From positions 62,001 to 126,000 of the forward strand of contig JAJPKO010000048.1 of the NCBI GenBank assembly GCA_021323655.1: a stretch of 64,000 nucleotides of DNA, written 5' to 3'. Each line of letters begins with the position of its first letter. The first letter of the stretch is position 1. Source of the stretch: Acidobacteriaceae bacterium (GTDB taxonomy: Bacteria > Acidobacteriota > Terriglobia > Terriglobales > Acidobacteriaceae). A program made the position numbers and the translations under genes. Positions 1 to 64,000 of the stretch are shown in pieces. The notes beneath the pieces were generated by a model that did no database searches, had not been told where the DNA came from, and worked only from the letters and a program-made list of their open reading frames with translations.

Positions 1-43
1 CATCCAATTTACTGAGCAGTCTTTATCCGAAAGGAACATTTCT

Positions 44-1762
44 ATGAAGACAGGCCGTCCACAGGGCTACATGACTTTTACTCTGCATGCGCATCTGCCT
101 TACGTTGTCCACCATGGCACCTGGCCGCATGGCCTCGAATGGCTGCTGGAGGCAGCAGCGGAGACGTATCTGCCGCTGCTGCGGGTCTTTCGCAGGCTGG
201 AAGAGGACGGGCTGGCCCTGAAATGCAACATTAATATCACGCCGATTCTGCTGGAGCAGCTGGCGCACCCGACCTTCAGGAAAGAGTTTCCTGAATATCT
301 GAAGCGGAAGATCCTGGCTGCGTGCGAGGACGAAAGCTACTTCCGGCAGAACGGCGAAAAACACTTTGCCCAGACGGCCCGCTATTGGCTCGACTTTTTT
401 GAGCAGGACCTGAAGGACTTTGAGGCGCTGGGCGGCGACATTATCAAGGGCTTCCGGCACTTTAATGATTCGGGCCAGATCGAGGTGATTACCTGCGCCG
501 CTACACACGGGTATTTCCCGCTGCTGGGCACCGATGAGAGCATTACCGCGCAGGTAAAGACGGCGGCAGCTACGCATGAGAAGTATCTGGGCAAAAAGCC
601 GCGCGGCATCTGGGCGCCGGAGTGCGGATACCGCCCGGCAGGACGCTGGCAGGCCCCGGTGGCTCCGGCAGGCGAAGCTTTATGGCCTCCATTTGAGCGC
701 ATAGGCGTGGAAGAGGCGCTGGCTGAGGGCGGGATCGAGTATTTCTTTGTGGATTCGCACCTGGTGGAAGGTCCGGTGCGGTTTACGCCCTATGAGTTGA
801 AGGCGGGAGGCCCGGTGGGCGCGGCCGTTGCCACTGAGATTGTAGAAAACGGCGGCAGAGGCTTCTATCAGCCCTACTTTGTGGACGGCCCGCGGGCGCA
901 CCAGCATCCGGTGGTGATCTTCCCGCGCGATCCGAAAACCGGAGTGCAGGTGTGGAGCGGTGAAATGGGCTATCCGGGGGACAGCCATTATCTTGACTTC
1001 CACAAAAAGCGCTGGCCGGGCGGTCATCGCTACTGGCAGGTGACCCACCCAAAGGTGGACCTGGGCGCCAAGACGCCGTACTATCCCGGGCGCGCAGAGA
1101 CGCGCACGCTCGACCACGCGAGCCACTTTGTGGGCGTGGTGTATGAGGCATTGAAAGACAGCTTTGGCCATGAGCGCACGCCGATTCTGGCTTCACCGTT
1201 TGATGCCGAGCTTTTCGGGCACTGGTGGTATGAAGGGCCTCTCTGGCTGGAGCACGTGGCCCGCATTATGGCGAAAGAAGACATTCCGATTGCGCTGACG
1301 AGCTGCGGCGAGTACCTGGACAAGGAGCCACCTTCGGGCTATCTGGCGCTGGAGGAAGGCTCGTGGGGCAAGAACGGGTCAAATGAGGTGTGGCTGAATC
1401 CGGACACGGCGTGGACCTGGACGCATATCTATCCGGCAGAGACGCGGGTGCGGGAACTGGCCACCGAAGGCCGCTGGCGCGATGGCGGAACGGGTGAGCG
1501 TATTATGAAGCAGCTTTGCCGCGAGCTTCTGCTGCTCGAGTCCTCGGACTGGCAGTTTTTGATTACGACGGCTGCGGCGCGCGACTACGCGGAAATGCGC
1601 TTCCAGACGCACGTGAACCAGTTCAAGACAGTGGACAATGCCTGGGAGGAGTTTGCCTCGACAGGCGGCCTGAGAACGGAGACGGAGAAACGCCTGAAGG
1701 ACATTGAGGAACGGGACAATGTGTTTCGGGATGTGGATCCGGAATTGTGGAAGAAGCGGTAG
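44..1762 (+). CDS. GH57 1,4-alpha-glucan branching enzyme
   Basis: Probable cytoplasmic glycogen branching enzyme of glycoside hydrolase family 57, which cuts alpha-1,4 glucan and re-attaches the piece through an alpha-1,6 bond. The N-terminal HAHLPYV motif (residues 15-21) is GH57 motif 1. GIWAPECGYRP carries the expected nucleophile Glu near residue 193, and FDAELFGHWWYEG carries the expected acid/base Asp near residue 387. The C-terminal SSDWQFLITT segment is typical of the branching subgroup (about 520-560 aa, here 572). There is no signal peptide. GAAAGGA lies 8-14 bases before the ATG. It stands alone, convergent with rho. An alpha-amylase-like GH57 is the main alternative. Confidence 0.9.
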   Translation: MKTGRPQGYMTFTLHAHLPYVVHHGTWPHGLEWLLEAAAETYLPLLRVFRRLEEDGLALKCNINITPILLEQLAHPTFRKEFPEYLKRKILAACEDESYFRQNGEKHFAQTARYWLDFFEQDLKDFEALGGDIIKGFRHFNDSGQIEVITCAATHGYFPLLGTDESITAQVKTAAATHEKYLGKKPRGIWAPECGYRPAGRWQAPVAPAGEALWPPFERIGVEEALAEGGIEYFFVDSHLVEGPVRFTPYELKAGGPVGAAVATEIVENGGRGFYQPYFVDGPRAHQHPVVIFPRDPKTGVQVWSGEMGYPGDSHYLDFHKKRWPGGHRYWQVTHPKVDLGAKTPYYPGRAETRTLDHASHFVGVVYEALKDSFGHERTPILASPFDAELFGHWWYEGPLWLEHVARIMAKEDIPIALTSCGEYLDKEPPSGYLALEEGSWGKNGSNEVWLNPDTAWTWTHIYPAETRVRELATEGRWRDGGTGERIMKQLCRELLLLESSDWQFLITTAAARDYAEMRFQTHVNQFKTVDNAWEEFASTGGLRTETEKRLKDIEERDNVFRDVDPELWKKR

Positions 1763-1807
1763 AACTCAGATTCTTCCGCTCATCATGCAGAAGAGGCAGA
1801 GCAGTCC

Positions 1808-1831
1808 GGGCCCGCTCCGAAGAGCGGGCCC
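1808..1831. terminator. Hairpin between convergent genes
   Basis: A perfect 10-bp stem, GGGCCCGCTC / GAGCGGGCCC, with a CGAA loop sits between the stops of the GH57 gene and rho. Only TTTC follows on the plus strand and no U-run follows on the minus strand, so it is a plausible but not canonical terminator. Confidence 0.6.
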
Positions 1832-1852
1832 TTTCACCTATGACGGGCTGCT

Positions 1853-3103
1853 TTAGAGCGAGCTCATGTTCTGCAGGAACTCGGCGTTGTTGCGCGCCTT
1901 GCCCAGCTTGTCCACGAGAAGTTCCATGGCTTCCACGGGGGAGAGCGGGTTGAGCACTTTGCGGAGGACCCAGATGCGCTGCAGGTCTTCCTTGGGGATG
2001 AGCAGCTCTTCCTTACGGGTGCCGGAGCGCTGGATATCAATGGCCGGGAAGACACGCTTGTCCACGAGCTTGCGGTCGAGGATGATTTCCATGTTGCCCG
2101 TGCCCTTGAACTCTTCGAAGATGACTTCGTCCATGCGGGAGCCGGTGTCTACAAGTGCGGTGGCAATGATGGTCAGCGAGCCGCCTTCTTCAATGTTGCG
2201 GGCCGCGCCGAAGAAGCGCTTCGGGCGCTGAAGGGCGTTCGAATCCACGCCGCCGGAGAGCACCTTGCCCGATGGCGGAACGATGGTGTTGTAAGCGCGC
2301 GCCAGGCGGGTGATGGAGTCGAGCAGGATGACGACATCGCGCTTGTGCTCAACCAGGCGCTTTGCCTTTTCAATGACCATCTCGGCGACCTGCACGTGGC
2401 GGGCGGCCGGTTCATCGAAGGTCGAGCTGATGACTTCGCCCTTGACGGAGCGCTGAATGTCGGTGACTTCTTCCGGGCGCTCGTCAATCAGCAGGACAAT
2501 GAGGACGACTTCAGGATGGTTTGAAGTGATGGAGTTGGCAATGGACTGCAAGAGCATCGTTTTGCCGGTGCGTGGCGGAGCGACAATGAGTCCGCGCTGG
2601 CCTTTACCGATGGGTGTTAGCAGGTCCATGACGCGCCCGCTGATGTTGTCGCGGACGGTCTCCATCTTGATGCGCTCTTCAGGGTAGAGCGGCGTGAGGT
2701 TGTCGAAGAGGATTTTGTTGCGGGTCTCTTCGGGCGACTCAAAGTTGATGGCCTCGATTTTGACGAGAGCGAAATACTTTTCGCCTTCATGCGGCGGGCG
2801 GACGTTGCCGCTGATGGTGTCGCCGGTTTTGAGGTCGAATTTGCGGATCTGGGAGGGCGAAACGTAAATGTCGTCCGGGCCAGGCAGATAGTTGTAATCC
2901 GGGGAGCGGAGAAAGCCGTAGCCGTCGGGCAGAATTTCAAGCACGCCCTCGGCGAAGATGTGTCCTTCTTTTTCGCTCTGGGCCTGGAGGATCTTAAAGA
3001 TCAGGTCCTGCTTGCGCAGGCCGCTTGCGCCCGGGATTTCAAGCTGACGCGCAATTTTGCTCAGTTCGGTTATGTTTTTTTCTTTCAGTTCGGAGATGGT
3101 CAT
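1853..3103 (-). CDS. rho: Transcription termination factor Rho
   Basis: Hexameric RNA-dependent ATPase/helicase that ends transcription. The N-terminal Rho-N helical domain ([18 protein letters not shown]) is followed by the cold-shock-like RNA-binding domain with [20 protein letters not shown]. The P-loop is [11 protein letters not shown], the Walker B is [15 protein letters not shown], and the Q/R-loop region is [19 protein letters not shown]. About 416 aa is the normal length. The ATG at 3103 is chosen because AGGTG precedes it closely; a GTG two codons upstream (3109) is possible. It is monocistronic and convergent with the GH57 gene. The rho leader of other bacteria is often autoregulated, but nothing is visible here. 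Confidence 0.97.
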
Positions 3104-3212
3104 TGTCACCTGCGGGAGGTCAAATTATTGTGGGAAGGTTTTTTACTGGAAGGAAATTTCACTTGGTGTTGCAGATGTTATTAAAGCACAAGTTCTGCCA
3201 GCAGGGCGCGGC

Positions 3213-3431
3213 TTATGCCGCGCGGCGCTGCTGGGCCGATGTTTTCTCTTCCGGAGCTGCGATGGTGGATACAGGATTCTCATGGCGGAAACGCACCATG
3301 ACGTCATTCATCGTGTCCTGGACGCGAGTGTTCGGTTTATGGAGCTTGCGGGTGGCCTTGGAGGCAAGCTGACAAAGCTGATAACGGTTGGAAACATGGG
3401 TCAAAGCCCCAAACACCAATTCAGAACGCAT
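3213..3431 (-). CDS. Small conserved protein, possibly RNA polymerase omega-like
   Basis: 72-aa basic protein with an excellent Shine-Dalgarno (AGGGAGAA, 6 bases before the ATG), which supports it as a real gene. The segment SNRYQLCQLASKATRKLH has the look of the RpoZ helix (NRFxLxxxAAxRAR), and the size fits an RNA polymerase omega subunit, but I cannot confirm this without a profile search. It lies 110 bp upstream of rho in the same orientation, so the two could be cotranscribed. The tail (AAPEEKTSAQQRRAA) is probably disordered. The existence of the gene is more certain than its function. Confidence 0.65.
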   Translation of the reverse strand: MRSELVFGALTHVSNRYQLCQLASKATRKLHKPNTRVQDTMNDVMVRFRHENPVSTIAAPEEKTSAQQRRAA

Positions 3432-4007
3432 GACATTTCTCCCTTATGTATGAAGCAATTCACGGTCCGGGCTTCAAATCGTAAGCAGTGGACCGCCGGG
3501 GGCCGAAACTCGCAACATTGCGGCTGGGTATTGTTTCGTTGTCCCGAATCTCTATTTTTCTTAGACGCGCCAGCTGGCGTCTTCGGTCACAAATTTTATT
3601 TATGCCAGCCAAAGATATTTCAGCAGGCAGAGCGCAATTCGACAGTCGGGCTTGTAAGGCCAAATCGCGGGTTGTGCAGCTTATGACTCAGGCTTTGTTT
3701 TTGATTCTGGAAAAGCCTACCAGCGGCTGACCGGTAAAGTCTCTTGCTTTCCAGTCGCTCTGATGTATGAACGGCACACTTCAAATTAAACCGCATTGGT
3801 CGGCAGGTCAACACTTTTTTTATAGGTTGTCCACCGTTTTTCTTCCAAAAATGGGAAATTTTGCTGTGGTTCGGAATACAGCTCCTCCAGAGAAGCACCG
3901 TGCTTCATTTTGTCGAAGAATCAATGGCTTGAAGACCAGTAATTTTCTCCCCTGGCACGAAAAAAGTTCTTGATAAGTTCATAATTGTACTATTGTACTA
4001 ATACATA
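3432..4007. other. Intergenic region without recognised gene
   Basis: 576 bp between the divergent short ORF and the GntR gene. It is AT-richer than its neighbours, with several T-rich blocks. Reading frames here have no start signal, conserved look or codon bias. It probably holds two divergent promoters. Confidence 0.5.
3985..4000 (+). promoter_or_regulatory. Possible GntR self-operator
   Basis: Two TTGTACTA-like units in tandem (TTGTACTATTGTACTA) end 7 bp before the GntR start codon, and GTAC is self-complementary. YtrA-type GntR regulators commonly bind short palindromes over their own promoter. The assignment is inference from position and symmetry. Confidence 0.4.
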
Positions 4008-4394
4008 ATGATTATTCGCATCCAGCCTTCCCTGGGTGTTCCGATTTACCTGCAGATTGAGTCGCAGGTGAAACACGCCATTGCCGCCGGGGCGCTCCGG
4101 CAGGGAGACGCCCTGCCCCCGGTACGAAAACTGGCGGCGGAGTTGAGGATCAACCCCAATACGGTGGCCCGAGCGTACCAGAACCTCGAACGGGACGGGG
4201 TGTTGCGGAGCGTGCCCGGAGGCGGCTGCTATGTAAATGGGGAAAGCCCTGGCCTTCTGCGATCAGAGAAGCTGCGCCGCCTGAAACCTCTGGCGACGCA
4301 ACTGGCTGTGGAAGCAAAGCACCTGATGTTGCCCCGTGAAGATTTAGTGCAGTTGCTCGAAAGCTCATATGACGAACTGGAGGAAGGGCAATGA
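4008..4394 (+). CDS. GntR family regulator, YtrA subfamily
   Basis: 128-aa DNA-binding repressor. Residues 5-75 form the GntR winged helix with the hallmark segments PIYLQIESQVKHAIAAG, LPPVRKLAAELRINPNTVA and YQNLERDGVLRS. The short (about 50 aa) helical C-terminus marks the YtrA group, which lacks a large ligand-binding domain. Such genes normally precede an ABC transporter operon; none follows here, so the regulator is isolated and its targets are elsewhere. There is no visible Shine-Dalgarno, and the start may be leaderless or use the AT-rich stretch before it. The TTGTACTA repeats just upstream suggest autoregulation. Confidence 0.88.
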   Translation: MIIRIQPSLGVPIYLQIESQVKHAIAAGALRQGDALPPVRKLAAELRINPNTVARAYQNLERDGVLRSVPGGGCYVNGESPGLLRSEKLRRLKPLATQLAVEAKHLMLPREDLVQLLESSYDELEEGQ

Positions 4395-4585
4395 GTGATT
4401 TGCGCCGGTCATCACACATCTTTATGTCTTTGACATAAATTGCTGTGCCTTTCTCTACTGTTGTTCGGGAGTTGTGGAACCTTATATTACAGGCCTACAT
4501 CGGACAACATCCGGATTGAATTCTGGGCAGATGAAGCCAGAAATGATGCGGTCGTATCGTTTCCGGTATACTGGCGCGTTCGCTT

Positions 4586-5356
4586 ATGAAGATTCTGGTT
4601 TGCATTAAACAGGTGCCGCAAAAGGACGTTCCGCTGAAGCTGAACGAGGCTGGGACGTGGATTCGGGAAGACGTCTCTTATGAAGTGAACGAGCCGGACG
4701 CTTATGCTCTGGAAGAGGCACTTCGCCAGAAGGAAAAACACGGTGGCGAAGTCGTAGTCGTGACGGCCGGGCCGGCCAGGGCGCAGCAGGTCTTGCGCGA
4801 GGCCTTGGCCAAGGGCGCGGACCGGGCCATTCATCTCGAAGACGACAAGTTTGCCCATCTCGACTCGGTGAACACGGCGCGCGCCATTGCGGCGGCCATT
4901 GCCGGGGAGAGCTTCGACCTCATCGTGACCGGGCTGCAATCGGACGACTTTGGCGCGGCGCAGACCGGCGTTCTGCTGGCGGAAATTCTGGGCCTGCCGC
5001 ACGCTACGATCATCATTGGCATTGAGAAGACCGACTCAGGGCTGCGGCTGAAGCGCGAACTGGAGGCAGGGCACTACCAGTGGATTGAGATGCCATCGCC
5101 TGCGGTGCTCACCATCCAGAGCGGCATCAACAAGCTGCGCTATGCGTCGCTGATCGGGATCAAGCAGGCCAAGAACAAGCCGCTGCGCAAGGTGGCATGG
5201 GCCGAGGTCGAGCCGAAGCTGGGCAAGAACCTCCAGCAGATTGAGCGGCTGTATGTTCCGGTGAAGCAGAAAAAAACGGAGATGGTGGAAGGGCCTCCGG
5301 CGGAAGTGGCGCGCAAGGTGGTGGAATACCTTAAAAACTCAGCGCGCGTTCTGTAG
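4586..5356 (+). CDS. etfB: Electron transfer flavoprotein beta subunit
   Basis: Beta subunit of the FAD/AMP-containing ETF heterodimer, which moves electrons from acyl-CoA and related dehydrogenases to the quinone pool. It begins MKILVCIKQVPQ. The ETF-beta signature region around residues 105-150 (GLQSDDFGAAQTGVLLAEI, LPHATI) is present, and 256 aa is the standard length. It is followed by a small membrane protein and then etfA in the same direction; the arrangement etfB-small ORF-etfA suggests one transcript. Confidence 0.95.
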   Translation: MKILVCIKQVPQKDVPLKLNEAGTWIREDVSYEVNEPDAYALEEALRQKEKHGGEVVVVTAGPARAQQVLREALAKGADRAIHLEDDKFAHLDSVNTARAIAAAIAGESFDLIVTGLQSDDFGAAQTGVLLAEILGLPHATIIIGIEKTDSGLRLKRELEAGHYQWIEMPSPAVLTIQSGINKLRYASLIGIKQAKNKPLRKVAWAEVEPKLGKNLQQIERLYVPVKQKKTEMVEGPPAEVARKVVEYLKNSARVL

Positions 5357-5407
5357 TTCGTGTTTTAATGTTGTGCGAAGTGATTTTCAGGAGATTTTGA
5401 GCTCTCT

Positions 5408-5692
5408 ATGGCCAATCTGTACATTCCTGAGGAAGAACGCAATCTCTCTCCCGCAGAAATTGAGGCGTTAGATAAGCGCCGCCAGTGGGGGCTGACCCTG
5501 CAGGTCATCGGCGGACAGTTCGCCTTTTTTGCCGTGTTGCTGACCCTGTGGTCAGGGCAGGATGTGACCTACTCTCCGCCAGGCATCCATCCAATGTTTT
5601 ACTACAACATTCTGGCTGTGGTTCTGGCAGTGGTCTTTGGAGGATGGGGAACGCTGCTGAAGCGCGGCCGTCCGGAGTTCCAGAGCTGGTAG
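5408..5692 (+). CDS. Small membrane protein between etfB and etfA
   Basis: 94-aa protein with two predicted transmembrane helices (about residues 28-47 and 62-82), a soluble acidic N-terminus (NLSPAEIEALDKRRQWG) and a short basic tail. AGGAG (5390-5394) lies about 13 bases upstream of the ATG. I do not recognise a named family. Its position inside the etf cluster suggests a membrane-associated role linked to electron transfer, but no redox-cofactor motif is visible. Confidence 0.75.
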   Translation: MANLYIPEEERNLSPAEIEALDKRRQWGLTLQVIGGQFAFFAVLLTLWSGQDVTYSPPGIHPMFYYNILAVVLAVVFGGWGTLLKRGRPEFQSW

Positions 5693-5696
5693 CAGC

Positions 5697-5731
5697 GAGG
5701 TCCTTCGTCGCTACGCTCCTCAGGATGGCAA
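5697..5731. repeat. Dispersed intergenic palindrome-like element, copy 1
   Basis: The sequence GGTCCTTCGTC...GCTCCTCAGG lies between the small membrane gene and etfA. Its reverse complement (CCTGAGGAGC...GACGAAGGACC) resembles 60818-60860. This type of CTGAGGAGC...CGAAGRA element is scattered between genes in many genomes. Function unknown. Confidence 0.5.
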
Positions 5732-5800
5732 ATAGAAGAGATGCGTAGCGATGACAATTCGGGATCGTAAAGGGGGGCTTCGGCTCCCCTTAAGGTGTGT

Positions 5801-6784
5801 ATGGCAGACACAATCCTTGTAGTGGCAGAGCAGCGGGAAGGCAAGCTCAACCGCGCATCCTTTGAAACGATCGCCGCGGCGCAATCCATCGCAAAAGAAA
5901 CTGGCTGGCAGGTGGAAGTCGTCCTTCCCGGCAGCAGTATCGCGGCGCTCGCGCAGGAGCTGGCGCAGAAGGCCGTCGCGCGCGTGTATGCGCTGGAGGG
6001 CGCATCGCTGGCCGCTTACACCTCAGACGCATACGTCTTTGCGCTGAAGCAATTCATTCACGAGAAGCAGCCGAAGCTGGTGCTCTTTCCGCATACGTAT
6101 CAGGTACGCGACTTTGCTCCGCGGCTGGCGCTGGCGCTGGACCGCGCGCTGATTTCTGATTCTGTTGGGTACAAGCACGAGAATGGCAAGCTGCTGCTGA
6201 CGCGGCAGATGTTCCAGGGCAAGTTTGCTGCCGACGTTTCGTTTGCGGGTGATGCGCCGTGGCTGGCCACCTTCCAGATTGGCGCGTTCCGGGGAGAGCA
6301 GGCCGAGGCGGGGTCGGCTTCGGTTAAAAACGTTGCGGCCGCCGAGACTACGCCGCGCGTTGTTCCGCACGAGGTCTTTCAGGAAGCGAAGCAGGCGGTT
6401 GACCTGTCGCAGGCCGAGGTCATTGTCGCAGTGGGACGCGGTATCAAGGAGCAGAAAAACCTCGCTTTGGCCGAAGAGCTGGCCAAGGTGCTGGGCGGAG
6501 AGGTCGCCGCTTCGCGCCCCATCTGCGACAACGGATGGCTACCGCTTGAACGGCAGATTGGCTCCTCGGGCCAGACGGTCGCGCCGAAGCTCTACATTGC
6601 GCTAGGCATCAGCGGGGCCATCCAGCACATTGTGGGGATGAAAGGCTCACGCACGATTGTCGCCATCAACAAAGACCCCGAGGCACCGATTTTCGAGATC
6701 GCTGATGTGGGGGTGGTGGGGAATCTGTTCGATGTGGTGCCCGCGCTGACCGAGGAGATCAAGAAAGCCAGGGCCGGGGCCTAA
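5801..6784 (+). CDS. etfA: Electron transfer flavoprotein alpha subunit
   Basis: Alpha subunit of ETF, binding FAD in its C-terminal domain. The N-terminal domain starts [17 protein letters not shown], and the C-terminal FAD domain contains [35 protein letters not shown] and [22 protein letters not shown], the ETF-alpha signature. At 327 aa it has the standard length. The ATG at 5801 is preferred over the GTG at 5795 because AAGG sits 5 bases before it. It forms a heterodimer with the upstream EtfB. A weak hairpin (AACCATC/GATGGTT, 6807-6824) follows the gene. Confidence 0.96.
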
Positions 6785-7039
6785 GCAAATCCACGGGTCT
6801 AAAGTGAACCATCATCGGATGGTTGGTGGAAATTACTTCCAGCATAACGAGAGAGCGCTGGCGATACATTATAGAGTGCCGCGGGCCTTTCTCCGGGGCC
6901 GAGCGGCTGCTCCGCCTCTGCGATAATACATACAGGTTGGGGAAAGTCTTTGAGAGCAGGTTCGCCGTTGCTTTCATCTACCCGCGCGGGCGTGGCCTGA
7001 GCGGGCCGCCGAATCGGGTTTCCGCCTCACGGTTTTTTC

Positions 7040-8851
7040 ATGGACAGTAAGCTTATTCGTAATTTCGCGATTATCGCGCACATTGATCATGGCAAGAGCA
7101 CGCTCTCAGACCGCCTGCTGGAGCTGACTGGAGCACTGACTGCCCGCGAGATGCAGGCGCAGGTGCTTGACGCCATGGACCTGGAGCGCGAGCGCGGCAT
7201 CACCATCAAGGCCCATGCCGTTCGTATGATGTATCCGGCCAAAGACGGGCAGACATACCAGCTCAATCTGATTGACACACCTGGGCATGTGGACTTTTCC
7301 TATGAAGTCTCGCGTTCGCTGGCTTCATGCGAAGGTGCTCTGCTTGTTGTGGACGCGTCGCAGGGGGTCGAGGCGCAGACGCTGGCCAATGCGTATCTGG
7401 CGATCAACCACGGGCTTGAGATCATTCCCGTCATCAACAAGATTGACCTGCCCAGTGCTGATATTCCGCGCACCCGAGAGATGGTCGAGCAAACCGTAGG
7501 GCTGGACGGCAATGATGCCATCCCTGTAAGCGCAAAGACCGGGCAGGGAGTCCCGGACATTCTGGAAGCAATTGTGCATCGCCTTCCTCCTCCCAAGGGT
7601 GATCCCGGGGCCCCACTGCAGGCGCTCATCTTCGATTCATGGTTTGACGCTTACCGTGGCGTGATTGTGCTGGCGCGCGTGGTAAACGGAACGCTACGCA
7701 AGGGCGCGAAAATCAGGCTGATGTCCAATGGTCGGGTCTTTAACGTGGAATCCATGGGCGTGCTGACCCCTAAGCCGGTCGAAATCAACGAGCTTTCAGC
7801 TGGCGAAGTCGGTTTTTTTGTTGCGACGATCAAGAACGTCAGTGACACGAAAATCGGCGACACCGTGACGGAAGATGACCGTCCGGCAGACGCTCCGCTG
7901 CCAGGATTTGAAGACATCAAGCCGATGGTCTTCGCCGGTCTGTACACGGTGGATTCGCACGAGCACACGCTGTTGCGCGATGCGCTGGAAAAACTGCGGC
8001 TGAACGACTCTTCGTTCTTCTTTGAGCCAGAAAGCTCAGCGGCATTGGGTTTTGGCTTCCGCTGCGGCTTTCTTGGGCTGCTGCACATGGAGATCATTCA
8101 GGAGCGGCTCGAGCGCGAGTTCAACCTGGACTTGATTACGACTGCTCCAAGCGTGCGGTACAAGGTCACCATGACCGACGGTACGCTGCTGGAAGTGGAC
8201 AATCCTTCGCGTTGGCCCGACCCGAGCGAAATCGAACAGGTCGAAGAACCGATCATTACGGCGACAATCCTCACGAATGAGGAATATGTCGGCGGGATCC
8301 TGAAGCTGGTCGAGGAAAAGCGCGGGCGGCAGAAGAACTTTGAATATGTTTCGCCCACGCGGGTCATGCTAACGTACGAGCTTCCGCTGAATGAGATTGT
8401 GCTCGACTTTTATGACCGGCTGAAATCTGTTTCGCGCGGATACGCTTCGCTGGACTACCACCTCTCCGGCACCTGGATTTCTCCCATGGTGAAGATGGAC
8501 ATTCTGGTCTCGGGCGAGCCAGTGGACGCGCTTTCGATCATTGTCCACCGCGACCATGCCTACGAACGTGGTCGGGCGCTGGTCTCAAAGATGCGCGAGC
8601 TGATTCCAAGGCAGCAGTTTGAGGTGGCCATCCAGGCGGCCATCGGAGCAAAGATCGTCGCCCGCGAAACCGTCTCAGCTTTGCGCAAAAATGTACTGGC
8701 CAAATGCTACGGCGGCGATATTTCCCGAAAACGCAAGCTGCTTGAAAAGCAGAAAGAAGGCAAAAAGCGGATGAAGCGGATCGGCAAGGTAGACATTCCG
8801 CAGGAGGCCTTCCTGGCCGTCCTCAAGGTAGGGGAAGAGAGCAGCCGGTAG
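7040..8851 (+). CDS. lepA: Elongation factor 4 (LepA)
   Basis: Ribosome-associated GTPase that acts on stalled or mistranslocated ribosomes and in 30S assembly. GTPase motifs: AHIDHGKST (G1), ERGITIKA (G2), DTPGHVDF (G3), NKIDLP (G4), SAKTG (G5). The LepA-specific C-terminal domain is present ([38 protein letters not shown]). At 603 aa it has the normal length. No clear Shine-Dalgarno precedes the ATG. It is transcribed after etfA with a 255-bp gap and is probably independent. Confidence 0.98.
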
Positions 8852-9131
8852 GATCCAAACCTTTGCCTGAAGATATCCAAGGGTACCAAAGGTTTCATTG
8901 TGCTTTAACCCGTTCTGTGGAAAGCCGAAATCGCAAACAGAGAAGGAGTTTCGGACTGCTTCTCAGGGAATAATTGGCCATGTGCGGATTCCCTATTGAA
9001 AATAAAGAACTTGCGAAGCATCTGTCAGGCCGATTCTGAAATTTACAGGATTTTCAAAAACTTTGAGCATGGAAGAGGCAATTCTTCCACATTTTTTTCC
9101 ACAGGGAAGCGTAACTTGTTCCAAAGCAGGA
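8852..9131. other. Intergenic, no gene seen
   Basis: Spacer between convergent lepA and the OmpH gene. It is AT-rich around 8990-9110 and contains short TTCCACA motifs. No ORF with a credible start and no RNA gene was seen. Confidence 0.5.
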
Positions 9132-9155
9132 AGACCCCGGAAGTTACCGGGGTCT
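9132..9155 (-). terminator. Terminator hairpin after the OmpH gene
   Basis: A 9-bp perfect stem AGACCCCGG/CCGGGGTCT with a six-base loop lies 24 bp beyond the stop codon of the minus-strand OmpH gene. The downstream tract is only moderately pyrimidine-rich (TTCCTGCTTT). Confidence 0.65.
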
Positions 9156-9178
9156 CTTCAGGAAATATATCGAAGGTA

Positions 9179-9841
9179 CTACTTCTTCGGGGCGCTGGTC
9201 GCCGGATGGGTAGTCGTGTGCGGCGCCGGAGCGGACGGAGTGGCTGTGGTGCCACCGACCGGAGCGGGCACGCCTGACTTCTGGTTATAGGCCTCAATGA
9301 CGGCCTTGGTGATGTCAGTGGCCTGGTTATACCAGAGGACCGGCGTCTGCTGAGAGCTGACGTCGAGTACCGCCGAGTAGCCATTCTGCTGGGCAAAGCT
9401 CTGAAGGACATTGAAGACCTTCTCAGCAAGCTGCTGATAGGTCTGCTGCAGGTCCTGCTGGAAATCGTTCTGGGTGTCTTCGCCGAGGCGCTGGAAGGCC
9501 TTTTCCTTCTCGTCAATGGTCTTCAGGCGGTTCTGGCGCTCGGCATCACTGAGGGTGGTGCCGGCAGACTGCAGCTGTTTCTTGAGATTGTCAATCTCAT
9601 CGCTCATCTGCTTCAGCTCATTCCGCTTGGGGTCGTACTTTTTCTGCAGTTCAGAGAAGTTACGCTGCCCTTCATTCGTCTGCATAACAGCTGGCTGGAA
9701 CGCGATGATGGCAATTTTGGTCGCGCCTGTAGGGGCCACAGCAGCGGCGCTGGGTGCAGGATCAGTGGCGCCCGCTTGTGCCATGGCAGACAGGCCAAGA
9801 CTGGACGCGAGCATGCAAACGAGTGCTAACGAACGCTTCAT
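9179..9841 (-). CDS. OmpH/Skp-family periplasmic chaperone
   Basis: 220-aa secreted protein with a clear Sec signal peptide (MKRSLALVCMLASSLGLSAMAQA). A long coiled coil (about residues 55-150: FSELQKKYDPKRNELKQ, IDNLKKQLQ, QNRLKTIDEKEKAFQR) is followed by YSAVLDVSS, the usual OmpH/Skp end segment. Skp-like proteins hold unfolded outer membrane proteins in the periplasm. The proline/alanine-rich C-terminal tail ending in PKK is longer than in E. coli Skp. AGGAG lies 11 bases before the ATG. It is monocistronic. Confidence 0.88.
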   Translation of the reverse strand: MKRSLALVCMLASSLGLSAMAQAGATDPAPSAAAVAPTGATKIAIIAFQPAVMQTNEGQRNFSELQKKYDPKRNELKQMSDEIDNLKKQLQSAGTTLSDAERQNRLKTIDEKEKAFQRLGEDTQNDFQQDLQQTYQQLAEKVFNVLQSFAQQNGYSAVLDVSSQQTPVLWYNQATDITKAVIEAYNQKSGVPAPVGGTTATPSAPAPHTTTHPATSAPKK

Positions 9842-10253
9842 GGAAATCGGAAACTCCTTCGGTTCTTGGGTGTATCGCCCGCATTTCTGTGCGGAAGCGG
9901 ACTTTTTCGCTCCCTGGCATTTTCCCGTCTGAGGCGCTTCTTGCAGGCTGCCCCCTGGCCAGCGAGGCCGGAAGCACAGACAGAAACACGGACAGAGGAC
10001 ATTCTCAGGAACTCAAACGAATTATATAGAAATCAGGGTACAGGCGGTCAAATAGATTGCACGGGGGTGAAAATGCGCTTCGGTCGGCAGCCACGATGCT
10101 AATCGCTCATATAAATCTCAGGGCGATGGCCGATGCGGAGGACAAGGGCGGTGAGTACAGAATCCTGCAGAGAGCAAATGATGCGATGATACAAGCATAG
10201 CAACTTCTGCTTTCCGCGTTTTCCTCATTGCGTTATGACGTAGACTCATAGCG
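9842..10253. other. Divergent promoter region, no gene seen
   Basis: 412 bp between the divergent OmpH and rnhB genes. The AT-rich part (10010-10050) is a likely promoter zone. No conserved ORF or structured RNA was recognised. Confidence 0.45.
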
Positions 10254-11012
10254 ATGTCACCTGCGCGGAAACTTTTATTGGAGCCAGATGGTCCTGAGCA
10301 GGAAAATGTCTCGGCCGCCACACAAAAAATGCGCATGCTGCGCTCGCTGGTCTGCGGCAACAAATATGAAAAAGCAGCGCGCATGCAGGGCGCGACCCTG
10401 ATTGCCGGAGTAGATGAGGTGGGCCGCGGATCGCTCTTTGGATGCGTCGTGGCAGCAGCGGTCATTCTGCCGGAAAACACCCGGATTCGCGGACTCCGCG
10501 ACTCCAAGCAGCTTCTGCGCGAAGAACGGGAGCGGCTGGCGAAGATCATCGAGCAGAAGGCCATTGCCATCGCCATTGAAGAAGTAGATGTGGAAACCAT
10601 AGACCGCATCAATATCTACCAGGCTTCCAGGCTGGCCATGACAGGCGCCGTTGCGAAGCTCGCGCCGCAGCCCGACCATCTGCTGGTTGATGCTTTGCGG
10701 CTTGATCTGCCCTGCGCACAAACCAGCGTGATCTACGGAGATTCGTTGTCTATCTCGATTGCGGCGGCATCGGTAGTAGCCAAACTCTATCGGGACCAGC
10801 GCATGCGCGAGTTCCACGAAATTTATCCTCAGTACGGGCTGGCATCGCACAAGGGTTACAGCACACCTGAGCACCTGGCGGCACTCGAAAAGTACGGCCC
10901 CACTCCGCTGCACCGGAAGAGCTTCCGGCCTGTGGCGCAGACGTCTCTGCCGTGGAAAATGCAGATGGACGAGACGCAGCCAGGCTTCAATTCTTGCAAC
11001 CTGCAAGCGTAG
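10254..11012 (+). CDS. rnhB: Ribonuclease HII
   Basis: Endonuclease that removes ribonucleotides and RNA primers from RNA-DNA hybrids. Conserved catalytic regions: AGVDEVGRGSLFGCVV (Asp-Glu pair near residues 54-55), DSKQL, LLVDA, and SISIAAASVVAKLYRD containing the last acidic residue. The family core begins around residue 48; the roughly 45-residue N-terminal extension lacks recognisable motifs, so a downstream start (for example the Met near residue 26) is possible. 32 bp separate it from the efflux operon, so read-through is likely. Confidence 0.95.
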   Translation: MSPARKLLLEPDGPEQENVSAATQKMRMLRSLVCGNKYEKAARMQGATLIAGVDEVGRGSLFGCVVAAAVILPENTRIRGLRDSKQLLREERERLAKIIEQKAIAIAIEEVDVETIDRINIYQASRLAMTGAVAKLAPQPDHLLVDALRLDLPCAQTSVIYGDSLSISIAAASVVAKLYRDQRMREFHEIYPQYGLASHKGYSTPEHLAALEKYGPTPLHRKSFRPVAQTSLPWKMQMDETQPGFNSCNLQA

Positions 11013-11044
11013 TTGCAAAAATAGAGTCAGTCCCTTTCAACTAG

Positions 11045-12487
11045 ATGGCCCGATTCATTTCCAGCGCGCTGGTGTCTGCATTTTTGTGTATTGCTTCGTT
11101 CGGTGCGAACGCGCAAGGTGCTCCTTCCGCTTCAGACAAGGTGTGGCACAGCGATGTTGAGAAGGGAATCGAGGGCCAGCTCGCAACATGGCCGGAAGCA
11201 AAGTACCCCGTAGATTCCGCGAAGGAATACACCCTCGCCGAGCTGGTAGACCTGGCCGAGGAGCACAATCCTGAGACGAGGGTGGCGTGGCAGCAGGCCA
11301 AGGCACGAGCAGCAGCGTTGGGCATTGCCCGCAGTGAATGGTACCCGGTAGTTGCGGCAGTGGCGGTGGCCAATACCACCCAGACCTATATTATGTTTGC
11401 CACACAGTTCTACCGCCAGGTGTTTGGCAGCTACACGACGGTAGTACGCCTGGAATATCTTGTGCTTGATTTTGGCGGACGAAGCGGCGCGATTGAAGCG
11501 GCCAAGGCTAACCTGCTCGCAGCCAATCTGGCATTCAATAATACGCACCGGAAGATCATCTTCGATGTGATGTCTGCCTACTACCGGCTGCTGAACGCAA
11601 TGGGACAAAGGGCGGCTGCGGAAGTTAGCCTGAAAAATGCGCAGGCCGATGAAGATGATGCGGAAGACCGTCTGCGGCATGGACTGGCCACCAAACCGGA
11701 TGTTCTGGAAGCGCGTGCAGCCACAGCCCAGGCCGAGTATGATCTGCAGGCGGCCATTGGCAGTGAAGCAATTGCACATGGAGATCTTGCGACGGCCATG
11801 GGGCTTTCGCCCGCAACGGAGTTCCGGGTGCAGGACATCAGCAAGCTTGAGCTTCCCAGGGACATGGCCGGGGCCGTAGATGAAGCCATTGATGAGGCAT
11901 TTAAACAGCGGCCTGACCTGCAGGCGCAGCTTGAGCGGTTGCGGGCGGCGGAGGGGCGTCTGAAGGAAGTGCGGTCGGCCTGGTTCCCCACCTTGAGTCT
12001 GAATGGGGAAGCCGGCTACACGCGCGCGCTCGGAATGCAGGACAACCTGGCAGGCATTTATGGCGCAGGCAGGCTTTGGAACGCGAACCTTTCGCTGAAG
12101 TGGACCATCTTCGACGGGACGCGCCGTGAGCATGACATTGCGCAGGCGCGGGCAGAGAAAGCAGCCGCGCAGGCTGAGATTGATTCCATGCGTGACCGGA
12201 TCGCCGATGAAGTCTGGACAGCGTACACCAACATGAAGACAGCGCAGCGGCAGCAGCAGGCGGCAGCCGCGTTGCTGGATTCGGCCAATGAATCGTATGC
12301 GGCGGCGCGCGAGTCGTACAGTTATGGGGTCAGAAATTTGCTGGATGTCGTCTCAGCGCAGAAGGCGCTGGCGCAGGCCGCCTCAGAAGACGTCACAGCG
12401 CGATCGCAGCTCCTGCTTCAGTCGGCCAATCTGGCTTTCGAAACGGGTGAGCTCATCAGCGCGCCGCCTGGAAAGACAATTCCATGA
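11045..12487 (+). CDS. TolC-family outer membrane efflux protein
   Basis: 480-aa outer membrane channel. Signal peptide ends at ...SFGANAQG. Two OEP repeats: YTLAELVDLAEEHNPETRVAWQQAKARAA starts the first (split here into motifs YTLAELVDLAE and NPETRVAWQQAK), and AIDEAFKQRPDLQAQLERLRAAE marks the second (AFKQRPDLQA). Long alternating helices rich in Ala/Gln/Glu form the periplasmic barrel, and the end SYSYGVRNLLDVVSAQ is family-typical. It is the first gene of a four-gene efflux operon; its stop overlaps the next ATG by 4 bp. By gene content it corresponds to MdtP of E. coli. Confidence 0.93.
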   Translation: MARFISSALVSAFLCIASFGANAQGAPSASDKVWHSDVEKGIEGQLATWPEAKYPVDSAKEYTLAELVDLAEEHNPETRVAWQQAKARAAALGIARSEWYPVVAAVAVANTTQTYIMFATQFYRQVFGSYTTVVRLEYLVLDFGGRSGAIEAAKANLLAANLAFNNTHRKIIFDVMSAYYRLLNAMGQRAAAEVSLKNAQADEDDAEDRLRHGLATKPDVLEARAATAQAEYDLQAAIGSEAIAHGDLATAMGLSPATEFRVQDISKLELPRDMAGAVDEAIDEAFKQRPDLQAQLERLRAAEGRLKEVRSAWFPTLSLNGEAGYTRALGMQDNLAGIYGAGRLWNANLSLKWTIFDGTRREHDIAQARAEKAAAQAEIDSMRDRIADEVWTAYTNMKTAQRQQQAAAALLDSANESYAAARESYSYGVRNLLDVVSAQKALAQAASEDVTARSQLLLQSANLAFETGELISAPPGKTIP

Positions 12488-12768
12488 AAAAGAATGTTCG
12501 CAGACCCGTTGGCTTGCTATGGAAGGCTGCTCCGTTCTGTTTGTTCCCGTGGATGGAGGGATGCGGGCGGGCACCGGCCTTTAGCATTCTTGGGTCTTTT
12601 TTCCCGGCCTGGCTGGTGTGTATCGCCTCCGGAATCATTCTTGCCTTGATAGCGTATTGGGCCTTCACGCAGTGGAGGATTGCGAGTGAAATCAGGCCGG
12701 CCATTGTCGTGTATCCCTGTCTGGCGGCCTTCTTTGCATTCACGCTGTGGTTGGTGTTTTTCAGTTGA
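12484..12768 (+). CDS. YtcA-like small membrane lipoprotein
   Basis: 94-aa protein with a probable lipoprotein-type N-terminus (WMEGC near residues 23-27) and two transmembrane helices (about 34-58 and 70-93). The motif GCGRAPAFSILGSFFPAWL matches, from memory, the E. coli YtcA segment GCSLSPAIPVIGAYYPSW, and the neighbours (MFP, FUSC, TolC) are the same as in ytcA-mdtNOP. It overlaps the tolC stop (ATGA) and shares TGATG with the next gene, indicating translational coupling. Its function within the pump is unknown. Confidence 0.85.
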   Translation: MKKNVRRPVGLLWKAAPFCLFPWMEGCGRAPAFSILGSFFPAWLVCIASGIILALIAYWAFTQWRIASEIRPAIVVYPCLAAFFAFTLWLVFFS

Positions 12769-13985
12769 TGAAGATTATGGCGCTTTCAGAAGAAAACCGG
12801 CAGCGCATTGGACGCGGCATCAGCATCGCGGCGATTGTGCTTGCAGCCATTGCCGGATGGCTCGCACTGCGTGACACCACGGAGAATCCGCGCACGGACG
12901 ATGCCGAGGTATTTGCAAACTTTATTGGCGTTGCCCCTGTAGTAAGCGGTCCGATTATGAAGCTGAATGTGGCCGACAACCAGCAGGTGAAGCAGGGCGA
13001 CCTGCTCTTTGACATTGACGAGCGGCCGTATGCCTATGCGCTGGAACATGCCAGGTCGGAGCAAGCAGCACTGGAAGGCGAGATTGTAGACGAGAGCCGC
13101 ACCATTGCCTCCCAGCAGAGTGCCGTGGATGTGGCCAAAGCCAGCACCAGAAGCGCGGAAGCCAACGTTGCCCGCGCGACTGCAGCGATGGACGAGGCGA
13201 AGGCGGAGGTGGCGCACGCAAAGGCCGTCGTAGACCAGGCGGCCGCGGACCTGGCTTATGTGACGAACAATCTGCATCGCATTGAGCCGCTCTTGGTGAA
13301 ACAGTACGTTACGGTAGACCAGGTGGACCAGGCCAGAACGCTTGTCGTCACGCGGCAGCAGGCATGGGAGCAGGCGAAGTCCCAGCTCGCACTTTCGCAG
13401 GCGCGGCTGGATTCCGCCACCGCGCAATACAAACAGGCCGAAGCCATGCTGGAACAGAGCCATCAGCAGGTGGCCCAGGCTACGCACGCCGTCACGACCC
13501 TCGAACCGCTCGTAGCACAGCGTACGGGGCGCAGTTCAGCCATTGATATGGCGCAGTACAACCTCGACAACTGCCGCTACTACGCTCCTTTTGAGGGACG
13601 TGTGACCAACCTGACGATCTCAGAAGGTGCCTACGCCCATGCCGGGCAGCAGGTATTTACGCTGATTGATACGCGGGTCTGGTGGGTGGTGGCAAATTTC
13701 CGCGAGACACAGCTGAAGCACATCCGTCCCGGAATGAAGGCCGATGTCTATGTGATGTCGCGGCCAACCGTACGCCTGCGCGGAGTGGTGGAGAGTGTTG
13801 GCTTCGGCGTTACTCCGGATGCTGATATCGTGGGACGCATCTCTCAGGGGCTGCCCGATGTGCAGCGCACGCTGAACTGGGTCCATCTGGCTTCGCGCTT
13901 TCCGGTCCGGGTGCGAATTGAAGACCCCCAGCCCGACCTTCTACGCCTGAGTGAGTCGGCTGTAGTGATTATTCGCGGCAAATAG
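12768..13985 (+). CDS. HlyD/EmrA-type membrane fusion protein (MdtN-like)
   Basis: Periplasmic adaptor linking the inner membrane FUSC protein to TolC. One N-terminal transmembrane helix (IGRGISIAAIVLAAIAGWLAL). The biotinyl-lipoyl-like half-motif is PIMKLNVADNQQVKQGDLLF, followed by a long alpha-helical hairpin (residues about 90-220, rich in Ala/Gln) and the beta-barrel half YYAPFEGRVTNLTISEGAYA. FRETQLKHIRPGMKADVYV is typical of EmrA/AaeA. The start is taken at 12768, where the YtcA stop and this ATG overlap (TGATG); an upstream GTG-containing extension is unlikely. A later Met at 12777 is possible. Confidence 0.93.
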   Translation: MKIMALSEENRQRIGRGISIAAIVLAAIAGWLALRDTTENPRTDDAEVFANFIGVAPVVSGPIMKLNVADNQQVKQGDLLFDIDERPYAYALEHARSEQAALEGEIVDESRTIASQQSAVDVAKASTRSAEANVARATAAMDEAKAEVAHAKAVVDQAAADLAYVTNNLHRIEPLLVKQYVTVDQVDQARTLVVTRQQAWEQAKSQLALSQARLDSATAQYKQAEAMLEQSHQQVAQATHAVTTLEPLVAQRTGRSSAIDMAQYNLDNCRYYAPFEGRVTNLTISEGAYAHAGQQVFTLIDTRVWWVVANFRETQLKHIRPGMKADVYVMSRPTVRLRGVVESVGFGVTPDADIVGRISQGLPDVQRTLNWVHLASRFPVRVRIEDPQPDLLRLSESAVVIIRGK

Positions 13986-13987
13986 GA

Positions 13988-16120
13988 ATGGCCACCTCCG
14001 TCGCAGTGACGCGCACAGACACAAGAAGCTTTGCGTCGTGGTTTTCTGATTTCCTGAAAAAAGAGCTCGCGCCTTATCCGGGACGCGGCTTTATGGTTGC
14101 GCGCATGGTGATTGCCGCGACCATCACCATGGTCCTCATCATGACATTTCGCGTACCCGGGGGCGCCACAGGGCCACTGTACGCGTTTATGATTTCCCGC
14201 GAGGACCTGGGATCCACTGCGAAATCAGCCTTCAAAGTAATTGTCGCCTTTCTGCTTTGCGGGCTATTTGTTCCTTTTGGCGCGGTCATGTTCGCCTCCA
14301 TGCCACTCACCCACTTTTTGTGGGAGATGGTGAGCATCTTTCTTATCTTTTTCCTCATTCGTACCCTGGGCGATTACAGCGTCGCCAGCGGCGTTGGCTT
14401 TATCGGGACCTCGGCCATTGCTCTGTGGTATCTGCCGGGCCCGGCAGAAATGAATGTCGAGCAGTCTCTGTGGCAGGTGGCTGCTCCCGCCATCGGGGCC
14501 GCAGCGGCCTTCTGTGTGGAGGCCGTTTTCCACGCATTTCGCAAGCAGGACCAGATACAGATCGGTCTCGAAGCCCGCCTGCAAACGCTGGAAGCGCTGC
14601 TTGAAGACTATGCGCAGGGCAGAAGAATTTCCGCGCAAACAGAACGCAGCCTTACTCGATATGCGATGGTCGGCGTTGGATCGCTGCGCACGTTTCTGGC
14701 ACGCTCCAGCCATTCGCCTGATTATCAGGAGAGGATGACGGCACTCGTGTCCGTGATCGGCCGTGCCATAGACTTTGCGGCCGCCATGCTGCATGCGCAC
14801 CCACAGGTATTACCGGAAGACAGGCCTGTCGCGGCAAGGATTGCGCGGCATATCGCCGATATCCGGCAGTGCCTCAGCACTGGCTGCAAGCCCAGCGAGC
14901 TGAATCTGCCCAGTGCATCGGGCGGCGTCGTTCTGCTGAGGGAGCTGGGCCAGATGATTGCGCTGGTCCCGTATATATTTGAAGGGTCCATCTCACTTGA
15001 CCAGTTCCGCGCCTTTGCTCACGCACCGCGGGAAAAAACACCCATCTTTGTTCGTGATGCGTTCACAAATCCTGAGCATGTGAAGTTTGCATTAAGCGGA
15101 TGCCTGGCCGGCATGCTCTGCTATGTGCTGTATGTAGTACTGGCATGGCCGGGACTGGCGACATCCGTGACCACGTGCGTGCTCACGGCATTGTCCAACA
15201 TTGGCTCATCCCGGCAGAAGCAGGTCCTTCGTCTCGTAGGTGCAGTCATTGGCGGTTTTGTATTTGGGATGGGCGCACAGGTTTTCATTCTCCCTTACAT
15301 TGATTCGATCACCGGATTTACTGTGCTTTTCGCGGCTGTTTCCGCCGTGGCTGCGTGGGTGTCTACCTCCAGTCAGCGCCTTTCCTATTGCGGACTTCAG
15401 ATTGCACTGGCCTTCTATCTGATCCATGTCAATGATTTCACCGTTCAAATGTCGCTCTCGATCGGACGCGATCGCGCGATTGGTGTACTGCTGGGCATTG
15501 GAATGATGTGGCTTGTCTTTGAGAGACTGCACCTGCGGACGGCTGTCTCCCAGATGGTGCAGACATTTACCAAAAATCTGCGACTCATGGCAGACCTGAC
15601 GGTGCTGCGGGTCGGGCCTGATGATCCGGCGTCTATTGCGTCGTCGCGCCGCCTGCGGGCCCGCATTTATGCCAATTTTGCCGGCGTGAATGCGCAGGCA
15701 GATGCCGTGCCCTTTGAAGTCGGACCCCGGCGTGCCGTGCATATGGCGGCACGCGACCACATCCGCCGCTGGCAAGCCATGCTGCGCACTTTTTATCTTC
15801 TTGAGTTGGCTCTGCTGCAATACCGGGCCTTCGGACAACTGGAAACGCTGCCGGAAGAGATTCGAGCATCACTCGAGGACTTTCAGCAATCCTGCGCCGC
15901 CATGCTTTATACGATGGCAAGCTATATCGAGTCGCAGCATGAGGATGCACCGGAAGCGAGCCGGGGAGAGATCGGCCACCCCAGATTACCCAGTCAGGTC
16001 GAGTCATTACCGGGTACATCACAGGAAGGAAGCATCGCTTCTATCACGCGCGAATTGACCTCTATTCTCGAGGGTATGCGTGAAGACATGCTTCGCGCGC
16101 CGCTATTTGCCGTAGAGTAG
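13988..16120 (+). CDS. FUSC-family inner membrane transporter (MdtO-like)
   Basis: 710-aa protein with two blocks of transmembrane helices (about residues 33-175 and 360-500) separated and followed by soluble helical regions, the layout of the FUSC/aromatic acid exporter group (YccS, AaeB, MdtO; MdtO is about 680 aa). Conserved FUSC-like segments include GRGFMVARMVIAATITMVLI near the N-terminus and RDRAIGVLLGIGMMWLVFE. It starts 2 bp after the membrane fusion protein stop. With that protein and TolC it should form a tripartite exporter for small aromatic or antimicrobial compounds; the substrate cannot be read from sequence. Confidence 0.9.
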   Translation: MATSVAVTRTDTRSFASWFSDFLKKELAPYPGRGFMVARMVIAATITMVLIMTFRVPGGATGPLYAFMISREDLGSTAKSAFKVIVAFLLCGLFVPFGAVMFASMPLTHFLWEMVSIFLIFFLIRTLGDYSVASGVGFIGTSAIALWYLPGPAEMNVEQSLWQVAAPAIGAAAAFCVEAVFHAFRKQDQIQIGLEARLQTLEALLEDYAQGRRISAQTERSLTRYAMVGVGSLRTFLARSSHSPDYQERMTALVSVIGRAIDFAAAMLHAHPQVLPEDRPVAARIARHIADIRQCLSTGCKPSELNLPSASGGVVLLRELGQMIALVPYIFEGSISLDQFRAFAHAPREKTPIFVRDAFTNPEHVKFALSGCLAGMLCYVLYVVLAWPGLATSVTTCVLTALSNIGSSRQKQVLRLVGAVIGGFVFGMGAQVFILPYIDSITGFTVLFAAVSAVAAWVSTSSQRLSYCGLQIALAFYLIHVNDFTVQMSLSIGRDRAIGVLLGIGMMWLVFERLHLRTAVSQMVQTFTKNLRLMADLTVLRVGPDDPASIASSRRLRARIYANFAGVNAQADAVPFEVGPRRAVHMAARDHIRRWQAMLRTFYLLELALLQYRAFGQLETLPEEIRASLEDFQQSCAAMLYTMASYIESQHEDAPEASRGEIGHPRLPSQVESLPGTSQEGSIASITRELTSILEGMREDMLRAPLFAVE

Positions 16121-16155
16121 TGTGGACGCCGGAAAATGAAGATTGGAGCAGGGAA

Positions 16156-16398
16156 CTAGTGCCGTAAGCTGCGAATTTGCCGCCGGAGAGTAGCGATTTC
16201 GCGCCGAGTGCTGCGGAAGACCGGGATAATGTAGGCCCGGGACATGCGTGGGAGTGCATGGAACATCGAGATCAGCATATTCAGCTGGTCTTTTTTGGCC
16301 GCCAAATCTCTTTCCAATGCGGCAAGCAACTGACCGCGCTCCGGGGTCTGAGCGTTGAGCATTATCCAATGGTAACCATATTCAAGGCGCATTGTCAT
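16156..16398 (-). CDS. Small helical hypothetical protein
   Basis: 80 aa, basic and mostly helical (LLAALERDLAAKKDQLN, STRREIATLRRQIRSL), convergent with the FUSC gene. Codon use looks coding, but no strong ribosome binding site is visible; a shorter start at Met13 is possible. I do not recognise a family. Confidence 0.4.
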   Translation of the reverse strand: MTMRLEYGYHWIMLNAQTPERGQLLAALERDLAAKKDQLNMLISMFHALPRMSRAYIIPVFRSTRREIATLRRQIRSLRH

Positions 16399-16488
16399 CC
16401 CGCAAATTGCCGATTGTTCTCTGACCGGTTACAAATTGGAACCAGGGACAGCACGAATCCCATCACTGAAAATTAGCTGAATACAAGC

Positions 16489-17340
16489 CTAAGCCGAAAT
16501 CATCGCCACGGCAAGCAGGGCGAGCGCCATTCCTGCTTTTTGGCTTCGGGTCGCCCGCTCCTTCAGCAGCCAAATTGCCAACAGAATGGTCCCGGCGGGG
16601 TACAGGGAAGAGAGGATGGCGGCTACATCCAGTCGCCCAGCCAGCGAAGAAGCGGTATAAAGCAGGTTGCCAGAGATGTCCAGCAGGCCGGCAGCGGTCG
16701 CCAGCGGTAAAATGTTCATCCATCGGACGCCCGGGCTCCGCAATGGGGTGTTTCCTCGCCATGCTATATAGATGCCGAACGCAACCGCACAGGCGACAGA
16801 GCCTATGCGGGAAAAAGTCAGCGCCCAGAGCAGGCCGCCTTTCCCTCCAAGGTGAAGGAAATACAGCAGGAAGCCGAAGCACACGCCCGATGCTGCCCCA
16901 AAACCGAGGCCATGCGGATGGACTTCCGCAGACGGAGCATAAGCGATCAGCCAGATGGCCGCTATAGCAACAGCAAACCCGGCAAACTGGAACACGGTCG
17001 GACGGCCATAACTGAAAAGTGACGCCACCACCGGAACCACCGCCGTCAGAACGCCGGAGAGAGCGGCGACAAGCCCCATGGAGCCGAGAGACAGCCCCTG
17101 ATAGAGAAAGAGCAGGCCCACTCCGCCTGCCAGTCCGGCAAGCAGGCCGTAAATCACGGTTTGCTGCTGAGGCACAGCGGGGTGAAAAGCAGCCAGGGCG
17201 AGCAGAAGCAGCAAAAGCCCCAGGCCATGGGCAATCATGACAATCAGGGCGGAAGAAGCCCGGCGCGTGACCAGGCCTCCGCAGAAATCCGAGGCGCCCC
17301 AGACGGCGGCGGCGCCCAGGGCCAGACCGGGGCCACTCAT
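16489..17340 (-). CDS. EamA/DMT-family transporter
   Basis: 283-aa inner membrane permease of the drug/metabolite transporter superfamily. Ten hydrophobic helices arranged as two EamA repeats: the first starts GLALGAAAVWGASDFCGGLV, the second around residue 145 (HGLGFGAASGVCFGFLLYFL). The end, AILSSLYPAGTILLAIWLLKER, is family-typical, where the conserved Glu in LKE closes the pore helix. The ATG overlaps the stop of the upstream VWA gene by one base, so the two are translationally coupled, an unexpected pairing. Substrate unknown. Confidence 0.88.
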   Translation of the reverse strand: MSGPGLALGAAAVWGASDFCGGLVTRRASSALIVMIAHGLGLLLLLLALAAFHPAVPQQQTVIYGLLAGLAGGVGLLFLYQGLSLGSMGLVAALSGVLTAVVPVVASLFSYGRPTVFQFAGFAVAIAAIWLIAYAPSAEVHPHGLGFGAASGVCFGFLLYFLHLGGKGGLLWALTFSRIGSVACAVAFGIYIAWRGNTPLRSPGVRWMNILPLATAAGLLDISGNLLYTASSLAGRLDVAAILSSLYPAGTILLAIWLLKERATRSQKAGMALALLAVAMISA

Positions 17341-18647
17341 CAGCGCATGGAAGCGGAGGGATAGTAACCGTCCCTCGCGGTTACATCCAGTCCTGGCGCC
17401 TCGACCACGACAGTGATCTTGTGGAACTTATCGCTCATCATGTTCGCATGCGTGTAGTAGCCGAGGAAGTACTGTGTACGCGCCGATGATGAAATGGTCG
17501 CGAAGCTCTTCTGGATGCCGTTCTCTGAATACTGCGATTCAAGAGCGCCGCCCGTCGCCAGCGCGAACTTGGGGAGGATATTGTCACGCATGGTAGGCAC
17601 AAGCGGAATGTGCCACTTGTCCAGATAGCCGACGCCCCACATGGCAGAGTCGCCCACCAGTGTGCCATAAAGCACGATGTTGTTGGTCAGCAGATAACGG
17701 ACGACCTCTTTGTAAGAGGCTTTGCTGCCGGACTCTTTGCCATCGCTGATGACGTAGAGGACGCGCAGGTTCTGCTTCGGCTGCTGGGCCAGCGCCTTGG
17801 CTGCTTGCAGAATGGCGTCGTTGAGCGGATGGACTTCCTTCGGGATGGTAATGAAACCCATGTTCCCGCGCTGCGGAGCAACGTTCGGGTCTACGAGCTT
17901 CCCGTTGATGGTCGGGCCGTTATCGAGCGGCCCTCCGGGTGAAATGACGCCCATATCGCGTCCGGAAGCCTTGGCACTTTGCAGAGCCGCGGGCAGTCGG
18001 GCGCCCTGGGCTCCGGTGAACTCGGTGATCATGCGCGGACTGCTGTTGTAGGCAAAGATGGCGACCGAGTCCGCTGGGGTAAAGGCACCCGTGGCGGCAG
18101 AGAGGGCCTCGTTGACCTTCCTCATCACGTCAGAGGGCAGGGTCTGGTCAATCACAAAGGCGACCGAAAGGGGACGCGGGTCTACCGAGAAGAAGGAAAT
18201 CTTCTGACGAACACCATCCTCATAAATTTTGAATTGCCGCCAGGTAAGTCCAGCAACGGGCTGGTGCTTCTTGTCCCGCACTGTCACAGGAACATCAATA
18301 TAGGTAACAGGCACGCGGATGAGGAAGCCTCGTTGCTCGCCTGGTTTTGGAATATAAGGCGCTTCCTGCTGCGGGGCAGTATTCTCCGGCTGCTGCGATG
18401 GCGCGGCGGTCTGGGTGTCAGAAGAAGAAATAGGTCCTGTTGGAGCCGTCGGCGCGGGCGCTGGAGCGGCCTGCTGCTGCAACGCCTCAGAGGACGTACC
18501 TTTTCCAGGCGTGATTTGCCCTTTTATGTTCGACAAATCAGACGAACTGGCTGGCTGGGGCGCTGGCGCGTCCGGAATGCTCTGCTGTTGTTGCTGAGGT
18601 ACCCCCAGCATGGAAAAGGCCAGCAATACTGCCAAGGCGCCTTGCAT
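17340..18647 (-). CDS. Secreted VWFA-related protein (acidobacterial type)
   Basis: 435 aa. Hydrophobic signal MQGALAVLLAFSMLG, then a Gln/Pro/Ala-rich linker of about 90 residues, then a von Willebrand factor A domain preceded by the family motif YIDVPVTVRDKKHQPVAGLT (a variant of the V-x-VxVRDKxGxPVxGL lead). The metal-site (MIDAS) region reads VAFVIDQTLPSD instead of DxSxS, so metal binding is probably lost. YPSASMR near the end is the usual terminus (GYYP). Likely periplasmic or surface-exposed; role unknown. It lies head-to-head with a second VWA gene. Confidence 0.85.
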   Translation of the reverse strand: MQGALAVLLAFSMLGVPQQQQQSIPDAPAPQPASSSDLSNIKGQITPGKGTSSEALQQQAAPAPAPTAPTGPISSSDTQTAAPSQQPENTAPQQEAPYIPKPGEQRGFLIRVPVTYIDVPVTVRDKKHQPVAGLTWRQFKIYEDGVRQKISFFSVDPRPLSVAFVIDQTLPSDVMRKVNEALSAATGAFTPADSVAIFAYNSSPRMITEFTGAQGARLPAALQSAKASGRDMGVISPGGPLDNGPTINGKLVDPNVAPQRGNMGFITIPKEVHPLNDAILQAAKALAQQPKQNLRVLYVISDGKESGSKASYKEVVRYLLTNNIVLYGTLVGDSAMWGVGYLDKWHIPLVPTMRDNILPKFALATGGALESQYSENGIQKSFATISSSARTQYFLGYYTHANMMSDKFHKITVVVEAPGLDVTARDGYYPSASMR

Positions 18648-18977
18648 CGTTTAGAAAAACCCCCAACATCTTCCGCGTAACTTTCTGCCTTGCATAAGAT
18701 TACAGCAGAACAACCGCGCTTCCTTCTTAGATGCTCGAGGCCTCCGTTTGGTGAGTGCTCCCGGAGGACCTGCTGCACCTTTAAGACTATCAAATAGACG
18801 CAGTGCGGGTGTTTGTGGAGCGAAATGAGTCTTTGTTATTTCCCTGGCTCAGGTATAAATGGCCGTATCCAGCATTTCCTTGATCACACCAAGCCCTTGC
18901 CCTCTGAGCCCTGACCCCTAATCCCTGCGCGTGTAATAGACCTTTCTTCACCGTACTCCGTCCAATACAGTAGAACC
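18648..18977. other. Divergent promoter region between the two VWA genes
   Basis: 330 bp with no credible ORF. It must hold the promoters of both VWA genes; a clear -35/-10 pair was not identified. Confidence 0.5.
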
Positions 18978-20039
18978 ATGTTGCGGCGCAGTCCCATTTT
19001 TGCCTTATTGTCGGTCATGCTGTTTCTGGTGCACGCCTATGCCCAGGAACCTGGCTCTCCGGACGCTCCTCCAGTGAGCAACGCTCCGGATACTACCCAG
19101 CAGGTGGATACAGCCACGCCGACCTTCAAGGCCAATGCCAACCTTGTCAGTCTCTACTTCACCGTCCGGAACAAGCAGGGCGGTCTGGTTTCAAACCTGA
19201 CCAAGGACGACTGCACCATCCTCGAAGACAAGCAGCCGCAGAAGATCAAAAGCTTCAACCCGGAAACGGACCTCCCGCTCACGCTGGGCATTCTGCTCGA
19301 CACAAGCGGCAGCCAGCAGAATGTGCTCCCGATGGAGCAGCAGACGGGCGCGGCATTTCTCAAGCGCATTCTGCGGGCGAAGGACGAGGCCTTTCTTGTC
19401 TCCTTTGATGTGCAGGTGAACCTGCTGCAGGACTACACCAGCAGCCCGCGCCTGCTGGAAAAGGCGATGGACCAGGCGGAGATCAACACCGGTGGGGGAG
19501 GCGGTGCTATCGGTGTGCCCGGTATGGGGCAAGGCCCTGTCCCGGTGCATGGCGATCCCAAAGGCACCCTGCTTTACGATGCGGTCTATCAGGCATCTGA
19601 CAAGCTGCGCTCTGAGACTGGCCGCAAGGCCCTTATTCTGCTGACGGACGGCGAAGACCAGGGGAGCATGCACAAGCTCTCTGAAGCCGTGGAAGAAGCG
19701 CAGAAATCGAATACCATCATCTACGCGCTGCTGATTGCTGATCGCGGCTTCTACTACGGATATCAGATGGGATATACCGGCGCCTCCGCGCTGAAGAAGA
19801 TGGCCGAAGAGACAGGAGGCCGCATGATTGACGTGGGCAACAACGGCAAGAAGATGGAAGCGGCCTTCCAGCAGATTGAAGACGAACTGCGAACGCAGTA
19901 CCTGGCCAGCTACACCCCGACCAATGCCAAAATGGACGGCAGCTTCCGCAAGCTGGACATCTCCTGCAAGGGAGACGGATTAAAGGTACAGGCGCGCAAA
20001 GGTTATTACGCGATGCCGGCCGAAGATGAGGCACAGTAG
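18978..20039 (+). CDS. Secreted VWFA-related protein with intact MIDAS
   Basis: 353 aa. Signal peptide SVMLFLVHAYAQ, then the lead motif LVSLYFTVRNKQGGLVSNLT and a VWA domain with canonical metal site LGILLDTSGSQ (DxSxS near residues 112-116) plus the later motifs ALILLTDGEDQG and MAEETGG. It ends with GYYAMPAEDEAQ. This is the acidobacterial VWFA-related family, probably involved in protein-protein contact in the envelope. It differs from its divergent neighbour in having no long low-complexity linker and an intact metal site. Confidence 0.88.
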   Translation: MLRRSPIFALLSVMLFLVHAYAQEPGSPDAPPVSNAPDTTQQVDTATPTFKANANLVSLYFTVRNKQGGLVSNLTKDDCTILEDKQPQKIKSFNPETDLPLTLGILLDTSGSQQNVLPMEQQTGAAFLKRILRAKDEAFLVSFDVQVNLLQDYTSSPRLLEKAMDQAEINTGGGGGAIGVPGMGQGPVPVHGDPKGTLLYDAVYQASDKLRSETGRKALILLTDGEDQGSMHKLSEAVEEAQKSNTIIYALLIADRGFYYGYQMGYTGASALKKMAEETGGRMIDVGNNGKKMEAAFQQIEDELRTQYLASYTPTNAKMDGSFRKLDISCKGDGLKVQARKGYYAMPAEDEAQ

Positions 20040-20353
20040 ATTGTTTCTGCTCCAGATTGCACATGGAATCGTGCTGCACCAGAAATCAGCGCACTTATGA
20101 AATCAAATGTGGCGCTCAAGCTGGAATTAAACCTTCTGCGAGAAGCGCGAATTCTCGCAGCGGAAGGAAGTACCTCTGCCAGTGCCTTGCTGGCGTAGCA
20201 ACTTAAGCATGTAATCCGAAATCGAAAGGGACATGAGCAGGCACCGCCGCGCTATCAGCTGGTTATGGAAGGGCTTTGATCTAAATTGGGTTCCAACTAA
20301 GTCTCGCAGCCGAGCTGCATGAGCGGTAAGGGGTTGGTTTAGCAGATTCCCCG
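20040..20353. other. Intergenic, no gene seen
   Basis: 314 bp between convergent VWA and MFS genes. Overlapping ORFs on the minus strand are antisense or out-of-frame extensions of the MFS end and have no conserved character. No strong terminator hairpin was identified. Confidence 0.45.
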
Positions 20354-21574
20354 TTAGGAAGGAACAGAAACCGGTCTCTCCCTCCGCACACCTGTAGCGT
20401 GCAGCAGTGCGGCAAGCGCAAGCATGATGAGTCCCAGCCCGCAAACGCCGCTCCATCCCCAATGTGCCCATGCGATCGTGGAGAATAGCGAGCCAAGCGA
20501 TCCGCCCATAAAGTACACCGTCATATAGATGGTGTTGATGCGGCCGCGTGCCCCGGGCTTGAGACCGAAGATGCGCGTCTGGTTGGAGATCTGTGTGGCC
20601 TGCATGCCGAGATCGAGCACAACCACGCCAAACACCAACCCGGCCATGTGATATCCGAAGATCCAGAGAACACAGAATCCGGCAGCAAGCAGGCCTAACC
20701 CGAGAGTGACGACAGCGCGCGAGCCATGTTTATCTGACACGCGTCCGGCAACAGGCGCAATCAGCGCGCCCGTTGCTCCCAGGATGCCAAAGCTCCCGGC
20801 CACACCCGCTCCCAATCGGTAGTGGTTCGACCCGAGGAGAAAGACCAGCGTTGTCCAGAAGGCGCTGAAGGCACCAAAAGCCAGTCCTCCCAACACGGCG
20901 GACTCACGCAGAAGCGGTTGCGTGCGGGTCAGCGTCCACAGCGAGCGCAGCGCATCGCGATAAGGCAGCGGTGTGTGCGGTGGAAGTTTAGGAAGCCTGC
21001 GCACCATAAGAAAAACAAAGGCAAAGCTGGCAATGGCGGCAAAGAGAAAGACCGAGCGCCATCCCAGAAACGATGCGATCCAGCCGGAGACGGTGCGCGC
21101 CAGCAGAACGCCGAGCAGAAGCCCAGTCATGACGGTGCCGACAGCGCGTCCGCGCTCCTCATCGCTGGCAAGCTCGGGCGCAATGGGCACGATGACGTGC
21201 GTGACTGCTGCCGTAAGCCCAATGGCCACACTGGCGGCAATCAGCACCGCAAGAGTCGGAGCAAAAGCGCACAACAGTGCAGAGAGTGCCACCCCGGCGA
21301 AAAGACGGACCATCAGGCTGCGCCTTTCCACCACATCGCCCAGCGGAACAAAGGCGAGAATGCCAAGTGAGTAGCCCACCTGGGTAGCCACTGCAACCGA
21401 GCCCATGCTGCCGTGTTCCACGCGCAGGCTGCGTGACATTTCCAGCAGCAGCGGCTGGTTGTAGTAGATGTTGGAAACGCTCACGCCGCACGCCATCCCC
21501 AGAAAGGGCAGCAGGCTGTGATGCCGCGGATGCAGCTCTACTGGCGCTTCGGGAACGATTTCGATGTCTGCCAA
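20354..21574 (-). CDS. MFS transporter (DHA1-like)
   Basis: 406-aa major facilitator permease with 12 predicted helices. The N-terminal half has GVSVSNIYYNQPLLLEMSRSL and LAFVPLGDVVERRSLMVRLF (motif A between helices 2 and 3); the second half has the matching APVAGRVSDKHGSRAVV. The family contains inner membrane sugar or drug exporters. It lies 136 bp downstream of the glucan synthase on the same strand, so it could be a late gene of that operon. Substrate unknown. Confidence 0.88.
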   Translation of the reverse strand: MADIEIVPEAPVELHPRHHSLLPFLGMACGVSVSNIYYNQPLLLEMSRSLRVEHGSMGSVAVATQVGYSLGILAFVPLGDVVERRSLMVRLFAGVALSALLCAFAPTLAVLIAASVAIGLTAAVTHVIVPIAPELASDEERGRAVGTVMTGLLLGVLLARTVSGWIASFLGWRSVFLFAAIASFAFVFLMVRRLPKLPPHTPLPYRDALRSLWTLTRTQPLLRESAVLGGLAFGAFSAFWTTLVFLLGSNHYRLGAGVAGSFGILGATGALIAPVAGRVSDKHGSRAVVTLGLGLLAAGFCVLWIFGYHMAGLVFGVVVLDLGMQATQISNQTRIFGLKPGARGRINTIYMTVYFMGGSLGSLFSTIAWAHWGWSGVCGLGLIMLALAALLHATGVRRERPVSVPS

Positions 21575-21710
21575 ATCTCAGTTTAGATGATGGAAGAACG
21601 CTGTTGGTGAAGGCCCTCGATGCCTGGTTGCTCGACTGCCCTGCATGGCAAGTTGGGAAGTTGCCCCTTTCAGGCCCGCTTTGAATGGGGCAGACGTTCT
21701 GGCCTGGAAT

Positions 21711-24700
21711 TCAGCTGGCCTTCTGTAATTTGCGTGGCGCAAACTGCTTGTACTCAAACTTCAGATATGCCTCGTTGATGGGCTTTTCATGCAGTAGTAA
21801 TTCTGTGGACTTAAGTTCGGGGTTCGCATGGAACCACTGCTTCGCCTTGTCATCATGCAGCAGGTTCAGCAGCGCCAGTAAAGACATGCCCTGGTGATGT
21901 GCCATCCATTCCCGCGTGAGTTGGGGGTCTTTTTTCGAGCGCATAAAGTCGGCAGCCTCATAAAAGCCAAATGCGCCGACCCATCCCTGACTGGCCATGC
22001 GGCGTAGGTTGCGAATGGACTCGGCTGTGTCCACCCCGAGCGCAAGAAATGTGGAATAAGGCGAAACGACTGGGCCAGCGCTGGCGTCGTATTTGAGCGC
22101 GATCTGCGGTATTCCAAACGCCTGATAGTGGTAATGGCCGTCCTCAGTTTTTTCGGCGTAGCCAGATTCTGAAATACCCCACGGAATGCGGTGCTCACGC
22201 GCGTACGCCTGCTGCACCTGGACCACCGAATCCAGCGTGCGCGACACCAGCGTGTCAGGATAGCTGCGCATCCAGAGTGACGGCATAAGGTATTCGAACA
22301 TCGTGCCGGTCCAGGAGAGCAACACCATCCGCCCGTACGCCAGTGTGTGTGCGCGCGCCATCTTGAACCAGACCTGCTGGGGAACTTCACCCTTCGCGAT
22401 GGCAATAAAGGAGGCGATACGCGCCTCGGACGCAAGAAGGTCATAGCACGCAGTATGCAGCTTGTTCGCGCTGACATCGTACCCAATCGAGAGCAGCATG
22501 CGGCCCTTCTGCAAAAGGAAGGAGAAATCCATTTCCGTAATCAGGCGTGATGCTTCATCAGCAATGATGTGAAGTTCCCGCACCAGAGCACGCAACCGTT
22601 CTTCAGCGGCTGGTAGCAGCGAACGCAGTTTTTCTCCCAGGACCAGATTGCTGTTCTCATCTCCCGTGGCCCATGCGCGTGAAAGCCGCCCCCTGAGTTG
22701 TTCCGCAAAGCTGGCCGCCTGTTCCAGGGCCGGGAAGATGGTTTCGTCACGCAGGCCGAGCTGGGCGACGGAGCGCAGTGGAGCAAACTCCGGCAGCAGC
22801 CACGGCATGTAACCTTCGATCAGCTCCTGCGTGCTGCGAATCCTGACCTGCATCTCCGTGGCCCACCACGGGTCTTCGCTTTCCGGAACAGCCAGGCCAC
22901 CCCACACGACAGCGTCCGTCTGCATCGCCCATTCAATCCAGTTTTCTGGTTTGGCGGACAATTCCGGAGGGGCCGCTATCTTTTTGGTCAGCCCCGGGAC
23001 TTCTTCACGCAGCAGCGAGTAGAAGACATGCAATCCATGGAAAAGTTTTGGTGAGACCAGCTGCTCCTTTAGCAGAGAGAGTGCTCCGCTGCGAAGCGTG
23101 TACAGGGATGCGACCAGGTTGCCGTTGTCTACAGAAGAAACGAAGGCAGGCTGGAATGCCTTTAATGTTTTGGTGTCGTACCAGTTCAGGAGATGTCCGC
23201 GGAATTTCTCAAGCTTTGCAATCGTCGCAAAACTTGCTCGCGTCAGTGTGACGAACTCCGGCACAGTGAGAAAGCCGAACTCCACAGCCGCCTGGCGCGC
23301 ATTGAGCAGCAGGCCCAGGTTGGTGGGCGACACACGCGCCGCCTCAAACAGTCCCTCTTCTTCTACGTTGTCCGGAATCAGATAATTGTGGCCCTCACCT
23401 CCGAACTGATAGAAGTACCGCCAGATGCGCAGCGCATGCTCCCGCAGAAAGGCCTCGTCATGTTTTGACAAGCGGCGGGCTTTATCGCGCGAAGGCTGGT
23501 TGAGCCAGTAAGTGATGCCGCCTGAAAATCCCCATAACACAAGAATGGGCGTCGCAATCAGCAATGCATAAGGTGACACCGCCAGAATAATGACGGCCAG
23601 AATAATGGTGAACAGCGGAATCAGGGCAAGATAGCGGTCCACCGGCGTAGTGCGCTGCGCAGCGCCCTCCGCTTCTGCCGCTGTCTCCCATTCCAGAAGA
23701 CGCTGCCCGGTAATAAAGCGGCGCACCAGTGAGCGGACAATCGCGTCAATGGTCAGCATGGTCTGGTGCGGTAAGAAGATAAGGTTCAGCAGAGTAATAA
23801 AGGCACCCTGCAGAAAGCCATTGAATGCCTCGCGCACGGCCCCTTGCTGTTCACTGGCAAGAGCACGCCCGGCGCTGAAGAGCAGTTGCACAAACGTAGG
23901 CAGAAAAAGCAGCAGAAGCGTAACCAGCGTCCAGTAAAGCGGCCCGCCCGGCAGACCAAGCCATCCACTGACAAGCAGAATCATCGTCATCGGCTCAACC
24001 AGTGATCGGCGCAGGTTATCAAAAATCTTCCATCGTGAAATGGTCGAGATGGGGTTGCGCACATAATGGCCAGACTCGTCCGGAACGCGCCCGAAGAGCC
24101 ACTGCACTATCTGCCAGTCACCGCGCACCCAACGATGTTTGCGCCGCGTGTATGCCGAGTAGTGCGACGGATAATCATCAATCACTTCAATATCTGTCGC
24201 TAGCCCGGCACGCGCGTATGCGCCTTCAATCAGGTCATGACTCAGCAGAGCATTGCGCGGGAAACGCCGGTCGAGCACGGCATGGAGCGTGGCGACTTCA
24301 TAGATGCCTTTGCCGGTAAAGATGCCTTCGCCATACAGGTCCTGATACACGTCGGAAATCGCGCGTGTGTAAATGTCGAATCCGGTCTGGCCCGAATACG
24401 TTGCGGCCAGCCGCGAGCGCGACGCCGAATGCACGCTCACGCCCACGCGCGGTTGCAGAATTCCATATCCATCCGTGACGATGCGCTTTTCCGGTTCAAT
24501 AATGGCGCGGTTCAGCGGATGTGCCATCGCCCCGATCATCGCATGCGCCGAACCGCGCGGAAGCTGTGTGTCTGAATCGAGCGTGATGATATACCGAACG
24601 TGCTTCAGCACCTCCAGATTGCCGGCCTTCTCCGGAAAGGCGTCGAACTCGCCCAGCAGAAACTTGTTCAGGTCCAGCAGCTTGCCGCGCTTGCGCTCCC

Positions 24701-26180
24701 AGCCCATCCACACCCCCTGCTTCGCATTAAAGATGCGATGCCGGTGCAGCAGCAGGAAAGAGCCGTGCTTTGGCGAGCGATAACGCGCGTTCAGGTCATT
24801 GATGAGCGAAACGGCAAGATCAACCAGCGGGTCTGTGTCGTTCTCGCGCGGACGCGTAATCGAGTCTGGTAAATCCGTCAGCAGAACGAAATGCAGGTTG
24901 GGGTCCTGGTTGGCAAGGAAGCGTACTTCCAGATCCTGTACCAGCTCGCGCGTTTGTTTTTCATTCAGAAGCAGTGTGGGAACGACCACCAGCGTCGTAC
25001 ATTCGGGCGGAATGCCGCCGCTGAAATCGAGCTTGGGAAGGGCATGCGCCTTAAAGAGCGAAGTAACTGTGTTGTTCACCAGATCTACCGCGCCCTGCGT
25101 CACTGGCAGCAGCATCAGAAGGAAAGCCAGCGCCAGGCTGCCAAAGATTGGGTACGTCGGCACAAGCGGCAGCAAAATGGCCGCAATCAGAATGACGGTA
25201 AGGACCTCAATCGAGCCAATATAAAAATCGTCCGCATTGCGCTGTATGGCCAGTCGCAGGCGATCCAGCATGCGCGGGCTGTAATGGATCCGCTTGGAAA
25301 GCTCGCGAAAACCTTTATCAATCAGGTAGTAACCAATGTGCGCGCGCCGCAGATAGAGGCGCGGATCAGCAATCTGCTGCTGCTGCGCGTTTTGTGCCAT
25401 CTCCAGGGCGCACCTGGCAACTTCCAGTTCCGTCACCTCCGAGTACTCCGCAATTTCAGCCACGCGCTTGCGGTATTGCTCGCGGCTTTCAAAGTCCATG
25501 TGCAGATAGGCCTGCGCGGGGTCCTGTTGCAGCACAGGTTCAAAAACCACCGACTGCTCAATCAAGGAAGCCCAGGGAGCAAAACTGATGTCCCGCAGTG
25601 CCTGAATACGAGTGCGCAGTATCTCCGCCGTGCCGGCGGCGGCCGACCCGGGAGTGTGCAGGCGGGCACTGGCCTGCGAGAGGATCCACTCCAGCAACAA
25701 CAGCTTCAGCATCACAGGAAGCACCCACAGCTCCTGCAGTTGCAATGCGTCTACCTTCTGCACTTCATCCAGAAAGGCCAGCAGAGCATCATCCGACCAG
25801 GCAGAATGCGCCGCGTTAAGATACGCAGCGGCCACTGCAGCAACACGAGGCTCTTCGCCTTCTTTCTGGACCACGCGCGGCAACTTCTCAATTCTGCGCC
25901 GGACCGAAAATGCCTCAATCACTACCGCGCGAAACAGGCGCGGATTTTCGCGGATCTCGAGCAGTGGCTCGGGACCGGGATCAGGTCCCGGATCATACGC
26001 ATCCAGTTCATCAAATAAACGGTCGAGCGAGTCGCGCGCAGCTTCAATGCGGAGGGTAAATCCACCCTTGCCCTGCGGGCGATGCGTCACATGCCAGCTC
26101 TGCGCGGCCCGGTGCGCAGCTTCGCGCAGACCAGCGGAGACCTCGGTCGTGGGAAGATGGGATGTCGTCTGCTCTGTCAT
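21711..26180 (-). CDS. Short cyclic beta-1,2-glucan synthase-like protein (GT84 + glycoamylase-like domain, no GH94)
   Basis: 1489-aa membrane enzyme. The N-terminal helical region is followed by transmembrane helices near residues 340-385, and a GT84 glucosyltransferase domain with IITLDSDTQLPRG (metal-binding DxD near 533), GEGIFTGKGIYEV, SHDLIEG and RRKHRWVRGDWQIVQWL near 683. More helices follow near 730-770 and 845-890, then a glycoamylase-like (PF10091) module near 1000-1440 with PWGISESGYAEK and MAHHQGMSLLALLNLL. In classical NdvB/Cgs (about 2800 aa) this is followed by a GH94 phosphorylase half; here the gene stops soon after AHHQGMSLL. The ATG at 26180 has AGGA 5 bases upstream. An ABC exporter gene precedes it by 32 bp. 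Confidence 0.88.
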   Translation of the reverse strand: MTEQTTSHLPTTEVSAGLREAAHRAAQSWHVTHRPQGKGGFTLRIEAARDSLDRLFDELDAYDPGPDPGPEPLLEIRENPRLFRAVVIEAFSVRRRIEKLPRVVQKEGEEPRVAAVAAAYLNAAHSAWSDDALLAFLDEVQKVDALQLQELWVLPVMLKLLLLEWILSQASARLHTPGSAAAGTAEILRTRIQALRDISFAPWASLIEQSVVFEPVLQQDPAQAYLHMDFESREQYRKRVAEIAEYSEVTELEVARCALEMAQNAQQQQIADPRLYLRRAHIGYYLIDKGFRELSKRIHYSPRMLDRLRLAIQRNADDFYIGSIEVLTVILIAAILLPLVPTYPIFGSLALAFLLMLLPVTQGAVDLVNNTVTSLFKAHALPKLDFSGGIPPECTTLVVVPTLLLNEKQTRELVQDLEVRFLANQDPNLHFVLLTDLPDSITRPRENDTDPLVDLAVSLINDLNARYRSPKHGSFLLLHRHRIFNAKQGVWMGWERKRGKLLDLNKFLLGEFDAFPEKAGNLEVLKHVRYIITLDSDTQLPRGSAHAMIGAMAHPLNRAIIEPEKRIVTDGYGILQPRVGVSVHSASRSRLAATYSGQTGFDIYTRAISDVYQDLYGEGIFTGKGIYEVATLHAVLDRRFPRNALLSHDLIEGAYARAGLATDIEVIDDYPSHYSAYTRRKHRWVRGDWQIVQWLFGRVPDESGHYVRNPISTISRWKIFDNLRRSLVEPMTMILLVSGWLGLPGGPLYWTLVTLLLLFLPTFVQLLFSAGRALASEQQGAVREAFNGFLQGAFITLLNLIFLPHQTMLTIDAIVRSLVRRFITGQRLLEWETAAEAEGAAQRTTPVDRYLALIPLFTIILAVIILAVSPYALLIATPILVLWGFSGGITYWLNQPSRDKARRLSKHDEAFLREHALRIWRYFYQFGGEGHNYLIPDNVEEEGLFEAARVSPTNLGLLLNARQAAVEFGFLTVPEFVTLTRASFATIAKLEKFRGHLLNWYDTKTLKAFQPAFVSSVDNGNLVASLYTLRSGALSLLKEQLVSPKLFHGLHVFYSLLREEVPGLTKKIAAPPELSAKPENWIEWAMQTDAVVWGGLAVPESEDPWWATEMQVRIRSTQELIEGYMPWLLPEFAPLRSVAQLGLRDETIFPALEQAASFAEQLRGRLSRAWATGDENSNLVLGEKLRSLLPAAEERLRALVRELHIIADEASRLITEMDFSFLLQKGRMLLSIGYDVSANKLHTACYDLLASEARIASFIAIAKGEVPQQVWFKMARAHTLAYGRMVLLSWTGTMFEYLMPSLWMRSYPDTLVSRTLDSVVQVQQAYAREHRIPWGISESGYAEKTEDGHYHYQAFGIPQIALKYDASAGPVVSPYSTFLALGVDTAESIRNLRRMASQGWVGAFGFYEAADFMRSKKDPQLTREWMAHHQGMSLLALLNLLHDDKAKQWFHANPELKSTELLLHEKPINEAYLKFEYKQFAPRKLQKAS

Positions 26181-26212
26181 TCTTTCCTGCATTTGCTCAG
26201 CGATCGTGAAGA

Positions 26213-28039
26213 TCAGCGGTAGCTGGCGGCCTGCATCTCAAACATTTCCGCATAGCGCCCGCCCAGTGCCATCAACTGCTGGTGGTTGCCTTCTTCCACG
26301 AGCCTGCCGCCCTCAAGAACTACGATGCGGTCAGCCATGCGCACAGTCGAGAAGCGGTGGGAAATCAACAGGGCCATTTTGCCCTCTGTCAGCTCGGCAA
26401 AGCGCTCAAACACTTCGAGCTCGCTGCGCGCATCCAGTGCAGCCGTCGGCTCGTCCAGTATCAGCAGCTGCGCATCGCGCAGATAGGCGCGCGCCAGCGC
26501 AATCTTCTGCCACTCACCGCCAGAGAGGTCTACCCCGCCTTCAAAGCGGCGTCCCAGCACCTGGTCATAACCATGCGGCAGCTTGGCGACCACTCCTGCG
26601 GCCAGGCTCTTTTGCGCAGCGCTTTCAATTTCTGCCTCAGTGTGCGGAAGCTCAACCCGCCCAATCGAGATGTTTTCCCGCGCCGTCATTTCATAGCGCA
26701 TGAAGTCCTGAAAGATGACGCCAATTTCCTTATGCAGGTCCTCGAGCGAATATTCGCGCAGGTCCACCCCGTCGAGGAGAATCTGCCCCTCAGTCGGATC
26801 GTAAAGGCGAGTAATCAGTTTGACGACCGTTGTCTTCCCCTGGCCATTCTCTCCAATCAGAGCAATGCGCTCGCCCGGGCTCAGCGTAAAGTTAAAGTCT
26901 TTCAGCACTTTCCGCTCTGTTCCCGGATAAGCAAACGAGACATTGCGAAACTCAAAGCCCCTGCGGATGGGCCGCGGTGCAGGCAGCGCATTCGGCTTCG
27001 ACCGCACGCTCGGCTTCATCTCAAAAAAGCCAATCAAATCTGTCAGGAACAGCGCCTGGTCGGCAATGCCAGACGCCGTCGAAAATACCTGCTGCAGGTT
27101 CGAGCTGGCCTGCACAATGGCATTGGTAATGAAGTAAAAGATGCCGATGCTGTAGTATCCATGCACCGCGCGCCAGATCACATAAGCGTAAGAGCCGTAA
27201 TAACCCAGCGTGCTGAGAATGCCGAGCAGTCCACCGCCAATCAGCTTCTTGCGCGAAAGCGCAATGTTTTCCTTGTATATCTGTTCCGCGAGTCCGGCAA
27301 AGCGGTTTGTCAGATAATCTTTCAGGTTGAAGAGCTTCAGCTCCTTCGCCGCTTCCTTGCTGCCGCCCACCTGGCGCAGATAATCCATCAGGCGCTTGAT
27401 CGGTGTCTGGCGGAAATTCTTGGCATATCCCAGAAAGGCGTAGTGGGTCTCACCCAGAAACGAGGGCAGCACGCCGAGCGCCAGCAGCAACAGCAGCCAC
27501 GGCGAGTAATACAAGAGCGTGCCGGTAAAGATAAGGGTAGTAATGACTTGCTGGAACAGCCGACCCAACTGCTGGATTAGGACCAGGCGGTCCGTGGCCT
27601 GTACGCGTGCCCGCTCCAGCCGGTCATAATAAGCAGGATCTTCGTAGGTCGTCAGATCAAGCTGCGCGGCCTGCCGCATCACCTCAATGCTGACGTGGTG
27701 CGTATAGCGATCAGCCAGCAGCGCGTCAAAAAAATCAATGGTGCGGGTCAGCAGTCCGGTCACCACCGCGAGCGAAACTTCCAGCCCCACCACCGGCCAG
27801 AAATGATCAGGCAGCCCCTGATGCCGCAGCGAGCGCTCCACCCCATTCATGATCCAGGCAGCCACGCGGGCAATGGCCCATGGCATAAGCGCAACAAAAA
27901 CGCGCAGCACCAGTCCCCAGGCAACGACGGAGGGGCCGGATTCCCAAAGAATCTTCAGCACCGGAGGCACATTCTTCAATGCTCGGATCCGGTCGCTCCA
28001 CGCGTTTTCCATCGTCTGATGACTTTCTTTCTGGCTCAT
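26213..28039 (-). CDS. ABC exporter, fused permease and ATPase
   Basis: About 608-aa half-transporter working as a dimer. The six-helix membrane domain (residues about 15-320) carries the DPAYYDRLERAR motif. The ATPase has Walker A GENGQGKTTVVKL, Q-loop VIFQDFMRYEMTA, signature VDLSGGEWQKIALARAYL, Walker B LLILDEPTAALDARSE and the His switch LLISHRFSTV. I take the Met at 28039 (MSQKESHQTMENAW) as start; the longer ORF to 28153 lacks a good ribosome site, and Met at 28012 is also possible. It directly precedes the GT84 synthase, as NdvA/ChvA does functionally for NdvB/ChvB, so export of its glucan is a reasonable guess. Confidence 0.9.
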   Translation of the reverse strand: MSQKESHQTMENAWSDRIRALKNVPPVLKILWESGPSVVAWGLVLRVFVALMPWAIARVAAWIMNGVERSLRHQGLPDHFWPVVGLEVSLAVVTGLLTRTIDFFDALLADRYTHHVSIEVMRQAAQLDLTTYEDPAYYDRLERARVQATDRLVLIQQLGRLFQQVITTLIFTGTLLYYSPWLLLLLALGVLPSFLGETHYAFLGYAKNFRQTPIKRLMDYLRQVGGSKEAAKELKLFNLKDYLTNRFAGLAEQIYKENIALSRKKLIGGGLLGILSTLGYYGSYAYVIWRAVHGYYSIGIFYFITNAIVQASSNLQQVFSTASGIADQALFLTDLIGFFEMKPSVRSKPNALPAPRPIRRGFEFRNVSFAYPGTERKVLKDFNFTLSPGERIALIGENGQGKTTVVKLITRLYDPTEGQILLDGVDLREYSLEDLHKEIGVIFQDFMRYEMTARENISIGRVELPHTEAEIESAAQKSLAAGVVAKLPHGYDQVLGRRFEGGVDLSGGEWQKIALARAYLRDAQLLILDEPTAALDARSELEVFERFAELTEGKMALLISHRFSTVRMADRIVVLEGGRLVEEGNHQQLMALGGRYAEMFEMQAASYR

Positions 28040-28349
28040 GGACAAAGTTCGACCCTGCTCTTTTACGACGCTTAACCAGCCTGCGGCATTCTGTCTGGAA
28101 TCATGTCTTTCGATGCAAATTGCTGCTGGAGTGTTGTTTAACACAGCATTCACATGACAATTTCCACTCTAAAAATGGGCCATTTTTGAATGCTTTTTGC
28201 AGTCTATTCACACTCCATTCTCCTTGCTTTAACGCTCGCTTGGGAAGCTTAAGACGGACTCCGCCACTTCTGATCTGCCCGGAAACCGGGTGTGCGTGTG
28301 CGCAGAAGCGGCTGGAGCATCAGGATCAAAAGTTGTGAAGAGAGGCCAA

Positions 28350-30209
28350 ATGAACACACATCTGAAGGTGCTGGCAAGCCTTGCGCTTGCGTCGGCGCTA
28401 GTTGCGGGTCATGCCCAGACTGCTACTTCGAAGAAGATCCACCGGGCGAAAAAGGCCGTCGCGGCAAAGCCCTCGGTGGAGTCGCAGATTGAATCGCTGC
28501 GGCGGGAGATGAATTCCCAGATTCAACAGTTGAAAGAGCAGCTTGCCGACCGCGATGCGCAATTGAAGCAGGCGCAGGACGCCGCTGCCCAGGCGCAGGC
28601 CGCAGCCACACAGGCAGAGCAGGCGGCACAATCACAGCAGGCCGCCGTGACGGAAAATACCCAGGCCGTCAACACTCTGCAAGGCTCGGTTGCCGACCTC
28701 AAAGGCAATACGCAGTCCATCGCCACTACCATCCAGGACCAGCAGACGCAGATCAAAAAGCAGATCGAGAACCCCGACGCGCTGCACTATAAAGGAATCA
28801 CGCTTTCTCCGCAGGGCAGCTTTATTGAAGCCGCGACGGTCTACCGCAATCGCGCTCTCGGTGCGGACATCAACACGCCCTTCAACTCCATTCCTTATGA
28901 AGGCGCTGACAATGCGAAGATGAGCGAATTCTTCGGCAGCGGACGCCAGTCGCGTCTCGCGTTGACCGCCGAAGGCAAGCTGAATGACTGGACGCTGCGC
29001 GCCTATTATGAAATGGACTGGCTCGGCGCTGGCGTCACCTCAAACAATAACCAGAGCAACAGCTATGTTCTGCGTCAGCGCCAGTTGTGGGCACAGGCCG
29101 AGTCTTCGAATGGCTGGCTCTTTACCGCCGGACAACAATGGTCACTCGCGACACAGAACAAGCAAGGCATCCTGAACAAGACCGAGCTGCTCCCCCAGAC
29201 CATTGATCCACAGTACAATGTCGGCTTTGTGTGGGCGCGTCAGTATGGTGCCCGCGTGGTGAAGAGCTTTTTTGAGAAGCAGTTCTGGGCCGGAATTTCG
29301 GTCGAAAATGCGCAGACGCTAACTCCAAGCTGCCAGGCCTCAACTGGTGGTTCCTGCCCGGTCAACTACCTGATCGGACAGGCCGGAAACGGCGGTGGTC
29401 TCTATAACGGTGGCGGAGCACCGGGCGCCTCCTCTTCTTCGCCGCTTACCACGTATTCTTACAACCTCGCTCCCGACCTTCTTGCTAAGGTTGTTTTCGA
29501 GCCGAAAGGCTGGGGGCACTATGAACTCTTTGGTGTTGCCCGTTTCTTCCGCAACCGCGTATACCCAAACGCCCCTGCTCCAACCAGCACTACGCCAAAT
29601 CCAACTCCTGTGACTGCGACTGGGCAGTATAACGATGCAACTGTAGGCGGCGGCATCGGCGGCAGCTTTTATGTGCCAGCTACAAAATACTTTGACCTTG
29701 GCTTGAGCGGGCTATGGGGCGATGGAGTAGGCCGTTACGGCTCTTCTACACTGCCAGACCTGACCGTGCGTCCGGATGGACAGTTGGCCCTACTCCATGG
29801 CTTCTCCGCTCTGGGCACAGTGGTCTTCCATGCATCGCCACGTCTTGACGTATACTTCCACGGTGGTACGGATTATGCCTTCCGCCGCTACTTTGCTTCC
29901 GGGACTGGAACTGAAGGATATGGGTCTCCTTTCTTAAAAGACAGTGGATGCGCTGTGGAGTTGACTCCGGGGGTTTTGCCGCAGAATGGGTATCAACCCA
30001 CATCACCATCCGGCTGCAGCAGCCCAACCAAAGACGTGCAGGAATTCACCCTCGGCTACTGGTACGACTTCTACAAGGGATCGAAAGGCCGCTTCCGTCA
30101 GTCCATCCAGTACAGCTACTTTGAGCGCTATGGCTGGAATGGCGTAGGTGGCATACCCAAGGGCAATGACAATATCCTTGAGACTTCGTTCCGCTACTAC
30201 ATGCCATAA
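28350..30209 (+). CDS. Outer membrane porin with N-terminal coiled coil
   Basis: 619 aa. Signal peptide MNTHLKVLASLALASALVAGHAQ is followed by a basic stretch and a long coiled coil (about residues 40-130, IESLRREMNSQIQQLKEQL then Ala/Gln heptads), then a beta-barrel rich in aromatic residues and Gly/Asn turns to the terminal aromatic-rich strand ETSFRYYMP. The architecture resembles porins anchored to peptidoglycan by an N-terminal coiled coil. The ATG at 28350 has AGAGAGG 4-5 bases upstream, so the longer frame from 28290 is rejected. Substrate unknown. Confidence 0.82.
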   Translation: MNTHLKVLASLALASALVAGHAQTATSKKIHRAKKAVAAKPSVESQIESLRREMNSQIQQLKEQLADRDAQLKQAQDAAAQAQAAATQAEQAAQSQQAAVTENTQAVNTLQGSVADLKGNTQSIATTIQDQQTQIKKQIENPDALHYKGITLSPQGSFIEAATVYRNRALGADINTPFNSIPYEGADNAKMSEFFGSGRQSRLALTAEGKLNDWTLRAYYEMDWLGAGVTSNNNQSNSYVLRQRQLWAQAESSNGWLFTAGQQWSLATQNKQGILNKTELLPQTIDPQYNVGFVWARQYGARVVKSFFEKQFWAGISVENAQTLTPSCQASTGGSCPVNYLIGQAGNGGGLYNGGGAPGASSSSPLTTYSYNLAPDLLAKVVFEPKGWGHYELFGVARFFRNRVYPNAPAPTSTTPNPTPVTATGQYNDATVGGGIGGSFYVPATKYFDLGLSGLWGDGVGRYGSSTLPDLTVRPDGQLALLHGFSALGTVVFHASPRLDVYFHGGTDYAFRRYFASGTGTEGYGSPFLKDSGCAVELTPGVLPQNGYQPTSPSGCSSPTKDVQEFTLGYWYDFYKGSKGRFRQSIQYSYFERYGWNGVGGIPKGNDNILETSFRYYMP

Positions 30210-30231
30210 ACGCTTGCTTCCACCCTCGACA

Positions 30232-30262
30232 AGGGCGCCCTCTGTGGCGCCCTGTTTTGTTT
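30232..30262 (+). terminator. Rho-independent terminator after the porin gene
   Basis: An 8-bp perfect stem AGGGCGCC/GGCGCCCT with loop CTCTGT is followed by GTTTTGTTT, 22 bp after the porin stop codon. Confidence 0.9.
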
Positions 30263-30284
30263 AAGCAGAATTCGCCAGTAGCTT

Positions 30285-32549
<2,265 letters not shown>

Positions 32550-32580
32550 GTAGAAAATTCTCCTTATGGATGTTCAGCAA

Positions 32581-32602
32581 GTATACATATTTGTATACAA
32601 AT
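32581..32602. promoter_or_regulatory. Operator-like GTATAC palindrome
   Basis: ATTTGTATACAAAT (32589-32602) is a perfect 14-bp palindrome, with a second GTATAC at 32581-32586. It lies in the 127-bp gap between the divergent peptidase and GH28 genes. FadR-type GntR regulators of hexuronate use (UxuR/ExuR) bind TNGTATACNA palindromes, which would fit pectin degradation by the adjacent GH28 enzyme. No regulator gene is nearby. Confidence 0.55.
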
Positions 32603-32676
32603 GAACCCAAAGGACAAAACCATCTGTTTTGCGATATCGTTTCCTACGTGGTCAGACCACAAGGAGAACGTACCTG

Positions 32677-34272
32677 ATGCAGAAACCGCGCCGTGACTTC
32701 CTGAAATACGCCACCGTAGGAGCAGCCGGGGCCTTTGTCCCGCTCGGAATCGGAGCGCAGCCCACGCCCTCGGCCCCACCCGTTCATGGAAGCATCTATG
32801 ATGTGCGCGCATTCGGCGCCACAGGCGATGGCCATGCCGTGGATTCCCCGGCGATCAACAAAGCCATTGAAACGGCGGCACTTGCTGGCGGTGGTACCGT
32901 TCTCTTTCCTGCCGGGACATACGCCTCTTTCTCCATTCGCCTGAAGAGCAATATCGCGCTCTATCTTTCGCAGGGCGCAACCATTCTCGCCGCCGAAACT
33001 CCCGCCTCCGGAAACGAAGGCTACGATCCTGCCGAATCCAACGCGCCCTGGGAGAACTACCAGGACTTCGGGCACAATCATTGGCATAACAGCCTCATCT
33101 GGGGTGAGGACCTCCACAATGTGACCATCTGCGGTCCCGGCCTGATCTATGGCAAAGGACTCAGCCGGGGATGGTCTACCGAAGCGCCACTTGCCGAAAG
33201 CCCGCGCGTCGGCAACAAGGCCATCGCGCTCAAGAACTGCTGTAATGTCATCCTGCGCGACTTCTCCATCCTCAAAGGCGGACACTTCGGGATCCTGGCC
33301 ACCGGCGTGGACAACTTCACCATTGACAACCTGAAGATTGACACCAACCGCGACGGCATGGACATTGACTGCTGCAAAAACGTCCGCATCTCAAATTGCA
33401 GCGTTAATTCGCCGTGGGACGACGGCATCTGCCCGAAAAGCTCTTATGCTCTCGGATACGCGCGCGCCACCGAGAATGTGACCATCACCAACTGCTATGT
33501 CACCGCCACCTATGAATTAGGTTCACTCCTCGACGGGACATTCAAAAAATTTCCGCCAACGCAACGCGCTCCTTACACTGGGAGAATTAAATGCGGGACA
33601 GAATCAAACGGCGGTTTTAAAAACATCACCATCTCAAATTGCGTTTTTGAAGGCTGCGGCGGCCTGGCACTGGAAAGCGTGGATGGCGCACTGCTGGAAG
33701 ACATCGCCATCACCAACATCACGATGCGCGACATCAGGAACACGCCTATCTTTGTGCGTCTCGGCAGCCGCATGAGAGGCCCAGCGGGTGTTCCTGTAGG
33801 AAATGCGCGCCGCATTCTCTTCAGTAACATTGTCAGTTACAATTCTGCATCGCACCAGGCCGTGCTCATCAGCGGAATCCCCGGGCACCCCATTGAAGAC
33901 CTGAAATTCAGCAATCTTTATCTGCATCATCAGGGTGGCGGCACTGCGGAGATGGCCGCTCTTCAGGTCCCGGAAAAAGAAAATGGATATCCGGAACCCA
34001 ACATGTTTGGCCCGCTCCCCGCGCACGGCTTCTATCTGCGCCACGTCAACAACGTCGAGCTGACCAACATCGAGATCGCATACGAAAAGCCCGATGCGCG
34101 CCCTGCCTTTGTGCTCGACGATGTTCACGAAGCCGACTTCTTCCGCATCCGGCTGCCAAAGGACGGCCCCAGCTCCACGTTCCGGCTGAACGACGTTTCT
34201 GATTTCCGCATCTTTGGCAGCGCGAAAATTAAAGACAAGAGTGTGGAATCCACACAATCGGAAAGCTTCTAG
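32677..34272 (+). CDS. GH28 polygalacturonase-like enzyme, Tat-exported
   Basis: 531 aa. Twin-arginine signal (KPRRDFLKYATVGAAGAF) targets the periplasm. The right-handed beta-helix begins DVRAFGATGDGHAVDSPAIN and carries GH28 motifs NRDGMDIDC, SPWDDGICPKSS (the Asp pair) and GRIKCGTESNGG (RIK). The usual GHG motif is not evident. The start at 32677 is supported by AAGGAG 10 bases upstream and by the signal; the frame extended to 32629 is rejected. It is likely to hydrolyse galacturonan or rhamnogalacturonan backbones. The promoter region holds a GTATAC palindrome. Confidence 0.9.
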   Translation: MQKPRRDFLKYATVGAAGAFVPLGIGAQPTPSAPPVHGSIYDVRAFGATGDGHAVDSPAINKAIETAALAGGGTVLFPAGTYASFSIRLKSNIALYLSQGATILAAETPASGNEGYDPAESNAPWENYQDFGHNHWHNSLIWGEDLHNVTICGPGLIYGKGLSRGWSTEAPLAESPRVGNKAIALKNCCNVILRDFSILKGGHFGILATGVDNFTIDNLKIDTNRDGMDIDCCKNVRISNCSVNSPWDDGICPKSSYALGYARATENVTITNCYVTATYELGSLLDGTFKKFPPTQRAPYTGRIKCGTESNGGFKNITISNCVFEGCGGLALESVDGALLEDIAITNITMRDIRNTPIFVRLGSRMRGPAGVPVGNARRILFSNIVSYNSASHQAVLISGIPGHPIEDLKFSNLYLHHQGGGTAEMAALQVPEKENGYPEPNMFGPLPAHGFYLRHVNNVELTNIEIAYEKPDARPAFVLDDVHEADFFRIRLPKDGPSSTFRLNDVSDFRIFGSAKIKDKSVESTQSESF

Positions 34273-34304
34273 TGCGGGCCCCTCAGGCCGGAAAAACCAT
34301 CCCC

Positions 34305-34340
34305 GGTGCCCATCCTTATCGCTTGCGAAAGGGTGGGACC
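34305..34340. terminator. Imperfect hairpin between convergent genes
   Basis: GGTGCCCATCCTTATCGC and GCGAAAGGGTGGGACC can pair as a long stem with small bulges between the GH28 stop and the response regulator stop. There is no clear T-run, so it may be a dispersed hairpin rather than a terminator. Confidence 0.4.
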
Positions 34341-34363
34341 TTTGCACCACCAGAATTTTGTCA

Positions 34364-34795
34364 TCAGGCAATCGAGGCAATCGCCGTCGTTTGCTGCTGG
34401 TAGAACGGACGCGGCGTGGCCTTCTTGGGGCCGCGCTTGCGTGCAATCATGACGCGAATGCGTTCCAGCATCTCCAGGGGCGTGCACGCACCTTTCGGCA
34501 GAAAGGCGTCTGCATGGCTGGCGCGGTCAAATGTTTTCACTGTGCCGCTCAGCAGAATCATCGGGACCTCAGGGGCAATGTCTTTCATGCGGCGCACCAA
34601 TTCATTGCCGTCCATCTGCGGCATAATCAGGTCGCTCAACACAAGGTCAACTCCACCGGCGCGGAAAACTTCAAGGGCTTCTTCAGCATTCAGGGCTGTG
34701 ACTACGCGATATCCGCGCGTCTCCAGCATAAATTTGCGGACCGAGAGGGCCTGTTCATTGTCATCAACGCAAAGAATCACTTTTCTGGGCCTCAT
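34364..34795 (-). CDS. Single-domain response regulator (CheY-like)
   Basis: 143 aa: receiver domain only. VILCVDDNEQALSVRKFML has the acidic pair, VDLVLSDLIMPQMDG the phospho-acceptor Asp near residue 54, MILLSGT the conserved Ser/Thr and FLPKG the conserved Lys. A basic tail (ARKRGPKKATPRPFYQQ) follows; there is no output domain. The start at 34795 has AGGA 5 bases upstream. The frame continues upstream for 108 codons, but that part is low-complexity translation of GC-rich DNA and is rejected. No histidine kinase is adjacent. Confidence 0.9.
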   Translation of the reverse strand: MRPRKVILCVDDNEQALSVRKFMLETRGYRVVTALNAEEALEVFRAGGVDLVLSDLIMPQMDGNELVRRMKDIAPEVPMILLSGTVKTFDRASHADAFLPKGACTPLEMLERIRVMIARKRGPKKATPRPFYQQQTTAIASIA

Positions 34796-35325
34796 AACAT
34801 CCTGACTGCTTCGCGAGCATGGCGAAGCGGTTGCGCGGGCGTTCCCGTCCGCGACGTTGTGTTCCGTCCGCGCCCGGAAAAAGACAAAGAGAGGGCGCCC
34901 GCGCGGCGTGGAGGATTTTCCCCCCACGCATCTGCGCGGCGCCGCATCCCCCGCCTCAGTTCGGGGTGCGGTTGGGCCGGAGGTGGACATGGTTGCCAGC
35001 GCAACAACGGAAGCAGCCATCCGCATGCCTGCGCGTTTCCCATGTACGTCTGCGGGAAGATAGCAGGCCCATGCAAAAGCCGCTGCAAGCGCGCATGTGC
35101 CACGCGCTCCGGCCCTCATTCAGTTGTGTGATATAGGCGAAAGTTACATTCAGGATCATTGCTGATTTCTGAACGCTTTCCGAGAGTACGAAGGCCAGCG
35201 CGCCGTGTAAATAGGGAAGATGTAGCGAAAGCGAAGTGAATTTTTTACTGAAGATTCACTGGAATTTGATTTGACCGCTCTGGGCTTGGAGATACGTGTC
35301 CTTTGCCCTGTTGAAAGCATGTGAA
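34796..35325. other. Intergenic, GC-rich, no gene seen
   Basis: 530 bp between two minus-strand genes. 34800-35110 is very GC-rich with open frames on both strands, but none shows a ribosome site or conserved residues. The rest is AT-richer and probably holds the response regulator promoter upstream. Confidence 0.45.
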
Positions 35326-36207
35326 TCATTCAAGGAAAAACCGTCCGTTTGCTACAAAAACAGTGCTGCCTGAAACGCGAACTTCGCTCACCGCGGCGCC
35401 GTCCCATTTTGCCCGCACGCCAATCTCACTCGCGCGCCCCATTTCAATGCCCTGACGGATGTGCAACTGCTCGTCCGATGCCGCAAACTTGTGGGCCACA
35501 AGGTAAGCAATTGCGCATCCAGCAGCGGACCCGGTCGCCGGATCTTCGCCGTTATAAAACTGCATCCGCGCCCGCCACACCTGTTGAAGTTCCGGCGCAA
35601 TGCAGTAGAAAAACTTCGCGTCCGTTTTCTCCAGATATTCATCCGCTGCTGTTGCGGAAATCCGCAGGCGCGACAGCGCCTCCACCGAGCGAAACGGCAC
35701 AATGCAGAACGGCATTCCCGTCGAGACCGTCTGGATTGGCATCGCAGCGGCCAGGTCCTCCACTGGAACGCCGATCGCCAGGGCTACACGCTCGCGTTCA
35801 TGCATCTGTCCGAATACAGGATTGGGCTGGGTCATCTCTCCGTGCTGCAGAGAGGCAAACCGCACCGGCACAGCACCCGCATTCAACTCCAGCGTGACTG
35901 TTTTCCGTCCCGCAAACTCCGGCAGAAACCGCCGGATAAAGCTGGCGGTGCCCAGCGTTGGATGCCCCGCAAAAGGAAGCTCCTCCTGTGTTGTAAAAAT
36001 GCGCACGCGCACGCCGCGAGCGGCTTCTATCTCCGGCGCGCGGCGAATGAGAAATGTGGTTTCAGAAAGGTTGGTTTCCTTCGCCAGTTTTTGCATCTCT
36101 GCCGTGGTCAGACTTCCTGCATCTTCAAAAACAGCAAGCTGGTTGCCTTGCAAGGGAGTGTCCGTAAAAACATCGCAAAGGTGATAGGCAAATTCGCGCA
36201 TGTGCAT
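35326..36207 (-). CDS. PhzF-family isomerase/epimerase
   Basis: 293 aa, the usual length. N-terminal signature YHLCDVFTDTPLQGNQLAVF and the catalytic Glu in ETNLSETTFL (near residue 46), FPFAGHPTLGTA-type motif (here LPFAGHPTLGTASF), and the C-terminal GEDPATGSAAGCAIAYL motif. PhzF-fold enzymes isomerise small acids; outside phenazine clusters their substrates are mostly unknown, and there is no phenazine cluster here. The start is the ATG at 36207, with another Met two codons later. Confidence 0.92.
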   Translation of the reverse strand: MHMREFAYHLCDVFTDTPLQGNQLAVFEDAGSLTTAEMQKLAKETNLSETTFLIRRAPEIEAARGVRVRIFTTQEELPFAGHPTLGTASFIRRFLPEFAGRKTVTLELNAGAVPVRFASLQHGEMTQPNPVFGQMHERERVALAIGVPVEDLAAAMPIQTVSTGMPFCIVPFRSVEALSRLRISATAADEYLEKTDAKFFYCIAPELQQVWRARMQFYNGEDPATGSAAGCAIAYLVAHKFAASDEQLHIRQGIEMGRASEIGVRAKWDGAAVSEVRVSGSTVFVANGRFFLE

Positions 36208-36421
36208 AGCTTACAAGGCAGGTTGGCTTCTGCTCATACCGGGTCAGACTGGGTACCCAAGCTGTGGAAAATTCTTGTCAAGCCCCTGGCCGTCATGCTC
36301 CAGCTACAACTAAAACAAAATAAGCGATTTAGCATTCTGAAATCATCTGCCGAAAATTTCCCCTCCATTTGCTATCCTGAATCTAAGAGCTGAAAGTCGC
36401 CCCGGAAGCTTGCACCAACCA

Positions 36422-36550
36422 ACCCCCTCGTAAGTCATTGAAAACACTAGATCGTACTTAACTCCTGCAGAATGAATAAGATAGCAGGGGATGATCCCCC
36501 GCTAAGTGATTGAAAACAAAGAAACAACCCGGAGGCTAGGAGGAGGGGGG
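36422..36550 (+). repeat. 129-bp dispersed repeat, copy A
   Basis: Between PhzF and uvrC. It contains two 16-mers TAAGTSATTGAAAACA (36431-36446 and 36503-36518, 72 bp apart), a GGGGATGATCCCC near-palindrome between them, and a G-rich end. The reverse complement of 53119-53246 aligns along its whole length. No coding potential. The rest of the 36208-36583 gap shows nothing else convincing. Confidence 0.8.
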
Positions 36551-36583
36551 TAGCTCAGTGATGGTATGGATCGGGGCAGATCG

Positions 36584-38473
36584 CTAGCTGCTCTTCAAAA
36601 CAGGCGGTTCTGTCCCGGAGGGCCCTGCGTGGAAGAACGAGTAGATAGCGTCCGCCGTCTTTTGCGGCACCACAGCCGTCAGGGCTGCAAGATCAGCCTG
36701 AGCAATGCTGCGCATGCTTCCAAAATGCTCCAGCAGACGAATTCGGGTCCGCGCACCTACTCCTGGAATATTCAGCAGCTCTGAATCGCGGTCGCGCATT
36801 TCGCGGCGTTTCCGGTGGTACGCAATGGCAAAGCGGTGGGATTCGTCGCGGATCCGCTGCACCAGATGCAGCACCGGAGAGCGGCGATCCAGCACAACCG
36901 GGTCGTCTTCCTGTCCGTAGAGATAGATAATCTCTTCCCGCTTTGCAATCGAGGCAAGCGGCTGGCTCGTCAGACCAAGTTCTTCGAGCGCGGCAGCAGC
37001 CGCGTGTAGCTGCCCCAGTCCTCCATCAATCAGGATCAGGCTTGGCATCGGCTTGTTCTCCTCTGCCACCCGCTTATAGCGGCGCCTAATCACTTCGCGC
37101 ATGGCCGCAAAGTCATCCACCCCGGAAACGGTCCTGATCTGGAACTTGCGGTAATCGGACTTTTTCATCCCGCCATCTTCCCACACCACCATGGAAGCAA
37201 CGGTTTCCGCACCCTGAATGTGCGAAATATCAAAGCATTCAACGCGGCGCGGCAGCTCCGGAAGGACCAGCACATCCTGCAGCGCCTCCTGAATGGCCTT
37301 CTGGCTGGGCTGCATCACCCGGAAACGCTGGTCATAACTCTGCTTCGCGTTCTGTCCCGCCAGGTCCACCAGCGAGCGCTTCTCTCCGCGCTGCGGTACG
37401 CTGATCTCGATTTTGTGCCCCGCCTGCTGCCCCAGAAGAGTAGCCAGTGCTTCTCGATCAGAAAAATCAACAGGAACAAAAATGCTCCGTGGAACATACT
37501 GCTGGTCAATGTAAAGCTGCTTCAACAGGGCAGAGAAAAAAGCGCCAGCTCCAAAGCTGGTGGGGGAAACTGAGGCGGCTCCGTCCTCCTCTTGTGCAGG
37601 CATCTCCGGCAGCTCTTCCCAGAAAAATTCTCGCCGGTCAACGATCTTTCCCGCACGCATGTGGAACAGGTTGACCGCTATCATGCCATTCTCAAAGTGA
37701 TAGCCAAAGACATCGGCATCATCGCTCTCCGCCGAAGCGATGCGCTGTTTCTCCTGCAACTCTGAGACCGTCCGCAGAAGGTCGCGGTACTTCGCTGCCA
37801 GTTCGTACTGCTCGTTCATGGCAGCGTCGCGCATGCGCTCTTCGATCGAGCGTCCAAGCTCCGCAGCGCGCCCATCCAGAAACATCTGCGTATCGCGCAC
37901 CGCCTCGCGGTATGTCTCGGGCGTGGTCAGGCCTTCCACACAGGGCCCAAGGCAGCGCTTGATGTAGTACTGCAAACAGGGACGCGGATGATAACGCGAG
38001 AGGTCCACCTTGCAGCTGGGAATCAGGAAGCTGCGGTGGATCAGGTCCACAATGCGGTGGGCGAGATTGCCTGGAAAATACGGCCCGTAATACGCGCTGC
38101 CGTCCTTCCGCAGACGCCGCGTGACAAACACCTTCGGATAGCGGTCTGCCAGCGTCAGCTTTACGTATGGATAAGTTTTGTCATCGCGCAGCAGGATATT
38201 GAAGCGTGGTTTGCGCTGCTTGATAAGGTTGTTTTCGAGCGCCAGCGCCTCATGCTCGTTGTCTACCAGAATGTAGTCAAGATCGAAAGCCTCGCGCATC
38301 AGTGAGCCTGTCTTTGCATTTGCTTGCGAGGCTTCTAACAGGTACGACCGAACACGCAAACGGAGGTTCTTGGCTTTGCCTACGTAGATGATCTCCCCAT
38401 CTGCATTCTTGTACAGATACACGCCGGGACGCGTAGGTAAAGTTCGAATTTTCTCCTGTAAATCCACCTGCAT
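36584..38473 (-). CDS. uvrC: Excinuclease ABC subunit C
   Basis: Nucleotide excision repair nuclease. GIY-YIG domain near the N-terminus (RPGVYLYKNADGEIIYVGKAKNLRLRV region), UVR domain around residues 190-230 (RDAAMNEQYELAAKYRD), the RNase H-like C-terminal nuclease with ECFDISHIQG and PSLILIDGGLGQL, and terminal helix-hairpin-helix motifs (IPGVGARTRIRLLEHFGS). The ATG at 38473 gives about 629 aa, close to the family; a GTG start at 38515 would add 14 residues. It cuts DNA on both sides of lesions with UvrB. It stands alone. Confidence 0.97.
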   Translation of the reverse strand: MQVDLQEKIRTLPTRPGVYLYKNADGEIIYVGKAKNLRLRVRSYLLEASQANAKTGSLMREAFDLDYILVDNEHEALALENNLIKQRKPRFNILLRDDKTYPYVKLTLADRYPKVFVTRRLRKDGSAYYGPYFPGNLAHRIVDLIHRSFLIPSCKVDLSRYHPRPCLQYYIKRCLGPCVEGLTTPETYREAVRDTQMFLDGRAAELGRSIEERMRDAAMNEQYELAAKYRDLLRTVSELQEKQRIASAESDDADVFGYHFENGMIAVNLFHMRAGKIVDRREFFWEELPEMPAQEEDGAASVSPTSFGAGAFFSALLKQLYIDQQYVPRSIFVPVDFSDREALATLLGQQAGHKIEISVPQRGEKRSLVDLAGQNAKQSYDQRFRVMQPSQKAIQEALQDVLVLPELPRRVECFDISHIQGAETVASMVVWEDGGMKKSDYRKFQIRTVSGVDDFAAMREVIRRRYKRVAEENKPMPSLILIDGGLGQLHAAAAALEELGLTSQPLASIAKREEIIYLYGQEDDPVVLDRRSPVLHLVQRIRDESHRFAIAYHRKRREMRDRDSELLNIPGVGARTRIRLLEHFGSMRSIAQADLAALTAVVPQKTADAIYSFFHAGPSGTEPPVLKSS

Positions 38474-38694
38474 TAAGTTTACTGTTTCTTCGCTTTTTGC
38501 TGTCCTGAATTGCACGGAACTGCGTAAAAGCTACTCGGTGGACGATCGGGATTGGATACAAAGCGAAGGCATAATTGACTGAAAAATCATCAGGTTATCT
38601 CCTGTTTAGTGTTTGGCACTGGGCTTGCTCGTTTGATTTGCAGAGATAAGGGAGAGGCGTGTGCGTGCTCTCTGGGAATGGAGTGAAAAGCAAA

Positions 38695-39474
38695 ATGACA
38701 AATACAGGAAAAATGACACTTCAAACTGTTTCGGCGCTCGGAGCCCTGTCGCTGCTCTTGGTCACAGGCTGCACTACAAAAAATTATGTCCGCAGCCAGA
38801 CCACACCAGTGATTCAGAAGACCAATGAGCTGGATGATGCGGTTGCCACAAACAATCGCAACCTGCATGACGTAGACCAGCGTGCGCAGGCCGGCATCAC
38901 ACAGGCCCAGAACAGCGCGAACCAGGCGCAGCAGTCCGCTCAGAGTGCTGGCTCTGCTGCATCTCATGCCCAGCAGTCTGCTCAGGAAGCTGTGAACCGC
39001 GTGGACTCGCTCTCCGGAGTTGTCGCGAATCTGGACAACTACAAGCAGGTAGCAGATGTTCAGGTGAATTTTGGCTTTGATAAAGCCGACCTCACCCGTT
39101 CTGCCAAGCAGAAGCTGGACGCTTTCGCCGGGCAGCTGAACGGCCAGAAAACATATATTCTTGCCCTGACAGGCGGCACCGATTCGACCGGGCCTGCCGA
39201 TTACAACTATGCGCTGAGTCAGCGCCGTGCAGAAGCGGTCGTCCAGTACCTTGCTTCGAAGTACAACGTGCCTCCGCATCGCTTTTATCTGATTGGTATT
39301 GGCAAAGATAAAGCGGTGGCCTCAAATAGCACGCCTTCCGGCCGGGCAAAGAACCGCCGCGTGGAAGTACAGCTGCTTTCCAACATGAGCGGCAGCAATG
39401 ACAGCCAGACGGCCCAGGCATCGGGCACCGTCAAACTGCCCCAGGAAGGGCAGGTCAATTCTCCCCAGGAGTAA
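38695..39474 (+). CDS. OmpA-family (Pal-like) lipoprotein
   Basis: 259 aa. Lipoprotein signal ending in LLLVTGC (Cys near residue 26), then an Ala/Gln/Ser-rich coiled coil (residues about 45-130) and an OmpA C-terminal peptidoglycan-binding domain (VNFGFDKADLTRSAKQKLD, then NYALSQRRAEAVVQYL and GRAKNRRVEVQLL). It should tether the outer membrane to peptidoglycan. The start is at 38695, which gives a normal lipoprotein signal; the GTG frame from 38659 is less likely. It is followed by a strong terminator. Confidence 0.87.
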   Translation: MTNTGKMTLQTVSALGALSLLLVTGCTTKNYVRSQTTPVIQKTNELDDAVATNNRNLHDVDQRAQAGITQAQNSANQAQQSAQSAGSAASHAQQSAQEAVNRVDSLSGVVANLDNYKQVADVQVNFGFDKADLTRSAKQKLDAFAGQLNGQKTYILALTGGTDSTGPADYNYALSQRRAEAVVQYLASKYNVPPHRFYLIGIGKDKAVASNSTPSGRAKNRRVEVQLLSNMSGSNDSQTAQASGTVKLPQEGQVNSPQE

Positions 39475-39478
39475 CCAA

Positions 39479-39517
39479 GACGGGCCGGGGAAATTTTCCC
39501 GGCTCGTCCTTTTTTTA
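39479..39517 (+). terminator. Strong intrinsic terminator
   Basis: An 11-bp stem GACGGGCCGGG / CCCGGCTCGTC with one G-U pair is followed by CTTTTTTT, just after the OmpA lipoprotein stop and overlapping the end of the convergent cobA gene. Confidence 0.92.
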
Positions 39518-40228
39518 TTGTGTCAGCGCATTACCCACAAGAACAACACAAGGTGCGGGCAACGTCGGTGTTTGTGCCAGATTGCTGACAGTCGTGTGAA
39601 GGGTCTGCTCCCGCGGCGTACTCACTCCTGAGACGATGATGCAGGGACTCTCAGGTGAAACGCCTGCCGCAGCAAGCTGGCGCGCCAGGCGACCATAATC
39701 AGGGCCTGGCATATAGATTACAAGCGTGGCATCCTTCGGCAACGGCCCGAAGATTGCTTCGTCGCCACTTTGCGCCCGGTGCGCAGTAAGAAAAACTATC
39801 TTTGAGGCGAGTCGGCGGTCTGTCAGCGGAGCATGAATGGCAGCTGCGGCTGCGACTCCCGCGGTAATTCCCGGTACTACCTCGAAGAGCACGGAATGTT
39901 TTTTGAGCGCTTCGATTTCCTCGCCGCCGCGTCCAAAAACCATCGGGTCGCCGGTCTTCAGGCGGATCACACTGCATCCAGCCTGCGCTTTTTCCACCAG
40001 CAACTGGTTAATCTGTTCCTGGGTAATGGTTTTATTGCCGCAGCGCTTGCCCACGTTTTCCACGGTGGCATCAGCGCGCGCCAGCTTCAGTATCTCCGGG
40101 GCAACCAGATCATCATGAAAGACGCAGTCCGCCGTCTGCATCAGAGAGGCAGCGCGAAGGGTCAGCAGACCGGGATCGCCCGGCCCAGCTCCAACCAGAT
40201 ATACTCTGCCTTTTTCCGCATGCTCCAC
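39515..40228 (-). CDS. cobA: Uroporphyrinogen-III C-methyltransferase
   Basis: SAM-dependent enzyme making precorrin-2, the branch point to siroheme and cobalamin. VYLVGAGPGDPGLLTLRA is the SUMT signature, VFGRGGEEIEAL the second motif and VVPGITAGVAAAA the conserved loop. At 237 aa it is a stand-alone SUMT without the CysG dehydrogenase/chelatase part. It begins 23 bp after mscL on the same strand and may be cotranscribed. No cobalamin or sirohaem partner gene is seen nearby. Confidence 0.95.
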   Translation of the reverse strand: MEHAEKGRVYLVGAGPGDPGLLTLRAASLMQTADCVFHDDLVAPEILKLARADATVENVGKRCGNKTITQEQINQLLVEKAQAGCSVIRLKTGDPMVFGRGGEEIEALKKHSVLFEVVPGITAGVAAAAAIHAPLTDRRLASKIVFLTAHRAQSGDEAIFGPLPKDATLVIYMPGPDYGRLARQLAAAGVSPESPCIIVSGVSTPREQTLHTTVSNLAQTPTLPAPCVVLVGNALTQ

Positions 40229-40251
40229 ATCCCCATGTTCTCACATGAAGT

Positions 40252-40653
40252 TCAGGCAACAGGCTGCGCGCAATGGGCGCAGCGCCGGGCAGCGATAGGA
40301 ATATCGCTGAGGCATTCCGGGCAGGGCTTGGTCTTGGGTGGCTCCGCTTTCGCAGGGAAGAACCTGGCCAGCAGCTTGTTTACCGGCAGAACGAAGAGGA
40401 AATAAACCGATGCTGCAATCAGCAGAAAGGAGATCAGCGCGTTCAGGAAGTTTCCGTAGGTAATCTTTCCGCCATGAACATTCAGGATGAGATACGAAAA
40501 ATCTGGTTTTCCGACGATGGCCGCAATCAGCGGTGTGATGATGTCCTTGACCAGCGAGTTCACGATCGCGGTAAAGGCCGCGCCGATGACCACCGCAACC
40601 GCCAGGTCTACTACATTTCCACGAAGAATAAAGTCCCGGAATCCTTTTAGCAT
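40252..40653 (-). CDS. mscL: Large-conductance mechanosensitive channel with C-terminal zinc-ribbon-like tail
   Basis: 133-aa pentameric inner membrane channel that opens under osmotic down-shock. Two helices: GNVVDLAVAVVIGAAFTAIV and FLNALISFLLIAASVYFLFVL. Instead of the usual charged C-terminal bundle, it ends with a four-Cys pattern CPECLSDIPIAARRCAHC (CxxC...CxxC), a rubredoxin/zinc-ribbon-like knuckle. The start at 40653 has an excellent AGGAGGAG ribosome site; the nine-codon extension is rejected. Confidence 0.95.
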   Translation of the reverse strand: MLKGFRDFILRGNVVDLAVAVVIGAAFTAIVNSLVKDIITPLIAAIVGKPDFSYLILNVHGGKITYGNFLNALISFLLIAASVYFLFVLPVNKLLARFFPAKAEPPKTKPCPECLSDIPIAARRCAHCAQPVA

Positions 40654-40735
40654 CAGCTCCTCCTGTGATGTGACCCGCACACATCGTATCGTAAGACGCG
40701 CGATTTTCGTAGGGTAATAAATTTGGGTTGTGCCG

Positions 40736-40838
40736 CAGTTTGGGTTTGGTTTGAAAGGGCACGGCTTTTAGCCGTGGCGATAAAAACGAAAAAGGAGGGT
40801 TTTATTAAAGCCCCGAAGGAATTTGGAAACCCAAACTG
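40736..40838. repeat. MITE-like element with 12-bp terminal inverted repeats
   Basis: CAGTTTGGGTTT (40736-40747) and AAACCCAAACTG (40827-40838) are perfect inverted repeats bounding 103 bp. Inside is a CACGGCT-TTT-AGCCGTG hairpin (40760-40776) and a second small stem around GGGTTTTATTAAAGCCC. No coding potential. It lies between divergent mscL and the CoA-transferase gene, and could be a mobile non-autonomous element or a folded RNA. Confidence 0.55.
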
Positions 40839-40936
40839 AGACACTAAATAAAGTTTGGATTCAGCCTCTGGCTATGCAGTCACCTCGCAAGTGAAGTATT
40901 CTGCTCAGTGCTTTTACGCATGGCAGGAGAGCAAAG

Positions 40937-41632
40937 GTGAACAAGGTAGTGACCAGTGCCGATGAAGCCGTACGTGATATTCCAGACGGCGCAACGATCA
41001 TGTTGGGCGGCTTCGGGCTTTGCGGCATCCCGGAAAATCTGATTGGCGCGTTGGTGCGGCGCGGCGTGAAGGGGCTGCACACCATCAGCAACAACATGGG
41101 TGTGGACGGCTTCGGCATGGGCCTGATGCTGGAAGCAGGAATGATTGCTTCGCACACTGGCAGCTATGTCGGCGAGAACAAATTGCTCGAAGAAAAAGTC
41201 CTGAAGGGCGAGCTTGATCTGAAACTCACGCCGCAGGGCACGCTGGCTGAGCGAATCCGTGCCGGCGGCGCCGGTATTCCGGCTTTCTACACCCCCGCCG
41301 GAGTAGGCACTCTGGTGGCGGAGGGCAAAGAGACGCGCGAGTTCGACGGCAGGCCTTATCTGCTGGAGCGCTGGTTGCGCGCCGACTTCGCGCTCATCAA
41401 AGCCTGGAAGGGCGATACCGCCGGAAACCTTGTGTATCGCAAGACTGCTCGCAATTTCAATCCCATGATGGCAACCGCGGCCCGATGCACCATTGCGGAA
41501 GTAGAGGAGCTGGTCGAGCCGGGCGAGCTTGATCCCGACCACATTGTGACGCCCGGAATTTACGTCAAGCGCATCCTGAAGGGCGAGAAGTACGAAAAGC
41601 GTATCGAACGCCGGACGGTACGGAAAGCGTAG
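40937..41632 (+). CDS. 3-oxoacid CoA-transferase subunit A
   Basis: 231 aa. The family signature [20 protein letters not shown] is present near residues 18-37. The remaining segments ([49 protein letters not shown]) match ScoA/AtoD type subunits. Enzymes of this family transfer CoA between succinyl-CoA and acetoacetate and need a B subunit, usually the next gene. Here the next gene is a convergent small membrane protein, so subunit B must be elsewhere or the gene is an orphan. The GTG-like extension is absent; ATG at 40937 has GGAGAG upstream. Confidence 0.93.
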
Positions 41633-41637
41633 GGCGG

Positions 41638-41958
41638 CTATTTTATTTGCCGGACCTGCTGCTGAAGCTGCCGACAGATGCCGCGGTATTTCAGCACAAA
41701 GTGGGCATTGCCGTAGAGCGTGCCCGCGGCGATAACCAGGGCGATGACAAGCTGCGCCTTCTGCGTACGCGTGTTCGTACGGGCCAGCAGGCGGAAACAG
41801 AGCGCGATAACAAAGGCCGCGGTTGTGGCCAGGATGGTCAAAGAAGGCAGGCGGTCGCAATAGATCCCGTTCGCGCCAAGGCCCATCCAGGCGGACGCGA
41901 GGGCAATCATGAGGGCAAGTGCTACGGCTCCGTTGCTTCCTGATTTCAACTTCAGCAT
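41638..41958 (-). CDS. Small three-helix membrane protein
   Basis: 106 aa with about three transmembrane helices (AVALALMIALASAWMGLG, LTILATTAAFVIALCF, AQLVIALVIAAGTLYG) and short charged loops. Convergent with the CoA-transferase gene, 5 bp between stops. I do not recognise a family. The start at 41958 (MLKLKSGSNG) is chosen because the 38 upstream codons look non-coding. Confidence 0.6.
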   Translation of the reverse strand: MLKLKSGSNGAVALALMIALASAWMGLGANGIYCDRLPSLTILATTAAFVIALCFRLLARTNTRTQKAQLVIALVIAAGTLYGNAHFVLKYRGICRQLQQQVRQIK

Positions 41959-42113
41959 GAAAAACAGAGTAGCGCAAACGCATCCGGCTGGTAATCCTTC
42001 AGGTGCCCCGATTTGATGTAAAACTGAGGAAGGATTACTGCCTTGAAGGGCGGCACGAACACTGGCCGCCAATTACAAACCATCTCCTGAATTTTTTTGA
42101 TTGGCCTCAAAAC

Positions 42114-43358
42114 ATGCTGCGACGCTGGCGAACCCGGTTCCTTCTGTTCCTTGCTGTGCTTGGACCGGGCTTTATTACAGCCAATGTGGACAACGATCCG
42201 AACGGAATCCTGACCTATTCACAGGCGGGCGCGCAGTTCGGATACTCGCTGCTGTGGACCATCATTCCCATTACCCTGGCCCTCATCATCGTGCAGGAAA
42301 TGTGCGCCCGCATGGGCGTGGTCACCGGCAAAGGGCTCAGCGACCTCATCCGCGAAGAATTTGGCCTGCGGATGACGTTCATCATCATGGTCCTGCTGGT
42401 GATTGTGAATTTCGGCAACATTATCGGCGAATTTGCCGGCATCGCGGGCAGCTTGCAGCTCTTTCATCTTTCCAAATACATTGCTGTTCCTGTCTGCGCT
42501 CTGCTGGTGTGGCTGCTGGCCGTGCGCGGCGACTACAAAAGCGTCGAAAAGGTCTTCCTCACGGCGTCGGTGTTCTATATCGCTTACATCATCACGGGTG
42601 TGCTTTCCGGGCCAAGCTGGCGGGAGGCCATGACGGCCACCGTCAAGCTGCCTTCCCGGGCGCTCTGGGCGCAGCACGACTATGTCTACATGGTCGTCGG
42701 CGTAATTGGAACGACCATCGCTCCGTGGATGCAGTTCTATCTGCAATCGTCAGTAGTGGAAAAAGGCGTGAGCGTAAAAAATTACGCTGCGATGCGGCTC
42801 GATGTGATTGTTGGCTCGATCTTCACAGACGTAGTGGCCTGGTTCATTATTGTGGCCTGCGCCGCTACGCTGTGGGCACACGGAATGGGCAACATCGCCA
42901 TGCCGGCCGATGCAGCGGAGGCGATGAAGCCGCTGGCCGGATCGTATGCCTTTCTGCTGTTTGCCTTCGGGCTGTTCAATGCATCTTTCTTTGCTGCATC
43001 GGTACTGCCACTCTCGACAGCGTATACGGTATGCGAGGGGCTGGGATTTGAATCCGGCATAGATAAGGGGTTCCGGCAGGCCCCGTTCTTTTACTGGCTC
43101 TATACGTTGCTGATTGCGGGCGGCGCGGCCGTGGTGCTGATCCCGAATTTCCCGCTGGTGCAGTTCTCCATCTTTTCGCAGACGCTGAATGGTGTCCTGC
43201 TGCCGATTGTGATCGTATTCATGCTGCTGCTCATCAACCGCAAGGACCTGATGGGGAAGTACGTGAACGCGCGCTGGTTCAATGTGGCCGCTTGGCTGAC
43301 AGCCATCATTGTGTCCGGCCTTTCGCTGATCTATATGGTCCAGCTCATCCGCCACTGA
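42114..43358 (+). CDS. Nramp-family divalent metal transporter (NRMT-like)
   Basis: 414-aa inner membrane protein, about 11 helices. The Nramp helix-1 region reads GPGFITANVDNDPNGIL, so DPGNMA is DPNGIL here. In helix 6 the family motif MPHxxYLHS is replaced by APWMQFYLQSS, so the metal-coordinating Met is Ala, a change reported for Nramp-related Mg2+ transporters. Substrate may therefore be Mg2+ rather than Mn2+/Fe2+. The start at 42114 is preferred to a longer frame from 42003 that lacks membrane character. Stands alone. Confidence 0.87.
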   Translation: MLRRWRTRFLLFLAVLGPGFITANVDNDPNGILTYSQAGAQFGYSLLWTIIPITLALIIVQEMCARMGVVTGKGLSDLIREEFGLRMTFIIMVLLVIVNFGNIIGEFAGIAGSLQLFHLSKYIAVPVCALLVWLLAVRGDYKSVEKVFLTASVFYIAYIITGVLSGPSWREAMTATVKLPSRALWAQHDYVYMVVGVIGTTIAPWMQFYLQSSVVEKGVSVKNYAAMRLDVIVGSIFTDVVAWFIIVACAATLWAHGMGNIAMPADAAEAMKPLAGSYAFLLFAFGLFNASFFAASVLPLSTAYTVCEGLGFESGIDKGFRQAPFFYWLYTLLIAGGAAVVLIPNFPLVQFSIFSQTLNGVLLPIVIVFMLLLINRKDLMGKYVNARWFNVAAWLTAIIVSGLSLIYMVQLIRH

Positions 43359-43533
43359 CAGGGCTCAGGGCTCACTCCACCGCAACTGGGTGAAAGAAAG
43401 CGAATCCTTCGATGGCAGCTCTATATTCACCTAAACGCGAAACGCGTCCGTTAGATGTTCTTAACGCCTCTGGATCCTGAGACGTTCAGAGCGAATCCTG
43501 TGCGGCGGTCCCTCCGGCTTGTTTGTAGGCGTA

Positions 43534-44460
43534 TTATCTGCGTCCTGCCCGCCGGAGAAATTCTTCTGTCTCTTCTCGCGTCGGCAGAGAAGGTTGCGCT
43601 CCGACACGGGTCACCGACAGCGCGGCCGCGGCACATGCAAAGCGTGCGCACTCGGCTGGACTCTTTCCTTGCGTAAGGACAACGGCGAATGCGCCGTTAA
43701 AGGCATCTCCGGCGGCCGTGGTGTCGTGCGCCTTCACCTGAAAGCCCTTGATAAATCTCGCCTGCGAATCATGGCCCGAGAGGTAAACTCCTCGTGAGCC
43801 AAGTTTCAGAATCACGTTTCTGCATCCCATAGACAGCAGCCGGTTTGCCGTCGACTCTATGTCATCTCCCATCTCTGTTTCGCGCAAAAGCGTAGTGCTC
43901 TCAGTTTCATTCGGCGTAAGCCATGTGACGGCGCGCATGGTTTTTCTTCCCACCGCGCGCGCTGGGGCTGGATCCAGCATGAGTGGCACCTGGTATCTGC
44001 CAGCCAGCACCGCCAGATGCTCGACCGTAGCGAGCGGAATTTCAAGCTGTGCCAATAGGATCGCGGACGACTCAATCATTGCGCGGTGATGATCCAGGTC
44101 CTCAGGCAGCAAGGCCCCGTTCGCTCCAGGCACCACCACGATTGAATTGTGCGCATGCTTGTCCGTGGTGATAAGGGCCACTCCTGAATGTCCTGGTGCC
44201 TTCTCTACAGATGCGACACGCACTCCGGCCTTTCTTAGTCCCTGTTTCAGCCGCGCTCCGAACTCGTCTGATCCAACCTTGTCAATCATGGCAACCCGTC
44301 CGCCGAGCCGTGCAGCGGCCACTGCCTGGTTCGCTCCTTTTCCTCCAAAAAAGGTTTGGAAAGTCTCTCCGTGGACAGTCTCGCCCGCCTGCGGAATGCG
44401 TGTTGCCTGCGCTACAAGGTCCAGATTGATGCTTCCTACCACCAGGATGTGCTTTGGCAT
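43534..44460 (-). CDS. rbsK: Ribokinase
   Basis: 308-aa PfkB-family sugar kinase that phosphorylates ribose at O5. N-terminal VVGSINLDLVA, the PfkB motif GGKGANQAVAAARLG (residues 39-53), and the anion hole/catalytic DTTAAGDAFNGAFA with the base Asp near residue 253. Standard length. It lies downstream of the TonB receptor gene in the same direction, but a hairpin terminator separates them. No ribose ABC transporter is present. Confidence 0.93.
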   Translation of the reverse strand: MPKHILVVGSINLDLVAQATRIPQAGETVHGETFQTFFGGKGANQAVAAARLGGRVAMIDKVGSDEFGARLKQGLRKAGVRVASVEKAPGHSGVALITTDKHAHNSIVVVPGANGALLPEDLDHHRAMIESSAILLAQLEIPLATVEHLAVLAGRYQVPLMLDPAPARAVGRKTMRAVTWLTPNETESTTLLRETEMGDDIESTANRLLSMGCRNVILKLGSRGVYLSGHDSQARFIKGFQVKAHDTTAAGDAFNGAFAVVLTQGKSPAECARFACAAAALSVTRVGAQPSLPTREETEEFLRRAGRR

Positions 44461-44551
44461 TCATCTACTCCCAAACTGCGCTGCAACGGTAATGGCCCAG
44501 GCCAAATCTTTTTGCGGGCGGATTACCAGCGATAATACCTTGCGCGGCATA

Positions 44552-44582
44552 AAAGAAAAGAGCGGCCCATATGGACCGCTCT
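44552..44582 (-). terminator. Terminator after the TonB receptor gene
   Basis: A stem AGAGCGGTCCA / TGGGCCGCTCT (read on the minus strand, one G-U pair) is followed by TTTTCTTTT. It lies just after the stop of the minus-strand receptor gene. Confidence 0.85.
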
Positions 44583-44603
44583 CCGGTTTGTCCCAGCCTT
44601 GAA

Positions 44604-47600
44604 TTAGAACTGGAAGCTGGCCTTCAGTTGAATGAGGCGCGGTGAAGCATCGCCACCCAGTCCACTTCCAAACAGACTGGTCGGGGTGCTGACCACGCTG
44701 TTGATTTTTCCGAACAGTGAGCTCGAAATGTCACTGACCGGCTGCGCAAAATTCGGATGATTGAACAGGTTAAAGAACTGCGCTCCCACATTCAGAGTGG
44801 CGCCTTCCCAGTGTGGAATGCCGAAACCCTTCTGCGCTGAGAAGTCGGTATCCACGTAATGTGGCCCAAAGAACTGGTTCCTTCTCTGGACGTTGAATGA
44901 ATTCGGTGTGGTGAAGTCTGCCGGGTCAAAGCAAGGGGTACCAGCTCCCGTGCCCAGGTTGGCCACTGACTTCGCGCTGCAATGGTGTGCAGGCGAGCCA
45001 GCAACTGCGGCAAACAGTGGGCCAAAGTAGTTATTAGACGCCAGCGTCTGCCTCGTCGCTCCATCCGTAATTGAGAAGGGGAAGCCTGTATGGTAGAAAA
45101 CCGTTCCGCTGAACTGCCAGTGGTCCGTCAGGGCATGCGGTCCACCCCAGTAAGGCAGCTGTACCACATAACTCCCTGTCAGATTATGGCGTACATCGTA
45201 ATCCGCATTGCCATAGTTCTGGCTCAGATCATACGGATTGTTCGGGAAGCTGCTGTTGCCTGGATTGAACGGCAGAAAACCGCCGTTCGAAATCTCGTCC
45301 AGAGCATGGCTGTAAGTGTAGTTGAGCGTAACGGTCGCGTACCGTTCGCGATGATTCGCAGTGACCACCAGGCCGTTGTAGTTGGAGGATGCAGCACTCT
45401 GATACAGCTGTACCTCGGCGAACGACGGAACCGGGGCCGACGCCGGAAGCGTTCCAAAGCCATAAGCATTGGCGCTGTTGTTCACTACCGGCTCATGATA
45501 GCCGTGATTGCCAACATAGCCGATGGCAAGTGCCGTGTTCTTGGGGAACTGGTGCTCGATCTGCGCACTCCACTCCTCATACTGCGGATACTGAACATTC
45601 TGTGCGCCGGAAACAAAGCTTGGCGCCGAGAACGTCGGCGAAGCAGCAGACAACGTGTTGAAGCTCGCCCCCGTGCTGAAGCCGGAACGGAATGCCGCGG
45701 CATTGGCAGCAGCAACCTGCGCCCCGCTGCCCTGCAAGGAAGGATCCAGCAAAGCAGGCGTGTTGACTGAGCTGAATACAGAGAAGTTCGGCTCTGTCGG
45801 CGGGTTGGCGATCAGGGCATCGGCCACGGTGCCTGGAAAGACATCGGCAAACATTCCGAATCCTCCCCGCAGCACGGTGTTCGACGAAACCGACCAGTTG
45901 AAGCCAATGCGCGGTTCCACCATCACCTGCTGGTAGCCATGGAAGGCGCGATGCTGGTTTGCGGAAATGTAGCTGCTATAGGGAGTCGCAGTGTCTGAAG
46001 ACAGCCCATAGAAGTTGCCTGTAAGCCGCGCAAAAACATTTTTCTGGCTTACCGGATTGGAATTGTGCTCCACGCGAATGCCGGCATTCAGCTTGAAATT
46101 TGGACGAATGCTCCAGTCGTCCTGAACATAAGCGCCCAACTGATAGGCTGCGATCGGCTGCGACTTGCTCAGCGGAAACGCCTGCTGCGTCTGGTAGGCA
46201 TAGCCATTATCAAATACGGAGTACGGATCACCGACCGCGTTCGGGCCAAGCGCAACGAGCAGAGGAGCGGTGAACTCCATCGGATCGTAATCGGAGATGT
46301 CGTCACGCTTATAGGAAACACCCACGCGGAAAGTGTGGGCGCCATGCGTGATGCTCACGTCATCCAGAAACCCATACTGCGTGGCATTGCGGCCATTCGG
46401 GAAGTATCCGTAAGGATTTAGGGTGTTGAACTGGTCGGTGTGACCAGCCGCATTCGGACCATCCACAAACTGGAAGGTACCCGGGAAGGCAGCCAGATTG
46501 GCTGCTACATTCGGTGCCTGAAAGATCGCCCGGTAATAAGAGCCATTCACCGTGAACTGGTTTACAACATTAGGCGAAAAGCTGTGTGTCTCCGCAAGTT
46601 GACCCTCATACTGCGGCTGATTGCTGACCAGGTTGAAGACCGGGTTGATGGGGTCAGTGAACGAAGGCTGAAAGCCTTTGTCCTGCTTATAGCGGACGTA
46701 CAGCTTGTCATTGTCGCCGATGTTCCAGTCCACGCGTCCGGCCAGAATCCATTCATTCGCGCCAGAAGCAGCCGTCGAGCGAAAGGTATTTACGTCCGGG
46801 TTCACTCCGGCATTGTCCACCAGAGGCACAGCAGCCGCTGCACCGGGAGCATGGTTATAAAGCGCAAACAGCTTCTGGTAGAAGGGTGTTTCGCTCGGAT
46901 TTGCCATGGCAATATTGTTCAAAATCCGCGCCTGGTAGGAGGCGCTGGGAATGTACACCGGAGCATTGGTCGGGAAGATGACACGCAGACCTTCGGTATC
47001 CAAAAAGTAGAAGAGCTTGTCCTTCTTCACTGGTCCGCCAATCGAAGCCGCCCACTGGTTCGCATTCACAAAGGGACGTTTCACTCCCTGCTGGTTATTG
47101 AAGTAGCTGTTGGCGTTCATCAGACGCCCATTCCAGAAATAGACGAGATTGCCGTGATACCGATTGGCGCCCGAGCGCGTAATCTCATTCATCTTCGCGC
47201 CACCCAGACCACCATACTGCGCCGCATAGGCGTTGCTGATCACAGTAGCTTCGGCAATCTCATTGTTGCCGAGCAGCAGGTTGGTCGCGCCCGAGTTGTT
47301 CAGGTTAAAGAACGGGTCGTTCTCGTCCGTGCCATTCACCGTGAAGTTGTTCGAGGTCGCCGGCAAACCAAAACTGGAGAAGTTGCCATACCCGAACATC
47401 CCATTGGTGGCTTGCGTGGTCGTGTTCGCGATGGAACCAGGAGCAAGCTGACCCATAAACGTAATGTCATTGCCGGGGTTCGGCATGTTCTGGATCTGCT
47501 GCTGGTTGAAATTGGTTGTAATATTTGCGTCTTCCGTGTGGATCAGCGGCTCAGTCGTTGCGTTCACTTCCACCGTCTGCGCGCTCGATCCCACACTCAG

Positions 47601-47963
47601 CTTCAGGTCGCCTACCGACACCGTTCCGGCACTTACCACAACCTGCACCGTCGTGTTCTGAAAACCAGCGGCGCTGGCCGTGATCTGGTAGCGTCCTGGC
47701 TTCAGCAGGGAAACGCGGTACGATCCACCGCTATTGGTTGTAGCGTTCTGCGTAGCGCCCGTATCCAGGCTCTTTACCAATACGGTCGCGTTTGGCACAA
47801 CCGCACCCGTGGGGTCCGTAATGGTGCCCTGGATGTCACCTGAAATAGACGATTGTGCAACTGCCTGATTTTCCAGGAGAGGAGTAAATGTTCCGGCCCC
47901 AAAGAGGAGCGCAGCTGAAGCTGCCATCACTCCCAGGCGGAATCGAAATCCTATAGTTTTCAT
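44604..47963 (-). CDS. Oar-like TonB-dependent receptor with carboxypeptidase-regulatory domain
   Basis: 1119-aa outer membrane transporter. Signal region MKTIGFRFRLGVMAAS...ENQAVAQ, then a CarboxypepD_reg-like domain (SGDIQGTITDPTGAVVPNA to GRYQITASAAGFQ), a plug (LPATSNNFTVNGTDENDPF, AQYGGLGGAKMNEITRSGAN) and a 22-strand-type barrel ending LIQLKASFQF with the terminal Phe that marks outer membrane insertion. The start at 47963 opens the signal peptide; the upstream 71 codons are AT-rich intergenic DNA. Substrate unknown; such receptors in acidobacteria often take up plant polymers. No clear TonB box was identified. Confidence 0.9.
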   Translation of the reverse strand: MKTIGFRFRLGVMAASAALLFGAGTFTPLLENQAVAQSSISGDIQGTITDPTGAVVPNATVLVKSLDTGATQNATTNSGGSYRVSLLKPGRYQITASAAGFQNTTVQVVVSAGTVSVGDLKLSVGSSAQTVEVNATTEPLIHTEDANITTNFNQQQIQNMPNPGNDITFMGQLAPGSIANTTTQATNGMFGYGNFSSFGLPATSNNFTVNGTDENDPFFNLNNSGATNLLLGNNEIAEATVISNAYAAQYGGLGGAKMNEITRSGANRYHGNLVYFWNGRLMNANSYFNNQQGVKRPFVNANQWAASIGGPVKKDKLFYFLDTEGLRVIFPTNAPVYIPSASYQARILNNIAMANPSETPFYQKLFALYNHAPGAAAAVPLVDNAGVNPDVNTFRSTAASGANEWILAGRVDWNIGDNDKLYVRYKQDKGFQPSFTDPINPVFNLVSNQPQYEGQLAETHSFSPNVVNQFTVNGSYYRAIFQAPNVAANLAAFPGTFQFVDGPNAAGHTDQFNTLNPYGYFPNGRNATQYGFLDDVSITHGAHTFRVGVSYKRDDISDYDPMEFTAPLLVALGPNAVGDPYSVFDNGYAYQTQQAFPLSKSQPIAAYQLGAYVQDDWSIRPNFKLNAGIRVEHNSNPVSQKNVFARLTGNFYGLSSDTATPYSSYISANQHRAFHGYQQVMVEPRIGFNWSVSSNTVLRGGFGMFADVFPGTVADALIANPPTEPNFSVFSSVNTPALLDPSLQGSGAQVAAANAAAFRSGFSTGASFNTLSAASPTFSAPSFVSGAQNVQYPQYEEWSAQIEHQFPKNTALAIGYVGNHGYHEPVVNNSANAYGFGTLPASAPVPSFAEVQLYQSAASSNYNGLVVTANHRERYATVTLNYTYSHALDEISNGGFLPFNPGNSSFPNNPYDLSQNYGNADYDVRHNLTGSYVVQLPYWGGPHALTDHWQFSGTVFYHTGFPFSITDGATRQTLASNNYFGPLFAAVAGSPAHHCSAKSVANLGTGAGTPCFDPADFTTPNSFNVQRRNQFFGPHYVDTDFSAQKGFGIPHWEGATLNVGAQFFNLFNHPNFAQPVSDISSSLFGKINSVVSTPTSLFGSGLGGDASPRLIQLKASFQF

Positions 47964-48276
47964 GCCAATACTAAAGGCAACTGATATGCCACATCGGGCT
48001 AATGTCTTTTCTGTAATCAAAATTTGTTGAATAATTGATGAATAGAAAGTTAACAGCATAAGCTGGTATTTATCTGTATCGCACCGGAAGGCTATGCCCA
48101 GCTTTGTCCACAAAATGTACGCTAAATCGTAATTGGCATATGAATTTTGGAAATCTCGGGGATGCATCAAGAACAATCCATCCGTGTAGTAGTCTGGTTC
48201 CCTCTATGAAATCAGCAGTAGAGAAATGGGGTGCCGTTCGTCGAATCGGCGGCTGGTATTGTTCATAAACAAAACA
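47964..48276. other. Upstream region of the TonB receptor gene
   Basis: 313 bp between two minus-strand genes, AT-rich, with no credible ORF. It is the likely receptor promoter; no exact -35/-10 pair stood out. Confidence 0.45.
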
Positions 48277-48310
48277 GAGAAGAGGGAACGGAATTCCGTT
48301 CCCTCTTCTC
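48277..48310 (-). terminator. Terminator of the HU gene
   Basis: A 34-bp perfect palindrome (GAGAAGAGGGAACGGAA and its complement) is followed on the minus strand by TGTTTTGTTT, 17 bp after the HU stop. Confidence 0.9.
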
Positions 48311-48327
48311 CTTGCACTGCTAAGAAA

Positions 48328-48624
<297 letters not shown>

Positions 48625-48997
48625 TTTTTAAATCCTCCTGGTTCTTATTTCGCTTTCCCCAAGGCCTGGAACCCCTGTTCCGGCTGGTTCTGCGTGCTTG
48701 GGTTTTTCCTCTCCGCGGTTGCCGCTTCCTCGCTTCAACAGTGAGAAAACTCAATATCCATGCGGGTTGTAGAAAAAACCTTCCGCCGTTTACCTTGCGG
48801 CTTTTTACAGGCTTTGTCAACGGGAAAAGCGACATTTCCACAGGTTTTTTCGGGTTTTTTGCCTGTTTTGTGCAAAACTGGGCCGTTTTTACAGGTTTTG
48901 GCCCATCCGCGAGCACTCGCTTGCTCGGAAAAGCGTTCGTTAGCCGCGTAGATCAACCGATTGTTTACTGGAACAATGATGGACAGTCTAGTCCTAT
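48625..48997. other. HU upstream region with short direct repeats
   Basis: 373 bp, no gene. Three similar motifs lie at 48802, 48835 and 48886: TTTTTACAGGCTTT, TTTCCACAGGTTTTTT and TTTTTACAGGTTTTG. On the HU sense strand they read AAAACCTGTAAAAA-like. They may be regulator sites or chance T-rich runs. Confidence 0.4.
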
Positions 48998-49735
48998 TTA
49001 CATCAGTTTGAAAATATATTGCCGCTTCTTTTCCACATCGCGGCGAAAGGGCCGGTTCAGGAAATCCACAATCGGCGCGGCCAGGGTGAAGCGCGTGACA
49101 AGCTCCTTCACCAGTGTTTTTTTCAAAGCCGTTTCCGCAGGCATGCGCGCAAACACGCCCCACTGCTGCTGCCGGATCAGGTCCATCGCCGGATGCTCTG
49201 CCGGAAAGCCCTTTGGCGGTCGCGAAAGCGCGCGCACATCCGGATCAAGCTCCATCACCTTGCGCAGTTTTCTGTCATTTAGCATCCGGCGAAACTCCTC
49301 ATGCTCTTTGAGAAGCTGCATTCGGATGGCGAGCAACTGCTCGCGCTGCGGCATGTAGATGCCGGCGGCAATCGCCACCTCTGTTGGCGAAAAATGAAAA
49401 TAGTACCCGCCGCCTGAGGTCTTCTCCAACCCAACCCGCGTCCACCAGGCTGAAATGTGCGTTTTATAGGGGGTCTTGTCCGCTGAGAAACGCGTATCGC
49501 GATAAATGCGCATCATCGTCTTTGCTGCCGGACGAACATGCGCCGGAGCAAAGCTGGCCATCGCATGGGTCACATGCTCAATCACGGCCAGCATCGGCAG
49601 CTTCAGCTCGCGCTCATAAATCTCCCGTCGAGCCTCAAACCACTCGCGATTGTTGTGGCGCTTCAGGGCGCGCAGAAACTTCAATGCCTCTTCGCTGAAA
49701 TAAGGCTGGATAGACGGAGTGTCGCTCTTCGACAT
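48998..49735 (-). CDS. DUF2461 domain protein
   Basis: 245-aa protein of the DUF2461 family (TIGR02453), function unknown. Typical segments: YFSEEALKFLRALKRHNNREWF, MRIYRDTRFSADKTPYKTHI, GGYYFHFSPTEVAIAAGIYMP, and FPAEHPAMDLIRQQQWGV. It has no signal peptide, so cytoplasmic. The start at 49735 (MSKSDTPS) is chosen; ten extra codons up to 49765 are possible. Monocistronic. Confidence 0.9.
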   Translation of the reverse strand: MSKSDTPSIQPYFSEEALKFLRALKRHNNREWFEARREIYERELKLPMLAVIEHVTHAMASFAPAHVRPAAKTMMRIYRDTRFSADKTPYKTHISAWWTRVGLEKTSGGGYYFHFSPTEVAIAAGIYMPQREQLLAIRMQLLKEHEEFRRMLNDRKLRKVMELDPDVRALSRPPKGFPAEHPAMDLIRQQQWGVFARMPAETALKKTLVKELVTRFTLAAPIVDFLNRPFRRDVEKKRQYIFKLM

Positions 49736-50088
49736 GACTCCAATGTACCGAAGAAAGGACGGCATCCGCGTGGACAGCGGAGGTACCCAATCAAGCGTGG
49801 CTTTCGCTTGATTGGGCAGTGCACAATAACCAACCTGATTCTGCTCAACCGCTACATCATCAACTATGGACCGTACAACTTTAAAGAAAGGGTATATGAC
49901 GGACTTTCCGCTGACGCTGGCTTATGGCAGAAAGCTTGATGCGCTGCGGAAGAAATACGCGGAAGAAATACAAGGAGTGGCTGTGGGGCTCGGAGTTCCG
50001 CGATACGCTGGGTGCCGAGGTGAGCGCGGATGGGATTTGAACGGTGGAGTACCGGTTGATAGCGCGCAATCGCACACCGCTAAGAGTG

Positions 50089-50344
50089 TCAAAAACAGCA
50101 TAGATCACGATTTTCGGCAACTGCGAAGCGGGGCCAAGCGAATTCCCAGGAATGCAGGCTCTCGGTCAGGTACGCTCCCGTGGCGTAGATGATGACCAGG
50201 GAGGCAATTGCGCCAATCCTGATAAGCGGCACAATACGGACCAGGCTACATGCTTCAGCCGGAATCGTGGAACGCCTCATTGAGAAGCATCCAGGATTCC
50301 ATCGTGAGCGCGCTCGTGAGGACGAGAACCGCAATCGCGTGCAC
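50089..50344 (-). pseudogene. Frameshifted small membrane-protein gene
   Basis: On the minus strand a GTG at 50344 with GGAGG 9 bases upstream opens VHAIAVLVLTSALTMESW, which runs into a stop; the following part (IRIGAIASLVIIYATGAYL, LHSWEFAWPRFAV) continues in another frame. Together they look like a short multi-helix membrane protein broken by a frameshift. Family not recognised with certainty. Elsewhere in 49736-50674 I see no intact gene. Confidence 0.4.
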
Positions 50345-50503
50345 AATGTCGTTCCTCCGTTGGGTCGGCGAGGAAATGCCACCCTTGTTGCTGGTTGCGG
50401 CTCCGCTATGAAGGCACTTCGCAGGGACGGCATGCGACAATCCCCAGATTGTTTTCACCTTGAACTTCCGCATTTCGGTTCACAATCATAGAAACCTCAT
50501 TAA

Positions 50504-50530
50504 GACAGGACAGACCCACACTCTGTGACA
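50504..50530 (-). promoter_or_regulatory. Candidate ECF41 promoter facing left
   Basis: On the minus strand TGTCACA is followed after exactly 16 bases by TGTC (ECF41 consensus as I recall it: TGTCACA-N16-CGTC). It points towards the broken gene at 50344, so that gene may once have been in the ECF41 regulon. Confidence 0.5.
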
Positions 50531-50674
50531 GAAGAGTCAAAGTGAAGCCAGAATTCCCCACTGATCTCCGGGTTCGAAACTAAAACTAGCCAACTAGCCG
50601 GTAAATAGGCCTATCGGGGGATTTCTTGCAACTTGGCTTCGGCATCTGAATCTGTTTGATCTAGAGGGGTCCGC

Positions 50675-51610
50675 GTGCCGGAGCAGAGCAGCCCAACCAT
50701 AACGCAGATGATGGAATCGCGGGTGACAAGTGACGCGCAGAAGCTGGCTGCATTTGATCAGCACCGGACCTTGTTGCTTTCTGTGGCCTATCGGATGCTC
50801 GGCAGCATCGCGGACGCCGAAGATATGGTGCAGGAGACGTTTATCCGGTGGCAACAGGCCACCACAGAGGACGTTCAGTCTCCACGCGCTTTTCTGGTCA
50901 CGATCGTTAGCCGGCTCTGCATTAACTATCTTCAATCGGCTCGCATGCAACGCGAACAATATGTCGGACAGTGGCTCCCCGAACCGTTCGTAGAGGAATT
51001 CGCAAGCGATCCTGTCGACACAGTGGAGCGAGACGAATTCCTGTCGATGGCTTTTCTGATGCTGCTGGAACGCCTGAGTCCAGTTGAGCGCGCGGCTTTC
51101 CTCCTCCGCGAAGTCTTCGATTACGGATATGCCGAAATCTCCGGAATTCTGGGCCTAAATGAGGCAAATTGCCGTCAGATTCTTCGGCGAGCGCGCCAGC
51201 ATTTGGCGATCGCAAGACCCAGGTTCAGGATATCGGACAGCAAACGCCGTGAGTTGCTGGAGCTATTTGTTTTGGCCAGCGGCAACGGCAATCTTGAGAG
51301 GCTGATCTCGGTTCTGGAAGGCGATGTTGTGCTCTATGCGGACGGCGGCGGCAAAGGTTTCGCAGTACCCAATCCAATTTTTGGCGCGATGAATGTCGCC
51401 CGTGCCATTGTGATGGGTCAAGCAAAATTCCTCCCCAGGGAGCCCGTGGTATCGCGAAGGGTATCGATCAACGGAATGCCTGGAGTGGTGAGCTATGTCG
51501 CTGGCCGACCCCTTTACGCCCTTACTGTTGAGGCGGGGGAGGAACGCATCAGTTCGATCTATTTCGTTACAAATCCCGACAAGCTTTCCCACGTCCCTGC
51601 TTTGGACTGA
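50675..51610 (+). CDS. ECF41-type sigma factor with SnoaL-like C-terminus
   Basis: 311-aa extracytoplasmic function sigma factor. Region 2 (LLSVAYRMLGSIADAEDMVQ, ETFIRWQQA), the linker WLPEP signature near residue 100, region 4 (RLSPVERAAFLLREVFDYGY, ILGLNEANCRQILRRAR) and a SnoaL/NTF2-like C-terminal domain with DGGGK near 223 and NPDKL near 300. WLPEP, DGGGK and NPDKL are hallmarks of ECF41, whose C-terminal domain controls activity without an anti-sigma factor. GTG start with AGAGGGG upstream. A probable target gene follows and matching promoters flank it. Confidence 0.95.
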   Translation: MPEQSSPTITQMMESRVTSDAQKLAAFDQHRTLLLSVAYRMLGSIADAEDMVQETFIRWQQATTEDVQSPRAFLVTIVSRLCINYLQSARMQREQYVGQWLPEPFVEEFASDPVDTVERDEFLSMAFLMLLERLSPVERAAFLLREVFDYGYAEISGILGLNEANCRQILRRARQHLAIARPRFRISDSKRRELLELFVLASGNGNLERLISVLEGDVVLYADGGGKGFAVPNPIFGAMNVARAIVMGQAKFLPREPVVSRRVSINGMPGVVSYVAGRPLYALTVEAGEERISSIYFVTNPDKLSHVPALD

Positions 51611-51654
51611 ACGAAGCAATGTCACCAAGTCCCGATACACGGATTGCTTAATCC

Positions 51655-51681
51655 TGTCACGAGATCTGGACGTGTCCTGTC
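51655..51681 (+). promoter_or_regulatory. Candidate ECF41 promoter of the epimerase-like gene
   Basis: TGTCACG, 16 bases, then TGTC, about 25 bp before the start codon. The mirror-image site at 50504-50530 has the same spacing and shares GTCCTGTCT. This fits ECF41 target promoters (TGTCACA-N16-CGTC) with one mismatch in each element. Confidence 0.55.
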
Positions 51682-51705
51682 TAAGAGTCAGGAGACTGAC
51701 TTCGG

Positions 51706-52323
51706 ATGAACCTCTTCGTTCTTGGCGCAACCGGTCATACTGGAACCCACATCGTTGACATTGCCCTCTCGCGTTCTCACAATGTGACCGCTTTTGTTCG
51801 CTCACCGCAGAAGATTGCGCAGCGAGATCCGCGGCTGAAGATTGTCAAAGGTGATCCGCTCAGTGTGCAGCAATTGGCAAAAGAGATTGCCGGGCATGAT
51901 GCGGTCCTGTCTGCTCTTGGTGTGCGGCCACCACAGGCATTCCGCCCACACTCGGTTGTGGGAGAATGCGCAGCCAGCACAGTGGCGGCGATGACCCAAA
52001 CGGGTGTGAAACGAATCGTGCTAGTGTCCGCAGCCGTCCTCTTTCCCGAGAAGGGCATCAGCTTTGCCTTCTTTCGTTGGTTGCTGAAACACATCAGCCG
52101 CGACCTCGAAACCGCCGAGGGCATTGTTCGCTCCACACCGTTTGAGTGGACCATTGTGCGTCCCCCTAGACTGACAAACAGTACTGACGCAAAGTTCCGA
52201 ATTGTGCGCGATGCCCTGCCCCCAAAAGGCTCGGTGGCATCTTTCCGGGCGGTCGCTGCGTTCATGGTGGACGTCGTAGAACAGAGATCGCATTTCCGCG
52301 AACTTGTCGGCTTGGCCAGATGA
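51706..52323 (+). CDS. NAD(P)-binding epimerase-like SDR protein
   Basis: 205-aa atypical short-chain dehydrogenase. Rossmann motif FVLGATGHTGTHIV (GxxGxxG), VSAAVLFPEK and the tail WTIVRPPRLTN are typical of NAD(P)H-binding (PF13460-type) oxidoreductases, cytoplasmic. ECF41 genes are usually next to a carboxymuconolactone decarboxylase, oxidoreductase or epimerase; this is the third kind. The promoter region has an ECF41-like site, and AGGAG precedes the ATG at about 12 bases. Confidence 0.9.
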   Translation: MNLFVLGATGHTGTHIVDIALSRSHNVTAFVRSPQKIAQRDPRLKIVKGDPLSVQQLAKEIAGHDAVLSALGVRPPQAFRPHSVVGECAASTVAAMTQTGVKRIVLVSAAVLFPEKGISFAFFRWLLKHISRDLETAEGIVRSTPFEWTIVRPPRLTNSTDAKFRIVRDALPPKGSVASFRAVAAFMVDVVEQRSHFRELVGLAR

Positions 52324-52378
52324 CTCGTTTGAAGTAGATTGTGATGCTGGCGATTCCGGGTGCCGCGAAATCCGCTCT

Positions 52379-52763
52379 TTACAGAACCGCAATGGAGCCG
52401 GGAATTCTGCGATCGTCAGATCTCGTGAAATAGGAGCCAACAAGAGCTGCGAAGGTGAGCAACGGCTCCAATGCAAGAAGCCGGTCCCCCGAGGAGAAAT
52501 GCGAATAGCAGGCACTCAGGATCGTGATGGTGAACCCCGGCGTAGGCCCATTCTTTGAAACGGGGCATCCCAGGAGCAAGGAAGACGGCCAGGCCAATAA
52601 CCTTTCCAACACCCAGGATATTTGCGAAGTAATCTGGATACCCCAAATGCTTCAGAGCCTTCATAAGCGGAGCCGCGTGCGCAATCGACATAGCGCCAGA
52701 TATCCCGAGAATCAGCGTTACAAATATCGTCGTGAACCAATATGCCACCTTCTTCAACTTCAT
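52379..52763 (-). pseudogene. DoxX-like membrane protein, frameshifted
   Basis: The ATG at 52763 has a perfect AAGGAGG upstream. The frame starts MKLKKVAYWFTTIFVTLILG and reads MPRFKEWAYAG, then loses homology after a run of four G (CCCC at 52535-52538 on the plus strand). The lost continuation FTITILSACYSHFSSGD to ALVGSYFTRSDDRR lies in the +1 frame. Together they form a four-helix DoxX-like protein. One inserted base in the G-run explains the break; it may be a mutation or a sequencing error. Confidence 0.75.
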
Positions 52764-53118
52764 TAGTCTCCTCCTTCTGTTCAAAAGAACAGCCCGTTTT
52801 GTTGAGCATCACATGAGAGGCCGGTGACAGAATCCTCGTGTGACATCGCAAAACACTCTGGAGAGTTGAACGGAAGGCTGGAGTTCTCAGGCCCAATCCG
52901 CTTCGTGACGCGCTAGTGGGACAACCCTGCTGGAAGGAGAGCGAAACCCGAGGATCCGCATCAGGGCGTATGACAACAACTGCTGAGGATGTAGACCAAG
53001 TGGACGCGCTGAACTCCGGATCATTCCAGGTCATGTCCGGAAAAAGCGGGCCAAGGAGCATAATCCAGTAAAGCGAGGCACCGGTCGCGATGAACATCAT
53101 TCACTGTAGCCTTCTGTG
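52764..53118. other. Intergenic with gene remnants
   Basis: 355 bp. Minus-strand reading near 52999-53100 gives MMFIATGASLYWIMLLGPLF, which resembles a membrane-protein start but has no consistent continuation. TGTGACA motifs at 52823-52829 (GGTGACA) and 52839-52845 resemble ECF41 -35 sites facing left, without a clean -10. Confidence 0.35.
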
Positions 53119-53246
53119 CCCCCCTCCCCTGCCCTTGGCTCGTTTTTATTTGTTTTGAATAACTTAGCGGGGGATCATCCCCTCTATGCTATTGATTCTG
53201 CTTGGGTTAGGTGCCTTCTAGTGTTTTCAACGACTTACGAGGGGGT
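53119..53246 (-). repeat. 128-bp dispersed repeat, copy B
   Basis: Reverse complement of the repeat at 36422-36550, with the same two 16-mers (TAAGTCGTTGAAAACA-like, here at 53222-53237 and 53151-53166), the GGGGATGATCCCC core, and the G-rich end. The two copies lie in inverted orientation 16.6 kb apart. No coding potential. Confidence 0.8.
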
Positions 53247-53527
53247 CTGTTCGAAACGCCCGCTGCTTGCGGATGTTTTTTGGGGGAAACTTAGTCCTTA
53301 AATTCAGGATACCAAATGGACGATAAATTCACGGCCATCGGCTTGATGAATTAAATGCTTTGTTTTGTTGGAGTTATTAAAGGACTGGAGGCGTGGAGGG
53401 TTGACAGGATTTTTCCACAGGACAAATGGGTGCTTCTGGGGTGTTCCTATCATGGTTTTTGGCCACCTGGCAGTCACTTTCCTCGCTTCTGGGCGCGGTA
53501 TGGGAGCAACCCTATCCACCTCTGTTT

Positions 53528-53567
53528 GCAGTATATATTTACTGCATTTGCAGTATAATTCTACTGC
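53528..53567 (+). promoter_or_regulatory. Tandem operators and -10 of the MNT/HEPN operon
   Basis: Two inverted repeats GCAGTA-N6-TACTGC (53528-53545 and 53550-53567), centres 22 bp apart. TATAAT (53554-53559) lies inside the second, and the ATG begins only 9 bases after it, so transcription probably starts at or near the start codon (leaderless). The encoded winged helix is the natural binder. Confidence 0.75.
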
Positions 53568-53568
53568 A

Positions 53569-54123
53569 ATGTTTTCTCTTCGTTCTGAGCTGCGGCGCAA
53601 GCTGCTGACATACTTTTACGCGAACCGTTCAGATCGCGTGTATGTCCGCCAGCTAGCGAACGCCCTGAGTGTGGATTCCACCAATCTGTCGCGTGAGCTG
53701 GCGCGTTTGGAACGGGAAGGACTTCTGCGCTCCGAAGTGGAAGGTCGCCAGCGATATTACAGCATCAACCCGCAGTATCCGTATCTGAAAGCGGTGTTCT
53801 CTCTCCCCCAGGGAACAGTCGGGATTGTACCAACGCTCAAGTCAGCACTGCATCGTGTGCGCGGAATTGACCAAGCTCATCTGTATGGTTCTTTTGCTAA
53901 GAATGAAGCAGATGCGGCCAGCGACATCGACCTGTTCATTGTCGGTCAACCTGACCCCGAAAATCTGGCAGCCGAGGTTAGAAAGCTGGAAAAAACACTT
54001 AATCGGGAAGTGAACTACACGGTTATCAATACGCAAGAACTGAAACGTAAACTCGCAGCCCATGACCCATTCCTCACAGATGTGTGGGAAGGGAAACGAA
54101 TCGAGCTAATCAGGAATGAGTAA
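53569..54123 (+). CDS. Winged-helix + minimal nucleotidyltransferase (MNT) protein, copy 1
   Basis: 184 aa. N-terminal winged helix (residues about 1-70: YVRQLANALSVDSTNLSREL, LARLEREGLL, GRQRYYSIN) fused to a nucleotidyltransferase domain with GSFAKNEADAASDIDLF, the G-S and D-x-D catalytic pattern (107-108, 119, 121). In MntA/HepT systems the MNT partner modifies and silences the HEPN toxin. It overlaps the following HEPN gene by 8 bases (ATGAGTAA). It is expected to repress its own promoter through the two operators. Confidence 0.88.
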   Translation: MFSLRSELRRKLLTYFYANRSDRVYVRQLANALSVDSTNLSRELARLEREGLLRSEVEGRQRYYSINPQYPYLKAVFSLPQGTVGIVPTLKSALHRVRGIDQAHLYGSFAKNEADAASDIDLFIVGQPDPENLAAEVRKLEKTLNREVNYTVINTQELKRKLAAHDPFLTDVWEGKRIELIRNE

Positions 54124-54526
54124 AACGAAGCCGCAACAAATTAACCCTCGGCAAATCAAACAATTCTTCACCGATGCGCAGAAGCGGGCCATCGCCGCTC
54201 GGAAAAACCTTGCTATTGATGCAGAAGCTGCCTACGAAATCGCTTACGAGGCCATGATTAAAGGTTCCTTGTCACTCATGCTCAGCCACGGGCAAAGACC
54301 ACGTAAACAACTCGGCCACCATATTGCAATTATCGAATTTGTGCAGAAAAATCTACCTAGGTGTCCAGCGACAATGTTCACCCTGTTTGACCGAATGCGG
54401 CGCAAGCGCAATGACGCATTCTACGACGTGACTATTATCAGCGACACTGAAGCCCAGGAAGCTGTTTCAACCGCAGAGCAATTCTTGTTGATTGTTGAGA
54501 CTGATATCAAGAAGAGAATCCCATGA
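54116..54526 (+). CDS. HEPN-domain protein, probable toxin partner
   Basis: 136-aa all-helical protein (ARKNLAIDAEAAYEIAYEAM, LSLMLSHGQRPRKQLGHHI, FDRMRRKRNDAFYD) of the HEPN superfamily, known as RNase or structural partners of minimal nucleotidyltransferases. The RNase-type R-x4-6-H motif is not seen; the likely equivalent is RKRNDAFY around residue 95-102, without His. Overlaps the MNT stop by 8 bases, so translation is coupled. Probably a toxin-antitoxin or phage-defence pair; which side is toxic cannot be read here. Confidence 0.8.
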   Translation: MSKTKPQQINPRQIKQFFTDAQKRAIAARKNLAIDAEAAYEIAYEAMIKGSLSLMLSHGQRPRKQLGHHIAIIEFVQKNLPRCPATMFTLFDRMRRKRNDAFYDVTIISDTEAQEAVSTAEQFLLIVETDIKKRIP

Positions 54527-54622
54527 GTTAAGGCATACTCTGCGGTCCAAGGGAGTCCCAGATTGTCAGAAATGCTATTGCTTCTGCCTTTAGAAGCGCG
54601 AAATACGCTCCAGTAAAAGATG

Positions 54623-55771
54623 TCAACACTTGCCTGTGAAGCGCTGCGCTGAAAGAAAATCGATGGGCCATTTCGTTCGGCCTTCAATAGCGAGATCCGC
54701 CAGCACTTCCCCCAGGACAGTAGCGAACTTGAATCCGTGCCCCGAGAAGCCACAGGCGATAGTGACCTGTGCGTAGTCCGGGTGCGGCGAGACAATGAAG
54801 TGTTCATCCGGAGTCAGCGTGTACATGCAGCTTGCTGCATGCAGCAGTTTTCCATTGAGTGCAGGGATGAAAGTTGAAAGCTGTTCACGAATCTCCTCAA
54901 TGTCGCGATCATGAATCTCTCGCTCAATTGATTCCGCCGTGCAGACATCGCCACCAGAGTGCATGGCAGCTTTTACCCCGCAGTTTTCGCAGTCCGTCGC
55001 GGGGAATCCATAGAAGACCGTCTTGTCGCTCGTTCGCCAGATGTAGATGGGAAAGCGGCCTGGCGCAAAGTTCCTGATTCCTTCCAGCGGATCAAACCAT
55101 GCCATCACATGTCGACGAATGTGCAAAGGAAAAGCCAGCTTCAGCAGACTGTTCGCCCACGCACCCGGTGCAATCACCAGATGAGCCGTTTCATAGACAG
55201 CCTTCGCGGTAACCACCCGAACCACGCCGCTATTTGTTATAGTCCAATCGACAATCGGCTCCTCAAAGCGCAGCGCCGCTTCATGTTGTGTTGCCAGTCC
55301 GAGATGCGCTGCCACCGCTGCTTCCGGACGCAGAAAGCCGGCTTTCTTCTCAAATACAGCACAATCATCTACACGTGGACGTAGAACAGGAAACCGGCGT
55401 TGTATTTCTTTTGCATCAAGCACTTCGTGAGCAAGACTGTGTTGCCTCGCGCTGAGAAGGCTACCTTGAACCACATCGCTGTCCTCAGTTCCGATAAATA
55501 ACCCTCCTGTTGTGGTAAGGAGTTGTGTCTGCGTATCGCGTTCCAATTGCTCCCATAGCACATAGGCGCGCAGCACCAACGGCACATAGCCTGGGTTCTC
55601 ATGGTAGGCCTGGCGGATGATCCGTGAACTTCCATGCGAAGAGCCGCGGTCGTGTGCGGGGGTAAAGCGCTCCAGTCCGAGGACGTGCTTGCCGCGCGCC
55701 GCAAGATGATACGCTGCAGCGCTGCCGATTCCGCCCAGCCCGATTACAATTGCGTCAAACGTCTCTGCCAT
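54623..55771 (-). CDS. N-methyl-L-tryptophan oxidase / sarcosine oxidase-type flavoenzyme
   Basis: 382-aa FAD enzyme of the MSOX family that oxidises N-methyl amino acids, releasing formaldehyde and hydrogen peroxide. N-terminal dinucleotide motif IVIGLGGIGSAAAYHLA and the family motif DRGSSHGSSRIIRQAY. The Cys in HAASCMYTLTPDEHF corresponds to the residue that links covalently to FAD. ACGFSGHGFKFATVLGEVL is the C-terminal FAD motif. Cytoplasmic. Divergent from the TonB receptor. Confidence 0.93.
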   Translation of the reverse strand: MAETFDAIVIGLGGIGSAAAYHLAARGKHVLGLERFTPAHDRGSSHGSSRIIRQAYHENPGYVPLVLRAYVLWEQLERDTQTQLLTTTGGLFIGTEDSDVVQGSLLSARQHSLAHEVLDAKEIQRRFPVLRPRVDDCAVFEKKAGFLRPEAAVAAHLGLATQHEAALRFEEPIVDWTITNSGVVRVVTAKAVYETAHLVIAPGAWANSLLKLAFPLHIRRHVMAWFDPLEGIRNFAPGRFPIYIWRTSDKTVFYGFPATDCENCGVKAAMHSGGDVCTAESIEREIHDRDIEEIREQLSTFIPALNGKLLHAASCMYTLTPDEHFIVSPHPDYAQVTIACGFSGHGFKFATVLGEVLADLAIEGRTKWPIDFLSAQRFTGKC

Positions 55772-55800
55772 TTTGCTTATTCAGATAATCGAACTATACA

Positions 55801-55829
55801 TTGACATAGCCCGAATCTCATCTTAGAAT
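55801..55829 (+). promoter_or_regulatory. Sigma-70 type promoter of TonB receptor 2
   Basis: TTGACA (55801-55806), 17 bases, TAGAAT (55824-55829). This is near-consensus, with a leader of about 160 bases before the receptor start. It lies in the divergent gap from the oxidase gene. Confidence 0.75.
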
Positions 55830-55996
55830 GACGCAAATGCTACCGCGCGATTTCAAGCTACACATTCATTTTCGTGTCCCATGTCTTCGGACGTGTTGTA
55901 GCCGCGCGTAATTTCTCGCCAGTTCTTGTAAGCGGATTTCTTTCCAAACCAATAAAACATTCAGTTCCTTGCTTCGAGGCCAGAGAGGTTCTTTCA

Positions 55997-58900
55997 ATGG
56001 TTAAGTTCAGGTTTTTCCTGCTGCTCCTGTTGTTGCTTGCCTCCACTGCTCCATTTGCTATGAGCCAGGCTGTTTTTGGAAATATCGACGGCACTGTCTT
56101 TGATACCAGCGGCGCGGCTGTTCCTTCCGCCAACATTACCATCACGGACCAGGACCGCGGCACCGTCTATCACACGCAAAGTAATGAGCAAGGCAACTAT
56201 TCGCAGAGCCGCCTGCTTGCGGGCAGGTACCGTGTGCAGGTCGAGATTTCTGGTTTTGCCACGTTTATTGCCGATGCCACGGTGCAGGTCGATGCAACCA
56301 CGCGCGTGGACGCGACTCTGAATCCGGGCACAGCCCAAAGCACCGTCACGGTTACTGGCGAATCGCCTTTGCTGATGACGGACCGTGCTGAAGTCTCAAC
56401 GACCCTCACAGGCCGCGAGCTGGGCCAGCTGCCTGTTCTTGATCGCAATGTTACGAATCTTCTGCTGGTCATTCCGGGCGTGCAGCTCAATTCATGGCAG
56501 CATGCGGCCAGCGAAAATCCGCAGCAGGGCATTCAGGCGAACGTCAATGGACAATTCTTCACTGCAAATGGCTTCCTGCTCGACGGGACAGAAAACCAGA
56601 GCGCGATTCTCGGTATCGCTGTAATCAATCCGAATATCGATGCGCTGCAGGATTTTAAAGTCAGCACCAGCAACTACGATGCGGAATTTGGCTCGGCATC
56701 CGGCGCGCTGATCCAGGCAACAACGCGTTCGGGATCAAATGAATTGCATGGCTCGCTCTTTGAATATCTGCGCAACGATGTCATGAACGCTAAAGATCCG
56801 TTCACATTGCAGAACCCGCCTATCCGCTGGAACCAGTTTGGCGGCTCCATTGGAGGTCGCCTTATTAAGGACAAACTCTTCGGCTTCTTCGACTATCAGG
56901 GCACGCGCCGCCGTACCGGAGGCTCGCTGATTACTACAGTTCCCACAGCAGCAGAACGCGGTGGTGATCTCACGGCGCTGCTTGGCAACTACATCTGCGC
57001 CGACGGGACCACGTCAAGCTCCGCCTGCGGCAATCCTGCTTACGTAACTACCACCGAAGGCAACCAGGTGCCTGCGCGCGCGGGCATGGCCTTTGATCCC
57101 TCAACCGGCAACAGCGACGGCACAGGACGCCGCGCATACTCCACCCACGGACAGGTCAACGTTGTTCCCGTAGCAGCTCCGATTTCAAAACTTCTGAATG
57201 ATCTGCCGCTGCCGAACCGCAACAACGACGTCTACAACAATTACGTCAGCTCAGGCAGCCAGAGATTCGACAGCGATCAATACGACGGACGCATAGACTT
57301 TGATCTCTCCACGAATTCGCATATCTTCGGGCGCTATACGCTGGCCAACTTTAACAATTACTCCCCTGCCGCTTTTGGCGATCTCGCCGGAGGCCCTTCG
57401 GCCTTCAATTTTTCCGGTGACTCGGTCGACCGCAATCAGAGCCTCGCGCTTGGCCTCGATCACGCCTTCAGCTCAGCGCTCGCAGCTGATGCGCGTTTTG
57501 GTTTCTTTCGCTATCGCATACGCGTGCAGCCAAATGGCGTTGGCACTACGCCTGCAAGCGACGCCGGGCTTCCCGGCCTGAACACCGGCACGCCTGAAAC
57601 CAGCGGCATGCCCGCCTTCTATGTCAACGGCAATGGCGGATTTGATTTCGGCTACGCGCTCGGCATCAACCAGTGCAACTGCCCGCTCAAGGAAACAGAG
57701 AACCATTTCCAGTGGGTCACCAACTGGACAAAGCAGTGGCAGAACCACAGCATTAAGTTTGGCGCAGATGTGCGCCGCGCCCAGCAGCAGCGCATCCCCA
57801 GCGACTCGCACCGCTCCGGCGAAATTACCTTCAACGATTCAACGACCGGAAACTCCGATCTCGACACGCTGGTTGGCGGAGCTGTAAGCACCGGCTCTGC
57901 GCTTGCATCATTCCTGGTTGCGCAGCCCTCTTTCTTTGCGCGCTACTTTACCGGACTCGGCTATCATCCAGGCTTGCGTCAGACACGCATCTTTGCCTAT
58001 GGGCAGGATTCCTGGCGCATCACGCCAAAATTCACGCTGAATTACGGCCTCCGTTGGGAAGACTACCTGCCGCAAACAGCAGCCAGTCCCGGCGGAGCAG
58101 GCAGCTTCGATCCAACAACCGGAGAAGTGCTTGCCGCGGGCATCGGTTCCGTGCCATCGAATATGGGGGTCAAGGCATACAATCTCGGCTTTGCGCCACG
58201 AGTCGGCTTTGCCTACCAGGCGCTGCAGAACATAGTCGTGCGCGCTGGCGCAGGACGCAGCTTTAACCCCAGCGGTCTTGGTGCGGTCTTCGGTCAGGGC
58301 GCGGACTACAATCCGCCCATCACCAATCCGCAGAATGTCGGCCAGGTCAATCCCTACACGCCTGACTTCAACCTGCTGAATGGTCCGCCGTCAGTGCCCA
58401 ATCCGCCGGTCGGCTCAGACGGGCGCTATCTATTGCCCGACGGCATCAGCGTCTACTACTACACATATCCGGCAGATTCGTACCGCATCCCTGAAGTCTA
58501 TTTCTGGAATTTCGCCGTCGAGACAGAGGTTACGCACTCCATGGCTCTTGACCTTGCCTATGTCGGCAATGTAGGCAGACATCTCTTTCTCTCTGTGAAT
58601 GAAAATCAGGCAGTTCCTGGTCCCGGCGACTTCGATCCACGCAGGCCCTTCTATCCAAAGTTTGGTCTTGAGCAAGCGCTTTACCAGACCTGCAACTGCG
58701 ACACATCCAGCTATCACGGACTGCAGGCCAAGCTACAACAGCGCCTCTCGCATGGCATCGACTTTCTGCTGACCTATACCTGGTCAAAAGCCATGGATAA
58801 CTCCGAAGGTGGCGGCGGCTTTGCCAATAACTATGATGTAAGAGCCAGCCACGGCCCCGCCTCATGGGACCGCGCCAACACCGTGACCTTTGATTACAAC

Positions 58901-59413
58901 TGGGACCTGCCCTTTGGCCACGGGCGCTGGGTGTCGCTCGACAGCAGCCACATCCTGAACGCCGTCGCAGGCGGCTGGAGACTGAGCGGTACGAATACCT
59001 TCAGTTCCGGCCTGCCCTTCACGCCTACAGTTTCCAATGCGCCGCTGCTGAACGCCGACTTTAACTCTGTCTATGCAGATGTGGTTGGCGATCCCATCGT
59101 TTCGCATCGCACTCGCGATCTCTGGTTTAATCCTGCTGCATTTTCAGAACCGAAGGAGCCATACCGCAATGGCAATGCGCGCCGCAACTCGCTCCGCGGT
59201 CCGAACCTCTATGTTTCGAATATGTCGATTGCCAAAAACCTGCTGCCCTTCGAGCACAAAGTGCTCGAATTCCGGGCAGAGGCATTCAACGTCTTCAACC
59301 ATGTGAACCTGGGCCTTCCCAATTCCACGATTGATAATTTCGGCGCTGGACAGATCACCAACACGCAGGTTGCCATGCGCCAGATGCAGGTTGCGTTACA
59401 CTTTCAATTCTGA
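55997..59413 (+). CDS. Oar-like TonB-dependent receptor 2
   Basis: 1138 aa. Signal MVKFRFFLLLLLLLASTAPF, then CarboxypepD_reg-like domain (GNIDGTVFDTSGAAVPSAN to RYRVQVEISGF), plug (ANGFLLDGTENQSAILGIA, GSASGALIQATTRSGSNELH) and a barrel ending RQMQVALHFQF. The start at 55997 has GAGAGG 8 bases upstream. A PIG-L deacetylase gene starts 21 bp after the stop, so the two are one operon and the receptor probably imports an N-acetylated or glycoside substrate. Confidence 0.92.
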   Translation: MVKFRFFLLLLLLLASTAPFAMSQAVFGNIDGTVFDTSGAAVPSANITITDQDRGTVYHTQSNEQGNYSQSRLLAGRYRVQVEISGFATFIADATVQVDATTRVDATLNPGTAQSTVTVTGESPLLMTDRAEVSTTLTGRELGQLPVLDRNVTNLLLVIPGVQLNSWQHAASENPQQGIQANVNGQFFTANGFLLDGTENQSAILGIAVINPNIDALQDFKVSTSNYDAEFGSASGALIQATTRSGSNELHGSLFEYLRNDVMNAKDPFTLQNPPIRWNQFGGSIGGRLIKDKLFGFFDYQGTRRRTGGSLITTVPTAAERGGDLTALLGNYICADGTTSSSACGNPAYVTTTEGNQVPARAGMAFDPSTGNSDGTGRRAYSTHGQVNVVPVAAPISKLLNDLPLPNRNNDVYNNYVSSGSQRFDSDQYDGRIDFDLSTNSHIFGRYTLANFNNYSPAAFGDLAGGPSAFNFSGDSVDRNQSLALGLDHAFSSALAADARFGFFRYRIRVQPNGVGTTPASDAGLPGLNTGTPETSGMPAFYVNGNGGFDFGYALGINQCNCPLKETENHFQWVTNWTKQWQNHSIKFGADVRRAQQQRIPSDSHRSGEITFNDSTTGNSDLDTLVGGAVSTGSALASFLVAQPSFFARYFTGLGYHPGLRQTRIFAYGQDSWRITPKFTLNYGLRWEDYLPQTAASPGGAGSFDPTTGEVLAAGIGSVPSNMGVKAYNLGFAPRVGFAYQALQNIVVRAGAGRSFNPSGLGAVFGQGADYNPPITNPQNVGQVNPYTPDFNLLNGPPSVPNPPVGSDGRYLLPDGISVYYYTYPADSYRIPEVYFWNFAVETEVTHSMALDLAYVGNVGRHLFLSVNENQAVPGPGDFDPRRPFYPKFGLEQALYQTCNCDTSSYHGLQAKLQQRLSHGIDFLLTYTWSKAMDNSEGGGGFANNYDVRASHGPASWDRANTVTFDYNWDLPFGHGRWVSLDSSHILNAVAGGWRLSGTNTFSSGLPFTPTVSNAPLLNADFNSVYADVVGDPIVSHRTRDLWFNPAAFSEPKEPYRNGNARRNSLRGPNLYVSNMSIAKNLLPFEHKVLEFRAEAFNVFNHVNLGLPNSTIDNFGAGQITNTQVAMRQMQVALHFQF

Positions 59414-59434
59414 TCATTTCGTCTGAGGGGAACA

Positions 59435-60799
59435 TTGCGAAAATTCATTCTCGCTGTAACTGCCGTTTTGTTTTTTACTACTAATCTGATTGCACAGTCA
59501 CAGCCGCGCACCGCGACGCCGCCCGATGACCGCTTCAAAACTGACATTCTGGTGATCGTCGCGCATCCGGATGACGAGACAGAGGTCACCGGCTATCTGG
59601 CGCGTGCCATTTACGATGAGCACAAGCGTGTTGCCATTATCTTCGGCACGCGCGGCAACTCCGGCGGCAACTCCGCGGGCGCGGAGCAGGCTGCTGCGCT
59701 TGGAGCGGAACGTGAAATCGAAGGCCGCCAGGCAGCCGCTGAATTCGGCATCACGAATGTCTGGTTTCTGAATGGCCCAGATACGCCCGGACAGGACGTG
59801 CTGCGCTCACTCGAAACATGGAACCACGGTGCATCGCTCGATCAGGTCGTCCGTCTCGTGCGCCTCACGCGGCCTGAAGTCATCATCACCTGGCTGCCTG
59901 ATTATGTTGCCGGCGAGAACCACGGCGATCATCAGGCGGCAGGTGTTCTCGCTACAGAAGCATTCGATCTCGCGGGCAATCCAACCGTATTTCCTGAACA
60001 GGTGGCTGTGCCGCGTAATGCTGACGACATTGGAAATCTGACCGAAGGCCTGCATCCCTGGCAGCCGAAAAAAATCTACTATTGCAGCGATACGTCACAT
60101 ACCGACTTTCTCTTAAACCAGGGTCCGAAATACTCCACTGAAGATATCTCACCCGCGAAGAAACAGCCTTACTATCTGCTTGCTGCGAATGAGATGAAGT
60201 ACCACCTCACGCAGGGCGACACCGGCCAGATGGCGAAAAAGGCAATCGCTAACAACAGCTTTTCTTACTTTCGCCAGCCCGTGTTGCTCGTGTTGGGAAA
60301 ATCGCATGTTCAGGGATCAACCACCGGTGACATCTTCGAAGGCATCACGAACGATCCCATTCCTTTCATGCCCGCTCCCGGCTACCGCACACCAACGCGC
60401 AGCGGCCTCTCTATTGAGCTCGGTGGTCCCTGGAATTTCTATAAGCAGTTCTGGCAAGCGCATGGAATTGACCGACTGGCGAAACTGCTGCCTGTCGCTG
60501 AAACCACTCTCAGCGCTGGGGAAAGAATCTTCCTGCCCGTTCTGGTACATAACGACACGGCCAGCGACACGCAAGTTGAGCTGGCAGCGAATCTTCCCGA
60601 AGGCTGGACGGAGTTGAACGGACCGGGCACTCTGCTGGTCCACGCGCACGAAACGTTTCCCCTCTATATCACCGCTCGCGCTCCGAAACAGGAGAGCAAA
60701 AACGCGGCGACCATCACCATTCGCGCAACTGCCGGTGGAAATTCCATCGGAGATATCCCGGTAAAGGTTTATCTCTCGCCAGGATCACTTCCGCAGTAA
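59435..60799 (+). CDS. Secreted PIG-L family deacetylase
   Basis: 454 aa. Signal MRKFILAVTAVLFFTTNLIAQ, then a PIG-L (LmbE-type) Zn2+ deacetylase domain with VIVAHPDDETEVTGYL (zinc ligands and general base in AHPDDE) and HGDHQAAG (second ligand). The last 100 residues (VLVHNDTASDTQVELAANLP and GTLLVHAHETFPLYITARA) look like a NEW3/beta-sandwich accessory domain. Starts with TTG, with GAGGGG just upstream. Downstream of TonB receptor 2; expected to deacetylate imported N-acetyl sugar derivatives. Confidence 0.9.
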   Translation: MRKFILAVTAVLFFTTNLIAQSQPRTATPPDDRFKTDILVIVAHPDDETEVTGYLARAIYDEHKRVAIIFGTRGNSGGNSAGAEQAAALGAEREIEGRQAAAEFGITNVWFLNGPDTPGQDVLRSLETWNHGASLDQVVRLVRLTRPEVIITWLPDYVAGENHGDHQAAGVLATEAFDLAGNPTVFPEQVAVPRNADDIGNLTEGLHPWQPKKIYYCSDTSHTDFLLNQGPKYSTEDISPAKKQPYYLLAANEMKYHLTQGDTGQMAKKAIANNSFSYFRQPVLLVLGKSHVQGSTTGDIFEGITNDPIPFMPAPGYRTPTRSGLSIELGGPWNFYKQFWQAHGIDRLAKLLPVAETTLSAGERIFLPVLVHNDTASDTQVELAANLPEGWTELNGPGTLLVHAHETFPLYITARAPKQESKNAATITIRATAGGNSIGDIPVKVYLSPGSLPQ

Positions 60800-60817
60800 A
60801 CACAACTTAAACAGCCC

Positions 60818-60860
60818 GTCATTCTGAGGAGCTGGGTAAAATGAAGCCAACGAAGAATCC
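60818..60860. repeat. Dispersed intergenic element, copy 2
   Basis: GTCATTCTGAGGAGC...CGAAGAATCC, related to the element at 5697-5731 on the other strand. Located after the PIG-L gene. Confidence 0.5.
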
Positions 60861-60890
60861 ATGTGAAACCAGGTAGTATCGTTACAGTTT

Positions 60891-60927
60891 CGGCTTTCAG
60901 GCACAATCCAGAAGTGTCTGAAAGCCG
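60891..60927. terminator. Hairpin between convergent genes
   Basis: CGGCTTTCAGGCAC and GTGTCTGAAAGCCG form a 14-bp stem with one G-U pair and a 9-base loop. There is no T-run on either side; it separates the PIG-L operon from the MFS gene. Confidence 0.5.
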
Positions 60928-60931
60928 CAAC

Positions 60932-62209
60932 TCATCGCACCCGGACACGCAGCCACAATAAAGCCGAAACAAACACCAAAGCCGATGCCGACCCGAACGC
61001 CACATTCCATCCGTAGCGATTCAACAGAATTGGCACCAACGCCGTCGAAACAATCCCGCCCGCATTTCCTGCGGTATTCATAATGGCTCCGGCAGCACCC
61101 GCATGTTCATCGCCAATTTCTATCGAGCTCGGCCAGAAAATGCATTCCGTAGCCAGCAGGCAAGCCACGCTTAACGACAGCGCCGCAACAGCAAAATACA
61201 CATTGTCTAGTCTGACCGTAAGAAAGAGAAACGCCGCCGAGAGCATCATCAGCGCAATGGCGAAATTACGCCGTCCCTTTACATATCCAAACCGTTGCAT
61301 CAGCCTGTCGCTCGTATAGCCCACCAGCGGCACCGCAAACATTGCGACCAGAAATGGCAGCCCTGTATATACGCCGCCACGCAGCAGCGTGAAATGTCTC
61401 TGTTGCACCAAATACAGATACGACCAGAAGACAAAAACATAGAGAGCGTAGCTCTCAAAAAAATAGCTGAGTGAGAGGTTCCACATCGCCGGTCTGCGCA
61501 GCAACTTACTCCAGGAAGTCGCGGGCCTGTCCGAAATTTCTGCATGCCCTTCATTTGCGGTATGCAACTGGCCACGCGAAACAATCAACCACACCGCCGC
61601 AAGGACAACGGCAAAACTCGCTGTAATATAAAACGAAGCCCTCCAGCCAACACTCACCATCAAACGCGAAATCAAAGGCGGCGTCAGCGCTGACCCTGCG
61701 GCTGTTCCAGCAATGACAGCGGCATAACCGAGCCCGTGCTGTACCTTCGGCATGCTGCTGGCAATGGCGCGCGCCGCCACTGGAAACCCCGCAGCTTCGC
61801 CGGCTCCGAGTAAAAATCGCAAAAGCAACAGCGCAATGAAAGAAGCGGCGCCAACCGGCAATAACAAGCCGGGCAACAATCCTGTAAGCAGAGAAGTAAT
61901 GCCCCACGTAACAGCGGCAACGCAAAGCACAGGCCGTGCACCAAAACGGTCGCCGTAAATTCCCCAAGGCAGTTGAAAAACTGTATAGCCAATCAGGAAA
62001 CTGCTGAAAATCTGCCCCAGCTGCACCGTAGTCAGGTGAAGCTCCGGAACAAGGAACACGGCTGCGATGGAGATATTCATGCGCAGCACATATCCCACCA
62101 GACTGAAACAGCTCAGCGTCAGAACGAAGAGAATGCGGCTAAGAGATCCGCGAGGGGTGTTGTCTGCAGTTCGGCTGAACGTAGCTTCATGACTGAGCTG
62201 AGGAGACAT
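60932..62209 (-). CDS. ACS-family MFS transporter
   Basis: 425-aa, 12-helix permease of the anion:cation symporter group (hexuronate, glucarate, phthalate). Helix 1 region SLVGYVLRMNISIAA, motif GYTVFQLPWGIYGDRFGARP between helices 2 and 3, LLLRFLLGAGEAAGFPVAAR in helix 4, and SIEIGDEHAGAAGAIMNTAGNAGG in the second half. The GH28 gene and its hexuronate-type operator at 32.6 kb make galacturonate or a relative an interesting candidate substrate. Convergent with the PIG-L operon. Confidence 0.9.
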   Translation of the reverse strand: MSPQLSHEATFSRTADNTPRGSLSRILFVLTLSCFSLVGYVLRMNISIAAVFLVPELHLTTVQLGQIFSSFLIGYTVFQLPWGIYGDRFGARPVLCVAAVTWGITSLLTGLLPGLLLPVGAASFIALLLLRFLLGAGEAAGFPVAARAIASSMPKVQHGLGYAAVIAGTAAGSALTPPLISRLMVSVGWRASFYITASFAVVLAAVWLIVSRGQLHTANEGHAEISDRPATSWSKLLRRPAMWNLSLSYFFESYALYVFVFWSYLYLVQQRHFTLLRGGVYTGLPFLVAMFAVPLVGYTSDRLMQRFGYVKGRRNFAIALMMLSAAFLFLTVRLDNVYFAVAALSLSVACLLATECIFWPSSIEIGDEHAGAAGAIMNTAGNAGGIVSTALVPILLNRYGWNVAFGSASALVFVSALLWLRVRVR

Positions 62210-62440
62210 AGGAAGGAGCGCAATCCTGGGTTCAGTTAATCACAGATTCCTGCGCTTGAGGACTTCATAGACGCCTGAAAGTTCACGCTGAAAACCGTGT
62301 TTTTCCGGGGCTTAATAAATTCTGAATCGCCTAGGAATCCATCACCGCAAATCGATGGTGACACTCTAAGCGGCAAAATATGCCAGCGAACTTATCGCGG
62401 CAATCCACTGTATTTACAGCATCTATGGACGACAATTTCC
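62210..62440. other. Intergenic before the att site, no gene seen
   Basis: About 230 bp between the MFS gene and the truncated tRNA. A 72-codon frame runs into the tRNA fragment (residues REGGSNPHDRKGRR) and is a translation of tRNA sequence, not a gene. Confidence 0.5.
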
Positions 62441-62495
62441 TGGTGCCGGGAGGGGGGGTCGAACCCCCATGACCGCAAGGGTCGGCGGATTTTGA
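62441..62495 (-). other. Truncated tRNA-Leu(CAA) 3' half, probable att site
   Basis: On the minus strand it reads CTCAAAA (anticodon loop, CAA), TCCGC (3' anticodon stem), a long variable arm, GGGGGTTCGACCCCCC (T arm) and TCCCGGCACCA (acceptor 3' side with CCA). There is no matching GCCGGGA, D arm or 5' anticodon stem upstream, and sequence similarity to tRNA ends at the anticodon loop. This is how integration of a mobile element into a tRNA 3' end leaves a displaced fragment. Confidence 0.85.
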
Positions 62496-62542
62496 GTTTT
62501 GGCCCAACCCTGTAAGCCTATGATAATGCAGGGAATGCGAGC

Positions 62543-62574
62543 GTAATTGAGTGAAGCCGTAAGTAATTGAGTGA
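62543..62574 (+). repeat. Two 12-bp direct repeats beside the att site
   Basis: GTAATTGAGTGA occurs at 62543-62554 and 62563-62574, a period of 20 bp, some 50-80 bp inside the predicted island. They could be arm-type binding sites for an integrase or excisionase. Confidence 0.5.
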
Positions 62575-62652
62575 CCGTAATTTAGCGCAATTTATCGAAG
62601 CCTGTCTAAGCTGATGTGTGTACCTCTGCTGTACCTCGGCTCCTCATGGTTT

Positions 62653-62692
62653 GCAGTATATCTTTACTGCATTTGCAGTATAATTCAACTGC
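62653..62692 (+). promoter_or_regulatory. Tandem operators and -10 of MNT copy 2
   Basis: GCAGTA-N6-TACTGC at 62653-62670 and GCAGTA-N6-AACTGC at 62675-62692, centres 22 bp apart, TATAAT at 62679-62684 inside the second, ATG at 62694. Same layout as 53528-53567, with the spacers diverged and the half-sites kept. Confidence 0.75.
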
Positions 62693-62693
62693 A

Positions 62694-63272
62694 ATGCTTT
62701 CCCTTCGCTCAGAGCTTCGGCGCAAACTGCTGGCGTATTTTTATGCTAGCCGCTCTGCGCGCGTGTATGTCCGCCAGTTGGCAAAGGCACTGGACGTAGA
62801 CTCAACGAATCTGTCGCGTGAGCTGGCTCGTCTGGAACGGGAAGGACTTCTGCACTCTGAAGTAGAAGGCCGCCAGCGATACTACAGCATCAACCAGCAG
62901 TACCCCTACCTGAAGGCGGTCTTCTCGCTTCTTCAAGGAACCGTCGGCATTGTCCCAACACTAACGTCAGCACTGGATCGGATTCGCGGGATTGACGAAG
63001 CCCATCTGTACGGCTCCTTTGCTAAAAATGAAGCAGACGCAGCCAGCGACATTGACCTGTTGATCGTAGGTCAACCTGATCCCGAAAATTTGGCAGCCGA
63101 GATTAGAAAGCTGGAAAAAACACTCAACCGGGAAGTGAACTACACGGTCCTGAAGCCGCAGGAACTGAAGCGGAAACTCGCGGCCCACGATCCATTTCTC
63201 ACAGACGTTTGGCAGGGAAAACGAATCGAGCTAATCGGGAATGGGCAAAACCGGCCAGCGAAGACACAGTGA
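62694..63272 (+). CDS. Winged-helix + MNT nucleotidyltransferase, copy 2
   Basis: 192 aa, closely related to the protein at 53569 along its whole length; catalytic pattern GSFAKNEADAASDIDLL with the G-S and D-x-D is kept. The tail differs: the stop after RIELIGN is lost, and the frame runs 10 codons through what was the start of the HEPN gene in copy 1. The HEPN gene is replaced by a different ORF. Located just inside the probable island. Confidence 0.86.
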   Translation: MLSLRSELRRKLLAYFYASRSARVYVRQLAKALDVDSTNLSRELARLEREGLLHSEVEGRQRYYSINQQYPYLKAVFSLLQGTVGIVPTLTSALDRIRGIDEAHLYGSFAKNEADAASDIDLLIVGQPDPENLAAEIRKLEKTLNREVNYTVLKPQELKRKLAAHDPFLTDVWQGKRIELIGNGQNRPAKTQ

Positions 63273-63306
63273 TTGTGTAGAGTAGTTGTAAAAAAGGAAC
63301 ATCGCT

Positions 63307-63945
63307 TTGCCTATACCTGGTTTTTCAAATGATGGAGTTTTGCCGCCGTTCCTTGGTTCAAGCCCTGGTGATGCTAGTGGGTTGATGTCGCCCTATTTGG
63401 CTACATCTCTCGATGTAGTCCAGCGATTTGCTCAGAATCGTCAGCGGATAGACATACTCGAAGGATGGCTGAATCACCGGATCGGGCTTCGCAACGCAGG
63501 GTTCCAACATGGCTTCCAGTGGCTTGACGGCAGCTTTGTGGAAGACAAGATGCCGCGCGACCTCGACACTGTTTCATTCATCTATATGGGGCAGCCATCC
63601 TTTCCAGACGTTGACAGCGCTTGGTCTGCTAGGGAACTGAGCTTGAGCCTATTTGATCGCAAAAATGCGAAAGATTCCTTTCATGTGGATGCATTCTTTA
63701 TTGACTTGCTGGATACGCCAGAGGTCATCGTGGATGCTTCCCGATATTTTCTCGGCCTTTTTTCGCATCAGCGTACTACGATGATTTGGAAAGGTATGCT
63801 GCAAGTTCGCTTGGAAGACGATAATGTAGATCAAGAGGCCTTGGAGTACTTGCGGGAGATGCGGCAGCAGTTCCCTGAACCTGATCCTGAACTTGGCCCC
63901 TCACTGCCGCTATTCGCACAAGGAGGAATTGATAATGCTTCGTAA
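63307..63945 (+). CDS. DUF6932-like nucleotidyltransferase-fold protein
   Basis: 212 aa, TTG start with AAGGA 8 bases upstream. MPIPGFSNDGVLPPFLG and LDGSFVEDKMPRDLDTVSF resemble the DUF6932 family (GSF...PxDxD pattern), whose fold I recall as nucleotidyltransferase-like. It occupies the place of HEPN in copy 1 and overlaps the next gene by 11 bases. Function unknown; a toxin-antitoxin or defence role is inference from context. Confidence 0.7.
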   Translation: MPIPGFSNDGVLPPFLGSSPGDASGLMSPYLATSLDVVQRFAQNRQRIDILEGWLNHRIGLRNAGFQHGFQWLDGSFVEDKMPRDLDTVSFIYMGQPSFPDVDSAWSARELSLSLFDRKNAKDSFHVDAFFIDLLDTPEVIVDASRYFLGLFSHQRTTMIWKGMLQVRLEDDNVDQEALEYLREMRQQFPEPDPELGPSLPLFAQGGIDNAS

Positions 63946-64000
63946 GCTTCAGCACGACTTCGTCGCATCTAACCTTTCCTCTGTTTCCAACATATTGTCA
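63935..64000 (+). CDS. Start of a gene cut by the window edge
   Basis: ATG at 63935 with a perfect AAGGAGG 8 bases upstream, reading MLRKLQHDFVASNLSSVSNI to the edge. It overlaps the previous gene, so it belongs to the same operon. The family cannot be judged from 22 codons. Confidence 0.65.
   Translation, partial: MLRKLQHDFVASNLSSVSNILS

Follow-up and report, generated by a model that had tools for sequence, protein, structure and literature searches.

ECF41 sigma factors form a widespread and poorly understood group, and in the literature consulted here their published targets do not go beyond a single adjacent gene or operon. In the work of Wecke et al., 2012 (PMC3426412), with the systems of Bacillus licheniformis (ydfG) and Rhodobacter sphaeroides (RSP_0606), ECF41 is described by a WLPEP motif in the linker, a C-terminal extension and a neighbouring COE gene (carboxymuconolactone decarboxylase, oxidoreductase or epimerase), the adjacent COE gene being the target as a rule. 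The promoter published there is TGTCACA, 16 ± 1 nt and CGTC, with TGTC and TGTT variants reported, and RpoE9 of Sinorhizobium meliloti has one target (PMC6180224). Loci with both the sigma gene and the COE gene carrying a promoter are listed in Table 4 of the same survey, namely those arranged <ECF< >COE> and about 20% of those arranged >ECF> >COE> (PMC3426412).

The locus analysed here lies in a 64 kb stretch of an acidobacterial genome, hereafter the window, and comprises the following features (window coordinates):

50113..50344, minus strand: remnant of a membrane-protein gene of ~185 aa, with a frameshift near 50285 and the 3′ half missing
50473-50255, minus strand: 72-aa open reading frame that begins 30 nt after the left −10 and runs into the remnant
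50504..50530, minus strand: left outward predicted ECF41-type promoter, TGTCACA-N16-TGTC, then TTA (TGTCACAGAGTGTGGGTCTGTCCTGTC)
50675..51610, plus strand: ECF41 sigma factor gene, 311 aa, GTG start, intact
51655..51681, plus strand: right outward predicted ECF41-type promoter, TGTCACG-N16-TGTC, then TAA (TGTCACGAGATCTGGACGTGTCCTGTC)
51706..52323, plus strand: NAD(P)-binding "epimerase" gene, 205 aa, intact, COE-type target (PF13460 NAD_binding_10, 145 bits)
52376..52763, minus strand: DoxX-like membrane-protein gene (PF13564 DoxX_2) with a frameshift near 52535
52819..52845, minus strand: third predicted promoter of ECF41 type, degenerate, TGTCACA-N16-GGCC, located 5′ to the DoxX gene (10.0 bits)

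The gene between the outward promoters had been called an ECF41 sigma gene in the first-pass annotation, and its product scored 350 bits against the SigX4 model TIGR02957 (cutoff 323) and 335 bits against the SigJ model PRK09636 (cutoff 271), with Sigma70_r2 and r4_2 domains both matched. Residues 23-308 matched the structure of Mycobacterium tuberculosis SigJ (PDB 5xe7, E 4e-45), a full-length similarity of protein sequence that includes the C-terminal domain, although the phylum is distant. WLPEP was found in the sigma2-sigma4 linker of the window protein and of most relatives, and the C-terminal extension (residues ~180-311), which in ECF41 factors spans about 100 aa and has conserved motifs, could be aligned with those of SigJ and the relatives. 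Both DGGGK and NPDKL, which we take to be ECF41 hallmark motifs, are present in this extension. The SigX4 and SigJ models, the structure match and WLPEP together assign the protein to the ECF41 group and, as in the systems of Wecke et al., 2012 (PMC3426412), sigma2-sigma4 are joined to a fused C-terminal extension and a COE gene lies next door (the epimerase, 51706-52323).

In the sigma factor tree, the window protein sits on a long branch (1.11, vs about 0.3-0.6 for its sisters) and has 12 private changes at conserved columns vs 1-7 in the others, a count inflated by its basal position; this combination suggests that its function could be drifting. ECF41 loci are characterised by the lack of a nearby anti-sigma gene, and none was recognised among the neighbours searched; the membrane-protein remnant, for which a Pfam search with its intact relatives included returned no family, could conceivably come from a distant anti-sigma gene. 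Since the best plus-strand score for an ECF41-type promoter upstream of the sigma gene was below zero, autoregulation through an ECF41 motif was rejected, and the gene would presumably be transcribed by another sigma factor. The locus resembles the doubly promoted loci of Table 4 in PMC3426412 in having more than one motif copy, but there the second motif serves the sigma gene, whereas both strong motifs of the window face other genes.

Exactly two matches to TGTCACR-N16-TGTC were found in the 64 kb, one on each side of the sigma gene and both facing outward, as first described: the left site, whose −35 begins at 50530 and whose −10 ends at 50504, lies 145 nt before the sigma start, and the right site lies 45 nt after the sigma stop. 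The shared −10 block (TGTCCTGTCT) and the exact ECF41 spacing of 16 nt at both sites were likewise borne out. TGTCAC as −35, the 16-nt spacer, the GTC-type −10, the short 5′ leader and the adjacent NAD(P)-binding epimerase all agree with the ECF41 systems of Wecke et al., 2012; the −10 differs from their CGTC in being TGTC, and is GGTC in many relatives.

To weigh the sites statistically, we counted the pattern TGTCACR-N16-YGTC, for which 2 matches were found in the window against 0.17 expected, two being reached in 4 of 100 shuffles. The scan of the whole genome with this pattern, which the first-pass annotation had proposed as a check, gave 8 matches vs 4 for the backward control, and 5 of the 8 have no connection with an ECF41 gene and overlap long open frames. 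The scan is therefore weakly significant alone, too weak to serve as sole evidence, and becomes strong once the information from relatives is added. Searching the genome with TGTCAC, wider gaps and YGTC-WT yielded extra matches only off-spacing or with a non-purine at position 7; all genome-wide scans used patterns only.

Much higher discrimination was obtained with position matrices. A first matrix, built from 39 strict sites all outside the window, ranked the two window sites first and second (30.8 and 16.7 bits; the maximum of null windows averages 11.6), and an enlarged matrix trained on other loci gave 32.1 bits for the left site and 21.2 bits for the right one, compared with 0.013 sites of ≥20 bits and none of ≥21 bits in order-2 Markov null windows. 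The right site departs from the clade consensus by G at −35 position 7 and TAA after the −10, and by sequence the left site is the stronger of the two predicted promoters, despite the dead gene in front of it. In the 4.59 Mb genome, only two sites carry the full clade consensus, TGTCACR-N16-BGTCTT: the left window site and a site before an FAD oxidoreductase gene at a second ECF41 locus. This distinct locus (L039, G000:C56:53000-62000, about 3128-5254) consists of the motif, the FAD-dependent oxidoreductase and a sigma gene, with the promoter 22 nt before the oxidoreductase.

Further, ECF41 loci were collected from the family and the class of the window and from more distant lineages, and 59 loci were compared in a leave-one-out scan at a threshold of 16 bits. 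In total, 83 sites of ≥16 bits were found, with at least one in 53 of the 59 loci and at least two in 25, and the reversed-sequence control gave zero such sites in 966,000 positions. Among 63 non-redundant sites, the −10 was GGTC in 27, TGTC in 19 and CGTC in 16, so that GGTC is a frequent −10 form in this acidobacterial group, vs the published CGTC.

On the right, the promoter precedes the epimerase-like gene as first noted, its −10 ending 24 nt before the ATG of an intact frame that also matches the NmrA and Epimerase Pfam families. Epimerase homologues follow the sigma gene in seven relatives (L077, L078, L080, L083, L153, L154 and L155), and the right promoter and the epimerase together are, as predicted units, a complete textbook ECF41 unit. 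Broken epimerase genes behind strong ECF41 promoters were observed in two other loci: in L076 (3500-4660) the gene has frameshifts and stops, and in L041 (2166-3018) its frame is truncated and joined to unrelated-looking sequence, so the window is not alone in showing a target that has decayed behind an intact promoter. Farther right in the window (53365-54526, plus strand), an ORF with apparent winged-helix and nucleotidyltransferase domains is followed by an adjacent HEPN-like ORF, a pair that by eye resembles an MNT/HEPN toxin-antitoxin system.

On the left, the broken gene that the promoter had been said to face proved to be a frameshifted remnant without its 3′ half, in two collinear pieces in two frames (50344-50285 and 50286-50113) that are 75% and 55% identical to a protein of L162. 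Unlike the COE targets of Wecke et al., 2012, the left target is thus a membrane-protein pseudogene. Intact relatives of ~185 aa were found in L040, L076, L156 and L157-L162; in L157, L158, L160, L161 and L162 the gene directly follows an epimerase, and in L076 it comes after the broken epimerase, whereas L040 has it downstream of the sigma gene and in L156 it stands immediately behind a truncated sigma gene. Because these intact relatives adjoin epimerase or ECF41 sigma genes, the remnant is, judged by gene order, a genuine former member of this neighbourhood. No second copy of the left region was found in the genome, and an origin by insertion or duplication was rejected for this reason. The family as a whole is not an obligatory ECF41 target, since in most other genomic settings, away from sigma genes, its copies lack the motif in the YGTY form, the only form scanned there. 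The relatives compared are at most ~62% identical to the window in the full-length sigma protein, and no close relative with an intact left gene was found among them. The frameshifts near 50285 and 52535 could in principle stem from sequencing error in this 65-contig assembly; the missing half of the membrane-protein gene is not explicable in that way.

The third-best site of the window lies upstream of the DoxX-like gene, which converges on the epimerase from the right, and about 0.0008 sites of this quality are expected per 100 positions. After its frameshift the DoxX coding sequence resumes in another frame with clear similarity to the DoxX of L041. In L079, L154 and L155, where DoxX follows the sigma gene, strong sites were found 40-64 nt upstream of DoxX, and we therefore read the site at 52845 as a probable decayed version of a DoxX promoter. 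With two good predicted promoters and one degenerate, the window sigma factor differs from the single-target factors of Wecke et al., 2012, and its two strong sites would face two transcription units, which departs from the published single-target generalisation.

An outward pair was taken to be one leftward site ahead of the sigma gene and one rightward site just past its stop. Beside the window, outward pairs were found in five relatives from two other genera (L077, L078, L080, L083 and L154), all in a single supported clade of 12 rows, to which the window also belongs, with at least three state changes on the tree. In loci of the L077 type, the leftward site faces a gene for a 122-aa membrane protein and the rightward one faces the epimerase, and a further site serves the sigma gene itself. 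Leftward pairs were seen in L106, divergent pairs sharing an intergenic region in L097, L110 and L115, and two rightward sites in L076, L041 and L089. Such recurrence of outward pairs and multi-promoter layouts indicates that the window layout is not a one-off. The sites of relatives lie shortly upstream of sigma starts or at +4 to +49 after sigma stops, and others shortly before genes for CMD, FAD-oxidoreductase, epimerase, DoxX, glyoxalase and membrane proteins. The predicted targets extend beyond the known CMD, oxidoreductase and epimerase classes to DoxX, to a glyoxalase-like protein and to several small membrane proteins of no assigned class.

Two further arrangements were observed among the loci compared. 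In a separate ECF41 clade (L097, L110, L112 and L115), a strong site of 27-35 bits precedes a gene that lies upstream of the sigma gene, is read in the direction of that gene and encodes a small acidic protein (79-103 aa, motif QEEIYLE..EEELR.IL), a candidate regulator or peptide target. Many of the clade's sigma factors keep WLPEP without DGGGK and NPDKL. In L048, two head-to-head sites overlap in a short divergent intergenic region (around 5159-5225) and have an inverted repeat in common (TTCGTCACTTGGTTGACGAA).

These observations are explained best, and with high probability, by a local ECF41 module with several target promoters that is partly decayed in the window. The sigma factor would be released by a signal, probably some ligand or state that its fused SnoaL-like C-terminal domain senses, and would then direct RNA polymerase to the TGTCACR-N16-TGTC promoters flanking its own gene. 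The NAD(P)-binding "epimerase", still intact, would be driven by the rightward promoter; the leftward promoter would formerly have driven a small membrane protein, and the third, now degenerate, would formerly have driven the DoxX membrane protein. The sigma, epimerase, DoxX and membrane-protein genes are reshuffled among relatives, many units keeping their own promoter copy. We infer that the window sigma factor transcribes from the two predicted promoters; promoter activity, its dependence on this factor, the signal and the role of the enzyme are likewise deductions from sequence. The window module looks partly decayed, with two of three targets broken, one promoter degenerate, a sigma gene lacking its own ECF41 site and a sigma protein placed on a long branch. 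As two of the three target genes are broken, the epimerase is likely its only useful output.

Whether the left promoter takes part in this module is a closer call. It is conceivable, at a little under an even chance, that only the right promoter is used and the left site is a functionless fossil of a reshuffled promoter-epimerase-membrane-protein cassette whose target unit was rearranged or deleted. The frameshifted and truncated left gene agrees with this, as do the decay of DoxX and its promoter and the likeness of the left site to pre-epimerase promoters elsewhere. The closest of these is that of L041, with 87% identity over 30 nt, and the one of L076 also resembles the left site; the epimerase follows in both loci and, in L076, the membrane protein too. 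Yet of the two window sites the left one is the better preserved and keeps the full clade consensus, unexpected for an old fossil, and leftward sites before intact genes recur in the same clade. Either the strong promoter ahead of the dead gene became a fossil only recently, or it is still active without an apparent purpose.

It is improbable that the left promoter now makes a regulatory short leader ORF or a non-coding or small RNA; the near-perfect promoter has been kept and the frame behind it stays open for its 72 codons, but the second half of that frame is membrane-protein remnant, and its first 40 residues have no relative among the loci examined. Chance matches to a short pattern, for which the bare-pattern counts in genome and shuffles leave a little room, are refuted for practical purposes by the matrix scores, the exact placement around an ECF41 gene and the recurrence in relatives with zero control matches.

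The partly decayed ECF41 module is, on its sequence features, a known kind of system in which the published single-target rule and −10 consensus are extended. The comparison suggests that many acidobacterial loci have several units, each with its own promoter, grouped around a single sigma gene. More broadly, and tentatively, since we rate it slightly below even, ECF41 factors of this acidobacterial family may each control a small local regulon rather than a single target, its units (epimerase, DoxX, small membrane proteins and glyoxalase-like proteins) being reshuffled and having separate promoters with a relaxed −10 (B-GTC) that radiate outward from the sigma gene, and the left window promoter may still be active despite its dead gene. 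For the group, the comparison yields a wider testable target list, in which DoxX-type proteins stand beside other small membrane proteins, and a revised consensus of the promoter for Acidobacteriota; the window itself is a natural case in which one target unit has decayed while its promoter is intact.
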